From assembly GCA_021787335.1 (NCBI GenBank), contig JAJYMC010000028.1:1-41394 (forward strand): DNA of 41,394 nucleotides, written 5' to 3'. Under the pieces are notes generated by a model that did not search any database, was not told where the DNA came from, and saw only the letters and a program-made list of their open reading frames with translations. Of this stretch, positions 1 to 41,394 are shown piece by piece (within the stretch, counting starts at the first letter, position 1; every line of letters begins with the position of its first letter). Both the position numbers and the translations under genes were made by a program. Source of the stretch: Bacillota bacterium. GTDB lineage: Bacteria; Bacillota; Sulfobacillia; JAJYWN01; JAJZPE01.

Positions 1-1
1 T

Positions 2-70
2 CGATGGGTACTCCGGCCGAGCGGATCCACCGGGGAGCAGGCCCATCGGCAGAGAGCGAACAATAAGTGA
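2..70 (+). CDS. possible 3' end of an upstream gene
   Basis: All three forward frames are open from the window edge and stop just before the hairpin at 70-103, so a gene probably ends here. The frame stopping at TGA 68-70 gives a tail with a VLRPSGSTGE stretch, which loosely recalls the C-terminus of LacI-family sugar regulators. That would suit the glycosidase genes downstream. Only about 22 residues are visible and the frame choice is a guess. Confidence 0.22.
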   Translation, partial: RWVLRPSGSTGEQAHRQRANNK

Positions 71-103
71 AAAACCTTGATGTTCAAGAATGTCAAGGTT
101 TTT
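70..103. terminator. bidirectional hairpin terminator
   Basis: A perfect 11-bp inverted repeat (AAAAACCTTGA at 70-80, TCAAGGTTTTT at 93-103) has a 12-base loop. The A tract on one side and T tract on the other let it act as an intrinsic terminator on both strands. It separates whatever lies upstream from the GH38 gene. Confidence 0.75.
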
Positions 104-122
104 CGGAGCGGAGCGAGGCCAC

Positions 123-1127
123 ATGACCGACCACGTGAACGACCGCGAACCCAAGAAGCTCTTCATCGTCCCCCATAGCCACTGGGACCGCGAGTGGTAC
201 CAGCCTTTCCAGGAGTTCCGGGCGCGCCTAGTGCGCATGGTCGACAAGCTCCTGGCGACCATGGAGGCCGACCCGGAATTCCGCTTCTTCGTCCTCGACG
301 GCCAGACCATCGTCCTCGAGGACTACCTGGAGATAAGGTCGGAGAACGCCGAACGCCTGCGCCGTCTCATCCGGGAGGGGCGAGTCCTCATCGGGCCGTG
401 GTACATCCTGCCCGACGAGTTCCTGGTCAGCGGCGAGTCCGTCATCCGCAACCTGCTCCGCGGGGCGGCCATCAGCCGGGAGTGGGGGACGCCGCGGATG
501 CCCATCGGCTACCTGCCCGACCAGTTCGGCCACATCGCCCAGATGCCGCAGCTGCTCAGGCGCGCCGGCCTGGGGGCGGCCGTCCTCTGGCGCGGCGTCC
601 CGCCGGCCATCACCGAGAACGAGTTCCGCTGGGAGGCCCCCGATGGCAGCCCGGTCTTCTGCGTCTACCTCTCCGACAGCTACTCGAACGGGGCGACCCT
701 GCCGACGGACGCCGGGGGCCTGGCGACGCGCCTGGAGCGGACGGTCGCAGCCATCGAACCGTTCGACCGGACCGGACTGCTGCTCATCATGAACGGATCG
801 GACCACCTCGAACCGCAACCTGGGTTGCCGGCGGCACTGCGGTCGGCGACGGCCGACCGGGCCGACCTGGTCGCCGAGATGTCGAACCTGCCGGCCTACG
901 TCGAGCGGGCGATGGCCGCCCGCGCGGCCGCCGAGGCCCCGCCCATGCAGGGCCATCGAGGACGCCAGTGCGACCCAAGGGTCCGCCGGGACCATTGCGT
1001 CCAGTCGGCCGCCCGCCTTCACGACCCGCCCGCTCATCACGGCCAAAGGCAAGCACTCCTCGCCGGCCTGGTCGCCCGACGGGCGCCGGCTGGGCTACGT
1101 CTACAACGAGGCCGTCTGGCTCCATGA
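123..1127 (+). CDS. GH38 alpha-mannosidase, 3'-truncated and out-of-frame fused
   Basis: This is the N-terminal catalytic part of a glycoside hydrolase family 38 alpha-mannosidase, which removes alpha-mannose with a Zn-dependent retaining mechanism. Visible are the Zn-binding HSHWD motif (residues 18-22), the nucleophile in YLPDQFGH (Asp133) and the later NGSDH motif. ATG 123 is chosen over GTG/ATG candidates upstream because ATG 90 lies inside the terminator hairpin and 123 follows GGAGCGAGG. Recognisable homology stops near base 945, about residue 275, whereas the family is usually 800-1000 residues. The remaining frame to 1127 is unrelated low-complexity sequence lying over an S9 peptidase in another frame. 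The C-terminal GH38 domains are absent, so the product is probably inactive; a misassembly is the alternative. Confidence 0.8.
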   Translation: MTDHVNDREPKKLFIVPHSHWDREWYQPFQEFRARLVRMVDKLLATMEADPEFRFFVLDGQTIVLEDYLEIRSENAERLRRLIREGRVLIGPWYILPDEFLVSGESVIRNLLRGAAISREWGTPRMPIGYLPDQFGHIAQMPQLLRRAGLGAAVLWRGVPPAITENEFRWEAPDGSPVFCVYLSDSYSNGATLPTDAGGLATRLERTVAAIEPFDRTGLLLIMNGSDHLEPQPGLPAALRSATADRADLVAEMSNLPAYVERAMAARAAAEAPPMQGHRGRQCDPRVRRDHCVQSAARLHDPPAHHGQRQALLAGLVARRAPAGLRLQRGRLAP

Positions 1128-1176
1128 ACCGGACCGCGGCCTGACCCGCGAACTGGCCGTCCCCGGGCGCCTGCGG

Positions 1177-2871
1177 ATGGGCTTCGGCGGGAGCACCGCC
1201 GCCTTCGAATGGGCGCCAGGCAATGGGGCGCCAGCCGGCGAGCCGGGCAAGTCGACAGCGGCCTCGGCCACAGCACTGATCGGCTTCACTTTCGCCGATG
1301 ACAGCAAGACCCCCCAGGCCGCCGTCATGGACCCGGACGAGGGCGACAAGGGCAAGGTGCTTTGGCGCAGTATGGCCCGGGACGGGGCGAACTTCGTCGT
1401 CTGGCTGGACGCCAGGACGGCGGTCTACGCTGTCCAGGGCCTCGGCAATCTGTTCATTGACCTCCACCTATTGAGCCTGCCGGAGGCCAAATCCACGCTC
1501 ATCCGCCACGTCGAGACGGACGGGCGCGGGCCGGTCTTCGACCTGCAGTTCGTGCCGGCCCCTGATGGGCGCCGGGCCATCCTGACCCTCGAGGACGACG
1601 GCTTCCTCCACCTTTATCTCTGGGACCGTGGGACCGGCGAGGTCCGTCAGCTGACCACCGGCCGCTGCGAGGACTTCGGCCACGCCGGCGACCGGCCGGT
1701 CTGGTCGCCGGACGGGCGGCGGGTCGTCTACGCCTCCAACCGCGACGCGGCGGGGGAGAGGCACCTCTGGCTCCTCGACCCGGCGAACGGCCGTCAGGAG
1801 CGGCTACCCGGGCCACACCCCGAACTCCCGGCCACCGACGTCCAGCCGAAGTGGTCGCCGGACGGCTCGCGCCTGGCCTTCGTCCACTGCGACCCGTATC
1901 GGAACATGGACCTGTGGGCCATGTCCGCGCCCGGCGCCGCCGAACCCGCGGCCAAGGGCGGGCCCGCGAACCCCGCGCCCGGCGCCGTCCCATCGCAGCT
2001 CACCTGCTCCATGTCGCCGGCCTGGGCCGAGCCCGGAGCCATCCTCGCCCGCGAGGAGGTCACCTTTAAGGGCGCCCAGGACTGGGACATCCACGGCTAC
2101 GTCTTCCGGGCCCCCGGCCTCGACACCTCGGGCCGGGTCCGCCACCCGGCCATCGTCTGGGTCCACGGTGGCCCCATCCGCCAGATGCGGGCCACCTTCA
2201 ACCCCATGCGTTCCTATGCCCTCTTCGACGCCCTGAACTACTACCTGGCCCAGCAGGGCTACGTCGTCATCAGCCTAAACTACCGCGGGGGCACCGGCTA
2301 CGGCCGCGCCTTCCGCACCGGCCTGTATCACAAGATGGGCGTCGACGACGTCCTCGACGTGGTCTCGGCCGGCCGCTATCTCAAGTCGCTGCCCTACGTC
2401 GACCCGGCCCGGGTCGCCGTCTGGGGCCTCAGCTACGGCGGTTACATGACCCTCCACTGCCTGACCCAATACCCCGACGAGTTCGCGCTGGGCGTCAACA
2501 TCGCCGGCATCTGGGACTACGCGCAGTGGACGCGCTGGGTCGAGCAGCGCTGGGGCCGCTCCGGCGGCATGTTCAAGACCTACCTCGGCGGCGACCCCGA
2601 GGAGAGCCCGGAGCTGTATCGCCAGGGCTCGCCCTGCACCTTCGCCGACGCCCTCAAGGCCCCGCTCATCAACGTCCAGGGGACCGAGGACGCCAACGTC
2701 GACTTCGGCCAGATGGATCGAATCGTAAAGGACTGCGTGGAAAAGGCGAAGAAGTATGAAGCGTACTACTACCCGGGCGAGGTTCACACCTTCGCCGGCC
2801 GCAGGACCTGGGCCGACGCTTTCCCCAAGATCGTCCGCGAGTTCGATAAATACCTGAAGCCTAGATCCTGA
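1177..2871 (+). CDS. S9 family prolyl oligopeptidase-type peptidase, 5'-truncated
   Basis: A serine peptidase of the S9 (acylaminoacyl/dipeptidyl peptidase) family, with an N-terminal TolB/PD40-like beta-propeller and a C-terminal alpha/beta-hydrolase domain. WSPDG repeats occur near 1064, 1699 and 1852. The triad is visible: Ser in GLSYGGY (codon 2431), Asp in TEDAN (2689) and His in GEVHTF (2785). ATG 1177 is only the first available start: propeller homology in the same frame runs back to about 1030, the frame is open to about 945, and there is no ATG, GTG or TTG between. The true N-terminus has therefore been lost where the gene abuts the GH38 fragment. The catalytic domain is intact. Confidence 0.85.
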   Translation: MGFGGSTAAFEWAPGNGAPAGEPGKSTAASATALIGFTFADDSKTPQAAVMDPDEGDKGKVLWRSMARDGANFVVWLDARTAVYAVQGLGNLFIDLHLLSLPEAKSTLIRHVETDGRGPVFDLQFVPAPDGRRAILTLEDDGFLHLYLWDRGTGEVRQLTTGRCEDFGHAGDRPVWSPDGRRVVYASNRDAAGERHLWLLDPANGRQERLPGPHPELPATDVQPKWSPDGSRLAFVHCDPYRNMDLWAMSAPGAAEPAAKGGPANPAPGAVPSQLTCSMSPAWAEPGAILAREEVTFKGAQDWDIHGYVFRAPGLDTSGRVRHPAIVWVHGGPIRQMRATFNPMRSYALFDALNYYLAQQGYVVISLNYRGGTGYGRAFRTGLYHKMGVDDVLDVVSAGRYLKSLPYVDPARVAVWGLSYGGYMTLHCLTQYPDEFALGVNIAGIWDYAQWTRWVEQRWGRSGGMFKTYLGGDPEESPELYRQGSPCTFADALKAPLINVQGTEDANVDFGQMDRIVKDCVEKAKKYEAYYYPGEVHTFAGRRTWADAFPKIVREFDKYLKPRS

Positions 2872-2909
2872 CCCGTGACGGCCCCCGACCCGCGAAAGGA
2901 GGAGCACCT

Positions 2910-4238
2910 ATGGCCACCAACACCTTCCCTGACGCCTTCCTCTGGGGCACCGCGACCTCGTCCCATCAAATCGAAGGGAACAACGTCAACAACGACTGGT
3001 GGGAGTGGGAGCAAGAGCCCGGCAACATCAAGAACGGCGACCGCTCCGGGGCCGCCTGTGACGGATGGAACCGGTACGCCGCCGACTACGACCTCCTCAG
3101 GGACCTGAACCAGAACGCCTACCGCTTCTCCATCGAATGGAGCCGCGTCGAACCCAAGGAGGGCCAGTTCGATAAGGCCGCCCTCGATCGTTACCTGGAC
3201 ATGCTCCGCCAGCTCCGCAAGCGTGGCATCGAGCCCTTCGTGACCCTGCACCACTTCACCAACCCGCGCTGGCTGGCCCCGCGCAAGTACTGGGTCGACG
3301 ACGAGACCCCGGCCGCCTTCGAGCGCTACGCCAAGGCGGTGGTCGACCACTTCGGCGACGAGGGGCCGCGCTTCTGGATGACCTTCAACGAGCCGATGGT
3401 CCTCATCACCATGGGTTACGTGCTGGGCCAATGGTTGCCCAAGCACCGCAACTTCGGCGAGGCCGGGCGGGTCTTCCTGAACCTGCTCGAGGCGCATAGG
3501 CGGGCCTACAAGGTCATCAAGGCGCGACACCCCCAGGCCCAGATCGGGCTGGCCAACAACATGTCGCCGTTCCAGGCCTATCCGGGGCTCGACGCGGGGG
3601 CGGCGGGCGCCGGGGGGCAGGGTGGCGCCGGCCGCGGGTCCTGGCTCAACCGCTTCGCCGCCAGCCTCGTCAACGGCACCTTCAACTGGCCGTTCCTCGA
3701 GGCCCTGCGGACGGGGCGGGCCCGCATCCCCGTCTTTGGCGTCAACCATTACGCCCCCGAACTCAAGGGCACCCAGGACTGGGTGGGACTGAACTACTAC
3801 ACCCGCGGGGTCATCCGCTTCAACCCGCTCCACCCGGTGACGTCGCTGGTCCCGCAACCGCCGGCCCCGGGCGTCGAGCAGACCAGCATGGGCAACGAGG
3901 TCTACCCGGCCGGCATCCACCAGTGCCTGACCGAACTCTGGGCGAAGTTCAAGCCGCTGCCCATCTACGTCACCGAGAACGGCGTCTCCGTCCCCGACGA
4001 CAAGCGCCGTGAGGCCTACATCCTCTCGCACCTGGCCCAGGTGAAACGGGCCATCGACGAGGGCATCGATATCCGCGGCTACTTCTATTGGACCTCGACC
4101 GACAACTTCGAGTGGTCCGAGGGCTACCACCAACGCTTCGGCATCATCGAGGTCGACTTCGCCACCCAGGCCCGAACGGTCCGGCCGAGCGGGTGGGTCT
4201 ATGGGGAGATCGCCAAGCACAACCGGTTGCCGGGGTGA
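2910..4238 (+). CDS. GH1 beta-glucosidase/beta-glycosidase
   Basis: A glycoside hydrolase family 1 retaining beta-glycosidase of 442 residues, the usual family length, predicted cytosolic with no signal peptide. The acid/base Glu161 lies in TFNEP and the nucleophile Glu356 in YVTENG. The N-terminal FLWGTATSSHQIEG motif and the C-terminal DNFEWSEGY motif are both GH1 hallmarks. The start is fixed by AAAGGAGG about 8 bases before the ATG. A Gly/Ala-rich stretch near residues 229-246 (3594-3650) looks like a surface-loop insertion. The substrate is probably a beta-glucoside or beta-galactoside but cannot be read from the sequence. It follows the S9 gene by 38 bases. Confidence 0.93.
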   Translation: MATNTFPDAFLWGTATSSHQIEGNNVNNDWWEWEQEPGNIKNGDRSGAACDGWNRYAADYDLLRDLNQNAYRFSIEWSRVEPKEGQFDKAALDRYLDMLRQLRKRGIEPFVTLHHFTNPRWLAPRKYWVDDETPAAFERYAKAVVDHFGDEGPRFWMTFNEPMVLITMGYVLGQWLPKHRNFGEAGRVFLNLLEAHRRAYKVIKARHPQAQIGLANNMSPFQAYPGLDAGAAGAGGQGGAGRGSWLNRFAASLVNGTFNWPFLEALRTGRARIPVFGVNHYAPELKGTQDWVGLNYYTRGVIRFNPLHPVTSLVPQPPAPGVEQTSMGNEVYPAGIHQCLTELWAKFKPLPIYVTENGVSVPDDKRREAYILSHLAQVKRAIDEGIDIRGYFYWTSTDNFEWSEGYHQRFGIIEVDFATQARTVRPSGWVYGEIAKHNRLPG

Positions 4239-4289
4239 GGCAGGCTCCCACGCGGCATGGCAGACGTCGACGGGGAGGAGAGTTGCCAG

Positions 4290-4712
4290 TTGAACGAGGT
4301 TCGGGTCCGCTTCGCTACGATGGATGATCTGGCTACCTGTGGGCGTCTTGATAAGCAGTGGCCCAAGTCTTCGCTTGCCGGGAAGATTGCGGTGCAGGAG
4401 TACATCCTGGCCGAGGACGACGGCGACCCTGTTGGCTGTCTCCGCCTGGAACACATCTGGGGCAAGATCCCCTACATCGGACTGATCTGGCTCGAGCCGG
4501 CTTACCGGGGACAGGGAAACGGTCGAGCTATCCTTGGCTTTCTGGAGACTAGCCTTCGGGAGCGCGGTCACCGCGTGCTTCTATCCTCATCCCAGGCGAA
4601 TGAGGCCACTCCGCAGGCATGGCACAGAGCGGTCGGGTTCAGGGAGTGCGGCATCATCGCCGGCATCAACGAGGGCGGAATCGGCGAGGTCTTTTTCCGA
4701 AAGGATTTGTAG
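4290..4712 (+). CDS. GNAT family N-acetyltransferase
   Basis: An acetyl-CoA-dependent GNAT acyltransferase of about 140 residues; the substrate is unknown. The core fold is seen as YIGLIWLEPAYRGQGNGRAIL, in which RGQGNG is the acetyl-CoA pyrophosphate-binding Q/RxxGxG/A motif, followed by HRVLLSSSQANEATPQAWHRAVGF. TTG 4290 is preferred over the in-frame ATG at 4257 because GGGGAGGAG (4272-4280) sits nine bases before it and homology begins just after it. A terminator follows at 4775. The gene is convergent with the minus-strand MFS gene. Confidence 0.8.
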   Translation: MNEVRVRFATMDDLATCGRLDKQWPKSSLAGKIAVQEYILAEDDGDPVGCLRLEHIWGKIPYIGLIWLEPAYRGQGNGRAILGFLETSLRERGHRVLLSSSQANEATPQAWHRAVGFRECGIIAGINEGGIGEVFFRKDL

Positions 4713-4753
4713 GGACGGCACGGGGCAGAACGGCCCCGGGCATAGAACGCGCG

Positions 4754-6085
4754 TCAGACGGTTGACTGAGAAGAGAGAGGCGGCGTTGGCCCGCCTCTCG
4801 TCTTGTTTCTCCGAGAAGCCTCGGACCGGGTCCACCATGTTCCCAGGAGCGCGCATACCCCACCGAGCGCCGCCAGGAGAAGCCGCGACGAAGGGGCCGT
4901 CGCGATGGTCCCGCCGAGGGCTGTCCCGACGGGCTGCAAGGCCGACCCGAGGGAGGATGAGACGCCCATCACGCGGCCCCTGACGGATTGGGGGACCGCC
5001 GTCTGGTAGAGGAACTCGATAGTGGCGGCGGAGTGGGCGACGGCCACTCCATACAACAGCATGAGAACGGCGGCGTCCGGGACGCCGCGGGCCGCGGCCA
5101 TCGCGGCGATGAAGCCCCCCAGAGCGATGACGATTCGCCCCAAGGACGGCAGGCCTTTGGGCACGCGTGTCCCGTCGACCGATACGCGTGTCCGACCGGT
5201 CAACCACAGGGATCCGACGATGACCCCGGCGTCGAGAGCCCCGTTCAGCACCGCCAGAGCCACGGGTGAGGCATGCAGCGTGCGCACGGCGAACAGCGGT
5301 AGGGCAAAGAGGAAGGCGGCCAGGCACAGGTTGACCCCAGCCGAGCCGATGACCAGAGATGAAAGGGAGGGGTCGCGAACGACCCGAGCCAGACCCAGGC
5401 GCACCTCGACTAGCAGGGCGGTGGGACGCGGCCGCCCGCGCACCCGGTCCGGCTGATCGGGCGGGGCTGCGGCACTGACCCCCAGCGCAATGGATGTCGC
5501 TGAAACGGCGAAGCTGACCGCGTTCAGCGACAGGGCCAATCCGACCCCACCCCACTCAAGGACAACCCCGGCGATGAGCGGGCCGACCAGCGAGCTCACC
5601 CGCAAGACCAGGGTCGACAAGGCGTTGGCGGCCACCAGGCTCTCCTTGGGGACATCCGCGGCAAGCCACAGCCGTATGCCCGGGGAGTAGAACGCGGCCA
5701 GGAGAGCGGTCGCGACAGACTGGGCCACCAGGGCCGCGCCGCCCAGACGGGACGTCGCGACCGCCCATGCGGTCACCGACCAGAGGACAGTCCTGGCCGC
5801 CTCCGTCGCCAACAGGAGCGAGCGGCGGGCCGCCCGGTCAGCCAGCGCCCCGGCAACCGGACCCATGACCACGCCGATCACGCCCGCGACCGCCAGGGCC
5901 AGGGCATAGACACCGGTCTCGCCGCGCTGCGCGACGAAGACCCACAGCAGGGCCAGCTGCCCGAAACCGTCGCCCAGGGCCGAGACCGCCCGGCCCAAGG
6001 TGACGACGTAGAACCGCCTCGGGAGCCCGCGCCTGCGCCCGGGGAGCCCATCGTGCCCTCGTCCACTTTCAGTCCTGCCAAGCAC
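4754..6085 (-). CDS. MFS transporter, EntS-like exporter family
   Basis: A 443-residue integral membrane protein of the major facilitator superfamily with about 12 hydrophobic segments. It most resembles the MFS_3 group (enterobactin exporter EntS and macrolide efflux types). Loop 2-3 carries GPVAGALADRAARRS, matching the MFS A-motif G-x3-D-R-x-G-R-R/K in part, and a basic central loop divides the two halves. The start is GTG 6085, seven bases after TAAGGAGGTGG. The last 20 or so codons run through the terminator of the convergent GNAT gene. It is probably a small-molecule exporter; the substrate is unknown. Confidence 0.85.
   Translation of the reverse strand: MLGRTESGRGHDGLPGRRRGLPRRFYVVTLGRAVSALGDGFGQLALLWVFVAQRGETGVYALALAVAGVIGVVMGPVAGALADRAARRSLLLATEAARTVLWSVTAWAVATSRLGGAALVAQSVATALLAAFYSPGIRLWLAADVPKESLVAANALSTLVLRVSSLVGPLIAGVVLEWGGVGLALSLNAVSFAVSATSIALGVSAAAPPDQPDRVRGRPRPTALLVEVRLGLARVVRDPSLSSLVIGSAGVNLCLAAFLFALPLFAVRTLHASPVALAVLNGALDAGVIVGSLWLTGRTRVSVDGTRVPKGLPSLGRIVIALGGFIAAMAAARGVPDAAVLMLLYGVAVAHSAATIEFLYQTAVPQSVRGRVMGVSSSLGSALQPVGTALGGTIATAPSSRLLLAALGGVCALLGTWWTRSEASRRNKTRGGPTPPLSSQSTV
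4775..4810 (+). terminator. intrinsic terminator of the GNAT gene
   Basis: GAGAGGCGG (4775-4783) pairs with CCGCCTCTC (4791-4799) across a 7-base loop, followed by a T-rich tail. It lies inside the 3' end of the convergent MFS gene and so also encodes part of that protein's C-terminus. Confidence 0.7.
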
Positions 6086-6123
6086 CGCCCCACCTCCTTA
6101 CTGTTGGAGCCGCGTCGCCAAGG

Positions 6124-6157
6124 CAAATAGAAAGGAGCCCCCCATCTTGGGGCTCCT
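6124..6157 (-). terminator. intrinsic terminator upstream of the MFS gene
   Basis: On the minus strand AGGAGCCCC pairs with GGGGCTCCT (6149-6157 with 6133-6141), followed by TTCTATTTG. It ends transcription of the small His-rich gene before the MFS gene, so the MFS gene should have its own promoter. Confidence 0.75.
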
Positions 6158-6207
6158 CTGAACTCGACCAATATTAACCGTGGCGTGTTACTTCGCTACT
6201 GTTCTCG

Positions 6208-6471
6208 TCACTCCTTCTCGACTTCCTCATCGTCCTCGGTGACCCCGCTGGCCCCGTGGTGCCAGTGGTGATGCTCGTGGTGACGCTTGTGCATCTCGGC
6301 CAGGGGGCCACTCTTGGGGCCGAAGGCCTCCCAGAACTTGTCGCGGAACTCGAAGAAGGCCTCGATGGCTTCTTTCTTCCGTTGCATGCTTTCCTTATCG
6401 CCCTTGATCTCGATGATGAGGCCGTCGTCAGTTTCGCGTACCGTCACCGACCGGTCTTTCTTCTCACCCAT
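6208..6471 (-). CDS. small His-rich hypothetical protein
   Basis: An 87-residue soluble protein that I do not recognise. The N-terminal half (SVTVRETDDGLIIEIKGDKE) looks like a small beta sheet, then comes a charged amphipathic helix, then a His cluster (HKRHHEHHHWHH) and an acidic tail. The His cluster suggests metal binding, but no known metallochaperone motif is seen. ATG 6471 is chosen because AAGGAGG lies eight bases upstream; the earlier ATG at 6504 has none. It lies 102 bases downstream of ubiB on the same strand and could be co-transcribed with it. A terminator follows. Confidence 0.6.
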   Translation of the reverse strand: MGEKKDRSVTVRETDDGLIIEIKGDKESMQRKKEAIEAFFEFRDKFWEAFGPKSGPLAEMHKRHHEHHHWHHGASGVTEDDEEVEKE

Positions 6472-6573
6472 CAGGGACGCCTCCTTCTGCGGCTGGGCCG
6501 CCATGTTCTATGCTTATTGTCGACGCGCCGCCGGGGTGCTCGATTCCCGCGCCCGGTCGCAACGCCTTCTTCG

Positions 6574-8403
6574 TCAATCGTTCCTTCTCATCCTTCTCAC
6601 GTGCCTTCTAATCCATTCAGACGAGCGGTCGCCGCGGCGCAGGGCCAGCAGGCCCGCCACCACGGCGCCCCCGAAGCCCCAGTTACCAATGACCTTATGC
6701 CCGGCCGTCCAGAAGATGCTGCCGCCGACGAAGAGACTGCCGGCCAGGACCATCAACGAAAGGCGGCTGGTGGCGGCCTCCTGGCGCCGGTAGGCCTCGG
6801 TCAGCTCGGGCGCGTCGACGCGAAGTCGCAGGTCTCCGCCCTCGGCCGCCCGCAAGACCTTCTCGGCCAGCCCGGGCAGGGCCAAAAGGGTCGTGCCCAA
6901 GGACAACAGCTTCTGCCGGAAGGCCCCGCCGCCCTGGGCGGCTTCTTCCTCCATCAGGTCCCGGGCGTAGGGCTCGAAGAGCTTGATCAGGTTGACGCTG
7001 GGGTCGATGGCCCCGGCCAGCCCGGCCAGGGTCCCGACGGCCCGCCCCAAGAAGATGAAGTTGGCCGGGAACTGGAAGGCGTGGCTCTCCAGCAGGTCAC
7101 GCAGCTCGACGAGGACCTCATCGACGTCGAGGGTGTAGATCTCCTGCAGGGTGTTGGTGAAGAAGCGCTCGATGATCCAGGTCAGGCTGCGCCGGAGGGC
7201 GTCGAGGTTGGCCGTCGGGCGGATGAACCCCAGGCTCTGGGCGGCGGCGATGATCTCGCCGACGTCCTTCGTCGCCACCCCCAGGAAGAACCGCTTGAAA
7301 TTCCGCTTGTCCGCGTCGGTGACCACGCCGACCATTCCGAAGTCGATGAAGACCACGTTGCCCGGCTTCAGCCGCCGCCCGGTGGCCGAGACGTAGCCGT
7401 CGCGGATGACGAAGACGTTGCCGGGGTGCGGATCGGCGTGGATGATACCATGGTGGATCATCTGCTCCAGATACGACTCGACGAGGATGCGGACGATGTC
7501 GGCCCGGCTCAGCCCGGCGGCGTCGATGGCCGTGAAGTCGGTTATCTTCAGCCCGTCGATGAACTCCAAGGTCAGGACGCGCGGCCGGGTCTGCTCCCAG
7601 TAGACCTTGGGGATGTAGACCTCCTTGAACCCCTTGAAGTTACGCTTGAAGCGGTCGGCGTTACGGCCTTCCTCGATGTAGTCCAGTTCCTTGTGGACCG
7701 ACGAGGCGAACTCCTGATAGACCAGGCCCAGGTCGAAGCGGTGGCCCCAATCGGTGAAGAGGTCGAGGAGGTTGACCACCTGGCAGAGAGAGGCCAGGTC
7801 GGCGTCGACGATCTCGTCGATGTGCGGGCGCTGGACCTTGACCGCGACGCGCTGGCCGCCGGCCAGGGTCGCCTCGTGGACCTGGCCCAGCGAGGCCGCG
7901 GCGACGGGCTCGCGCGAGAAGGCCGCGTAGACCTGGTCCACCGTCTTGCCGAACTGAGCCTCGATGGTCTCGACGATGTCCGCGTAGTCTTCGGCTGGCA
8001 CCTCGTCCTGGAGCTTGGCCAGCTCGGCCGTGTACTCCTCGGGCAGGAGGTCGACCCGCGAGCTGAGGAACTGCCCGACCTTGATGAGGAGGCCGCCCAT
8101 GCGCACGGCCGTCTCGCGGAAACGAATCGCCTGTCGGCGCAGCATGGCCGAATGGCGGCGCTCGACGAAGCCCTCGCCGAGCAGCCGCCGTTGCAGGCTT
8201 TCACGCAGGAAGTCGCCGGCGATGGAGAGAAAGAGCCGCATGACCGCCCAATAGCGGGCGCGCCGGTTGAGCCGTCGGTCGCTGGAAGCCCGGTCAGCGC
8301 GGCGGTGCCGGCCACCGCGTGGCGGTCCGCCCTGGCCTTCAGCGCGGGGCGTCAGAATCTGGTTGTAGGGTTCGGGAATCTCGGTCGGATTTGTCGTAGT
8401 CAT
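6574..8403 (-). CDS. ABC1/UbiB/AarF-family atypical kinase
   Basis: A UbiB-type protein kinase-like ATPase of about 609 residues, linked in many bacteria to isoprenoid quinone synthesis. It carries the family KxGQ motif (KVGQFLSSR), an Ala-rich loop AAASLGQVHEATL in place of the Gly-rich loop, the Lys in VAVKVQRP, the HADPHPGN catalytic-loop motif and the IDFG metal-binding motif. The C-terminus has two hydrophobic helices near 6600-6720 that would anchor it in the membrane, as in UbiB. ATG 8403 is preferred over the longer GTG/ATG at 8493, which would run into the menA promoter; it lacks a strong Shine-Dalgarno. It is divergent from menA-menG, consistent with a role in menaquinone supply. 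Confidence 0.88.
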   Translation of the reverse strand: MTTTNPTEIPEPYNQILTPRAEGQGGPPRGGRHRRADRASSDRRLNRRARYWAVMRLFLSIAGDFLRESLQRRLLGEGFVERRHSAMLRRQAIRFRETAVRMGGLLIKVGQFLSSRVDLLPEEYTAELAKLQDEVPAEDYADIVETIEAQFGKTVDQVYAAFSREPVAAASLGQVHEATLAGGQRVAVKVQRPHIDEIVDADLASLCQVVNLLDLFTDWGHRFDLGLVYQEFASSVHKELDYIEEGRNADRFKRNFKGFKEVYIPKVYWEQTRPRVLTLEFIDGLKITDFTAIDAAGLSRADIVRILVESYLEQMIHHGIIHADPHPGNVFVIRDGYVSATGRRLKPGNVVFIDFGMVGVVTDADKRNFKRFFLGVATKDVGEIIAAAQSLGFIRPTANLDALRRSLTWIIERFFTNTLQEIYTLDVDEVLVELRDLLESHAFQFPANFIFLGRAVGTLAGLAGAIDPSVNLIKLFEPYARDLMEEEAAQGGGAFRQKLLSLGTTLLALPGLAEKVLRAAEGGDLRLRVDAPELTEAYRRQEAATSRLSLMVLAGSLFVGGSIFWTAGHKVIGNWGFGGAVVAGLLALRRGDRSSEWIRRHVRRMRRND

Positions 8404-8499
8404 GGCATCTTCAAGTATACCCAATCTTAACCACCACGGCGAGTGGGCAGTAAGCTGGCCTTTCGTCAAGCGCCCCGGCGAGATTGTGCGCATGAACGC

Positions 8500-8528
8500 T
8501 TGTCCGGCCTCGGCGGGGATGCTACAAT
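8500..8528 (+). promoter_or_regulatory. sigma-70 type promoter of menA-menG
   Basis: TTGTCC (8500-8505) and TACAAT (8523-8528) are separated by exactly 17 bases. Transcription would start near 8535, leaving a short leader before AAGGAGG (8554-8560) and the menA ATG at 8568. Confidence 0.7.
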
Positions 8529-8567
8529 AGGGAATGTGCCAAAAGGACCAAGCAAGGAGGACGAGTT

Positions 8568-9542
8568 ATGTCGCCGAGCGCAGCAACCGCAGACAGGATC
8601 CAGTCCAATCCCGGGGCCGGTGGGGCATCCCCAGTGGCCGTTTGGGTCCGGGCCGTCCGGGCTCCGTTCTTCACCGCCGCGGCCGTGCCCGTCTTCGTCG
8701 GTACGGCGGCGGCCTGGGCCCTGGCCCGCCGCTTCGACCTGTTCCTCTTCCTCGTCACCACGGTCGGCGCCATCCTCGCCCACGCCGGCGCCAATATGGC
8801 CAACGACTACTTCGACCACATCAGCGGCAATGACCCCATCAACCGTCACCGCACCGTCTTCAACGGCGGGACCGGGGTCATCGTCGACGGGTTGCTCACC
8901 GCCAAGCAGGTCTACCGCGCCGCCATGCTGTGCTTCGGCCTGGGCGGCCTGATTGGCCTGTACCTGGCCTGGCGCACCGGCCCGGCGGTCGTCGTCCTGA
9001 TGATCCTCGGCTTCCTCATCGGCTACTTCTACACCGGCGATCCCGTCCGCGCGGCCTATCGCGGCTTCGGCGAGCCCATCCTGGGGATGGCCTTCGGGCC
9101 CCTGCTCGGCCTGGGCGCCTACGTCGTTCAGACCGGGGTGGCCGACCCAGTCGGCTTCATCGTCACCGTGCCCATCGGCTTCCTCGTCACGGCCATCCTC
9201 TACGCCAATCAGTTCCCCGATTACGAAGCCGACGCCGCGGCCAACAAGCGCAACCTGGTCGTCCGGCTGGGCACGAAGGGCGCGGTCCCGGGCTACAACA
9301 TCCTGATGGCCGGTAATTACCTCTGGATCCTGCTCCTGCCCCTCTGGCCCGGCCTGCCGGCCACGGTCTGGCTCGGTCTCTTGACCCTGCCCCTGGCAAT
9401 GAAGGCCGCGTCGATCCTCAAGGTCAAGCACGACGACCCGCCGGCCCTTGTCCCCGTGTCGGCCATGACCATCCAGGTCCATCTCTTCACCGGCCTCCTG
9501 ATGGTGGCTGGGCTGCTACTCAATCGTGGGGTCTTCAGGTGA
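8568..9542 (+). CDS. menA: UbiA-family prenyltransferase, probable MenA
   Basis: A membrane prenyltransferase of 324 residues with about eight or nine hydrophobic helices. It would attach a polyprenyl chain to 1,4-dihydroxy-2-naphthoate to give demethylmenaquinone. The first Asp-rich motif appears as NMANDYFDH, and the second as NQFPDYEADAAANKRNL, as in MenA. AAGGAGG precedes the ATG. Its stop overlaps the GTG of the MenG gene by four bases, which supports MenA over other UbiA enzymes. Other menaquinone genes are not in the window. Confidence 0.82.
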   Translation: MSPSAATADRIQSNPGAGGASPVAVWVRAVRAPFFTAAAVPVFVGTAAAWALARRFDLFLFLVTTVGAILAHAGANMANDYFDHISGNDPINRHRTVFNGGTGVIVDGLLTAKQVYRAAMLCFGLGGLIGLYLAWRTGPAVVVLMILGFLIGYFYTGDPVRAAYRGFGEPILGMAFGPLLGLGAYVVQTGVADPVGFIVTVPIGFLVTAILYANQFPDYEADAAANKRNLVVRLGTKGAVPGYNILMAGNYLWILLLPLWPGLPATVWLGLLTLPLAMKAASILKVKHDDPPALVPVSAMTIQVHLFTGLLMVAGLLLNRGVFR

Positions 9543-10294
9543 CCCGGGAGCAGGATTACAGCGGCAAGGAACTATACGTCCATAACCTCTTCGCTGCCAT
9601 CGCCCACCACTACGACGTCATGAACATGGTCATGAGCGCCGGTATGCTGCGTCTTTGGCAGCGGGCTTTCGCCGGGCGGACCGGGCTTCAGCCCGGTGGA
9701 CGTGCCCTCGACGTCGCCGCCGGCACCGCCGAGCTGTCGCTGGTCCTGGCCAGGCAGGCCGGGCCGACCGGCCAGGTCACCGGGATCGATTTCTCCGCCG
9801 AGATGCTCGAGGTCGGCCGGGAGAAGGTCGACGCCATCCGGGCCCGCCGCGGCGGAGACCGCATGGCCCCAATCAGCCTCGTCGAAGGGAACGCCCTGTC
9901 GCTCCCGTTCGCCGACGGCACCTTTGACTGCGCGGCGTCCGGCTTCGCCCTCCGCAACGTCAAGGACATCCCCAAGGCCATCAGCGAGATGGCCCGGGTC
10001 GTCAAGCCCGGCGGCCGTGTGGTCGTGCTCGAACTGTCCAAGCCGTCGAACCCGCTCATCCGCGAACCCTACTTCCTCTACTTCAACCACATCGTTCCCA
10101 TCCTTGGCTGGATCATCGACCCGAAGACCGAGCGCAAGCTGCGGGCCTATGGCTGGCTACCGAAGTCCCTCATCCCGTTGCCGAGCCAGAAGGGGCTGGC
10201 CGACATCTTCCGCCAGGCCGGCCTGGTCGACGTCGGGTTCCAGGGCCTGACCGCCGGCGTCGTCAGCGTCCACTACGGCATCAAGCCCAGCTGA
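9539..10294 (+). CDS. menG: demethylmenaquinone methyltransferase MenG/UbiE
   Basis: A 251-residue SAM-dependent class I methyltransferase that would methylate demethylmenaquinone in the last step of menaquinone synthesis. The SAM-binding motif is seen as ALDVAAGTAELSLVLA, with TGIDFSAEML after it, and the family signatures are FDCAASGFALRNVKD and ARVVKPGGRVVVLELSKP. GTG 9539 overlaps the menA stop, implying translational coupling. The N-terminal KELYVHNLFAAIAHHYDVMN is typical of UbiE/MenG. Confidence 0.92.
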   Translation: MTREQDYSGKELYVHNLFAAIAHHYDVMNMVMSAGMLRLWQRAFAGRTGLQPGGRALDVAAGTAELSLVLARQAGPTGQVTGIDFSAEMLEVGREKVDAIRARRGGDRMAPISLVEGNALSLPFADGTFDCAASGFALRNVKDIPKAISEMARVVKPGGRVVVLELSKPSNPLIREPYFLYFNHIVPILGWIIDPKTERKLRAYGWLPKSLIPLPSQKGLADIFRQAGLVDVGFQGLTAGVVSVHYGIKPS

Positions 10295-10598
10295 GCCGGG
10301 GCGCCCTCGGGGCGAGCCCCGCTAAGCGCGGCTCAGAGCCTCGCCAGCGCTCATCCGCCAAGCATCCACACCGCCGCGTCCTGTAGGGCGCGGCGTTCCC
10401 ATGCCGGTATCCACTGGGAAACCCTGGGCACATTAAGAAAAATATGCGTAAACTTTCCGAGGCCCGGCAGGAACCCAAAGCGGCGCCGGAGAACCGCAGA
10501 GCTGTACTTCAAGGTACAAACGCCCACCTAATCGACCGTCCCAGCGGCCGTCCAAGCCGACCGACCGGCCCATCCACCCAACGAACGGGAGCGGTCCA
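10295..10598 (+). other. 304-base non-coding leader upstream of hemA
   Basis: No gene is seen. It begins with GC-rich menG downstream sequence and contains an AT-rich patch near 10431-10455. It then holds a GGCAGGA-N17-AGAA element (10466-10493) that resembles one at 24985-25011, followed by the inverted repeat TGTAC-N6-GTACA (10503-10518). No convincing promoter boxes with 16-18-base spacing were found. GGGAG near 10587 is the hemA ribosome binding site. Confidence 0.5.
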
Positions 10599-11909
10599 GT
10601 GAGCCTCGTCTGCGTCGGACTGAACCACAAAACGGCCCCCGTCGAGGTCCGTGAGCGACTGGCTTTCGCCGACCCCGGCCAAGCCTCGGCCGCCCTGGCC
10701 AGAGTGCCAGGCGTGGTCGAGGCTATCGTGGTTTCGACCTGCAATCGCGCCGAGCTCTACGCCAACGTGGACCTCCGCGGCGCCGTCGGCATTGCCGTCG
10801 ATGCGGGCGCCGCCGCCCGCGGCCTCATCGCCGGCTTCCTGTCGGCCTATCTGGGCGTCCCGGCCGACCTCTTCCGCGAACACCTCTACGTGCACGAGGA
10901 CATCGAGGCGGTCAGCCACCTCTTCAGCGTCGGCGCCGGCCTGGACTCGATGATCCTCGGCGAGACGCAGATCCTCGGCCAGATCAAGGACTGCTACCTG
11001 GCGGCCAAGGAGAAGGGGGCCACCGGCAAGGTCCTCTCCGAGATGTTCGAGCGGGCCCTGCGCACCGGCAAACGCGGCCACTCGGAGACGGGCATCAGCC
11101 AGAACGCGGTCTCCGTCAGCTACGCCGCCGTCGAGCTGGCCCGCAAGGTCTTCCACAGCCTCGAGGGCCGCCGGACCCTGATCATCGGCGCCGGCAAGAT
11201 GAGCGAGCTCGTGGCCAAGGACCTTGAGGGCGACGGCCTGCACCAGGTGGTCGTCGCCAACCGGACCTTCGAGCGGGCCGAGGAGATGGCCGCCCGCTTC
11301 GGCGGCCGCGCCGCCCGGTTCGACGAGGTCCCCGCCCACCTGGCCCTGGCCGACGTGGTCATCAGCTCGACCAGCGCCCCCGGCTTCGTCCTGACCCCGG
11401 AGATGGTCCGGGCGGCGATGCGCCAGCGCCGCGCCCGCCCGCTGTTCCTCATCGACATCGCCGTCCCGCGGGACATCGACCCGGCCTGCGGCCACATCGA
11501 GAACGTCTTCCTCTATGACATCGACGACCTCCAGGCCGTCGTCGAGGCCAACCTGGAGGAGCGCCGCCGCGAGGCCAAGAAGGTCGAGCGCATCGTGGAC
11601 GAGGAGGTCCGGTCCTTCGACGCCTGGCTGGGCTCCCTCGATGCGGTCCCGCTCATCAGACTGCTGCGGGCCAAGGCCGAGACCATCCGCCGGGCCGAGC
11701 TGGAGAAGGCCCTGGCGAAGCTGCCGGGCCTCGACGAGAAGGAGCGGGCGGTGGTCGAGGCGATGTCCTCGCTGATCATCAACAAGCTCCTCAACGACCC
11801 GACGCTGAAGCTAAAGGAACTGGCCACATCCGCGGAGGGCAAGCTCTACCTGCGGGCGGCCAGTGAACTTTTCAACCTGAAACCGGGCGAGGAGGGCGAG
11901 CGCCGGTGA
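10599..11909 (+). CDS. hemA: glutamyl-tRNA reductase HemA
   Basis: Reduces glutamyl-tRNA to glutamate-1-semialdehyde, the committed step of C5-pathway tetrapyrrole synthesis. The 436 residues show the N-terminal GLNHKTAPVEVRE motif, the thioester Cys48 in STCNRAE, the signature GETQILGQIK and a NADPH-binding Rossmann motif GAGKMSELVAKDL, then a C-terminal dimerisation helix. GTG 10599 follows GGGAG. It heads a six-gene tetrapyrrole operon; its stop overlaps the ccsA start. hemL is not in the window. Confidence 0.95.
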   Translation: MSLVCVGLNHKTAPVEVRERLAFADPGQASAALARVPGVVEAIVVSTCNRAELYANVDLRGAVGIAVDAGAAARGLIAGFLSAYLGVPADLFREHLYVHEDIEAVSHLFSVGAGLDSMILGETQILGQIKDCYLAAKEKGATGKVLSEMFERALRTGKRGHSETGISQNAVSVSYAAVELARKVFHSLEGRRTLIIGAGKMSELVAKDLEGDGLHQVVVANRTFERAEEMAARFGGRAARFDEVPAHLALADVVISSTSAPGFVLTPEMVRAAMRQRRARPLFLIDIAVPRDIDPACGHIENVFLYDIDDLQAVVEANLEERRREAKKVERIVDEEVRSFDAWLGSLDAVPLIRLLRAKAETIRRAELEKALAKLPGLDEKERAVVEAMSSLIINKLLNDPTLKLKELATSAEGKLYLRAASELFNLKPGEEGERR

Positions 11910-12724
11910 ACCACGTCAGCGCCGTGCTTTACGTCCTGACCCTGGCCCTCTATGCCGCGGCGGCCGCGGCCTACTTCGGTTTCCTCTACTTCCGGCACTG
12001 GGAGCGCGGGGCGCGCTGGCTCGGCCGGGCCGCCCTCATCGCCCACACCCTGACCCTCGGCTTCCGGGTCGTCGAGTCGGGGCGCCCGCCCTTCGTCTAC
12101 CTGTTCGAAGCGACCCTCTTCTTCACGTGGCTCCTGATGGTCAACTTCACCCTCTTGGAGTCGCTCATCGGGCTCAAGGTCGCCGGGGTCTTCGTCACCC
12201 CGATCACCTTCGTGATTCTCTTCAGCGCGGCGGCCATGCCCCGCGAGGCCTCGGTAATCGACCCGACCCTGGCCGGGTCCTGGGTGGCCGTCCACCTGTC
12301 CCTGTCCATCCTCGGCTACGCCGCCTTCACCATGGCCTTCATCCTCTCCGTGATGTACCTCCTGCAGGAACAGCAGCTTCGGGCCAAGGCCTTCAGCGTC
12401 CTCTTCCGCCGCCTGCCGGCTCTGGACGTGCTGGACACCTGGAGCCACCGGCTGGTGGCGATCGGCTTCGCCCTTCTGACCCTGGGCATCATCAGCGGCT
12501 CCATCTGGGCCGGCTACGCCTGGGGGAGCCACTGGTCCTGGGACCCCAAGGAGACCTGGTCGGTCATCACCTGGGCCGTCTACGGCACCTACCTGCTCCT
12601 GCGGGCCCGCTTCGGCTGGCACGGGCGGAAGGCGGCCTATCTGGCGATGGTCGGCTACGTGGCCGTGCTGGTCAACTTCTTCGTCGTCAACCTGTTCCTC
12701 AACAGCCTCCACCGGCGGCTCTGA
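11906..12724 (+). CDS. ccsA: CcsA/ResC-HemX-like cytochrome c assembly protein
   Basis: A 272-residue membrane protein with about eight hydrophobic helices in the cytochrome c assembly family. The heme-handling WWD-type motif is present as WGSHWSWDPKETWS, near residues 208-221. Members either deliver heme for c-type cytochromes (CcsA/ResC) or act as HemX, which lowers HemA levels in Bacillus; the position between hemA and the next hem genes is that of hemX. The intact WWD motif favours heme handling. GTG 11906 overlaps the hemA stop (GTGA). No ResB/Ccs1 partner is in the window. Confidence 0.8.
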   Translation: MNHVSAVLYVLTLALYAAAAAAYFGFLYFRHWERGARWLGRAALIAHTLTLGFRVVESGRPPFVYLFEATLFFTWLLMVNFTLLESLIGLKVAGVFVTPITFVILFSAAAMPREASVIDPTLAGSWVAVHLSLSILGYAAFTMAFILSVMYLLQEQQLRAKAFSVLFRRLPALDVLDTWSHRLVAIGFALLTLGIISGSIWAGYAWGSHWSWDPKETWSVITWAVYGTYLLLRARFGWHGRKAAYLAMVGYVAVLVNFFVVNLFLNSLHRRL

Positions 12725-12782
12725 TGCCCGCCGGCAAAGGCCGCGTGGGCGATCGCCAGCATCACCAGGGAGGAGGACCGGC

Positions 12783-13430
12783 ATGCCTGAGTACTATCCG
12801 ATAAGCCTGGCCGTGGCCGGCCGCCCCTGCCTGGTCGTGGGGGGCGGGACGGTGGCCGCCCGCAAGGTGGACGCACTGCTCGAAGCCGGGGCCGCGGTGA
12901 CCGTGGTCGCCCCGGAGGTCTCGCCGGAACTGGCCGCGCTCGCGGCTGCCGGCCGGGTGAGCTTGGAGCGACGCCCCTTCGCCCCGTCCGACCTCGACGG
13001 CTGCTTCGTGGCCGTGGCCGCCACCGACGACCAATCGGTGAACCGAGCCGTCTCGGCCGCCGCCCGGGAGCGCCGGGTGCTCATCAACGTGGTCGATGAC
13101 GCGTCCCTGTCCGATTTCATCGTCCCGGCCGTCGTCCGCCGCGGCAGCCTGTGCCTCGCGGTGACCACCGACGGCAAGAGCCCGCTCTTCTCGCGCCGCA
13201 TCCGCGAGCGCCTCGAGGCCACCTTCGGGCCGGAGTACGGGCAGTTCCTGGATTGGCTGGGAGAAGCACGGGAGACAATAAAACGGCAAGAGCCGGCTGA
13301 GGCCCGTCGCCGGGCCATCTTCGCCGCGATGGTCGACTCGGGGGTCCTCGACCTCCTCCGGGAAGGCCGGGTCGCCGAAGCCCGCGACGAGTTCGAACGG
13401 CTCCTCCGTGGATCAACGGAGCAGAGATGA
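12783..13430 (+). CDS. sirC: precorrin-2 dehydrogenase / siroheme synthase N-domain
   Basis: A 215-residue NAD-dependent dehydrogenase of the CysG N-domain/MET8/SirC family that oxidises precorrin-2 to sirohydrochlorin; some members also insert iron. The Rossmann motif is VVGGGTVAARKVDALLEAG and the family signature is VVDDASLSDFIVPAVVRRG followed by TTDGKSPLFSRRIRERLE. AGGGAGGAGG precedes the ATG. Its stop overlaps the next gene (ATGA), and the methyltransferase that supplies its substrate is in that fusion protein. Whether it is also the ferrochelatase cannot be told; no separate SirB is in the window. Confidence 0.88.
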   Translation: MPEYYPISLAVAGRPCLVVGGGTVAARKVDALLEAGAAVTVVAPEVSPELAALAAAGRVSLERRPFAPSDLDGCFVAVAATDDQSVNRAVSAAARERRVLINVVDDASLSDFIVPAVVRRGSLCLAVTTDGKSPLFSRRIRERLEATFGPEYGQFLDWLGEARETIKRQEPAEARRRAIFAAMVDSGVLDLLREGRVAEARDEFERLLRGSTEQR

Positions 13431-15976
13431 TGGACAAACCACGCCCCAACGAAACCCGCGCCACCAACCCGCCGGCCGTGGTCCGCGTCGGCTCACGCGA
13501 GAGCGCGCTGGCGATGAAGCAGACCGAGTGGGTCGTCGCCCGCCTGAGCCAGGCCCATCCGAGGACGCGCTTCGAGATCGTCGGCATCAAGACCAAGGGC
13601 GACAAGATCCTCGACGTATCCCTGGCCAAGATCGGCGGCAAGGGTCTCTTCACCAAGGAGATCGAGGCCGCGCTCCTCGAGCGCCGGATCGACCTCGCCG
13701 TGCACAGCCTCAAGGACGTCCCGACGGTCCTCCCCGAGGGCCTGACCCTCCTGGCCATCACTGAGCGCGAGGACCCGCGCGACGCGCTGGTCAGCCCGCG
13801 CGGTTATACGCTGGTCACCCTGCCGCGCTCGGCCAGGCTCGGCACCTCCAGCCTGCGGCGGGCGGCGCAGATCAAGCACTACCGGCCGGACCTCGAGATC
13901 GTCTCCGTCCGCGGCAACCTGGCCACGCGGATGAAGAAGATGGAGGAGGAGGGGCTCGACGGACTGGTCCTCGCGGCCGCCGGGCTCCACCGCCTGGGCT
14001 GGGGCGATAGTATCGCCGAACGCCTGCCGGAGGCGGTCTGCCTCCCGGCCGTCGGCCAGGGCGCGCTGGCCATCGAGGGTCGCGCCGGCGACTCGGCCAT
14101 CGCCGGGCTGGTGGGCGTCCTGAACGACGCGGCCACGGCCAACGCCGTCGCCGCCGAGCGCAGCTTCCTCCGGAAGCTCGGGGGCGGGTGCCAGGTGCCC
14201 ATCGGCGCGCTGGCCCGCTGCGCCGATGGGCGAGTCCGCATCGCCGGGATTGTCACCGACCTCGATGGCGTGGAGATCGTCCGTGGCGAGAAGGAGGGCC
14301 CCATCGAGAAGGCTGAGTCTGTGGGGGCCGAGCTGGCCGCCGAACTGCTCGCTCACGGGGCCCGTGGCATCCTGGCCCGGGTCGAGGCGGCCACGCCGAC
14401 CGCCCCATCTCCCGCCCCATCCAAGGGCCTCGTCTACCTCATCGGCGCGGGCCCGGGTGATCCGGGCCTCCTCACCGTCAAGGGCCGCGAGTGTCTCGAG
14501 AAGGCCGAGGTCATCGTCTTCGACCGCCTCGTCAACCCGCGCCTCCTGCGGTACTGCCGGCCCGACGCCGAGTACATCTACGTAGGCAAGGGCCCCGACC
14601 GTCACACCCTTCGCCAGGAGGAGATCAACCAGGTGCTCGTGGAGAAGGCGGCCGAGGGCCGCATCGTCGCCCGCCTCAAGGGCGGCGACCCGTTCGTCTT
14701 CGGCCGCGGCGGGGAGGAGGCCGAGGAGCTGCGAGCTCACGGCCTGCGTTTCGAGGTCGTGCCCGGGGTCACGTCGGCCATCGCCGTCCCGGCCTACGCC
14801 GGCATCCCGGTGACCCACCGCGACTTCACCTCGTCCCTGACCATCGTCACCGGCCACGAGGACCCCGAGAAGGACGACTCGGCCATCGACTGGCGCGCCC
14901 TCGGCTCGGGCGTCGGCACGCTCATCTTCCTGATGGGGACGCGCAACCTGCCGACCATCGCCCGCAACCTGATGGCCAACGGCCGTCTGCCGGAGACCCC
15001 GGCGGCCGTCATCCGCTGGGGCACCTGGCCCGGCCAGCGCACCGTGACCGCGCCGCTCTCCGACATCGCCGCCGCCGTCGAGCGGGCCGGAATCACCAAC
15101 CCGGCCATCATCATCGTCGGCCAGGTGGTCGCCCTCCGCGACCAGCTGTCGTGGTTCGAGAACCGGCCGCTCTTCGGGCGCCGCATCCTGACCACCCGCA
15201 CGCGGACTCAGGCCAGCGCCCTCACGGACGGCCTGGCCGCCCTCGGGGCCGACGTCGTCGAGTACCCGCTCATCGCCATCGTCCCGCCGTCCGATTTCGG
15301 GAGCCTCGACCGGGCCCTGGCCGCCCTCGACGAGCACATCTTCGACTGGCTCGTCTTCAGCAGCCAGAACGGGGTCGACGCTTTCTTTGACCGGCTGCTC
15401 TCGACCGGTCGCGACATCCGCCTCCTGGCCGGGGTCAAGCTCTGCGCCGTCGGTCCGGCCACCGCCGAGAACCTGTCGCGGCGCGGTCTCCACGTCGACC
15501 TCGTCCCCGAGGAGTACAACGCCGACGGCGTCCTGGCCGCCATGCTCAAGGAGACCGAGTACGTGGGCCGCCGCGTCCTGGTCGCCCGGGCCGAGGAGGG
15601 CCGCGACGTCCTCATCGACGGGCTGCGCAAGGCCGGCCGCGACGTCGGCGTCGCCGTCGTCTACCGCACCGTGCCGACCGGCGCCGAACCCGGCTCCCTG
15701 CCGGCGTGGCTCAGACCCCTGCCGGAACTGCTTCGCGAGGAACGCCCCGACCTTATCACCTTCACCAGTTCATCGACGGTCAGGAACTTCGTCGACCTCA
15801 TCCCGCCGGAGGACCTCAAAGGCCTCCTGGACGGCGTGGCCGTCGCCTGCATCGGGCCGGTGACCGCGCAGACGGCTACGGCCTGCGGGCTGCGGGTCGA
15901 CGCGATGCCGGCCCAGGCGACCATCCCCGACCTCATCGAGGCCGTGGTCGGCCACTTCGGACGTCGGAAGGAGTGA
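13427..15976 (+). CDS. hemC-cobA-hemD: HemC-CobA-HemD triple fusion
   Basis: One continuous 849-residue frame with three enzymes in pathway-relevant order. Residues 1-320 are porphobilinogen deaminase (HemC), with [15 protein letters not shown], catalytic [11 protein letters not shown] and the dipyrromethane-cofactor Cys255 in [11 protein letters not shown] Pro/Ala-rich linker (about 322-332) leads to uroporphyrinogen-III C-methyltransferase (334-580), with [33 protein letters not shown] and [10 protein letters not shown]. Uroporphyrinogen-III synthase (HemD, about 585-845) follows, with [25 protein letters not shown] and [12 protein letters not shown]. The protein would carry porphobilinogen to precorrin-2 without release. 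ATG overlaps the sirC stop and hemB follows after five bases. Confidence 0.95.
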
Positions 15977-15981
15977 CCCGA

Positions 15982-16956
15982 ATGGCTTTCCCAATCACCC
16001 GGATGCGCCGGCTGCGGTCCAGCGAGACCATCCGCCGGATGGTCCGGGAGACGACCCTCGCCCCGGATGACTTCATCTACCCGCTCTTCGTGACCCACGG
16101 CCGCGGCGTCCGCAAGGAGATCGGCTCGATGCCCGGTGTCTTCAACCTGTCCATCGACGAGATGGTCAAGGAACTCGGCGAGGTCCACAGCCTGGGCATC
16201 CCGGGGATCATCCTCTTCGGCCTGCCCGAGACCAAGGACGCCATCGGGTCCGAGGCCTACGACGACGAAGGGGTCGTCCAGCAGGCCATCCGGGCGGCCA
16301 AGGACCGCTACCCGGACCTGGTCGTGGTGACCGACGTCTGCCTCTGTGAGTACACCGACCACGGCCACTGCGGCATCGTCCAGGGGTCGCGCGTCCTCAA
16401 CGACCCCACCCTCGAACTCCTGGCCAAGACGGCCCTGTCGCACGCCGTGGCCGGGGCCGACATCGTCGCCCCGTCGGACATGATGGACGGCCGAGTCGGC
16501 GCCATCCGCAAGGTCCTCGACGAGGAGGGCTACGAGAACACGGTCATCATGGCCTACTCGGCCAAGTACGCCTCGGGCTTCTACGGGCCGTTCCGCGAGG
16601 CCGCCGACTCGACGCCGAAGTTCGGCGACCGGCGGGCCTACCAGATGGACCCGCCCAACGCCCGCGAGGCCCTGCGCGAGGTGGCCCTCGACATCGAGGA
16701 GGGGGCCGACATCGTCATGGTCAAGCCGGCCCTGGCCTACCTGGACATCATCCACGCCGTCCGGGACCGCTTCGACCTGCCCCTGGCGGCCTACAACGTC
16801 AGCGGTGAGTACGCCATGATCAAGGCCGCCGTCGACCGCGGCTGGCTCGACGAGAGGCGCGTGGTGACGGAATCCCTGACCGCCATCCGCCGGGCCGGCG
16901 CCGACCTGATTCTGACCTATTTCGCCAAGGACATGGCCCGCTGGTTGGCCGAATGA
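15982..16956 (+). CDS. hemB: porphobilinogen synthase HemB
   Basis: Condenses two 5-aminolevulinate molecules to porphobilinogen. The 324-residue protein has both Schiff-base lysines (Lys195 in [13 protein letters not shown] and Lys248 in [11 protein letters not shown]). It also has the Cys-rich Zn site [14 protein letters not shown], so it belongs to the Zn-dependent class. GGAAGGAG lies just before ATG 15982; longer in-frame starts upstream would overlap the HemD domain and are not supported. It is fifth in the hem operon. Confidence 0.95.
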
Positions 16957-17022
16957 GCCTCGATCCGGGATGGTCGGTTCTACCAGCGGATTGAGAAATT
17001 TAGAATAAGGGAAGGAAAACTC

Positions 17023-18120
17023 ATAGATTACACCGAACAGGCGAAGAAGAAGCCGGAAGAGTCGAACAGTTCAGCCGGGGCGCCGGGTGGGGAGACGGCG
17101 CCGGGGAGCCTGGAACCTGTCGACCAGCGTCTGTTGACCGAGCTACAGAAGGGTGTGGCCCTGGTCGGGCGGCCCTTCGAGGGCCTGGCGGCTACGGCGG
17201 ACTGCCCGCCGGGCGAGGTCCTCGGGCGCTTGGCGACGCTCAAGCGGAGCGGGCTCATCCGGCGGTTCGGCGGCATCTTCGACACCCGGGCCCTGGGCTT
17301 CTCGAGCACGCTGGTGGCCGCGGCGGTCCCGCCCGAGCGGCTGGAGGAAGTGGCCGTGACGGTCAGCGAGTTCCCGGGGGTGACCCACAACTACGCCCGC
17401 GAGGGCGTGGCCTACAACCTGTGGTTCACCGTCGGGTCGTCCAGCCCCGGGGGGCTGGACGAGACCCTCGCCGAGATCGCCCGTCGCACGGGCATCGCCA
17501 GGTGGCTCCGCCTGCCGGCCGAAAAGGTCTACAAGATCGGGGTCAAGCTCGACCTGACCGGTGAGGGTGGGGGGGGCGACTCCCACGCCACCCCGGCCGA
17601 CCCCGAGACCCTCGACCCGGCCGACCCCGAGACCCTCGACCCGGCCGACCCCGAGACCCTCGACCCAGCCGACCGCCGGCTCATCGCCGTCATGCAGGGC
17701 GACGTGCCGCTGGTCGAGCGGCCCTTCGCCGAGGCCGGGCGGCAGGCCGGACTGACCGAGGACGACGTCCTGCATCGCCTGACCCGCTTCCGCGAAGCGG
17801 GCTGGCTCCGGCGGGTGGCCGCCACGCTGTACCACCGTCGGGCCGGGTTCACCGCCAACGCCATGTCCGTCTGGCGGCTGCCGGCCGACCGGGTCGACGA
17901 GGCCGGGGCGGCCATGGCCGCCTTCGCCGAGGTCAGCCACTGTTACCGGCGGCCGACCTCGCCCGACTGGCCCTACAGCCTTTACGCGATGATTCATGGG
18001 CGCACGCCCGAGGACTGCCGCCGCGTGGCCGAGGCCATCGCCCGGGTGGTCCGGCCCGAAGCCTACGACCTGCTCTTCAGCACAAAAGAATTCAAGAAGA
18101 CCAGCATGACCTATTTCTGA
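17023..18120 (+). CDS. ahbAB: fused siroheme decarboxylase AhbA-AhbB (NirDL type)
   Basis: Decarboxylates the C12 and C18 acetates of siroheme to give 12,18-didecarboxysiroheme, in the alternative heme or heme d1 route. There are two homologous halves, each a Lrp/AsnC-like winged helix plus ferredoxin-like domain. The first half starts at LEPVDQRLLTELQ and has VTHNYAREG; the second starts at LDPADRRLIAVMQ and has VSHCYRRPTSPDWPYSLYAM. AhbA and AhbB are normally separate; the linker here holds a 3x24-bp repeat. No ATG, GTG or TTG occurs between the hemB stop and TTG 17134, which would delete the start of the first domain. ATA 17023 has AAGGGAAGGA six bases upstream and is my chosen start. AhbC/AhbD are not in the window. 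Confidence 0.85.
   Translation: MDYTEQAKKKPEESNSSAGAPGGETAPGSLEPVDQRLLTELQKGVALVGRPFEGLAATADCPPGEVLGRLATLKRSGLIRRFGGIFDTRALGFSSTLVAAAVPPERLEEVAVTVSEFPGVTHNYAREGVAYNLWFTVGSSSPGGLDETLAEIARRTGIARWLRLPAEKVYKIGVKLDLTGEGGGGDSHATPADPETLDPADPETLDPADPETLDPADRRLIAVMQGDVPLVERPFAEAGRQAGLTEDDVLHRLTRFREAGWLRRVAATLYHRRAGFTANAMSVWRLPADRVDEAGAAMAAFAEVSHCYRRPTSPDWPYSLYAMIHGRTPEDCRRVAEAIARVVRPEAYDLLFSTKEFKKTSMTYF
17593..17664 (+). repeat. 3 x 24-bp perfect tandem repeat in the ahbAB linker
   Basis: Three identical head-to-tail 24-bp units (17593-17616, 17617-17640, 17641-17664) encode PADPETLD three times, and a partial fourth runs into PADRRL. The unit length keeps the frame, so copy number could change by slippage without breaking the protein. 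It forms the hinge between the AhbA and AhbB halves. Confidence 0.95.
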
Positions 18121-18180
18121 GGTCGACTGGCCGTCCGGGTCCCCGCCGAGACGCGATGCCGCCATTGGGAGGGAGACACG

Positions 18181-18825
18181 ATGAGGAAACTCAAGGCTCC
18201 GGAAGTCGTTGTCCGTCGTCTGGCCCTGTACCTGCGCCTGCTCCAAGGTCTCGGTGACGAGGGGGGCGAGCGCTTCATCTCCTCCAAGGAACTCGGGGAG
18301 AAGGCCGGGGTCAACTCGGCCCAGGTCCGGAAGGACCTGGCCCTCTTCGGCGAGTTCGGCAAGCAGGGCGTCGGCTACGAAGTCGGCTACCTGCGCGAGG
18401 AACTCCGCTCCATCCTCAACGCCAACCGCACGGTGAACATCTGCCTGGTCGGTGCCGGCGAACTGGGCACCGCCGTCTCCCGTTACAACCTGCGGCGCTT
18501 CGCCCGTGAGAAGAACTATCCGTTCCGCCTCGTGGCCTGCTTCGATACTGACCCGGCGAAGGTCGGGAAGAAGATCGACAAGGTCGTCGAGATCTACCCC
18601 CTCGGTGATATCCCGGTCAGGATCCGCGACCTGGGCATCGAGATGGCCATCATCACCGTGCCGGCCGAGGCCGCCCAGGATGTGGCCGACAAGCTGGTCG
18701 CGGGGGGCATCAAGGCCATCCTGAACTTCGCCCCGGTCAAGCTCTTCGTCCCATCGCACATCCGTCTGCAGGTCGCCGACGTGAGCCTCGAACTGCAGCA
18801 ACTGGCGTACTACCTGGACCGGTGA
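18181..18825 (+). CDS. rex: redox-sensing transcriptional repressor Rex
   Basis: A 214-residue dimeric repressor that reads the NADH/NAD+ ratio: NADH releases it from DNA. It has an N-terminal winged helix (VVRRLALYLRLL to SAQVRKDLALFGEFGKQGVGY) and a Rossmann domain with LVGAGELGTAVSRYN, then a C-terminal domain-swapped helix (LQQLAYYLDR). AGGGAGG precedes the ATG. It follows ahbAB by 60 bases and has its own terminator. An operator matching its consensus lies at 30018-30035 upstream of the molybdoenzyme genes. Confidence 0.95.
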   Translation: MRKLKAPEVVVRRLALYLRLLQGLGDEGGERFISSKELGEKAGVNSAQVRKDLALFGEFGKQGVGYEVGYLREELRSILNANRTVNICLVGAGELGTAVSRYNLRRFAREKNYPFRLVACFDTDPAKVGKKIDKVVEIYPLGDIPVRIRDLGIEMAIITVPAEAAQDVADKLVAGGIKAILNFAPVKLFVPSHIRLQVADVSLELQQLAYYLDR

Positions 18826-18890
18826 ACCGGGCGGACCGGTGAGCCGAGCCCGAAGACGGAAGGGCGATGAGCAAGCTGATGACGAACCGA

Positions 18891-18917
18891 CCCGGAGTCT
18901 CAAGCTCCGGGTTTTCT
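18891..18917 (+). terminator. intrinsic terminator after rex
   Basis: CCCGGAG (18891-18897) and CTCCGGG (18905-18911) form a stem with a 7-base loop, followed by TTTTCT. It closes the rex transcript. The rest of 18826-19137 has no gene, only a 13-bp tandem repeat and the meaB promoter. Confidence 0.8.
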
Positions 18918-19036
18918 GCTGTGCTCCTGGTACCGGCATCGGGCACTGGGGGATAAATCAGCTTACCATGCGCTATCAATTGACAGCGCCTACGGTTGCG
19001 CGAGCGACCACCCCCGTGGAACCCCGGAGTCGGCCG

Positions 19037-19062
19037 GCAGAAGCGCGTCGCAGAAGCGCGTC
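19037..19062 (+). repeat. 2 x 13-bp tandem repeat
   Basis: Two adjacent copies of GCAGAAGCGCGTC end five bases before the meaB -35 box. Their place suggests a regulator site or a slippage scar; no known operator matches. Confidence 0.8.
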
Positions 19063-19066
19063 GCGG

Positions 19067-19096
19067 TTGCTCTGGAACAGCCATCCGTGCTATGCT
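19067..19096 (+). promoter_or_regulatory. extended -10 promoter of meaB
   Basis: TTGCTC (19067-19072) and TATGCT (19091-19096) are separated by 18 bases, and TG two bases ahead of the -10 makes it an extended -10 promoter. It explains why the GTG at 19087 cannot be the start codon. Confidence 0.5.
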
Positions 19097-19137
19097 GTAG
19101 AGGGTCTTTCGCCACCATCCTCCGCGAGGTGAAGCTG

Positions 19138-20127
19138 TTGTCGTCGGCCCAAACCAACGTGCCGGCCCTGCTGGCGGGCGACCGCCGGGCGCTGGCGCGA
19201 CTCATCACCATCGTCGAGAACCGGGGCCCCGAGGCCCGGGCGATAATGAAAGAGGTCTACCGACACACCGGGAAGGCCCATCTCATCGGGATCACCGGCT
19301 CGCCGGGGGTCGGCAAGAGCACCCTCGTCGACGCCCTCACCGCCGAGCTGCGCAAGGCCGGCAAGACGGTGGGGATCATCGCCGTCGACCCGACCAGCCC
19401 GTTCACGGGGGGCGCCATCCTCGGCGACCGCATCCGGATGCAGGGCGTCGGGCTTGACGAGGGCGTCTTCATCCGCAGCCTGGCGACGCGCGGGCACCTC
19501 GGCGGCCTGTCGCGGGCGACCAGCGACGTCATCCGGCTGATGGACGCCTTCGGCAAGGACATCGTCATCATCGAGACCGTCGGGGCCGGTCAGGCCGAGG
19601 TGGAGATCGTCAAGCTGGCCCAGACGACCATCGTCGTCACCGTGCCAGGCCTCGGCGACGACGTTCAGGCCATCAAGGCCGGCATCCTCGAGATCGGCGA
19701 CCTCTTCGTGGTCAACAAGGCCGACCACGAGGGGGCCGACCGGGCCGTCAACGAGCTGGAGCTGATGCTCAGCCTGGACCCGGAGCAGGGAGGGTGGCGA
19801 CCGCCCATCGTCCGGACCATCGCCCGCGATGGGACAGGCCTGCCGGAGTTGGCCGAGAAGGTCGGCGCGCACCTGGATCACCTACGGGAGAGTGGCCGGC
19901 TGGCCGAGAAGAACCAGGCCACAAGCCAGTCGGAGCTGAGGGAGATCGTCACCGCGCGGGCCGGCGCCCGCATCCTGGGTGCGGCCACGGCTTCGGGGCT
20001 GCTCCCGGAGATGGTCGCCAGAGTGGCGTCGCGTGAGGTCGACCCATACAGCGCGGCCGAGGAGATCTTGCGGCGGCACGGCCCGACGGCGGGCACCGAC
20101 GAGACGGGTGACGGGTCGGATGACTGA
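19138..20127 (+). CDS. meaB: MeaB/ArgK-type G3E GTPase
   Basis: A chaperone GTPase that protects and loads adenosylcobalamin into methylmalonyl-CoA mutase-type enzymes. It has the P-loop ITGSPGVGKSTLVD, switch region VDPTSPFTGGAILGDRIRM, Walker B-like DIVIIETVGAGQ and the G4 motif VVNKAD. TTG 19138 is selected because GAGGTGA lies five bases upstream and homology starts there; the longer GTG 19087 sits within the promoter. Its partner mutase is not in the window. The stop overlaps the HAD gene by eight bases. Confidence 0.9.
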   Translation: MSSAQTNVPALLAGDRRALARLITIVENRGPEARAIMKEVYRHTGKAHLIGITGSPGVGKSTLVDALTAELRKAGKTVGIIAVDPTSPFTGGAILGDRIRMQGVGLDEGVFIRSLATRGHLGGLSRATSDVIRLMDAFGKDIVIIETVGAGQAEVEIVKLAQTTIVVTVPGLGDDVQAIKAGILEIGDLFVVNKADHEGADRAVNELELMLSLDPEQGGWRPPIVRTIARDGTGLPELAEKVGAHLDHLRESGRLAEKNQATSQSELREIVTARAGARILGAATASGLLPEMVARVASREVDPYSAAEEILRRHGPTAGTDETGDGSDD

Positions 20128-20821
20128 ACCGGGTGCCGCGCGCGCGGCCGAGGCGGGGCGCGCCTTCGACACGGTCCTCTTCGACATCGACGGGACCCTG
20201 ACCGACTCCAACGGAGTGGTCATGCGGTCGCTCCGGCAGGTCATCGCCGAGGTGGGCCGAAGCGGCCTGGCGGCGGCCGTGCCGGACGACCTCAGCTTCG
20301 CCATCGGTTCGACCAGCGAGGAGACCATCAGGCGGGTCGGCTTCAAGGACCGGGCGGGGGTCCTGAAACTCTGGGAGCAACGGTTCCGCGAGATGAGCGA
20401 CCAGATAACCATCTACCCGGGCGTGCCGGAGGCCGTCTTGATCCTGCGGGCGGCCGGCGTCCGGCTCGGCCTGGTGACCTCGAAGAACCGCGACGAGCTG
20501 GACCACGACGTCAGGCGTCTGGACCTCTTTCAATGGTTTGAGTGCGCCGTCTGCGCCAGCGACACCAAGCGCCCAAAGCCGTACCCCGACCCGCTCCTGA
20601 AGGCCATGGGCGACCTCGGGGTCGACCCGCGGTCGGTCCTTTACGTCGGCGACAGTCCGTACGACCAGGAGAGCGCGGCCGCCGCCGGCGTCCCCTTCGG
20701 CCTGGCCGGGTGGGGCAGCGTCTGGAACGGGCGACTTCCCGCCGATTACGTCTTCAAGACCCCGATGGACGTCGTCGCCCTGGTCCTCGGGGCCAGTCGG
20801 AAGGCCAAGGAGGTCGGCTGA
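20120..20821 (+). CDS. HAD-superfamily phosphatase (Gph/PpaX-like)
   Basis: A 233-residue haloacid-dehalogenase-type phosphatase resembling phosphoglycolate and pyrophosphate phosphatases. Motif I is FDIDGTLTDS with the nucleophile Asp. Motif II is LVTSKNRDE, the Lys of motif III lies in TKRPKPYPDP, and motif IV is YVGDSPYDQESAAAAG. A helical cap follows motif I. The start overlaps the meaB stop and its own stop overlaps the next gene by one base (TGATG). The substrate is not evident. Confidence 0.87.
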   Translation: MTEPGAARAAEAGRAFDTVLFDIDGTLTDSNGVVMRSLRQVIAEVGRSGLAAAVPDDLSFAIGSTSEETIRRVGFKDRAGVLKLWEQRFREMSDQITIYPGVPEAVLILRAAGVRLGLVTSKNRDELDHDVRRLDLFQWFECAVCASDTKRPKPYPDPLLKAMGDLGVDPRSVLYVGDSPYDQESAAAAGVPFGLAGWGSVWNGRLPADYVFKTPMDVVALVLGASRKAKEVG

Positions 20822-21294
20822 TGCGGATCAGACCGTCCACGCCCGGCGACGCCCCGGCCATGCTCGATGTGGCCCGGGCCCTGCCGCAGTGGTTCAACGC
20901 CGGCGGCCTCGAGGAGATGGCCAAGGACTTTCAGGTCCATCAGGGCTTCGTGGCCGTGGATGAGAACGGCGCCGCGGTCGGCTTCGCCACCTTCTCGCCG
21001 TTGTCCGTCGAGGCCGCGCTCCTGTCGTGGATCGGCGTGCGACCGGAGGCGCGCCGGCACGGGCTGGGGCGGAAACTCATCGAGGCCCTCGAGGAGAAGC
21101 TTGTCGCCCTTGGCTTCTCGCGCCTCGAGGTCGAGACCCTGGCCCACACCGCGGACTACCAGCCTTACGAAGAGACCCGGCGCTTCTACCTGGCCGCCGG
21201 GTTCAAGCCCAAGGCCTTCGTCCCCGAGCGCTGGGGAGCAGGTCAGGACGCCCTGGTCCTGTCCAGGAACCTCGGGCCTCGTCCGGGAGCCTAG
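20821..21294 (+). CDS. GNAT family N-acetyltransferase
   Basis: A 157-residue acetyl-CoA-dependent acyltransferase. The acetyl-CoA-binding segment is WIGVRPEARRHGLGRKLIEAL, with RRHGLG as the Q/RxxGxG motif, and the C-terminal YEETRRFYLAAGFKPKAFVP is typical of the fold. ATG 20821 shares one base with the HAD stop, so the two genes are coupled. The substrate is unknown. Confidence 0.85.
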   Translation: MRIRPSTPGDAPAMLDVARALPQWFNAGGLEEMAKDFQVHQGFVAVDENGAAVGFATFSPLSVEAALLSWIGVRPEARRHGLGRKLIEALEEKLVALGFSRLEVETLAHTADYQPYEETRRFYLAAGFKPKAFVPERWGAGQDALVLSRNLGPRPGA

Positions 21295-21298
21295 AGCG

Positions 21299-22285
21299 AT
21301 GGGCCGCGAGGGCGGGGAGGACGGCGACCGCCGCGACCACCGCGAGGGGCGTCCAGCGGGCGAGTGGTTCCGCGGGGCAGTCCCGCCGGAGCTGGACGGT
21401 GCCTCGGTCTCGCATTTCATCCACGGCCACCTGGGCGCGTCGCGCCGGATGATGCGGCGGCTCAAGGTCCGCGGGTCGATGCTCGTCAACGGCCGGCCGG
21501 CGGTCCTCCGCGACCGCCTTCGGGCCGGCGACGAGGTCGTCCTGGCCCTGCCGGACCTGCCCTCGCCGAACATCGTCCCCGAGGAACGGCCGCTCAGCAT
21601 CCTGTACGAGGACGACGCCCTCATCGCCGTGGACAAACCGGCCGGCGTCCTCGTCCATCCGGTACGAGGGCAGGGTGAGGGCACACTGGCCCAGGCCATC
21701 GCCTTCCACCTCGAGGCCGAGGGGCGGAGCCCGAAGCCGCGGCCGGTGCACCGGTTGGACCGGGACACCTCCGGGGTCATCATCTTCGCCAAGGATGCCC
21801 ACGCTCATCATCGCCTGGCTCTCCAGTTCGACCGGCACGAGCTGACCAAGGAGTACCTGGCCGTCGTCTGGGGCCGCGTGGCCGAAGAGCGCGGCACCCT
21901 CAGCGGCCACCTGCGCAAGGTCTCCGGCCGGATGGTCGTCGTCGCGGACGGGGAAGGGAAGGACGAAGGGGAGAACGAGGCCCGGCTCGTGGTCACCGAC
22001 TTCGAGGTCGCGGAACGACTGGCCGGTGGGGCCACGGTCCTTCGGCTCTACCCGCGGACGGGCCGGACCCACCAGATCCGCGCGCAGCTCGCGGCGGCCG
22101 GGCACAAGGTCATCGGTGACAGGCTCTATGGCCCCACGGACCCGCGCCCCGGGCTCATCGGCCGGCACGCGCTGCACGCCATGTCGATCGGGTTCACGCA
22201 CCCGACGACCGGCCGACCGATCGAACTCGTCGCCCCATTGCCGGCGGACATGGCCGGCCTCATCGAAGAGCTCCGTCGCCCATAG
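21299..22285 (+). CDS. RluA/RluD-family pseudouridine synthase
   Basis: A 328-residue RNA pseudouridine synthase with an N-terminal S4 RNA-binding domain (VSHFIHGHLGASRRMMRRLK to VNGRPA) and an RluA catalytic domain. The catalytic Asp is in HRLDRDTSGVIIFAKD, and the C-terminal motifs are LYPRTGRTHQIRAQLAAAGHKVIGDRLYG. It modifies rRNA or tRNA uridines; which site cannot be predicted. ATG 21299 starts four bases after the GNAT stop, with GGGAG in the overlap. Confidence 0.9.
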   Translation: MGREGGEDGDRRDHREGRPAGEWFRGAVPPELDGASVSHFIHGHLGASRRMMRRLKVRGSMLVNGRPAVLRDRLRAGDEVVLALPDLPSPNIVPEERPLSILYEDDALIAVDKPAGVLVHPVRGQGEGTLAQAIAFHLEAEGRSPKPRPVHRLDRDTSGVIIFAKDAHAHHRLALQFDRHELTKEYLAVVWGRVAEERGTLSGHLRKVSGRMVVVADGEGKDEGENEARLVVTDFEVAERLAGGATVLRLYPRTGRTHQIRAQLAAAGHKVIGDRLYGPTDPRPGLIGRHALHAMSIGFTHPTTGRPIELVAPLPADMAGLIEELRRP

Positions 22286-22359
22286 GATTGAGCGATAGAC
22301 GTCACCAGAAGAAGCCACCAGAGAGTCCAACATACCATCGAGACCACGGAGGGAAGACC

Positions 22360-22872
22360 ATGGGCAGCATCATCGGCCGCATCGGCGGCGCGTTCGAGGG
22401 TTACGACATCAACTGCACTTCCGACGGCAACCGAATCTACGGCCGTTTCGGCGGGGCCATTATCGGCAAGGACCTCGATTTCGTCCTCGACGGCAGCCGC
22501 CTGGACGGCCGTTACGGCGGCGTCTTCGAGGGCAAGGACATCCACGGGCAGGTCGACGGATCGAGCTTCACCGGCCGCATGGGTGGGGAGTTCGAGGGGA
22601 ACGACATCGCCCTCAACCTCGCGACCGAGGCCGGCGCCGACCGCGTCACTGGGCGCGTCGGGGGCGAGCTCTTCGGTTTCGACGTCGACCTTCAGCACGA
22701 CCACAACTCGGGCCGGCTCAGCGGCAGGCTCGGCGGCGACTTCATCGGCAACGACGTCGACGTCACGATCGTCGACGTGCCCGTCCTGCCGGCCGTGGCT
22801 CTCATCGTCTCCGTCTACTACCAGCACCAGCGCGACCATCGCCACAGCGGCGGGGGCGGGCACAGCAACTAG
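22360..22872 (+). CDS. six-repeat Gly/Asp-rich protein of unknown family
   Basis: A 170-residue protein made of six repeats of 22-26 residues beginning at residues 6, 28, 50, 72, 98 and 122. The consensus is GR-x-GG-x-F/I-x-G-x-D-I/V/L, alternating with short polar turns. Regular spacing, Gly pairs and alternating hydrophobics suggest a beta-solenoid or stacked hairpins. Residues 140-156 (VPVLPAVALIVSVYYQH) are hydrophobic and the end is His/Gly-rich; there is no signal peptide. CGGAGGG precedes the ATG and a strong terminator follows. I recognise no family; bactofilin-like or polymer-forming roles are possible guesses only. Confidence 0.75.
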   Translation: MGSIIGRIGGAFEGYDINCTSDGNRIYGRFGGAIIGKDLDFVLDGSRLDGRYGGVFEGKDIHGQVDGSSFTGRMGGEFEGNDIALNLATEAGADRVTGRVGGELFGFDVDLQHDHNSGRLSGRLGGDFIGNDVDVTIVDVPVLPAVALIVSVYYQHQRDHRHSGGGGHSN

Positions 22873-22899
22873 CGCTCCCACGTGGGATGCAGATACGAA

Positions 22900-22931
22900 G
22901 GAGCCCGGGCCGACGGCCCGAGCTCCTTTTT
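22900..22931 (+). terminator. strong intrinsic terminator
   Basis: A 12-bp stem with one mismatch (22900-22911 with 22915-22926) and a 3-base loop is followed by TTTTT. It ends the transcript of the repeat protein and insulates it from the convergent ECF operon. Confidence 0.9.
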
Positions 22932-22949
22932 CTCGTTACACCAACCGTA

Positions 22950-23456
22950 TCACTTGTGCAACAACCGCGCGGATACATCCATCCTCGATGTCTTCGGCAG
23001 CCTGAGATAGATGACATCACGGACGTCCTGCCCCGCCCACACCGCCCCGACCTCATAGGGGACATCTTTGTACGCCGTCAGGGTGACCCACGCCCAGCCG
23101 CCAACCTTGATCACCGATCTGACCCGCCACGGGGCCGCGGAGGTGACGATGATCGCCACCGTCTCCTTCGAGAAGTCGACGGTCGAAATATAGAGATACT
23201 GCGGGTCCGAACGCGAGACCTTGACTCCGTATGGTTCCAGCCATGCCTGCAGGGCGGCTTCCGAATCGAAGAGATAGACGCCGTTAGCGGGCAGGGCCGC
23301 CGGTAGCGCCCTATAGTACGCTGAGCCGATGACTTCCCATGGTCCGTTCGTGGCGCTCCAGGTCAGCGCGGTCAGGCCCAGCAGGCAGGCGACGACCACC
23401 GCGGTCAGCGCTGCCCAACGCGCACGCCGCCATGGGCCTCGTCCGGCGCCGCTCAT
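22950..23456 (-). CDS. membrane-anchored hypothetical protein of the ECF operon
   Basis: A 168-residue protein with an uncleaved-looking N-terminal membrane segment (WAALTAVVVACLLGLTALTW), after a basic cytosolic start, and an outside domain of about 130 residues. I do not recognise the domain. It has a beta-rich pattern (TVAIIVTSAAPWRVRSVIKVGGWAWVTLTAY) and one conserved-looking YLYISTVDF stretch. Its ATG overlaps the stop of the preceding gene (ATGA), so it is the third gene of the sigma-factor operon and may be a target or part of the sensing complex. Confidence 0.65.
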   Translation of the reverse strand: MSGAGRGPWRRARWAALTAVVVACLLGLTALTWSATNGPWEVIGSAYYRALPAALPANGVYLFDSEAALQAWLEPYGVKVSRSDPQYLYISTVDFSKETVAIIVTSAAPWRVRSVIKVGGWAWVTLTAYKDVPYEVGAVWAGQDVRDVIYLRLPKTSRMDVSARLLHK

Positions 23457-24319
23457 CGCCCAGTCACTGCGTACTGCCAGACGATCTGGTCGGTGCTGTC
23501 GCCGAACCAGCCGATGATGGCCCTATCCCCGACCTTGGGCAGCTCTTCCTTGGTCATCCCACGGAAGCTGTACGGCGCGACCCGCAGGGTGACCTCGCCG
23601 TCCGGGCGGCCCCACTGGTTGGTCCCGGAAGGGGCGTACTTGACGATGGTCAGCCGGTCCGGCTGGACGTCCTTGACCACCGCGTAGTAGAAGTCCAGAT
23701 GCACCGCGGCGTCGGGGGTGGGTGAGCCGGGCCGCGTCAGTTCCATGTCCGGGGCGATGGTCTTCGCGGTGATGAAGAAGACCACGTGCTCACCCAGGAA
23801 CAGGTCGAGCGTGTCGCGGTCGCTCTGCCAATGGGTCGAGGTGACCCAGCGGCCAGGCGGGAGCGGTAGGTCGGGTCCCGGCTTCGTCCCGTTGAAGTCG
23901 TGCGGCAGGCTGTACTCCACGCCCGTCAGGTGGACCTGCCCATCGCTGATCGAGCCGACGACCCCGCTCATGGTGGGGATGATGATTTCCGGCCCGCCCT
24001 TGATCCCGCCTGTCCCTGGGGCCTCCACCTGGCCGGCCGAAGTCCCGGGCGTGGCCCCGGCGTGCCACAGGAGCCCGGTCTTCGCCAGCCCCACCCCGAG
24101 CACGAGCGCGGCCGCCAGGCCCAAGGCCGCCCAGGCCGGCGCTCTCCCCCGGGCCCAGCGGGCGCCGCGGCCACGGGCACCGTAGGCGTGAGACCCCCGC
24201 GCCCCGGCAGTGCTTGGACTCAACGATTCCCGGACCCTCTGCCAGAGCCCGTCGACCGACCCGTTCCACCGCGACCGGTCGTCCATGGCCCGGCGAAGCT
24301 CCTCTCCCAACTCAGGCAT
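23453..24319 (-). CDS. putative anti-sigma factor with one membrane segment
   Basis: A 288-residue protein with an N-terminal cytosolic part of about 75 residues, a membrane segment (WAALGLAAALVLGVGLAKTGLLW) and an outside C-terminal domain. This topology, two bases behind an ECF sigma gene, is that of an anti-sigma factor, but the zinc H-x3-C-x2-C motif is absent, so the link is by position. ATG 24319 is chosen because GAGGAGG lies seven bases upstream. The outer domain (DLFLGEHVVFFITAKT and EVTLRVAPYSFRGM) may sense an envelope signal. Confidence 0.6.
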   Translation of the reverse strand: MPELGEELRRAMDDRSRWNGSVDGLWQRVRESLSPSTAGARGSHAYGARGRGARWARGRAPAWAALGLAAALVLGVGLAKTGLLWHAGATPGTSAGQVEAPGTGGIKGGPEIIIPTMSGVVGSISDGQVHLTGVEYSLPHDFNGTKPGPDLPLPPGRWVTSTHWQSDRDTLDLFLGEHVVFFITAKTIAPDMELTRPGSPTPDAAVHLDFYYAVVKDVQPDRLTIVKYAPSGTNQWGRPDGEVTLRVAPYSFRGMTKEELPKVGDRAIIGWFGDSTDQIVWQYAVTGR

Positions 24320-24321
24320 CT

Positions 24322-24864
24322 TCAATCCTCCTCGAATGGCCCTAGTAGGGCTTTCAAGCGTTGTCTGGCGGCGTACAGACGGGACTTGACCCGGCCCAGG
24401 GAGATCCCAAGGGCCGCCGCCGTCTCGACTTCCGAGAATCCCCGAAAATACTTCAGAATCAGCACAAGGCGCTGAGGTTCGGGCAGCGACTCGATGGCCA
24501 CCCAGAGCCGTTGGCGCCGTTCCGCGCCCACCGCCGCCTCTTCGGGCCCGAGTTCCGCCCCGTCAGGCACCCCGGCCAGGTCCTCGACTGACGTTGCGGC
24601 CGGCCGCGAGCGTCGGGCCGCCCGCTTGGCCTCGTTGACGACGATGCGGTAGAGCCACGGCGCGAAGGCTTCGCCAATCCGGAACGACCCAATCGCCCGA
24701 AAGGCGCGGGCAAAGGCTTCCTGCGTGGCGTCCTCGGCCGCCGCCCAGTCATGGGTGATGAGGAAGGCCGTCCGGACGGCCATCGGCGCGTGGGCGCGGA
24801 AGATGGGTTCAAAGGCCTCGAGGTTCCCGGCCTGACATCGCCGGATGAGCTCCTGTTCGTCCAA
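24322..24864 (-). CDS. ECF-family RNA polymerase sigma factor
   Basis: A 180-residue sigma-70 family factor with only regions 2 and 4. Region 2 spans AFEPIFRAHAPMAVRTAFLI, DATQEAFARAFRAIGSF and the -10-reading helix FAPWLYRIVVNEAKR. Region 4 is LPEPQRLVLILKYFRGFSEVETAA with the helix-turn-helix LGISLGRVKSRLYAARQRL. TTG 24864 fits best, with AGGAGG seven bases upstream; the longer TTG 24900 has no such site. It heads a three-gene operon with the putative anti-sigma factor. Confidence 0.9.
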   Translation of the reverse strand: MDEQELIRRCQAGNLEAFEPIFRAHAPMAVRTAFLITHDWAAAEDATQEAFARAFRAIGSFRIGEAFAPWLYRIVVNEAKRAARRSRPAATSVEDLAGVPDGAELGPEEAAVGAERRQRLWVAIESLPEPQRLVLILKYFRGFSEVETAAALGISLGRVKSRLYAARQRLKALLGPFEED

Positions 24865-25086
24865 CCGAAAGCCTCCTGAGCCACGGCTTGGCTGCTTCAA
24901 CCTAATATACCACCCGGTCGACGGAAAAGTTGGTTACCGCGTCCCGTAAAGTTTGGGGCGTATTTCGTCGATTTTATTGGTGTCGGCAGGATTGCCTGTC
25001 GAAGGACAGAAAATGGAAGGATGTGGCCACGGGTCGGCGGTCGCCGGCCGGTCGCGGCCGCACTCTTCCTCGGGGGGCGTCAGGAC
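24865..25086. other. divergent intergenic region, sigma operon / LysM gene
   Basis: This 222-base region serves both the minus-strand sigma operon and the plus-strand LysM gene. It contains TATATT on the minus strand (24904-24909) as a possible -10 without a good -35. On the plus strand there is an AT-rich stretch leading to GGCAGGA (24985-24991), the hairpin CTGTC-GAAG-GACAG (24996-25009) and AGAAAATGG. The GGCAGGA element recalls the one upstream of hemA. Confidence 0.45.
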
Positions 25087-25695
25087 GTGTCAGGTTCAGA
25101 CGAGGAACGCGGTTTCTCCGGTGAGCCGGAATCTGAAGGCCGGCGCCGAAGTAGGACGACCAGGAAGTCCGGGCGGAACGCGCGCCGCTCGGCGGTTGAA
25201 GAAGCGGCCGTCGGGGCGGCCGAAGACCGGGCCGCGCATGACATCCTTCTCGAACCGCTGTACGACGAGCAGGAATTCCGGCAACGCGCACGCCTTCGGC
25301 TGGCGCCCGGCGCCGCCCGCGTGTACGTCGTCGTTGGCCTGATCGTGTGCCTGGCCGCCCTGGGGTTGGCCGGGTACCAGACCTGGCGGGTCACGGCCCA
25401 GAGCCGGGAACTCGCCGCCGTCCAGAAGGAGCGGGACAACCTGGCCGCGGAACGCGATAGCCTCAACCGCCAGCTCGAAGAGATGCGTAGCGAGACGCCG
25501 GCCCCCGAGAACACCGAGACCCCGGCGGCCCAGACCTACACGGTCAAGGCCGGTGACTCCCTCTGGACCATCGCCGCCAAGTTCTACGGCGACGGGCACA
25601 TGTACACCCTCCTCATCTCGCAGAACAAGCTCAAGGACCCGGACCATCTCGAAAAGGGCCAGGTCCTGGTCATCCCACCCAAGCCGGGATCGTGA
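25087..25695 (+). CDS. LysM-domain membrane protein with coiled coil
   Basis: About 202 residues: a charged cytosolic N-terminus, a single membrane helix near residues 79-100 (VYVVVGLIVCLAALGLAGY) and a coiled coil (RELAAVQKERDNLAAERDSL). A Pro/Thr-rich linker follows, then one C-terminal LysM domain (YTVKAGDSLWTIAAKFYG to GQVLVIPP) that would bind peptidoglycan. The start is uncertain: GTG 25087 (GGGGGG upstream) or ATG 25021, which would add 22 residues with no clear signal. The likely role is envelope structure or division-related anchoring. It ends 13 bases before prs. Confidence 0.78.
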   Translation: MSGSDEERGFSGEPESEGRRRSRTTRKSGRNARRSAVEEAAVGAAEDRAAHDILLEPLYDEQEFRQRARLRLAPGAARVYVVVGLIVCLAALGLAGYQTWRVTAQSRELAAVQKERDNLAAERDSLNRQLEEMRSETPAPENTETPAAQTYTVKAGDSLWTIAAKFYGDGHMYTLLISQNKLKDPDHLEKGQVLVIPPKPGS

Positions 25696-25708
25696 ACGGA
25701 GGAGCCCC

Positions 25709-26632
25709 ATGAAAATCTTTGGCGGCAGGGCCACCGGTGAACTCACGGCGGCCATCTGCCGCCAGCTCGGCGTGGAGCCAGGCACGGCCGATATCTCGAA
25801 GTTCGGTAACGATAACACCTTCGTCCAGATCAAGGAGAACGTCCGCGAGAAGGACGTTTTCATTGTTCAGACCTCGTGCCCGCCGGTGGACGAGGCCTTC
25901 ATGGAACTGCTCATCCTGGCCGACGCCCTCAAGCGGGCCTCGGCGCGCCGGCTGACGGCCGTCCTGCCCTACTACCCGTATGTCCGGTCGGACAAGAAGG
26001 ACCAGCCTCGCGTGCCCATCACCGCCCGCCTGGTGGCCGACCTGATGGTGACGGCCGGGGTCGACCGGGCGGTGACCATCGACCTCACCGCCGACCAGGT
26101 CCAGGGCTTCTTCTCGGTCCCCCTCGACCACCTCACGGCTCAACCCGTCTTCGCCCGTTACCTTGAGGGCAAGGGGCTCGACGATATGGTCATCGTCGCC
26201 CCCGATCCGGGCGCGGTCAAGCGGGCTCAGCGGTTCGCCGAACGGCTGGGCGTGCCCATGGCCTTCATCGACAAACGGCGCACCGGCTCCAAGGTGCGAG
26301 TGACGACCGTCGTCGGCGACGTCCGTGAGCGCCAAGCGGTCCTCTTTGACGATGAGGTCGACAGTGGTGGCTCGGCCTGCGAGGCCGCCGAGCTGCTCCG
26401 CGACAAAGGGGCCAAGACGGTCTACCTCGCCTGCACGCACGGCGTGCTGTCCGGGGAGGCCCAGCGACGCCTGGCCGCGTCGGCCATCCGCGAGGTCATC
26501 GTGACCGACTCGGTGCCGGTGCCCGCCGAGAAGCGCTGGGACCGGCTCGTCGTCCTGTCCATCGCCCCGCTCCTGGCCGAGGCCGTCCGGCGGATCCACA
26601 CCGGGGAGTCGATCAGCGTGCTGTTTGAGTGA
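25709..26632 (+). CDS. prs: ribose-phosphate pyrophosphokinase
   Basis: Makes PRPP from ribose 5-phosphate and ATP. The 307 residues contain the family signatures NTFVQIKENVREKDVFIVQT, LPYYPYVRSDKKDQPRVPIT, the IDKRR loop and the PRPP-binding loop FDDEVDSGGSA. Two positions differ from textbook Prs: the usual DLHAxQIQGFF is DLTADQVQGFF here, and the binding loop has DSGGS rather than DTGGT/DTAGT. It may thus be a divergent paralogue. AACGGAGGAG precedes the ATG. A second copy of its last 87 bases lies at the window end. Confidence 0.9.
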   Translation: MKIFGGRATGELTAAICRQLGVEPGTADISKFGNDNTFVQIKENVREKDVFIVQTSCPPVDEAFMELLILADALKRASARRLTAVLPYYPYVRSDKKDQPRVPITARLVADLMVTAGVDRAVTIDLTADQVQGFFSVPLDHLTAQPVFARYLEGKGLDDMVIVAPDPGAVKRAQRFAERLGVPMAFIDKRRTGSKVRVTTVVGDVRERQAVLFDDEVDSGGSACEAAELLRDKGAKTVYLACTHGVLSGEAQRRLAASAIREVIVTDSVPVPAEKRWDRLVVLSIAPLLAEAVRRIHTGESISVLFE

Positions 26633-26662
26633 ATCTCTGAGAACGCAGGTCAGACGAGACAA

Positions 26663-26696
26663 GCCGGCCCAGTTCAGGGGCCGGCCTGTTTGTTCT
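26663..26696 (+). terminator. intrinsic terminator after prs
   Basis: GCCGGCCC (26663-26670) pairs with GGGCCGGC (26678-26685) over a 7-base loop, then CTGTTTGTTCT. It separates prs from the sensor genes of the molybdoenzyme island. Confidence 0.75.
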
Positions 26697-26803
26697 CGCG
26701 CGGCCAAAGGCCGGCCACCAGGCGGGGCAGTCCCAGAAAAGGATAGACCGCCAGTTGTGTCGAATAGCACTATCAAGACCAATCGCGGCGGAGGAGGCCG
26801 TGT

Positions 26804-27745
26804 ATGAGCCGGAAGATGCGCTCATTGACCGCCTTCCTGGCCCTCTTTCTGGTGGCCATGGCCCTGGTACCGGGGTGCTCCCGGAAGGAGCATCACCGGG
26901 TGATCAGCCTTGCTCCGGGAAGCAGCGAACAGCCGGCTCCTGCCAACCCGGTTGGGACAGGCAAACCGCCGCTCCGAGTGGCCATTGCGGCCGTGATCTC
27001 GCCCCGGGAAACGCTCAGGTACTACGCGACGATGCTTGACTACCTTGGGGAGCAGCTTGACCGACCGGTACAGGTCATCCAGCGTCAGACCTACGCGGAA
27101 GTGAACAAGCTCATCAAGGAGGAGGCCATCGACCTCGCGTTCGTTTGCACCTACGCCTATGTCAAGGGCCGGGCTGAGTTCGGAATGGAGTTAATTGCCG
27201 CGCCCCAGGTTAACGGAAAGCCGTATTACTATTCGTACATCATCGCCCCGTCGGGCACTGACGCGCGAAGTATCATGGACCTGAAGGGGAAGACCTTCGC
27301 TTTCAGTGACCCGCTCTCGATGACCGGCCGGATCGTGCCCTCCTACCTCCTGCAGGAGAACGGTCAGACTCCGGAACGGTTCTTCAAGAAGTTCCTGTAC
27401 ACATACAGCCACGACAACTCCATCAAGGCAGTCGCCGACCGGCTGGTGGACGGGGCGGCCGTCGACAGCCTCGTATACGAGTTCACCGCAAAACACGAAC
27501 CGGCCCTGACGAAACAGGTCACGATCATCCAAAAGGTCGGCCCGTTCGGTACACCGCCGGTGGTCGTGCCTCCCGGACTGGACCCCGCCTTGAAGGAGAG
27601 GATCCGTTCGATCCTGTTGACGATGGACCGCACCAAGCGGGGCCGCGACATCCTCGCGGACATCATGGTGGAGCGGTTCGTCGTTCCGGACGACCGCCTC
27701 TACGATGAGGTCAGGCGGATGGCGGCGGCGGTACAGACGGAGTGA
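26804..27745 (+). CDS. PhnD-like substrate-binding lipoprotein
   Basis: A 313-residue periplasmic-type binding protein anchored as a lipoprotein: a signal peptide with lipobox LVPGC (Cys25), then a PhnD/phosphonate-type binding fold (RVAIAAVISPRETLRYYATMLDYL, AIDLAFVCTYAYV, DLKGKTFAFSDPLSMTGRI). No ABC transporter genes are nearby. Instead it overlaps a histidine kinase gene by four bases, so its likely job is to present a ligand to the kinase. TtrS of tetrathionate systems carries a similar fold within the kinase itself. GGAGGAGG precedes the ATG. Confidence 0.85.
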   Translation: MSRKMRSLTAFLALFLVAMALVPGCSRKEHHRVISLAPGSSEQPAPANPVGTGKPPLRVAIAAVISPRETLRYYATMLDYLGEQLDRPVQVIQRQTYAEVNKLIKEEAIDLAFVCTYAYVKGRAEFGMELIAAPQVNGKPYYYSYIIAPSGTDARSIMDLKGKTFAFSDPLSMTGRIVPSYLLQENGQTPERFFKKFLYTYSHDNSIKAVADRLVDGAAVDSLVYEFTAKHEPALTKQVTIIQKVGPFGTPPVVVPPGLDPALKERIRSILLTMDRTKRGRDILADIMVERFVVPDDRLYDEVRRMAAAVQTE

Positions 27746-29187
27746 TCGGGGCGATGCGTCGGATAACCGTGCTGTTCTGGACCGTCAACGGGTCGGTCAG
27801 CATCCGGGTGAAGATCATGGGCATCGTCCTGGTCCTGGTGGTCCTGCTCGGCCTGGGAATCACCATCCAGACCAGGCTCAGCCTCACCGCGACGCTGGAA
27901 CGCCAGCTCGAGCAACGGGGCGTGTCCGTCACCCGCGACCTGGCCGCGCGGAGCACGGACCTCCTCCTGACCAACAACCTTTTCGCCTTGTACCAACTGC
28001 TCAAGGACACCATCGAGAACAACGAGGACGTACGGTACGCCTTCATCCTCGGCCCCGACGGGAATGTCGTCGTTCACAGCTTCGGTCAGGGATTCCCGGC
28101 CGACCTGGCGGGGGCCAACGGGGTTGGCGGGGAACAACGGTCCAGCATCCAGGTGTTCAGGACGGAGGAAGGGTTGATCCACGACGTGGCTGTGCCGATT
28201 CTCGACGGCGAGGCCGGCGTGGCCAGGGTCGGGATGATGGAGGGCCACCTGCGGCAGGCCGTGAACGAGCTCACCAACAGGCAGTTGACGGCTACGGCCC
28301 TGGTCTCCCTGTTCGGCATCCTGGGGGCTCTTGTCCTGACGGCCGTCCTCACCAGGCCGACTCAGGAACTGGTGGAGGTGACGAAGGCCGTCTCGCGCGG
28401 CGACCTGCACCGGCGGGTGAAAGTCCTGGCGCGTGATGAGATCGGACAGCTTGGGCAGGCCTTCAATCGGATGACCGAGAATCTCGAACGATCCCGGCAG
28501 GAGCTGGAGCTGAAGGAGCAAATGAGGGTCCAGCTTCTCAGCAAGGTGATCTCGGCCCAGGAGGAGGAGCGCAAGCGCATCGCCCGCGAGCTGCATGACG
28601 AGACGAGCCAGGCCTTGACCTCTCTGCTGGTGGGCCTCAAGGTCCTGGAGAATAGCGGGACTCCGGCCGAGGCCAGGCGGATGGCCGGCGAGCTGCGGCA
28701 ACTGGCCGGGCAGACCCTGGAGGCCGTCCATGACCTGGCCCTGGAGCTACGGCCGAGCGCCCTGGACGACCTGGGGTTGGTGGCGGCCCTCAGTCGCTAC
28801 TGCAAGGAATACGCGGACAAGATGCGAATCCAGGTCGACCTCGAGGCGACGGGCTTTGACGGCCGGCCGAGGCTGGCCGCCCAGGTGGAGCTGACCCTCT
28901 ACCGGATCATCCAGGAGGCCTTGACCAACGTGGCCAAGCACGCCGACGCCCGTAACGCGAGCGTGGTCTTGGACTACCGCGAATCGGCGGTGAGCGCCAT
29001 TATCGAGGACGACGGTCGTGGGTTCAACGTGAGCCAGGTCATTCAGTCGGAGATCAAGGAAAGGCGGCTCGGGCTGTTCGGGATGCAGGAGCGGGCCTCA
29101 CTCCTGGGCGGCCGCCTGACGGTTGAGTCCCAGCCGGGAACGGGGACGACCGTGTACGTTAGCATCCCACTGGAGATGGCAGGATGA
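27742..29187 (+). CDS. NarL-family sensor histidine kinase
   Basis: A 481-residue membrane kinase. A membrane helix near residues 25-45 and another near 190-212 frame an outside sensor domain of about 140 residues. HAMP, a short coiled coil and a HisKA_3 dimerisation domain follow, with phospho-acceptor His285 in RIARELHDETSQ. The HATPase domain has TNVAKHADA (N box), EDDGRGF (G1) and GLFGMQERASLLGG (G2). GTG 27742 overlaps the lipoprotein stop (GTGA) and its stop overlaps the response regulator start (ATGA). It presumably reads the lipoprotein's ligand state. Confidence 0.92.
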   Translation: MIGAMRRITVLFWTVNGSVSIRVKIMGIVLVLVVLLGLGITIQTRLSLTATLERQLEQRGVSVTRDLAARSTDLLLTNNLFALYQLLKDTIENNEDVRYAFILGPDGNVVVHSFGQGFPADLAGANGVGGEQRSSIQVFRTEEGLIHDVAVPILDGEAGVARVGMMEGHLRQAVNELTNRQLTATALVSLFGILGALVLTAVLTRPTQELVEVTKAVSRGDLHRRVKVLARDEIGQLGQAFNRMTENLERSRQELELKEQMRVQLLSKVISAQEEERKRIARELHDETSQALTSLLVGLKVLENSGTPAEARRMAGELRQLAGQTLEAVHDLALELRPSALDDLGLVAALSRYCKEYADKMRIQVDLEATGFDGRPRLAAQVELTLYRIIQEALTNVAKHADARNASVVLDYRESAVSAIIEDDGRGFNVSQVIQSEIKERRLGLFGMQERASLLGGRLTVESQPGTGTTVYVSIPLEMAG

Positions 29188-29840
29188 GCAAGATGCGCCT
29201 GATTCTGGTCGATGACCACGCGGTGCTGAGGGCGGGGCTGCGGATGCTGCTCGACTCCCAGCCGGACATGCGCGTCATCGGCCAGGCCGCCGACGGCGAG
29301 GAGGCCCTTCGGATCTGCCGTGAGCTTCGCCCCGACGTGGTCCTGATGGATATCAGCTTGCCGGGCCTGAGCGGCATCGAGGTGACGAAGGCCCTCAGGC
29401 GGGAGTGCCCCCAGATCAGGATCCTGGTCCTGACGATGCACGACGACGAGGCCTACTTCAAGCAGGTCCTTCAGGCCGGCGGTTCCGGTTACGTGCTCAA
29501 GAGGGCGGCCGACACGGAACTCCTATCGGCCATCCGGGCTGTCCACCGCGGAGAGGTCTTCCTTTATCCGTCGATGGCCAAGCTCCTGGTGGAAGAGTTG
29601 CTGCAGGCCAAGCCGCCGGCGCCGGTGGGTGGGGCTCGCGAAGCCTCGACCAGCCTGAGCGGGCGGGAGAAAGAGGTCCTCCGGCTGATCGCCCTGGGTC
29701 ACACCAACCAGGAAATCGCTGACGCGCTGTATCTGAGCGTAAAGACGGTCGAGACCCACAAGGCCAGGATCATGACCAAACTTGGCACACGCAGCCGGTC
29801 GGAACTCGTCCGGTACGCCATGCAGCACAAGCTGGTTTAG
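29184..29840 (+). CDS. NarL/FixJ-family response regulator
   Basis: A 218-residue regulator with a receiver domain, phospho-acceptor Asp56 in VVLMDISLPG, the Thr/Lys switch residues in LVLTMHDD and YVLKRAAD, and a C-terminal LuxR helix-turn-helix (LSGREKEVLRLIALGHTNQEIADALYLSVKTVETH). It pairs with the kinase immediately upstream. Its likely targets are the downstream structural genes, whose upstream region holds two TTAATGGT direct repeats. A strong terminator follows. Confidence 0.93.
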   Translation: MSKMRLILVDDHAVLRAGLRMLLDSQPDMRVIGQAADGEEALRICRELRPDVVLMDISLPGLSGIEVTKALRRECPQIRILVLTMHDDEAYFKQVLQAGGSGYVLKRAADTELLSAIRAVHRGEVFLYPSMAKLLVEELLQAKPPAPVGGAREASTSLSGREKEVLRLIALGHTNQEIADALYLSVKTVETHKARIMTKLGTRSRSELVRYAMQHKLV

Positions 29841-29862
29841 AGATCGAGAGTCGGTCCACGGT

Positions 29863-29889
29863 GCCCCGGCAAACGGCCGGGGCTTTTTT
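29863..29889 (+). terminator. intrinsic terminator after the response regulator
   Basis: GCCCCGGC (29863-29870) pairs with GCCGGGGC (29876-29883) over a 5-base loop, followed by six Ts. The structural genes must therefore have their own promoter within 29890-30146. The rest of that gap has no gene but holds the operator-like sites listed next. Confidence 0.92.
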
Positions 29890-29903
29890 GTCGGGAGAAT
29901 GCC

Positions 29904-29942
29904 TTAATGGTCCAGCCACCCACCGGTGATTCCGTTAATGGT
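29904..29942 (+). promoter_or_regulatory. TTAATGGT direct repeats, possible response-regulator sites
   Basis: TTAATGGT occurs at 29904-29911 and 29935-29942, 31 bases apart, close to three helical turns. The pair lies upstream of the Rex-like operator. Direct repeats on the same DNA face fit activation by a LuxR-type regulator, but no known consensus is matched. Confidence 0.3.
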
Positions 29943-30017
29943 TTCGCCCTTGAGAGACCAGGGCAGGGCCGTAAAGTCAGCCCAAGAGATTCAGCGTTTG
30001 CACCGATAGTCAAGCCG

Positions 30018-30035
30018 TTGTGAGTGGGTGCACAA
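30018..30035 (+). promoter_or_regulatory. Rex operator candidate
   Basis: TTGTGAGTGGGTGCACAA matches the Gram-positive Rex consensus TTGTGAA-N4-TTCACAA at 12 of 14 defined positions, with exactly the required 18-base length and perfect TTGTG/CACAA outer arms. CACAAT at its right end could serve as a -10, so bound Rex would block transcription of the downstream molybdoenzyme genes. rex itself lies 11 kb upstream in this window. Confidence 0.6.
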
Positions 30036-30146
30036 TGTTGGCGGGAGGACGTGTGCCTCTTGCGACGATCACCCTTGTCAGAGGGGGTGTTGCTCGAAGG
30101 ACAGTCGGCAGAGGCTTCTTAAATCCGGGAGGAGGAGGAGGAGGAC

Positions 30147-30728
30147 ATGGCTGACAAGCGTTTCGGCATGGTGATCGACCTTCGCCGTTGCCACGGCTGC
30201 AAGGCTTGCCAGGTGGCCTGCAAGAGCGAGAACGACGTGCCGCTAGGCGTATGGCGCTCCTGGGTCAAGGAGGTCGAGCAAGGGACATACCCGAACGTAA
30301 AGCGACATTTCCTGCCACGGCTGTGCAATCATTGCGAGCATCCGGCCTGTGTTCGTAACTGCCCGACGGGAGCCTCATACAAGCGTCCCGACGGCGTGGT
30401 CCTGGTTGACCGGAACAAGTGTATCGGCTGCCGGTACTGCATAGCGTCGTGCCCCTACCAGTCGCGGTTCCTGCTGGCGGATGAGAAAGTGGCTGACAAG
30501 TGCACCTTCTGCGCCCACCGGGTGGACCAGGGGATCGTCCCGGCCTGCGTCAACACCTGCATCGCCCGGGCCCGCATCTTCGGGGATCTCAATGACCCGA
30601 ACAGTGAGGTCAGGCAGTTGGTCGACAGCCACCCGGTGCAGGTCCTAAAGCCGGAAGCTGGGCAGAGCCCGTCGGTGTTCTACATCGGAGCTGACGACAA
30701 CGCCATGAGAGGAAGTGAGGCCGGGTGA
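30147..30728 (+). CDS. four-cluster [4Fe-4S] ferredoxin subunit (PsrB/TtrB/DmsB type)
   Basis: The electron-transfer subunit of the molybdoenzyme complex, 193 residues. It has four Cys groups of the bacterial ferredoxin type: CHGCKACQVAC, CNHCEHPACVRNC, CIGCRYCIASC and CTFCAHRVDQG...CVNTC. Each matches the DmsB/PsrB pattern. It would pass electrons from the NrfD membrane subunit to the catalytic subunit. There is no signal peptide, so export would be by piggy-back on the Tat-borne catalytic subunit. GGGAGGAGGAGG precedes the ATG. Its stop overlaps the nrfD start. Confidence 0.93.
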   Translation: MADKRFGMVIDLRRCHGCKACQVACKSENDVPLGVWRSWVKEVEQGTYPNVKRHFLPRLCNHCEHPACVRNCPTGASYKRPDGVVLVDRNKCIGCRYCIASCPYQSRFLLADEKVADKCTFCAHRVDQGIVPACVNTCIARARIFGDLNDPNSEVRQLVDSHPVQVLKPEAGQSPSVFYIGADDNAMRGSEAG

Positions 30729-31645
30729 ACGCCTCGATAGTCTATGATGTCTTCCATGTCAACCCGTTCGGGTGGGTGGTCGCGGTGTACTTCACCGTGT
30801 CCGCCATGGCCGCCGGTGCCTTCCTCCTGGCCGCGGCCGTCAACCTGCTGGGGCTGAAGGGGCAGCAGGCTGTCGGGCGAACGGCCGCGCTCGTCGCGCC
30901 CCTGGCCGGAGCCCTCGCCGGGCTGCTTCTCATCGCCGAGTTGGGTCGGCCGACGCGGTTCTGGCGGGTGTTCACCCATTTCAACCCGGCCTCGCCGGTC
31001 TCATGGGGCGCGTTCATTCTTTTGGCTTTCATAATCATCGCGGTGTTGTACGCCCGTACCGTCCTGGCCGGCAAGGAGGAAGGAAGCAGGGGCCTCGTTG
31101 CGGCGGGTGCGGCATTGGCCTGCCTGATTCCCGTGTACACCGGGTTTGAACTCGTCCGGGGCCGTGTCAGCCCCCTCTGGAACAGTCCCCTCATCCCCGT
31201 CCTGTTCTTCTTCGCGGCCGGGGTGGTCGGCCTCAGCGCCGTCGTCCTCATCGGGTCGGCCCTGACCGCCGGCGTGGCTCGAAGACTCGGGGCCTCCGGG
31301 GTCGCGGCGGCCGGGGACGGGGTCGCGCCGGCCGCTGGGCTCGGCAAGACCATCGCCTTCTTCCTGGCCGGGAGCCTGGTTCTGGTGGTGATTCAACTGC
31401 TCGCCCTGGCCGGGGCATCGACCGAGGCGGTGACCATCGTCCGGAAGGTTCTGGCCGGCCGGTTCGCCGTCCTGTTCTGGGGCGGGTACCTGGCGGTGGG
31501 GACGGTCGTGCCGTTCGTCATCTTCACCGGGCGCGGCGCGGGCAATCGTACCCTGCAGGCCCTGGCTTCGCTCCTGGCGGTGCTTGGCGTCTTCGCCCTG
31601 AGGCTGGTGGACATCATCGGCGGGCAAAGCTTCCCACTCAACTGA
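30725..31645 (+). CDS. NrfD/PsrC-family membrane quinol-interacting subunit
   Basis: A 306-residue integral membrane protein with about eight helices of the NrfD/PsrC family. It exchanges electrons with menaquinone and anchors the complex to the membrane. Visible family features are VYFTVSAMAAGAFLLAA, LLLIAELGRPTRFWRVFTHFNPASPVSWGAF and YTGFELVRGRVSPLWNSPLIPVLFF. GTG 30725 overlaps the ferredoxin stop (GTGA). Its presence shows that the enzyme is tied to the quinone pool, and the menaquinone genes lie elsewhere in the window. Confidence 0.92.
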   Translation: MNASIVYDVFHVNPFGWVVAVYFTVSAMAAGAFLLAAAVNLLGLKGQQAVGRTAALVAPLAGALAGLLLIAELGRPTRFWRVFTHFNPASPVSWGAFILLAFIIIAVLYARTVLAGKEEGSRGLVAAGAALACLIPVYTGFELVRGRVSPLWNSPLIPVLFFFAAGVVGLSAVVLIGSALTAGVARRLGASGVAAAGDGVAPAAGLGKTIAFFLAGSLVLVVIQLLALAGASTEAVTIVRKVLAGRFAVLFWGGYLAVGTVVPFVIFTGRGAGNRTLQALASLLAVLGVFALRLVDIIGGQSFPLN

Positions 31646-31666
31646 CCGTAAGGAGGGACAGCGACG

Positions 31667-34138
31667 GTGGAACTGACAAGACGGACATTTCTCAAGCTGG
31701 GCGCAGCCGGGGCGGCGACCTTCGCCATCAACGGTTCATTGAGCGGCGCCGCCCGGGCGATGGAGTTGAAGCTCGGCGGCAAGGACATCTCCAGGCTCAC
31801 CCGGAAGGAGCGGCAGGCCATCCCCAGCACCTGCATGCAGTGCGTGACGGCCTGCGGCATCATCGGCTACGTGGAGGACGACCGCCTGGTCAAACTGGAA
31901 GGCAACCCGGAAGCCTCGAACAACCGGGGCCGGATGTGCGCCCGCGGCCAGGCCGGCGTCAACCAGGTCTATGACCCGGACCGTATCCTGTACCCCATGA
32001 GGCGGGTCGGCCAGCGCGGCGAGGGCAAGTGGAAGAGGATCACCTGGGACGAGGCCCTCAACGAGATCACGGCCAAGCTGAAGGCCGTCCGCGACGGCGG
32101 CAAGCCGGAGGAATTCGTGTTCCATTACGGCCGCAACCGGATGTCCTGGATCCTCGACCCGTTCATGAACGCTTTCGGCTCGGCTTCGGTCGGCAACCAC
32201 ACCTCCATCTGTGAGGCCTCGAAGTTTGTCGCCCAGCAATCGATGTGGGGGCCATACCAGGACGTCAATGACGTAGCCAACGCCAAATACATCCTGGTGA
32301 TGGGGTGCAACCCCCTCGAGGCCCACACCGTGCACAACGCCCTCTGCCAGCGGGTCATCGACGCCCGCGCGGCGGGGGCCAGGATGGTCACCTTCGACGT
32401 CCGCCTGTCCAACACGGCGGCCCGGTCCGACAGGTGGTACCCGATCAAGCCGGGCACCGACGGGCTGGTCGCCCTGGCCATGGCCAACGTCATCATCCAG
32501 AACGGGCTCTATGACGAGGAGTTCATCGAGACCTGGACCAACGTTACGGTGGACGAGCTCAAAGAGCATCTGGCCCAGTTCACGACGGAGATGGCGGCCA
32601 GGGAGAGCGGTGTGCCGGCGGCGGACATCGAGAAGATCGCCGTGGAGTTCGCGACCATCAAGCCGTCGACGGTTATCTCCTACCGCGGGATGGTCTCACA
32701 CTATAACGGGATGATGAACGAACGATGCGTCATGCTCCTAGAGGCCATCGCCGGCAACATCGACGTCAAGGGTGGGCGCTGCCTGAAGCGCACCGGCAAG
32801 TGGGCCAACCCCTTTGGAAGCCCCAAAGAGGCCAAGGCCAAGATCGGGGCCGTCGACCCAAAGAAAGATTATCCCCTGGCGGCCCATAAGGTGGCCCAGG
32901 AGGTCCTACCCCGGATCGGCAAGGGTGAGGGCAAAGTCCAGGTTTACTGGACGTATTGCATCAACCCGCCCTATGTCATGCCTGACGGCAACCGGCAGAT
33001 GGAAGTCCTCAAAGACGAGAAGGCCATCCCCTTCCACGTCTGCTCCGACGCCTACTACAGTGAAAACGCGGCCCTGGCCGATCTCATCCTGCCGGACGCC
33101 ACCTATCTCGAGCGGTACGATCCCGAGACGAGCCCGTCTTTCACCATCGTCCCGTTCATCCAGGTCCGCCAGGCGATCACCAACCCCCTCGGCGAGTCCA
33201 GACCGACCCAGGACGTCCTGATGGAGCTGGCGCGCCGGCTCGGGATCGGGGACTTCCTCAACGGGATCAAGGATAGCGCGGAGTACCTGCGGAAGGCGGC
33301 CGACGCCACCGAGGGCCTGAAGGACGTCGGCGGCTGGGAGTACATCCGCAAGGTCGGCGCCTGGTACGACAAGGGCAAGAAGCCGGACTACAAGTCCTAC
33401 GCCAAGGAGCTGAAGCCCGAGGACCTGAAGCCCAAGAGCAAGGACGAGAGAATCGTCGTCGATGGGAAGACCGGGACTGTCTACAAGCTGGACAAGGACC
33501 ACCCCGACAAGTACGAGTCCGACAAGCAGTACGTCGGGATCCGGATCGGGGGCAAGTACTACAAAGGCTTCAAGCCCTACAAGTTCCCGATTTCGGGCAA
33601 GTTCGAGATCCGCTCGGCGCTCATGGCCAAGTACGGCTTCCCTGAACTCCCCACCTACATCCCAATCCCCACGCATCAGAGCATGAAGCCGGACGAGCTG
33701 ATTCTGACCACCTTCAAAGTCAACGTCCACACCCAGTCGAGGACCCAGAACTGCAAGTGGCTGACCGAGATCCACAACGACAATGCCGTATGGATCAACC
33801 CGGTGACGGCGGCCAAGCGAGGGGTCGCCGACGGCGACCTGGTCAAGGTGACCTCCAAGGTGGGCTCCATGGAGGTCAGGGCCCGCGTCACGGAAGGCAT
33901 CCACCCCGGCGTGGTGGCCGTCTCCTTCCACAGCGGCCACTGGCAGTACGGCCGGTACTGCTCGGGGAAGAAGGCCCCCGCGGGGGTCGGTGACGGCGAA
34001 GACCGCCATGTCTGGTGGAAGAACTTCGGCGTCTTGCCCAACCTGATCATTCCCGTCGCCACCGACCCCATCGGCGGCGGACAGGCGTATATGGATACCG
34101 TCGTCACGGTGGACAAGACCCAGGCAGGGAGAGGATGA
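31667..34138 (+). CDS. Tat-exported molybdopterin oxidoreductase catalytic subunit (PsrA/PhsA/TtrA/ArrA-like)
   Basis: The 823-residue catalytic subunit of a DMSO-reductase-family enzyme. It starts with a twin-arginine signal (Arg5-Arg6, TRRTFLKLG). Next comes the [4Fe-4S] site Cys56-x2-Cys59-x3-Cys63-x27-Cys91, Mo-bisPGD domains, and a C-terminal molydopterin-binding domain (NDNAVWINPVTAAKRGVADGDLV). The likely Mo ligand is Cys182 in TSICEASK, placing it with the Cys-ligated thiosulfate, polysulfide, tetrathionate and arsenate reductases. A Lys-rich stretch near residues 565-650 looks lineage-specific. The substrate is not predictable. GTG 31667 follows AAGGAGGG. Confidence 0.93.
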   Translation: MELTRRTFLKLGAAGAATFAINGSLSGAARAMELKLGGKDISRLTRKERQAIPSTCMQCVTACGIIGYVEDDRLVKLEGNPEASNNRGRMCARGQAGVNQVYDPDRILYPMRRVGQRGEGKWKRITWDEALNEITAKLKAVRDGGKPEEFVFHYGRNRMSWILDPFMNAFGSASVGNHTSICEASKFVAQQSMWGPYQDVNDVANAKYILVMGCNPLEAHTVHNALCQRVIDARAAGARMVTFDVRLSNTAARSDRWYPIKPGTDGLVALAMANVIIQNGLYDEEFIETWTNVTVDELKEHLAQFTTEMAARESGVPAADIEKIAVEFATIKPSTVISYRGMVSHYNGMMNERCVMLLEAIAGNIDVKGGRCLKRTGKWANPFGSPKEAKAKIGAVDPKKDYPLAAHKVAQEVLPRIGKGEGKVQVYWTYCINPPYVMPDGNRQMEVLKDEKAIPFHVCSDAYYSENAALADLILPDATYLERYDPETSPSFTIVPFIQVRQAITNPLGESRPTQDVLMELARRLGIGDFLNGIKDSAEYLRKAADATEGLKDVGGWEYIRKVGAWYDKGKKPDYKSYAKELKPEDLKPKSKDERIVVDGKTGTVYKLDKDHPDKYESDKQYVGIRIGGKYYKGFKPYKFPISGKFEIRSALMAKYGFPELPTYIPIPTHQSMKPDELILTTFKVNVHTQSRTQNCKWLTEIHNDNAVWINPVTAAKRGVADGDLVKVTSKVGSMEVRARVTEGIHPGVVAVSFHSGHWQYGRYCSGKKAPAGVGDGEDRHVWWKNFGVLPNLIIPVATDPIGGGQAYMDTVVTVDKTQAGRG

Positions 34139-34140
34139 CG

Positions 34141-34851
34141 ATGGAGCGAGTCGTTTCCCCGGGGGAAGTGGCCGGTCAGCGCGGCGGAGTCTACGGGATC
34201 CTGGCCCAGGTCTTCCTGAAGGAGATGGATCGGGCCCTCCTGCGGACACTGAGGGCCCCGGAACTCGCCTCGGCCCTGGCCGAGCTCGGGTTGGACCCGG
34301 TCGACACACTGGGCCAGGCGCCGGAGGCGCAAGTTCTTGAAGCGCTGGCGGTTGATTACGCCGGGCTGTTCCTGGGGCCCGGGCCGCACGTCCCGCCGTA
34401 CGAATCGGTGTTTGTCGGCCCCGATGCAGGGGACGGCCAAGGTTCGTTGTGCGGGGAGCCGGCGGTCCGCATGCGCCGGCTGGCGGAAGAAGAGGGGCTG
34501 GAAATCTCGCCGGAACTGACGGCGATTCCCGACCATCTGGCGGTGGAGCTCGAGTACATGCAACGGCTGGCCTCCGCGGAGGCCGAGCAGTGGCTGGCCG
34601 GTGATCACGCCGCGGCCGCGGCCATCCGGGAGAAGCAGCGCGTTTTCCTGGACGAGCACCTGGGCCGATGGCTGCCGGCCTTCGTCTCCAGGGTGGCTGA
34701 GGCGTCGAGGTCTTCCTTCTACCGCAAGATGGCTGAGCTTGCGGGCGAGTTCACGGCCGAGGACCGTAGGCTCCTCGACGACCGGCGCCCTGAGAGGACG
34801 ACTGGTTCAGACCCCGGACCTGACCCCGATGGGTGGCCAAACCAGTGCTGA
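34141..34851 (+). CDS. TorD/DmsD-family molybdoenzyme chaperone
   Basis: A 236-residue all-helical chaperone that would hold the catalytic subunit's Tat signal until the molybdenum cofactor is loaded. The family signature is IPDHLAVELEYMQRL, with YAGLFLGPGPHVPPYESVF earlier. ATG 34141 is preferred: AGGGAGAGG ends six bases upstream, while ATG 34135 overlapping the previous stop sits too close. It follows the catalytic gene directly. The last 19 bases overlap the next gene. Confidence 0.88.
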   Translation: MERVVSPGEVAGQRGGVYGILAQVFLKEMDRALLRTLRAPELASALAELGLDPVDTLGQAPEAQVLEALAVDYAGLFLGPGPHVPPYESVFVGPDAGDGQGSLCGEPAVRMRRLAEEEGLEISPELTAIPDHLAVELEYMQRLASAEAEQWLAGDHAAAAAIREKQRVFLDEHLGRWLPAFVSRVAEASRSSFYRKMAELAGEFTAEDRRLLDDRRPERTTGSDPGPDPDGWPNQC

Positions 34852-35948
34852 GTCTCGAGTTCCTGACCAAAGCGATTTCGCCGGTGCTCGTCACGCCGCA
34901 GCAGTGTACCGTGGCCCGCCACCAGCGGTCGGCTTGCCGGCGGTGCGCGGAGGCCTGTCCGGTCGGTTGTCTCTCGATAGACCGGGGGCCGGTCCTCGAC
35001 GCCGAAGAGTGCGACGGGTGCGGCCTCTGTACGGCGGCCTGCCCCACCGGGGCCCTCCGGTTGCGGGGGATATCTCTTTCGGACATCGCCAGGGGCGGCC
35101 GGACTCTGACCATGACCTGCCGTTACGGGGAAGCGCCCGGTCCCGACGCGATTGGCCTTCCGTGCCTGGGCTGGCTGACGGCCGATCACCTGGTGTGGCT
35201 GGGGCTGTCCACGGGCGGCCCGGTCGTCCTGGCCATGGGCGATTGCGATTCCTGCAGGTGCTCGTTGGGACGGGAAATGGCGTTGACGGCCATCCGAAGG
35301 AGCCGCGGAGTCCTGCGAGCGGCGGGCCGGACTGAGGCCTCGTTCAGGCACGGCTCCGCTGCCCGTTCTCGCGCTTCAGGGGGGCGGCCCGTCGTGATAT
35401 CTGTGACCCGCAAGGAGCTCTTCTCCCTGGTCCGCAGAGAGGCTCTCCGGTTGGCGGTGGCCGCCGGTGAGGAACTGATCCCGCTCTGGACCGACGATCC
35501 CGCCCGGCCGGCTTACCTCATCCCACAGCGGCGTACGGCCTGGCTCGCCTTGGCCCGCCGGATGGAATGGCCGGATGAAATCAGTCCGGCCGACCAGCTG
35601 CCGCAGGCGGCAAGGGCCATCACCGGGGGGTGCGACGGCTGCGGAATGTGTGCCCGCTCTTGCCCTTCCGGTGCGTTGCGTCTGGCCGGAGAAGTCATCA
35701 CCCACAACTCGGAGATCTGCCTGAACTGCGGATTGTGCCTGAGTCTGTGCCCGAGGGGCCTGGTCCGAGAGGCCCCGGGATTGAGCCTGGCGGGACTCGG
35801 GCGGGGGCGGCGCCGCGTATTGGTGACTCTTATGCGACAGCGTTGTCAGGCTTGCGGGCACGAGTATCTCACCGATGCCGACGAGGCGCAGACCCAGGCA
35901 ATCTGTTCATCATGCCGGGCCGAACGGCGAGTGCTTGGATTGACCTGA
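34833..35948 (+). CDS. multi-cluster ferredoxin-like protein with zinc-ribbon tail
   Basis: A 371-residue soluble protein in distinct parts. Residues about 30-80 hold a two-cluster ferredoxin unit (CRRCAEACPVGC and CDGCGLCTAACPTGAL). Residues 95-150 have a Cys-bearing segment (CRYGEAP, LPCLGWL, GDCDSCRCSLG) resembling those in other ferredoxin-associated electron-transfer proteins. Residues 265-315 hold a second unit (CDGCGMCARSCPSGAL and CLNCGLCLSLCPRGLV). The C-terminus has CQACG...CSSC, zinc-ribbon-like. I do not know its function; the place between torD and tatA suggests electron supply to, or maturation of, the molybdoenzyme. GTG 34833 overlaps torD; GTG 34845 is an alternative. Confidence 0.75.
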   Translation: MAKPVLSLEFLTKAISPVLVTPQQCTVARHQRSACRRCAEACPVGCLSIDRGPVLDAEECDGCGLCTAACPTGALRLRGISLSDIARGGRTLTMTCRYGEAPGPDAIGLPCLGWLTADHLVWLGLSTGGPVVLAMGDCDSCRCSLGREMALTAIRRSRGVLRAAGRTEASFRHGSAARSRASGGRPVVISVTRKELFSLVRREALRLAVAAGEELIPLWTDDPARPAYLIPQRRTAWLALARRMEWPDEISPADQLPQAARAITGGCDGCGMCARSCPSGALRLAGEVITHNSEICLNCGLCLSLCPRGLVREAPGLSLAGLGRGRRRVLVTLMRQRCQACGHEYLTDADEAQTQAICSSCRAERRVLGLT

Positions 35949-35977
35949 TCCAGGAAGCACAAGGAGGCTACGTAACC

Positions 35978-36178
35978 ATGTCAAGGATCGGTCCCTGGGA
36001 GTTGATCCTGGTCCTCATCATCGCCCTGGTGATCTTCGGACCGAGCAAGCTGCCCGAACTGGGACGGGCCCTGGGACGGGGGATCAAGGAGTTCAGGGGA
36101 GCGGCCCAGGAGTTCACGTCGGAACTGAACGAGGCCAAGGACAGCAAGAAAGAGGCCCAAGGCGACCACAAGGCCTGA
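35978..36178 (+). CDS. tatA: twin-arginine translocase subunit TatA
   Basis: A 66-residue protein with one N-terminal membrane helix (WELILVLIIALVIFG), the conserved FGPSKLPELGR hinge and an amphipathic helix, then a charged tail. This is the pore-forming TatA/TatE subunit. AAGGAGG lies ten bases before the ATG. Its partner TatC is the last complete gene of the same island, so the export machinery is co-located with its Tat-signal-bearing cargo. Confidence 0.93.
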   Translation: MSRIGPWELILVLIIALVIFGPSKLPELGRALGRGIKEFRGAAQEFTSELNEAKDSKKEAQGDHKA

Positions 36179-36212
36179 ACCGGCCCCACCTCCTCCCAAC
36201 TGAACATGCTTC

Positions 36213-36325
36213 TCTCCGAGCCGACCCACCTGCAGGCGCCGCCGACGATGGGGCTCCATGGTGATAGGCCGATTCGGGTAAAGCGGGAAACGGCTTTGCC
36301 TCCGCGTGCTTGGAAAGGAGAGCTG
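36213..36325 (+). promoter_or_regulatory. molybdenum cofactor riboswitch-like leader
   Basis: GCCTCC (36298-36303) followed eight bases on by GGAAAGGAG (36312-36320) matches the 3' core of Moco riboswitches; the E. coli moaA leader, as I recall it, has GCCTCC-N7-GGAAAGG. As there, a short hairpin sits directly before it (AAAGC 36280-36284 with GCTTT 36293-36297). A possible outer stem is GAGCC 36218-36222 with GGCTC 36252-36256. It lies directly upstream of the cofactor genes. GGAAAGGAG is itself a ribosome binding site, so Moco or tungsten-cofactor binding could gate translation. Confidence 0.65.
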
Positions 36326-36333
36326 ACCGACAG

Positions 36334-36396
36334 ATGAACCGCCGATGGCGTTGGTTCACCTGCCTTCGTCGCTCTTGCCCGCGCGAAGGCAGGTGA
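36334..36396 (+). CDS. possible leader peptide after the riboswitch
   Basis: An ATG 14 bases after GGAAAGGAG opens a 20-codon frame, MNRRWRWF then Cys/Arg-rich residues, ending TGA 36394-36396. The frame runs through the 15-bp inverted repeat at 36353-36399, ending inside its right arm. It could be a leader peptide coupling riboswitch state to the downstream gene; it could equally be chance. Confidence 0.25.
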   Translation: MNRRWRWFTCLRRSCPREGR

Positions 36397-36399
36397 ACC
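36353..36399 (+). repeat. perfect 15-bp inverted repeat (hairpin)
   Basis: GGTTCACCTGCCTTC (36353-36367) and GAAGGCAGGTGAACC (36385-36399) are perfectly complementary across a 17-base loop. No T tract follows, so it is not a standard terminator. In RNA it would be a very stable stem between the riboswitch core and the MoaB-like gene. Confidence 0.95.
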
Positions 36400-36407
36400 T
36401 GTGTTCT

Positions 36408-36452
36408 GGCAGTCCCTGGACCCTGGCCCGGGGCAGTCCCTGGACCTGGCCC
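36408..36452 (+). repeat. imperfect direct repeat, 22 and 21 bp
   Basis: Two copies that begin GGCAGTCCCTGGACC (36408-36429 and 36432-36452) differ by one missing C and start 24 bases apart. They lie between the hairpin and the GGAGGTGA ribosome binding site of the next gene. Function unknown. Confidence 0.85.
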
Positions 36453-36489
36453 AGGTGGCTGGACGGGCCACACGCGGAGGTGACCGGAC

Positions 36490-37512
36490 CTGAAACAGAT
36501 ACACGTTGAAGACAGCGTCGGAGCCGTCCTTTGCCATGACATAACCAAGATTGTGCCGGGGGAGTTCAAGGGCCGCGCCTTCAAGAAAGGCCACGTCGTC
36601 CGGCCGGAGGACGTGCCGGAGCTGCTGCGGCTGGGCAAGGAGCACGTCTACGTCTGGGACAGCCAGCCGGGGATGATCCACGAGGACGCGGCGGCCACCC
36701 GCATCGCTCGGGCCTGCGCGGGCCCCGGAGTGGCGACCTCAGAGCCGGCGGAGGGGAAGGTCAACCTGACCGCGGTCGGTCCCGGCTTGCTGACGGTCAA
36801 CATGGCCGCTCTCGGCGAGGTCAACACGATAGACCATGTCGTGCTGGCCACCCGCCACCGGAACAGCCCCGTGAGCGCCGGGGACACGTTGGCCGGAACC
36901 AGAGTGATCCCCCTGGTCGTGGCCGAAGGCACGGTCGAACGAGTGGAGGAAATCTGCCGGCGGGTGGGGCCCATCGTCGCGGTCAGGCCCTTCCTGGCTC
37001 CGGCCGCCGGCCTGATCGTCACCGGAAGCGAAGTCTACCACGGGCGGATCGCCGATCGGTTCGGGCCGGTCGTCACGCGCAAGCTGGGGGCCTACGGCGT
37101 TGATGTCATCGACCGGATCGTGGTCCCCGACGATGCCCGGCGGATAGCTTACGAGATCCACCGGATGGGTGCCGGCGGCGCCGGCTTGATCATCGTCACC
37201 GGCGGCATGTCAGTGGACCCTGACGACGTCACGCCGGCCGCCATCAGGGCGGCTGCGGACGAGGTGGTTGCTTACGGCGCGCCGGTGCTTCCCGGCTCCA
37301 TGTTCTTGCTGGCTTACCTGCGCGGCATCCCAGTCATCGGCCTGCCCGGATGCGCGATGCACGACGACCGGACGGTCTTCGACCTGGTCCTGCCCAGACT
37401 TCTCGCCGGCGAACGGGTCACCCGTCAAGACATAGCGCTGATGGGTCACGGGGGGTTGTGTCTACGATGTATCCCCTGTCGCTGGCCGGATTGCCCCTTC
37501 GGCAAGTCGTGA
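36490..37512 (+). CDS. MoaB/MogA-domain molybdopterin-binding protein, CTG start
   Basis: A 340-residue molybdopterin-binding protein. The N-terminal half (VEDSVGAVLCHDITKIVPGE, FKKGHVVRPEDVPELLRLGK) is typical of Clostridia proteins found with Mo-enzyme genes. The C-terminal half is a MoCF/MoaB domain (GLIVTGSEVYHGRIADRFGP, LIIVTGGMSVDPDDVTP, IPVIGLPGC), ending in a four-Cys motif CLRCIPCRWPDC. GTG 36553 would remove about 21 conserved residues. The perfect Shine-Dalgarno GGAGGTGA (36476-36483) is placed for CTG 36490, where homology begins, and no ATG/GTG/TTG lies between. It is the first gene after the riboswitch. Confidence 0.85.
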   Translation: MKQIHVEDSVGAVLCHDITKIVPGEFKGRAFKKGHVVRPEDVPELLRLGKEHVYVWDSQPGMIHEDAAATRIARACAGPGVATSEPAEGKVNLTAVGPGLLTVNMAALGEVNTIDHVVLATRHRNSPVSAGDTLAGTRVIPLVVAEGTVERVEEICRRVGPIVAVRPFLAPAAGLIVTGSEVYHGRIADRFGPVVTRKLGAYGVDVIDRIVVPDDARRIAYEIHRMGAGGAGLIIVTGGMSVDPDDVTPAAIRAAADEVVAYGAPVLPGSMFLLAYLRGIPVIGLPGCAMHDDRTVFDLVLPRLLAGERVTRQDIALMGHGGLCLRCIPCRWPDCPFGKS

Positions 37513-37564
37513 GCGCCGGTCGGATCCCGAACCCCGCGACCCGTGGCCCGAGGAGGGGACCGCA

Positions 37565-38086
37565 TTGCTGAGCCTCAAGCTCTTTTGGTCGTTCATGAAG
37601 GTTGGGACCCTGGCCTTCGGCGCGGGCGACTCGTTGCTACCCCTGATCCAGCGGGAGGTCGTGGAGGGGCAGGGTTGGCTGACCATGCCCCAGTTCACCG
37701 ACGCCGTGGCGGTGGCCCACACCCTGCCCGGCCCGCTGACCATAAAGCTGTCGGCCTTCATCGGTTATCAGAAGGCCGGCCTGGGTGGGGCCGTCTTGAG
37801 CACGCTGGGCATGTCCCTGCCGTCCTTCGCCATGATGGTCGCCCTGGCCACCGTTTTTGGACGGTATCGTGAAGCGGGATGGCTGCAGGCGTCACTGAAG
37901 GGGGTCAAGGCGGCCGTCTTAGCCTTGACGGTACTGGCCTTTGTACAACTGTACCCGCATACGATCACCGATTCCCGGATGGCCGTGTTCGGACTGGGGC
38001 TATTCGGGGCGCTGTTGCTCCTGAAGATCAACCCCCTGTTGACGATCCTCGGCGCCGGAATCCTTGGCTATCTGGCCTTCCGGTGA
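37565..38086 (+). CDS. single-domain chromate transporter (ChrA) family protein
   Basis: A 173-residue membrane protein with five or six helices, one half of the usual chromate-transport duplication. Family motifs seen are FWSFMKVGTLAFGAGDSLLPLIQREVV and VAHTLPGPLTIKLSAFIGYQKAGLGG. Short ChrA proteins normally occur as adjacent pairs; here there is only one. TTG 37565 has GAGGAGGGG seven bases upstream. Lying between molybdopterin genes, it may move an oxyanion such as molybdate, tungstate or the enzyme substrate rather than chromate. That is inference. Confidence 0.83.
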   Translation: MLSLKLFWSFMKVGTLAFGAGDSLLPLIQREVVEGQGWLTMPQFTDAVAVAHTLPGPLTIKLSAFIGYQKAGLGGAVLSTLGMSLPSFAMMVALATVFGRYREAGWLQASLKGVKAAVLALTVLAFVQLYPHTITDSRMAVFGLGLFGALLLLKINPLLTILGAGILGYLAFR

Positions 38087-38144
38087 TCGGCTTGAGGAGG
38101 GTCGGGTTTCCCAGGGCTGAAGGAAGTTTAAGGAGAGAGGGCTC

Positions 38145-39380
38145 ATGATACAAGGACAGGCGATTGCCGAAAGGCCGCTCACCAGGGTGGAGGACGCGGA
38201 GGCGATTATCGCCGCCAATGTGCGGCCAGCCGCCGTCCGCGTCGTCGACCTATTGGAGGCGGACGGGATGGTCCTGGCTCAGGACGTCGTGGCCGGCGGG
38301 GACCTGCCGCCGTTCGCCCGGGCCGCGGTCGACGGCTACGCTGTAAGGGCTTCTGACATCATCCCGGCGTCCGCGGCAGCGCCGATTCGCCTGGAGGTGA
38401 TTGACCACGTCGCGGCGGGGCAATCACCGCCCGGGATCGTGAAGGCCGGGTCAGCCATGGGCATCAGCACCGGCGCCCCCATCCCGCCGGGCGCCGACGC
38501 CGTGCTTCGGATGGAGGACGTGATCATCGGAGAAGGCTGGATCGAGGTCTCCGGCCCGGTCCCGCCCGGCGCCGACGTGGCCCTGGCCGGGGAGGACATC
38601 AAGGCAGGTTCGCCGGCCCTGGCGGCCGGCACGGCCCTACGACCGGCCGAGATCGGCCTCTTGGCGGCCCTCGGCCAGACCCGGGTGGCGGTCATCGGGC
38701 GGCCGCGGGTGGCGATCATCTCCACCGGCGACGAGTTGGTGGACGCAGCGGCGGCTCCGGGGCCGGCCCAGATCCGAAACAGCAGCGCCCATGCCTTGTG
38801 GGCCTATGTCCGACGGGAGGGAGGCGACCCCGGGCTCCGTGGGATCGCCCGGGACGACCGTCAGGAGCTGGCCAGCAAGCTGCTCGAGGCCCACGGAAAC
38901 GACCTCATTCTGACCACCGGCGGCGTGTCCGTCGGAACCCGCGACCTTGTCGCCGAAGCGCTGGAGCATCTGGGAGCGGAGATCCTGTTCTGGCGGGTGG
39001 CGATGCGCCCCGGTACCCCGGTGCTGGTCGCACGTTGGGGCGAAGGCCTGGTCATCGGGCTTTCGGGGAACCCGGCCGCGGCCATGACCGCCTTCGAGGT
39101 CCTGGTGCGCCCGGCTCTGGCGCTCATGGCCGGCCGGCCGTTCCGGCGGGAGATGCTCTCCGTCACCATCGACAGCGGGGTGAAGGGGTCGGGGGTACGC
39201 CGTTACCTCCGGGCCCGGCTCTACAAGCAGGATGAGGTCTGGCGGGCGGCTGTCGCCTTCTCCCAGCGGCCGGGTGTTCTGAGTTCGATGACCCTGGCCA
39301 ACGGATACGTCATCATTCCCGAAGGCTCCCGGGGCCTCCAGCCCGGCTCAACGGTACAGGCCTTTCGCATCGACTCTTAG
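38145..39380 (+). CDS. moeA: molybdopterin molybdenumtransferase MoeA
   Basis: Inserts molybdenum into adenylylated molybdopterin. The 411 residues show MoeA domains in order: N-terminal (FARAAVDGYAVRASD), the RPAEIGLLAALG linker and the MoCF domain (PRVAIISTGDELVD, LILTTGGVSVGTRDLV, VIGLSGNPAAAMTAFEVLVRP). The C-terminal beta-barrel follows (GVRRYLRARL). The catalytic-site Asp in AxDGYA is present. AAGGAGAGAGG precedes the ATG. It is followed by mobB and mobA, which finish the bis-MGD cofactor needed by the catalytic subunit of this island. Confidence 0.93.
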   Translation: MIQGQAIAERPLTRVEDAEAIIAANVRPAAVRVVDLLEADGMVLAQDVVAGGDLPPFARAAVDGYAVRASDIIPASAAAPIRLEVIDHVAAGQSPPGIVKAGSAMGISTGAPIPPGADAVLRMEDVIIGEGWIEVSGPVPPGADVALAGEDIKAGSPALAAGTALRPAEIGLLAALGQTRVAVIGRPRVAIISTGDELVDAAAAPGPAQIRNSSAHALWAYVRREGGDPGLRGIARDDRQELASKLLEAHGNDLILTTGGVSVGTRDLVAEALEHLGAEILFWRVAMRPGTPVLVARWGEGLVIGLSGNPAAAMTAFEVLVRPALALMAGRPFRREMLSVTIDSGVKGSGVRRYLRARLYKQDEVWRAAVAFSQRPGVLSSMTLANGYVIIPEGSRGLQPGSTVQAFRIDS

Positions 39381-39399
39381 GCGGGGGGGAGAAGTTGTC

Positions 39400-39912
39400 A
39401 TGATTCCGGCCTTTTCCGTGGTCGGCAAGAGCAATACCGGCAAGACCACCCTCATCGAGAAGCTGGTGCCGGAACTGAAACGCCGAGGATACCGGGTGGC
39501 CACGGTGAAGCACGATGTTCACGGCTTCGAGATCGACCATGAGGGCAAGGACACCTGGCGCCACCGCCGGGCGGGGGCCGACGTGGTGGTCATCGCCTCG
39601 CCGGACAGGATGGCGATGATCGAATCGCTGGCCGGTGAGCCTCTCCTGGGGGATATCCTGGCGCGCGTGCGGGGGGTCGATCTGATCATCACCGAAGGCT
39701 TCAAGCGTGGCCCACTGCCCAAACTCGAAGTGCTTCGGTCGGCGAGGTCGCCGGAGATCCTGTGCGCCGGCGACCAACAACTCTTTGCCATCGCCAGCGA
39801 CATCTCATTGAACGGGGCCGTCCCCGGCGCGGTTCCGGTCTTCGACTGGAACGACGCCGCCGGTCTGGTGGATCTCATCGAGCGGCGCTTCCTGGAGGCT
39901 GATGCGCCTTGA
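39400..39912 (+). CDS. mobB: molybdopterin-guanine dinucleotide biosynthesis protein MobB
   Basis: A 170-residue GTP-binding helper of MobA. The P-loop is VVGKSNTGKTTLIEKLV, followed by the family motifs VATVKHDVHGFEIDHEGKDTWRH and DLIITEGFKRGPLPKLEVLR. It improves bis-MGD assembly. GGGGGGAG lies near the ATG. The stop overlaps the mobA start (TTGA). Confidence 0.93.
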   Translation: MIPAFSVVGKSNTGKTTLIEKLVPELKRRGYRVATVKHDVHGFEIDHEGKDTWRHRRAGADVVVIASPDRMAMIESLAGEPLLGDILARVRGVDLIITEGFKRGPLPKLEVLRSARSPEILCAGDQQLFAIASDISLNGAVPGAVPVFDWNDAAGLVDLIERRFLEADAP

Positions 39913-40574
39913 CCGGTGACCTGCGAAAGGGGAGGAATCCGGCGGGCCGTGGGCCTTCCCTGACCGGCGTCATCCTGGCCGGGGGGAAGTCGAGCCGGAT
40001 GGGAGCCAACAAGGCCCTTCTCACCATCGATGGGCAAAACCTGGTCCAGCGCCTGGTGGCGCGGCTGGAACGCCTCTGTGACCACATCGTCCTGGTGGCC
40101 AACGACCCCGACCCATACCGTGAGCTGGGTCTTCCGATTGTTGGCGACGTCTTCCCCGGGAACGGCCCCCTGGCCGGAATCCACGCCGGCCTTTCCGCCT
40201 CCACCACTGCCCATTGCCTGGTGGTCGCCTGCGACATGCCCCACGCCAGCGTCGACCTGGGGGAGTATATGGCCCGGCAAACGGCCGGATACGACGTCGT
40301 CGTCCCGGCCCACCGGGGCGGCCTGGAGCCGCTCCACGCCCTGTACTCCCGGTCCTGCTTGCCCCACATCGAGGCCCGGTTGACGGCCGCGGGCCGGCGC
40401 GATCTTCGGATCATCTCGTTTTACCCGGACGTGGCCGTGCGCCAAGTGGTCGAGGCCGAGATCGAGCCGTTCGGTCACCCAACGGTGATCTTCTACAATA
40501 TCAACACCCGCGAAGATTATGAACGGTTGCGAGCGGGAGTCGGGGGAGCGCAATGGAAGGGCGCCGGCCTATGA
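39909..40574 (+). CDS. mobA: molybdenum cofactor guanylyltransferase MobA
   Basis: A 221-residue nucleotidyltransferase that adds GMP from GTP to Mo-molybdopterin, as needed for the bis-MGD cofactor of DMSO-reductase-family enzymes. It has the consensus loop GVILAGGKSSRMGANKALL, the metal-binding DMPHA region (VVACDMPHA) and the PLHALYSR motif. TTG 39909 overlaps the mobB stop, with GGAGG ten bases upstream. Its 3' end overlaps tatC. Confidence 0.93.
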   Translation: MTGDLRKGRNPAGRGPSLTGVILAGGKSSRMGANKALLTIDGQNLVQRLVARLERLCDHIVLVANDPDPYRELGLPIVGDVFPGNGPLAGIHAGLSASTTAHCLVVACDMPHASVDLGEYMARQTAGYDVVVPAHRGGLEPLHALYSRSCLPHIEARLTAAGRRDLRIISFYPDVAVRQVVEAEIEPFGHPTVIFYNINTREDYERLRAGVGGAQWKGAGL

Positions 40575-41293
40575 AGGACAAACGGATGACCCTGGTGCAG
40601 CACCTGGAGGAGGTCCGCCGGCGGCTGATCTGGGTGGCCATGGCCATGGGCGTGGCGACGGTCGTGGCCTGGTCCTATGCCCCTTCGTTGCTCGAGTATC
40701 TCATCCGTCCGGTCGGACGGGTGGTCTACCTCGATGTCTCTGAAGGTTTCTTCATTCGCCTGAGGCTCGCCGCCTATATGGGGGCGATATTCTCGTTCCC
40801 GGTCTTCCTGTACCACGTACTGGCCTTCGTCCTGCCGGCTCTCAACCGGGGGGAGCGGCGTTCAGCCCTGGTTTTCCTTCCGGTCTTCCTGGCCCTGTTC
40901 TTGGTGGGCCTTGGCTTCGCCTGGTTCATCTTCTTCCCGTTCACGGTCCGCTTCTTCCTCGGCTTCGTCCAGAACGGACAGGCCGAACTGATCTTGTCGG
41001 CAGACCGCTACATTTCGTTTGTACTCGGGTTTGCGGTACCGTTTGGGTTTGTCTTTGAACTCCCGCTGATCACCGCCGTCCTCTCCGGCCTCGGCCTGGT
41101 GTCACCGCGCTTCCTGGCCCGGCAGCGCAAGTACGCCGTCCTGATCATCGCCGTCATCGCTATGGTACTGACCCCGCCTGACGTAGTCTCCATGATCGCC
41201 ATGGGCCTACCCATGGTCGTCCTCTACGAACTGGGCCTCCTGCTGGCCAAGCTGACCTGGCGACGGAGGGGAAGAGTCATGCGGGCCGGGTAA
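40553..41293 (+). CDS. tatC: Sec-independent translocase subunit TatC
   Basis: The signal-peptide-recognising core of the Tat translocase, 246 residues with six membrane helices. It shows MTLVQHLEEVRRRLIWVA, the FFIRLRLAAYMGAIFSFPVFLYHV segment and PFGFVFELPLITAVLSGLGLVSP. ATG 40553 has GGGGGAG just upstream; ATG 40571, which overlaps the mobA stop as ATGA, is also plausible. It closes the molybdoenzyme island begun by the sensor genes. Confidence 0.95.
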   Translation: MEGRRPMKDKRMTLVQHLEEVRRRLIWVAMAMGVATVVAWSYAPSLLEYLIRPVGRVVYLDVSEGFFIRLRLAAYMGAIFSFPVFLYHVLAFVLPALNRGERRSALVFLPVFLALFLVGLGFAWFIFFPFTVRFFLGFVQNGQAELILSADRYISFVLGFAVPFGFVFELPLITAVLSGLGLVSPRFLARQRKYAVLIIAVIAMVLTPPDVVSMIAMGLPMVVLYELGLLLAKLTWRRRGRVMRAG

Positions 41294-41301
41294 CGTCCTC
41301 C

Positions 41302-41388
41302 CTCGTCGTCCTGTCCATCGCCCCGCTCCTGGCCGAGGCCGTCCGGCGGATCCACACCGGGGAGTCGATCAGCGTGCTGTTCGAGTAA
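41302..41388 (+). pseudogene. duplicate of the 3' end of prs
   Basis: These 87 bases match 26546-26632 at 85 positions. Both differences are synonymous (TTT to TTC for Phe, TGA to TAA for stop). They encode the last 28 residues of Prs and stop at 41386-41388. The similarity begins abruptly eight bases after the tatC stop, and nothing Prs-like lies upstream. Either a partial duplication or an assembly join at a contig edge. Confidence 0.9.
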
Positions 41389-41394
41389 GGCCTG

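Follow-up and report, generated by a model that had tools for sequence, protein, structure and literature searches.

A probable Rex operator ahead of an anaerobic molybdoenzyme operon in a bacterium of the class Sulfobacillia

Which signals govern an operon for an anaerobic molybdoenzyme when its upstream region holds both the marks of two-component control and a palindrome resembling the target of the NADH/NAD+-responsive regulator Rex? This question arises from the window, by which we mean the whole 41,394-nucleotide stretch analysed here (contig JAJYMC010000028.1 of assembly GCA_021787335.1, a Bacillota bacterium). The original prediction took the 18-mer TTGTGAGTGGGTGCACAA to be a Rex operator that adds redox control to that of the two-component system, and the 18-mer was found exactly as written (Table 1). 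Our analysis suggests that the palindrome is probably a Rex operator ahead of the molybdoenzyme operon. We assign a probability of about 0.62 to the whole picture, in which Rex would sit in the 5' leader and block RNA polymerase while a response regulator activates the promoter.

Sequence and genomic company of the palindrome

Direct comparison with the Rex consensus TTGTGAA-N4-TTCACAA (TTGTGAANNNNTTCACAA) bore out the predicted match at 12 of 14 positions with exact spacing, the two deviations being an A to G change at position 7 and a T to G change at position 13. Elsewhere in the window, nothing came within three mismatches of this consensus (shuffled sequences give 0.26), and under a first-order Markov model of the window, matches with at most two mismatches are expected 0.015 times per window and 1.3 times per 3.55-Mb genome. 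The palindrome also fits TTGTGA-N6-TCACAA with a single mismatch and meets 9 of the 10 positions of the TGTGA-N6-TCACA core typical of CRP/HcpR-type sites. On a weight matrix built from 11 sites bound in vitro by Streptomyces avermitilis Rex (sequences from PMC5355995), it scored 21.1, a value expected 0.003 times per window and about 0.27 times per genome and falling inside the range of 12.9-25.7 obtained by leaving out the 11 bound sites one at a time. Under this treatment, the sites published for atp, nuo, and hppA scored 20.4-21.2, and the second-best score within the window was 13.9. The matrix ranking, which covered the pattern-selected sites and about 236 kb of the genome, placed TTGTGAGTGGGTGCACAA third among the 34 candidate sites from the genome-wide pattern scan. 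The sequence match, together with its rarity, goes beyond chance by these computations. The rex operator of Streptomyces known from footprinting, TTGTGCACGCGTTCACAA, has the same right half-site, TTGTGCAC (PMC5355995). Staphylococcus aureus Rex prefers an A/T spacer, which counts against the G-rich spacer TGGG of TTGTGAGTGGGTGCACAA, and changes at positions 6 and 7 of the half-site, the ones at which TTGTGAGTGGGTGCACAA deviates, weaken its binding (PMC2883068).

Scanning the whole genome for TTGTGA-N6-TCACAA yielded 1 perfect, 3 one-mismatch, and 30 two-mismatch sites, against 17 in all for the reversed control. The four sites with at most one mismatch, the only ones in 3.55 Mb, are all intergenic, while some 11 to 13 of those with two mismatches are intragenic. 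The perfect site, at C21:33251, precedes a [NiFe] hydrogenase operon that encodes an FAD/NAD-binding subunit as well as the small and large [NiFe] subunits. Of the three one-mismatch sites, the first is TTGTGAGTGGGTGCACAA, the second, at C23:28195, stands at the front of the operon for the F-type ATP synthase, and the third falls in the stretch that separates an AbrB-like gene from an AroM/DUF1177 operon; weaker sites lie ahead of nuoA, a multihaem cytochrome (two sites), etfB, ccmE, and an hdrC-like gene, all these names having been read from translations, with a Pfam check that covers part of the proteins. Classical Rex targets thus carry the motif in the same genome, strongly for hydrogenase and atp and weakly for nuo, and TTGTGAGTGGGTGCACAA ranks beside both strong ones, as expected of a genuine Rex site. 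By the 14-position count, TTGTGAGTGGGTGCACAA ties at 12 of 14 with the atp site and two intragenic sites, so plain counting does not single it out; however, those two intragenic sites reach only 16.5-17.4 on the Rex matrix. The many equally good sites inside genes that would have spoken against Rex were therefore not found. A TTGTTA-type motif was also tried and gave 12 matches in the genome versus 11 in the control, indicating that it is not the main Rex form here. The rex gene that had been noted in the window is present in a single copy in the genome, and no operator was seen just upstream of rex itself.

At two places in this genome, Rex-like sites come in pairs. The two at the multihaem cytochrome lie 93 bp apart, ahead of a gene whose product has an S-layer domain, near the ATP synthase genes (G000 C23, L029:6065-6175), and a DeoR/ArsR-like gene beside nuoN has one such site and a second one, TTGTAAACTTATTCACCT (G000 C18, L030:3175-3245). 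The promoter of the latter gene is partly conserved in genome G002, where its Rex-like site recurs. The congeneric genome G001 has just one site within one mismatch, the atp one, with exactly the same bases, and G003 has sites ahead of a hydrogenase-type operon, an hdrC-like gene, and a cytochrome b.

Promoter region and operon

The terminator that closes the operon for the binding protein, kinase, and response regulator leaves a separate promoter region of 257 bp (29890-30146) ahead of the molybdoenzyme operon. TTGTGAGTGGGTGCACAA lies within it, 111 bp 5' of the ATG of the Fe-S subunit gene. The sole promoter-like pair found in this region, TTGAGA-16-TAAAGT (shuffled sequences give 0.1), predicts a start of transcription at about 29984, so that the operator would span roughly +35 to +52, downstream of the pair. 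The earlier proposal that CACAAT at the edge of TTGTGAGTGGGTGCACAA serves as the -10 proved unsupported, as no -35 lies 16-18 bp from it. With the better promoter upstream of TTGTGAGTGGGTGCACAA, the operator would act as a block. Such a position suits this role, given that S. avermitilis Rex protects -3 to +25 at cydA and +108 to +135 at wblE (PMC5355995).

Table 1. Features of the window around rex and the molybdoenzyme operon.
Feature	Coordinates	Strand	Remarks
rex, 214 aa	18181-18825	+	E 1.8e-43 to solved Rex 2vt2; only PF06971 gene of the genome
PhnD-type periplasmic binding protein, probably sensor partner	26804-27745	+	PF12974
Sensor histidine kinase	27742-29187	+	sCache_3_2, HAMP, HisKA_3
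NarL/LuxR-type response regulator	29184-29840	+	
Intrinsic terminator closing the binding protein-kinase-regulator operon	29863-29889	+	sequence pattern
Candidate response-regulator site, copy 1	29894-29911 (core TTAATGGT, 29904-29911)	+	direct repeat
Candidate response-regulator site, copy 2	29925-29942 (core TTAATGGT, 29935-29942)	+	7 bp upstream of the -35
Promoter-like pair TTGAGA-16-TAAAGT	29950-29977	+	
Candidate Rex operator TTGTGAGTGGGTGCACAA	30018-30035	.	
Four-cluster-type Fe-S subunit (TtrB/DsrO-like), first gene of the operon	30147-30728	+	
NrfD-type membrane subunit	30725-31645	+	PF03916
Molybdopterin catalytic subunit, Tat-exported, PhsA/PsrA-like	31667-34138	+	Tat signal; Cys aligned at the Mo ligand
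TorD-family chaperone	34135-34851	+	
Ferredoxin-like protein	34833-35948	+	several 4Fe-4S motifs

Upstream of the promoter-like pair, TTAATGGT occurs twice, around -80 and -50, the copies being separated by three helical turns (31 bp); each forms the core of an 18-nt direct repeat, and the two repeats are 78% identical. This pair with its 31-bp spacing is unique in the genome, the next best having three mismatches, and, judged from sequence, the repeats are the best candidates for response-regulator binding. The ferredoxin-like gene is followed by TatA and molybdenum-cofactor genes. The nearest match to the catalytic subunit is thiosulfate/polysulfide reductase (PDB 2vpw, E 3.5e-75); this subunit shares at most 52% identity with the named relatives found, and has an aligned Cys that we take to be at the molybdenum ligand position, as in PsrA.

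From this arrangement, we infer Rex binding and a direction of control as follows. When NAD+ is plentiful relative to NADH, a Rex dimer would occupy about +35 to +52 and block RNA polymerase, and when electron acceptors run short, the accumulation of NADH would cause Rex to leave and the block to be lifted. Positive control would come from the PhnD-type binding protein, the kinase, and the NarL-type regulator, the last acting on the TTAATGGT repeats. If true, this predicts that the molybdoenzyme is produced solely when two conditions coincide, a sensed acceptor and an excess of reducing power in the form of NADH, and it would add a complex iron-sulfur molybdoenzyme operon from a little-studied class to the Rex regulon.

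Alternative readings of the site

The Rex reading of the original prediction held as far as the site's rank beside the hydrogenase and atp sites is concerned, although it overlooked, besides proposing an unsupported -10, a second claimant in the genome. This claimant, the most serious rival to Rex, is the one clear Crp/Fnr protein (contig C44), encoded next to norB and DUF1858-type genes; were this HcpR- or DNR-like sensor to bind the palindrome, the operon would answer to a signal other than NADH, such as NO or oxygen. Its recognition helix, SRETVSR, is of the CRP type, with what we take to be the CRP-type Arg and Glu, and predicts TGTGA-N6-TCACA. The helix contacts follow in part the work on Desulfovibrio, where exactly TTGTGAN6TCACAA (TTGTGANNNNNNTCACAA) was assigned to HcpR and where electron-acceptor genes, one of them for a putative thiosulfate reductase, were given HcpR sites (PMC545781); by pattern, the motif here is indistinguishable from such HcpR/CRP-type operators. 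A likely operator of the Crp/Fnr protein itself, TGTGAC-N4-CGCACAA, lies about 100 bp 5' of norB (L028:3626-3643, G000 C44:83625), and its retention in G001 (L274:4164-4181, G001 C211) inside diverged DNA indicates that a CRP-type site is probably in use. Although this norB site shares with TTGTGAGTGGGTGCACAA the T to G change at position 13, its Rex-matrix score is only 12.2 and it has no outer T; TTGTGAGTGGGTGCACAA, by contrast, retains both ends, TTG and CAA, as do the sites of atp and hydrogenase. The predicted promoter position likewise favours Rex, since no -10 lies at a CRP-type activator distance (-41.5, -61.5) from TTGTGAGTGGGTGCACAA and the site falls downstream of the predicted start, an argument that bears on an activator and not on a repressing CRP-type protein.

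The distribution of sites across the class lends the Crp/Fnr protein some further weight. In 61 class genomes, 45 perfect places were found versus 1 in the control, 4 of the 45 being copies of one repeat in G040. Among the 46 genomes that encode both Rex and Crp/Fnr, 27 had perfect sites, as did 1 of the 12 encoding Rex alone and none of the 3 encoding Crp/Fnr alone, an association that is confounded by lineage and genome size; being commoner where Crp/Fnr is present, some of these class sites may belong to Crp. In favour of Rex, G034 has a perfect site that overlaps the nuoA start, and in G033, which has Rex and no Crp/Fnr match, one lies 67 bp upstream of an NADH-dehydrogenase-like gene. Taking both sides together, we consider control by the Crp/Fnr protein instead of Rex unlikely. 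The locus nevertheless offers a concrete case for telling Rex sites from CRP/HcpR sites where one consensus is common to both. The G040 repeat consists of four copies of TTGTGAAAATAATCACAA on one small contig (C285:2099-4555, L160).

The palindrome could instead be a functionless product of chance in a GC-rich promoter region, a possibility fed by the 1.3 matches per genome expected from plain counting and by the failure to find an orthologous promoter that would confirm conservation. No close orthologue of the operon was found among 154 class genomes, which gave one molybdenum subunit homologue at 40%, no conserved operator was found ahead of distant operon homologues, and 80 named loci, with molybdenum subunits at most 52% identical, yielded no convincing operator ahead of the operon. 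Against this, the expectation at the matrix score falls to 0.27 per genome and 0.003 per window, the site lies within the 257-bp promoter region ahead of an anaerobic operon, and every other top site is intergenic, making chance a distinctly improbable explanation. There is also a slim prospect that the palindrome is a shared operator, read by Rex for NADH/NAD+ and by Crp/Fnr, atop a response-regulator-driven promoter, so that three signals would meet on a single respiratory operon. That it is an element of another regulator, such as a second site of the adjacent response regulator, is very improbable: NarL-type regulators can bind inverted repeats, but TTGTGAGTGGGTGCACAA is unlike the TTAATGGT repeats, which occupy the activator positions, and resembles the hydrogenase and atp promoter sites, which have no such regulator as neighbour.

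Known systems and related loci

Read as a Rex operator, the site is probably a new example of a well-known switch with a different enzyme rather than a new mechanism. It resembles the Streptomyces Rex operators (S. avermitilis and S. coelicolor ROP; PMC5355995) in its high-GC genome, a consensus with one or two mismatches, GC-rich spacers, the half-site TTGTGCAC, the atp and nuo targets, and its predicted position downstream of the start, as in some of their operators. It differs from them in that the target is an anaerobic molybdoenzyme operon, in the lack of an operator just upstream of rex, and in being deduced from sequence. S. aureus Rex binds ahead of narG, nirC, and nirR, and positive control there comes from NreB, NirR, and/or ArcR (PMC2883068), so redox control atop other control of an anaerobic reductase has precedent. 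Both cases combine an anaerobic molybdenum reductase under Rex, here predicted, with additional positive control, whereas the S. aureus enzyme is a nitrate reductase of another family, its operator has an A/T spacer, and both binding and the effects of a rex mutation were demonstrated there. The sensing and catalytic genes recall TtrSR/TtrBCA and Psr/Phs-type complexes through the PhnD-type sensing partner, the Fe-S, NrfD, and molybdenum subunits, Tat export, and the TorD chaperone, but three separate sensing genes, a NarL-type regulator, and a catalytic subunit at most 52% identical to the named relatives found set the present locus apart.

In G003, the locus corresponding to this one (C14:28000-42000, L278) contains neither the operator nor the TTAATGGT repeat and shares only the 10-mer GAGTGGGTGC, which is compatible with chance. 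Its genes for binding protein, kinase, regulator, Fe-S subunit, NrfD, TatA, and MoeA-like protein follow the same order as here, while the molybdenum subunit is different and larger (~1070 aa), so that the catalytic gene seems to have been swapped inside a conserved regulatory and maturation frame.
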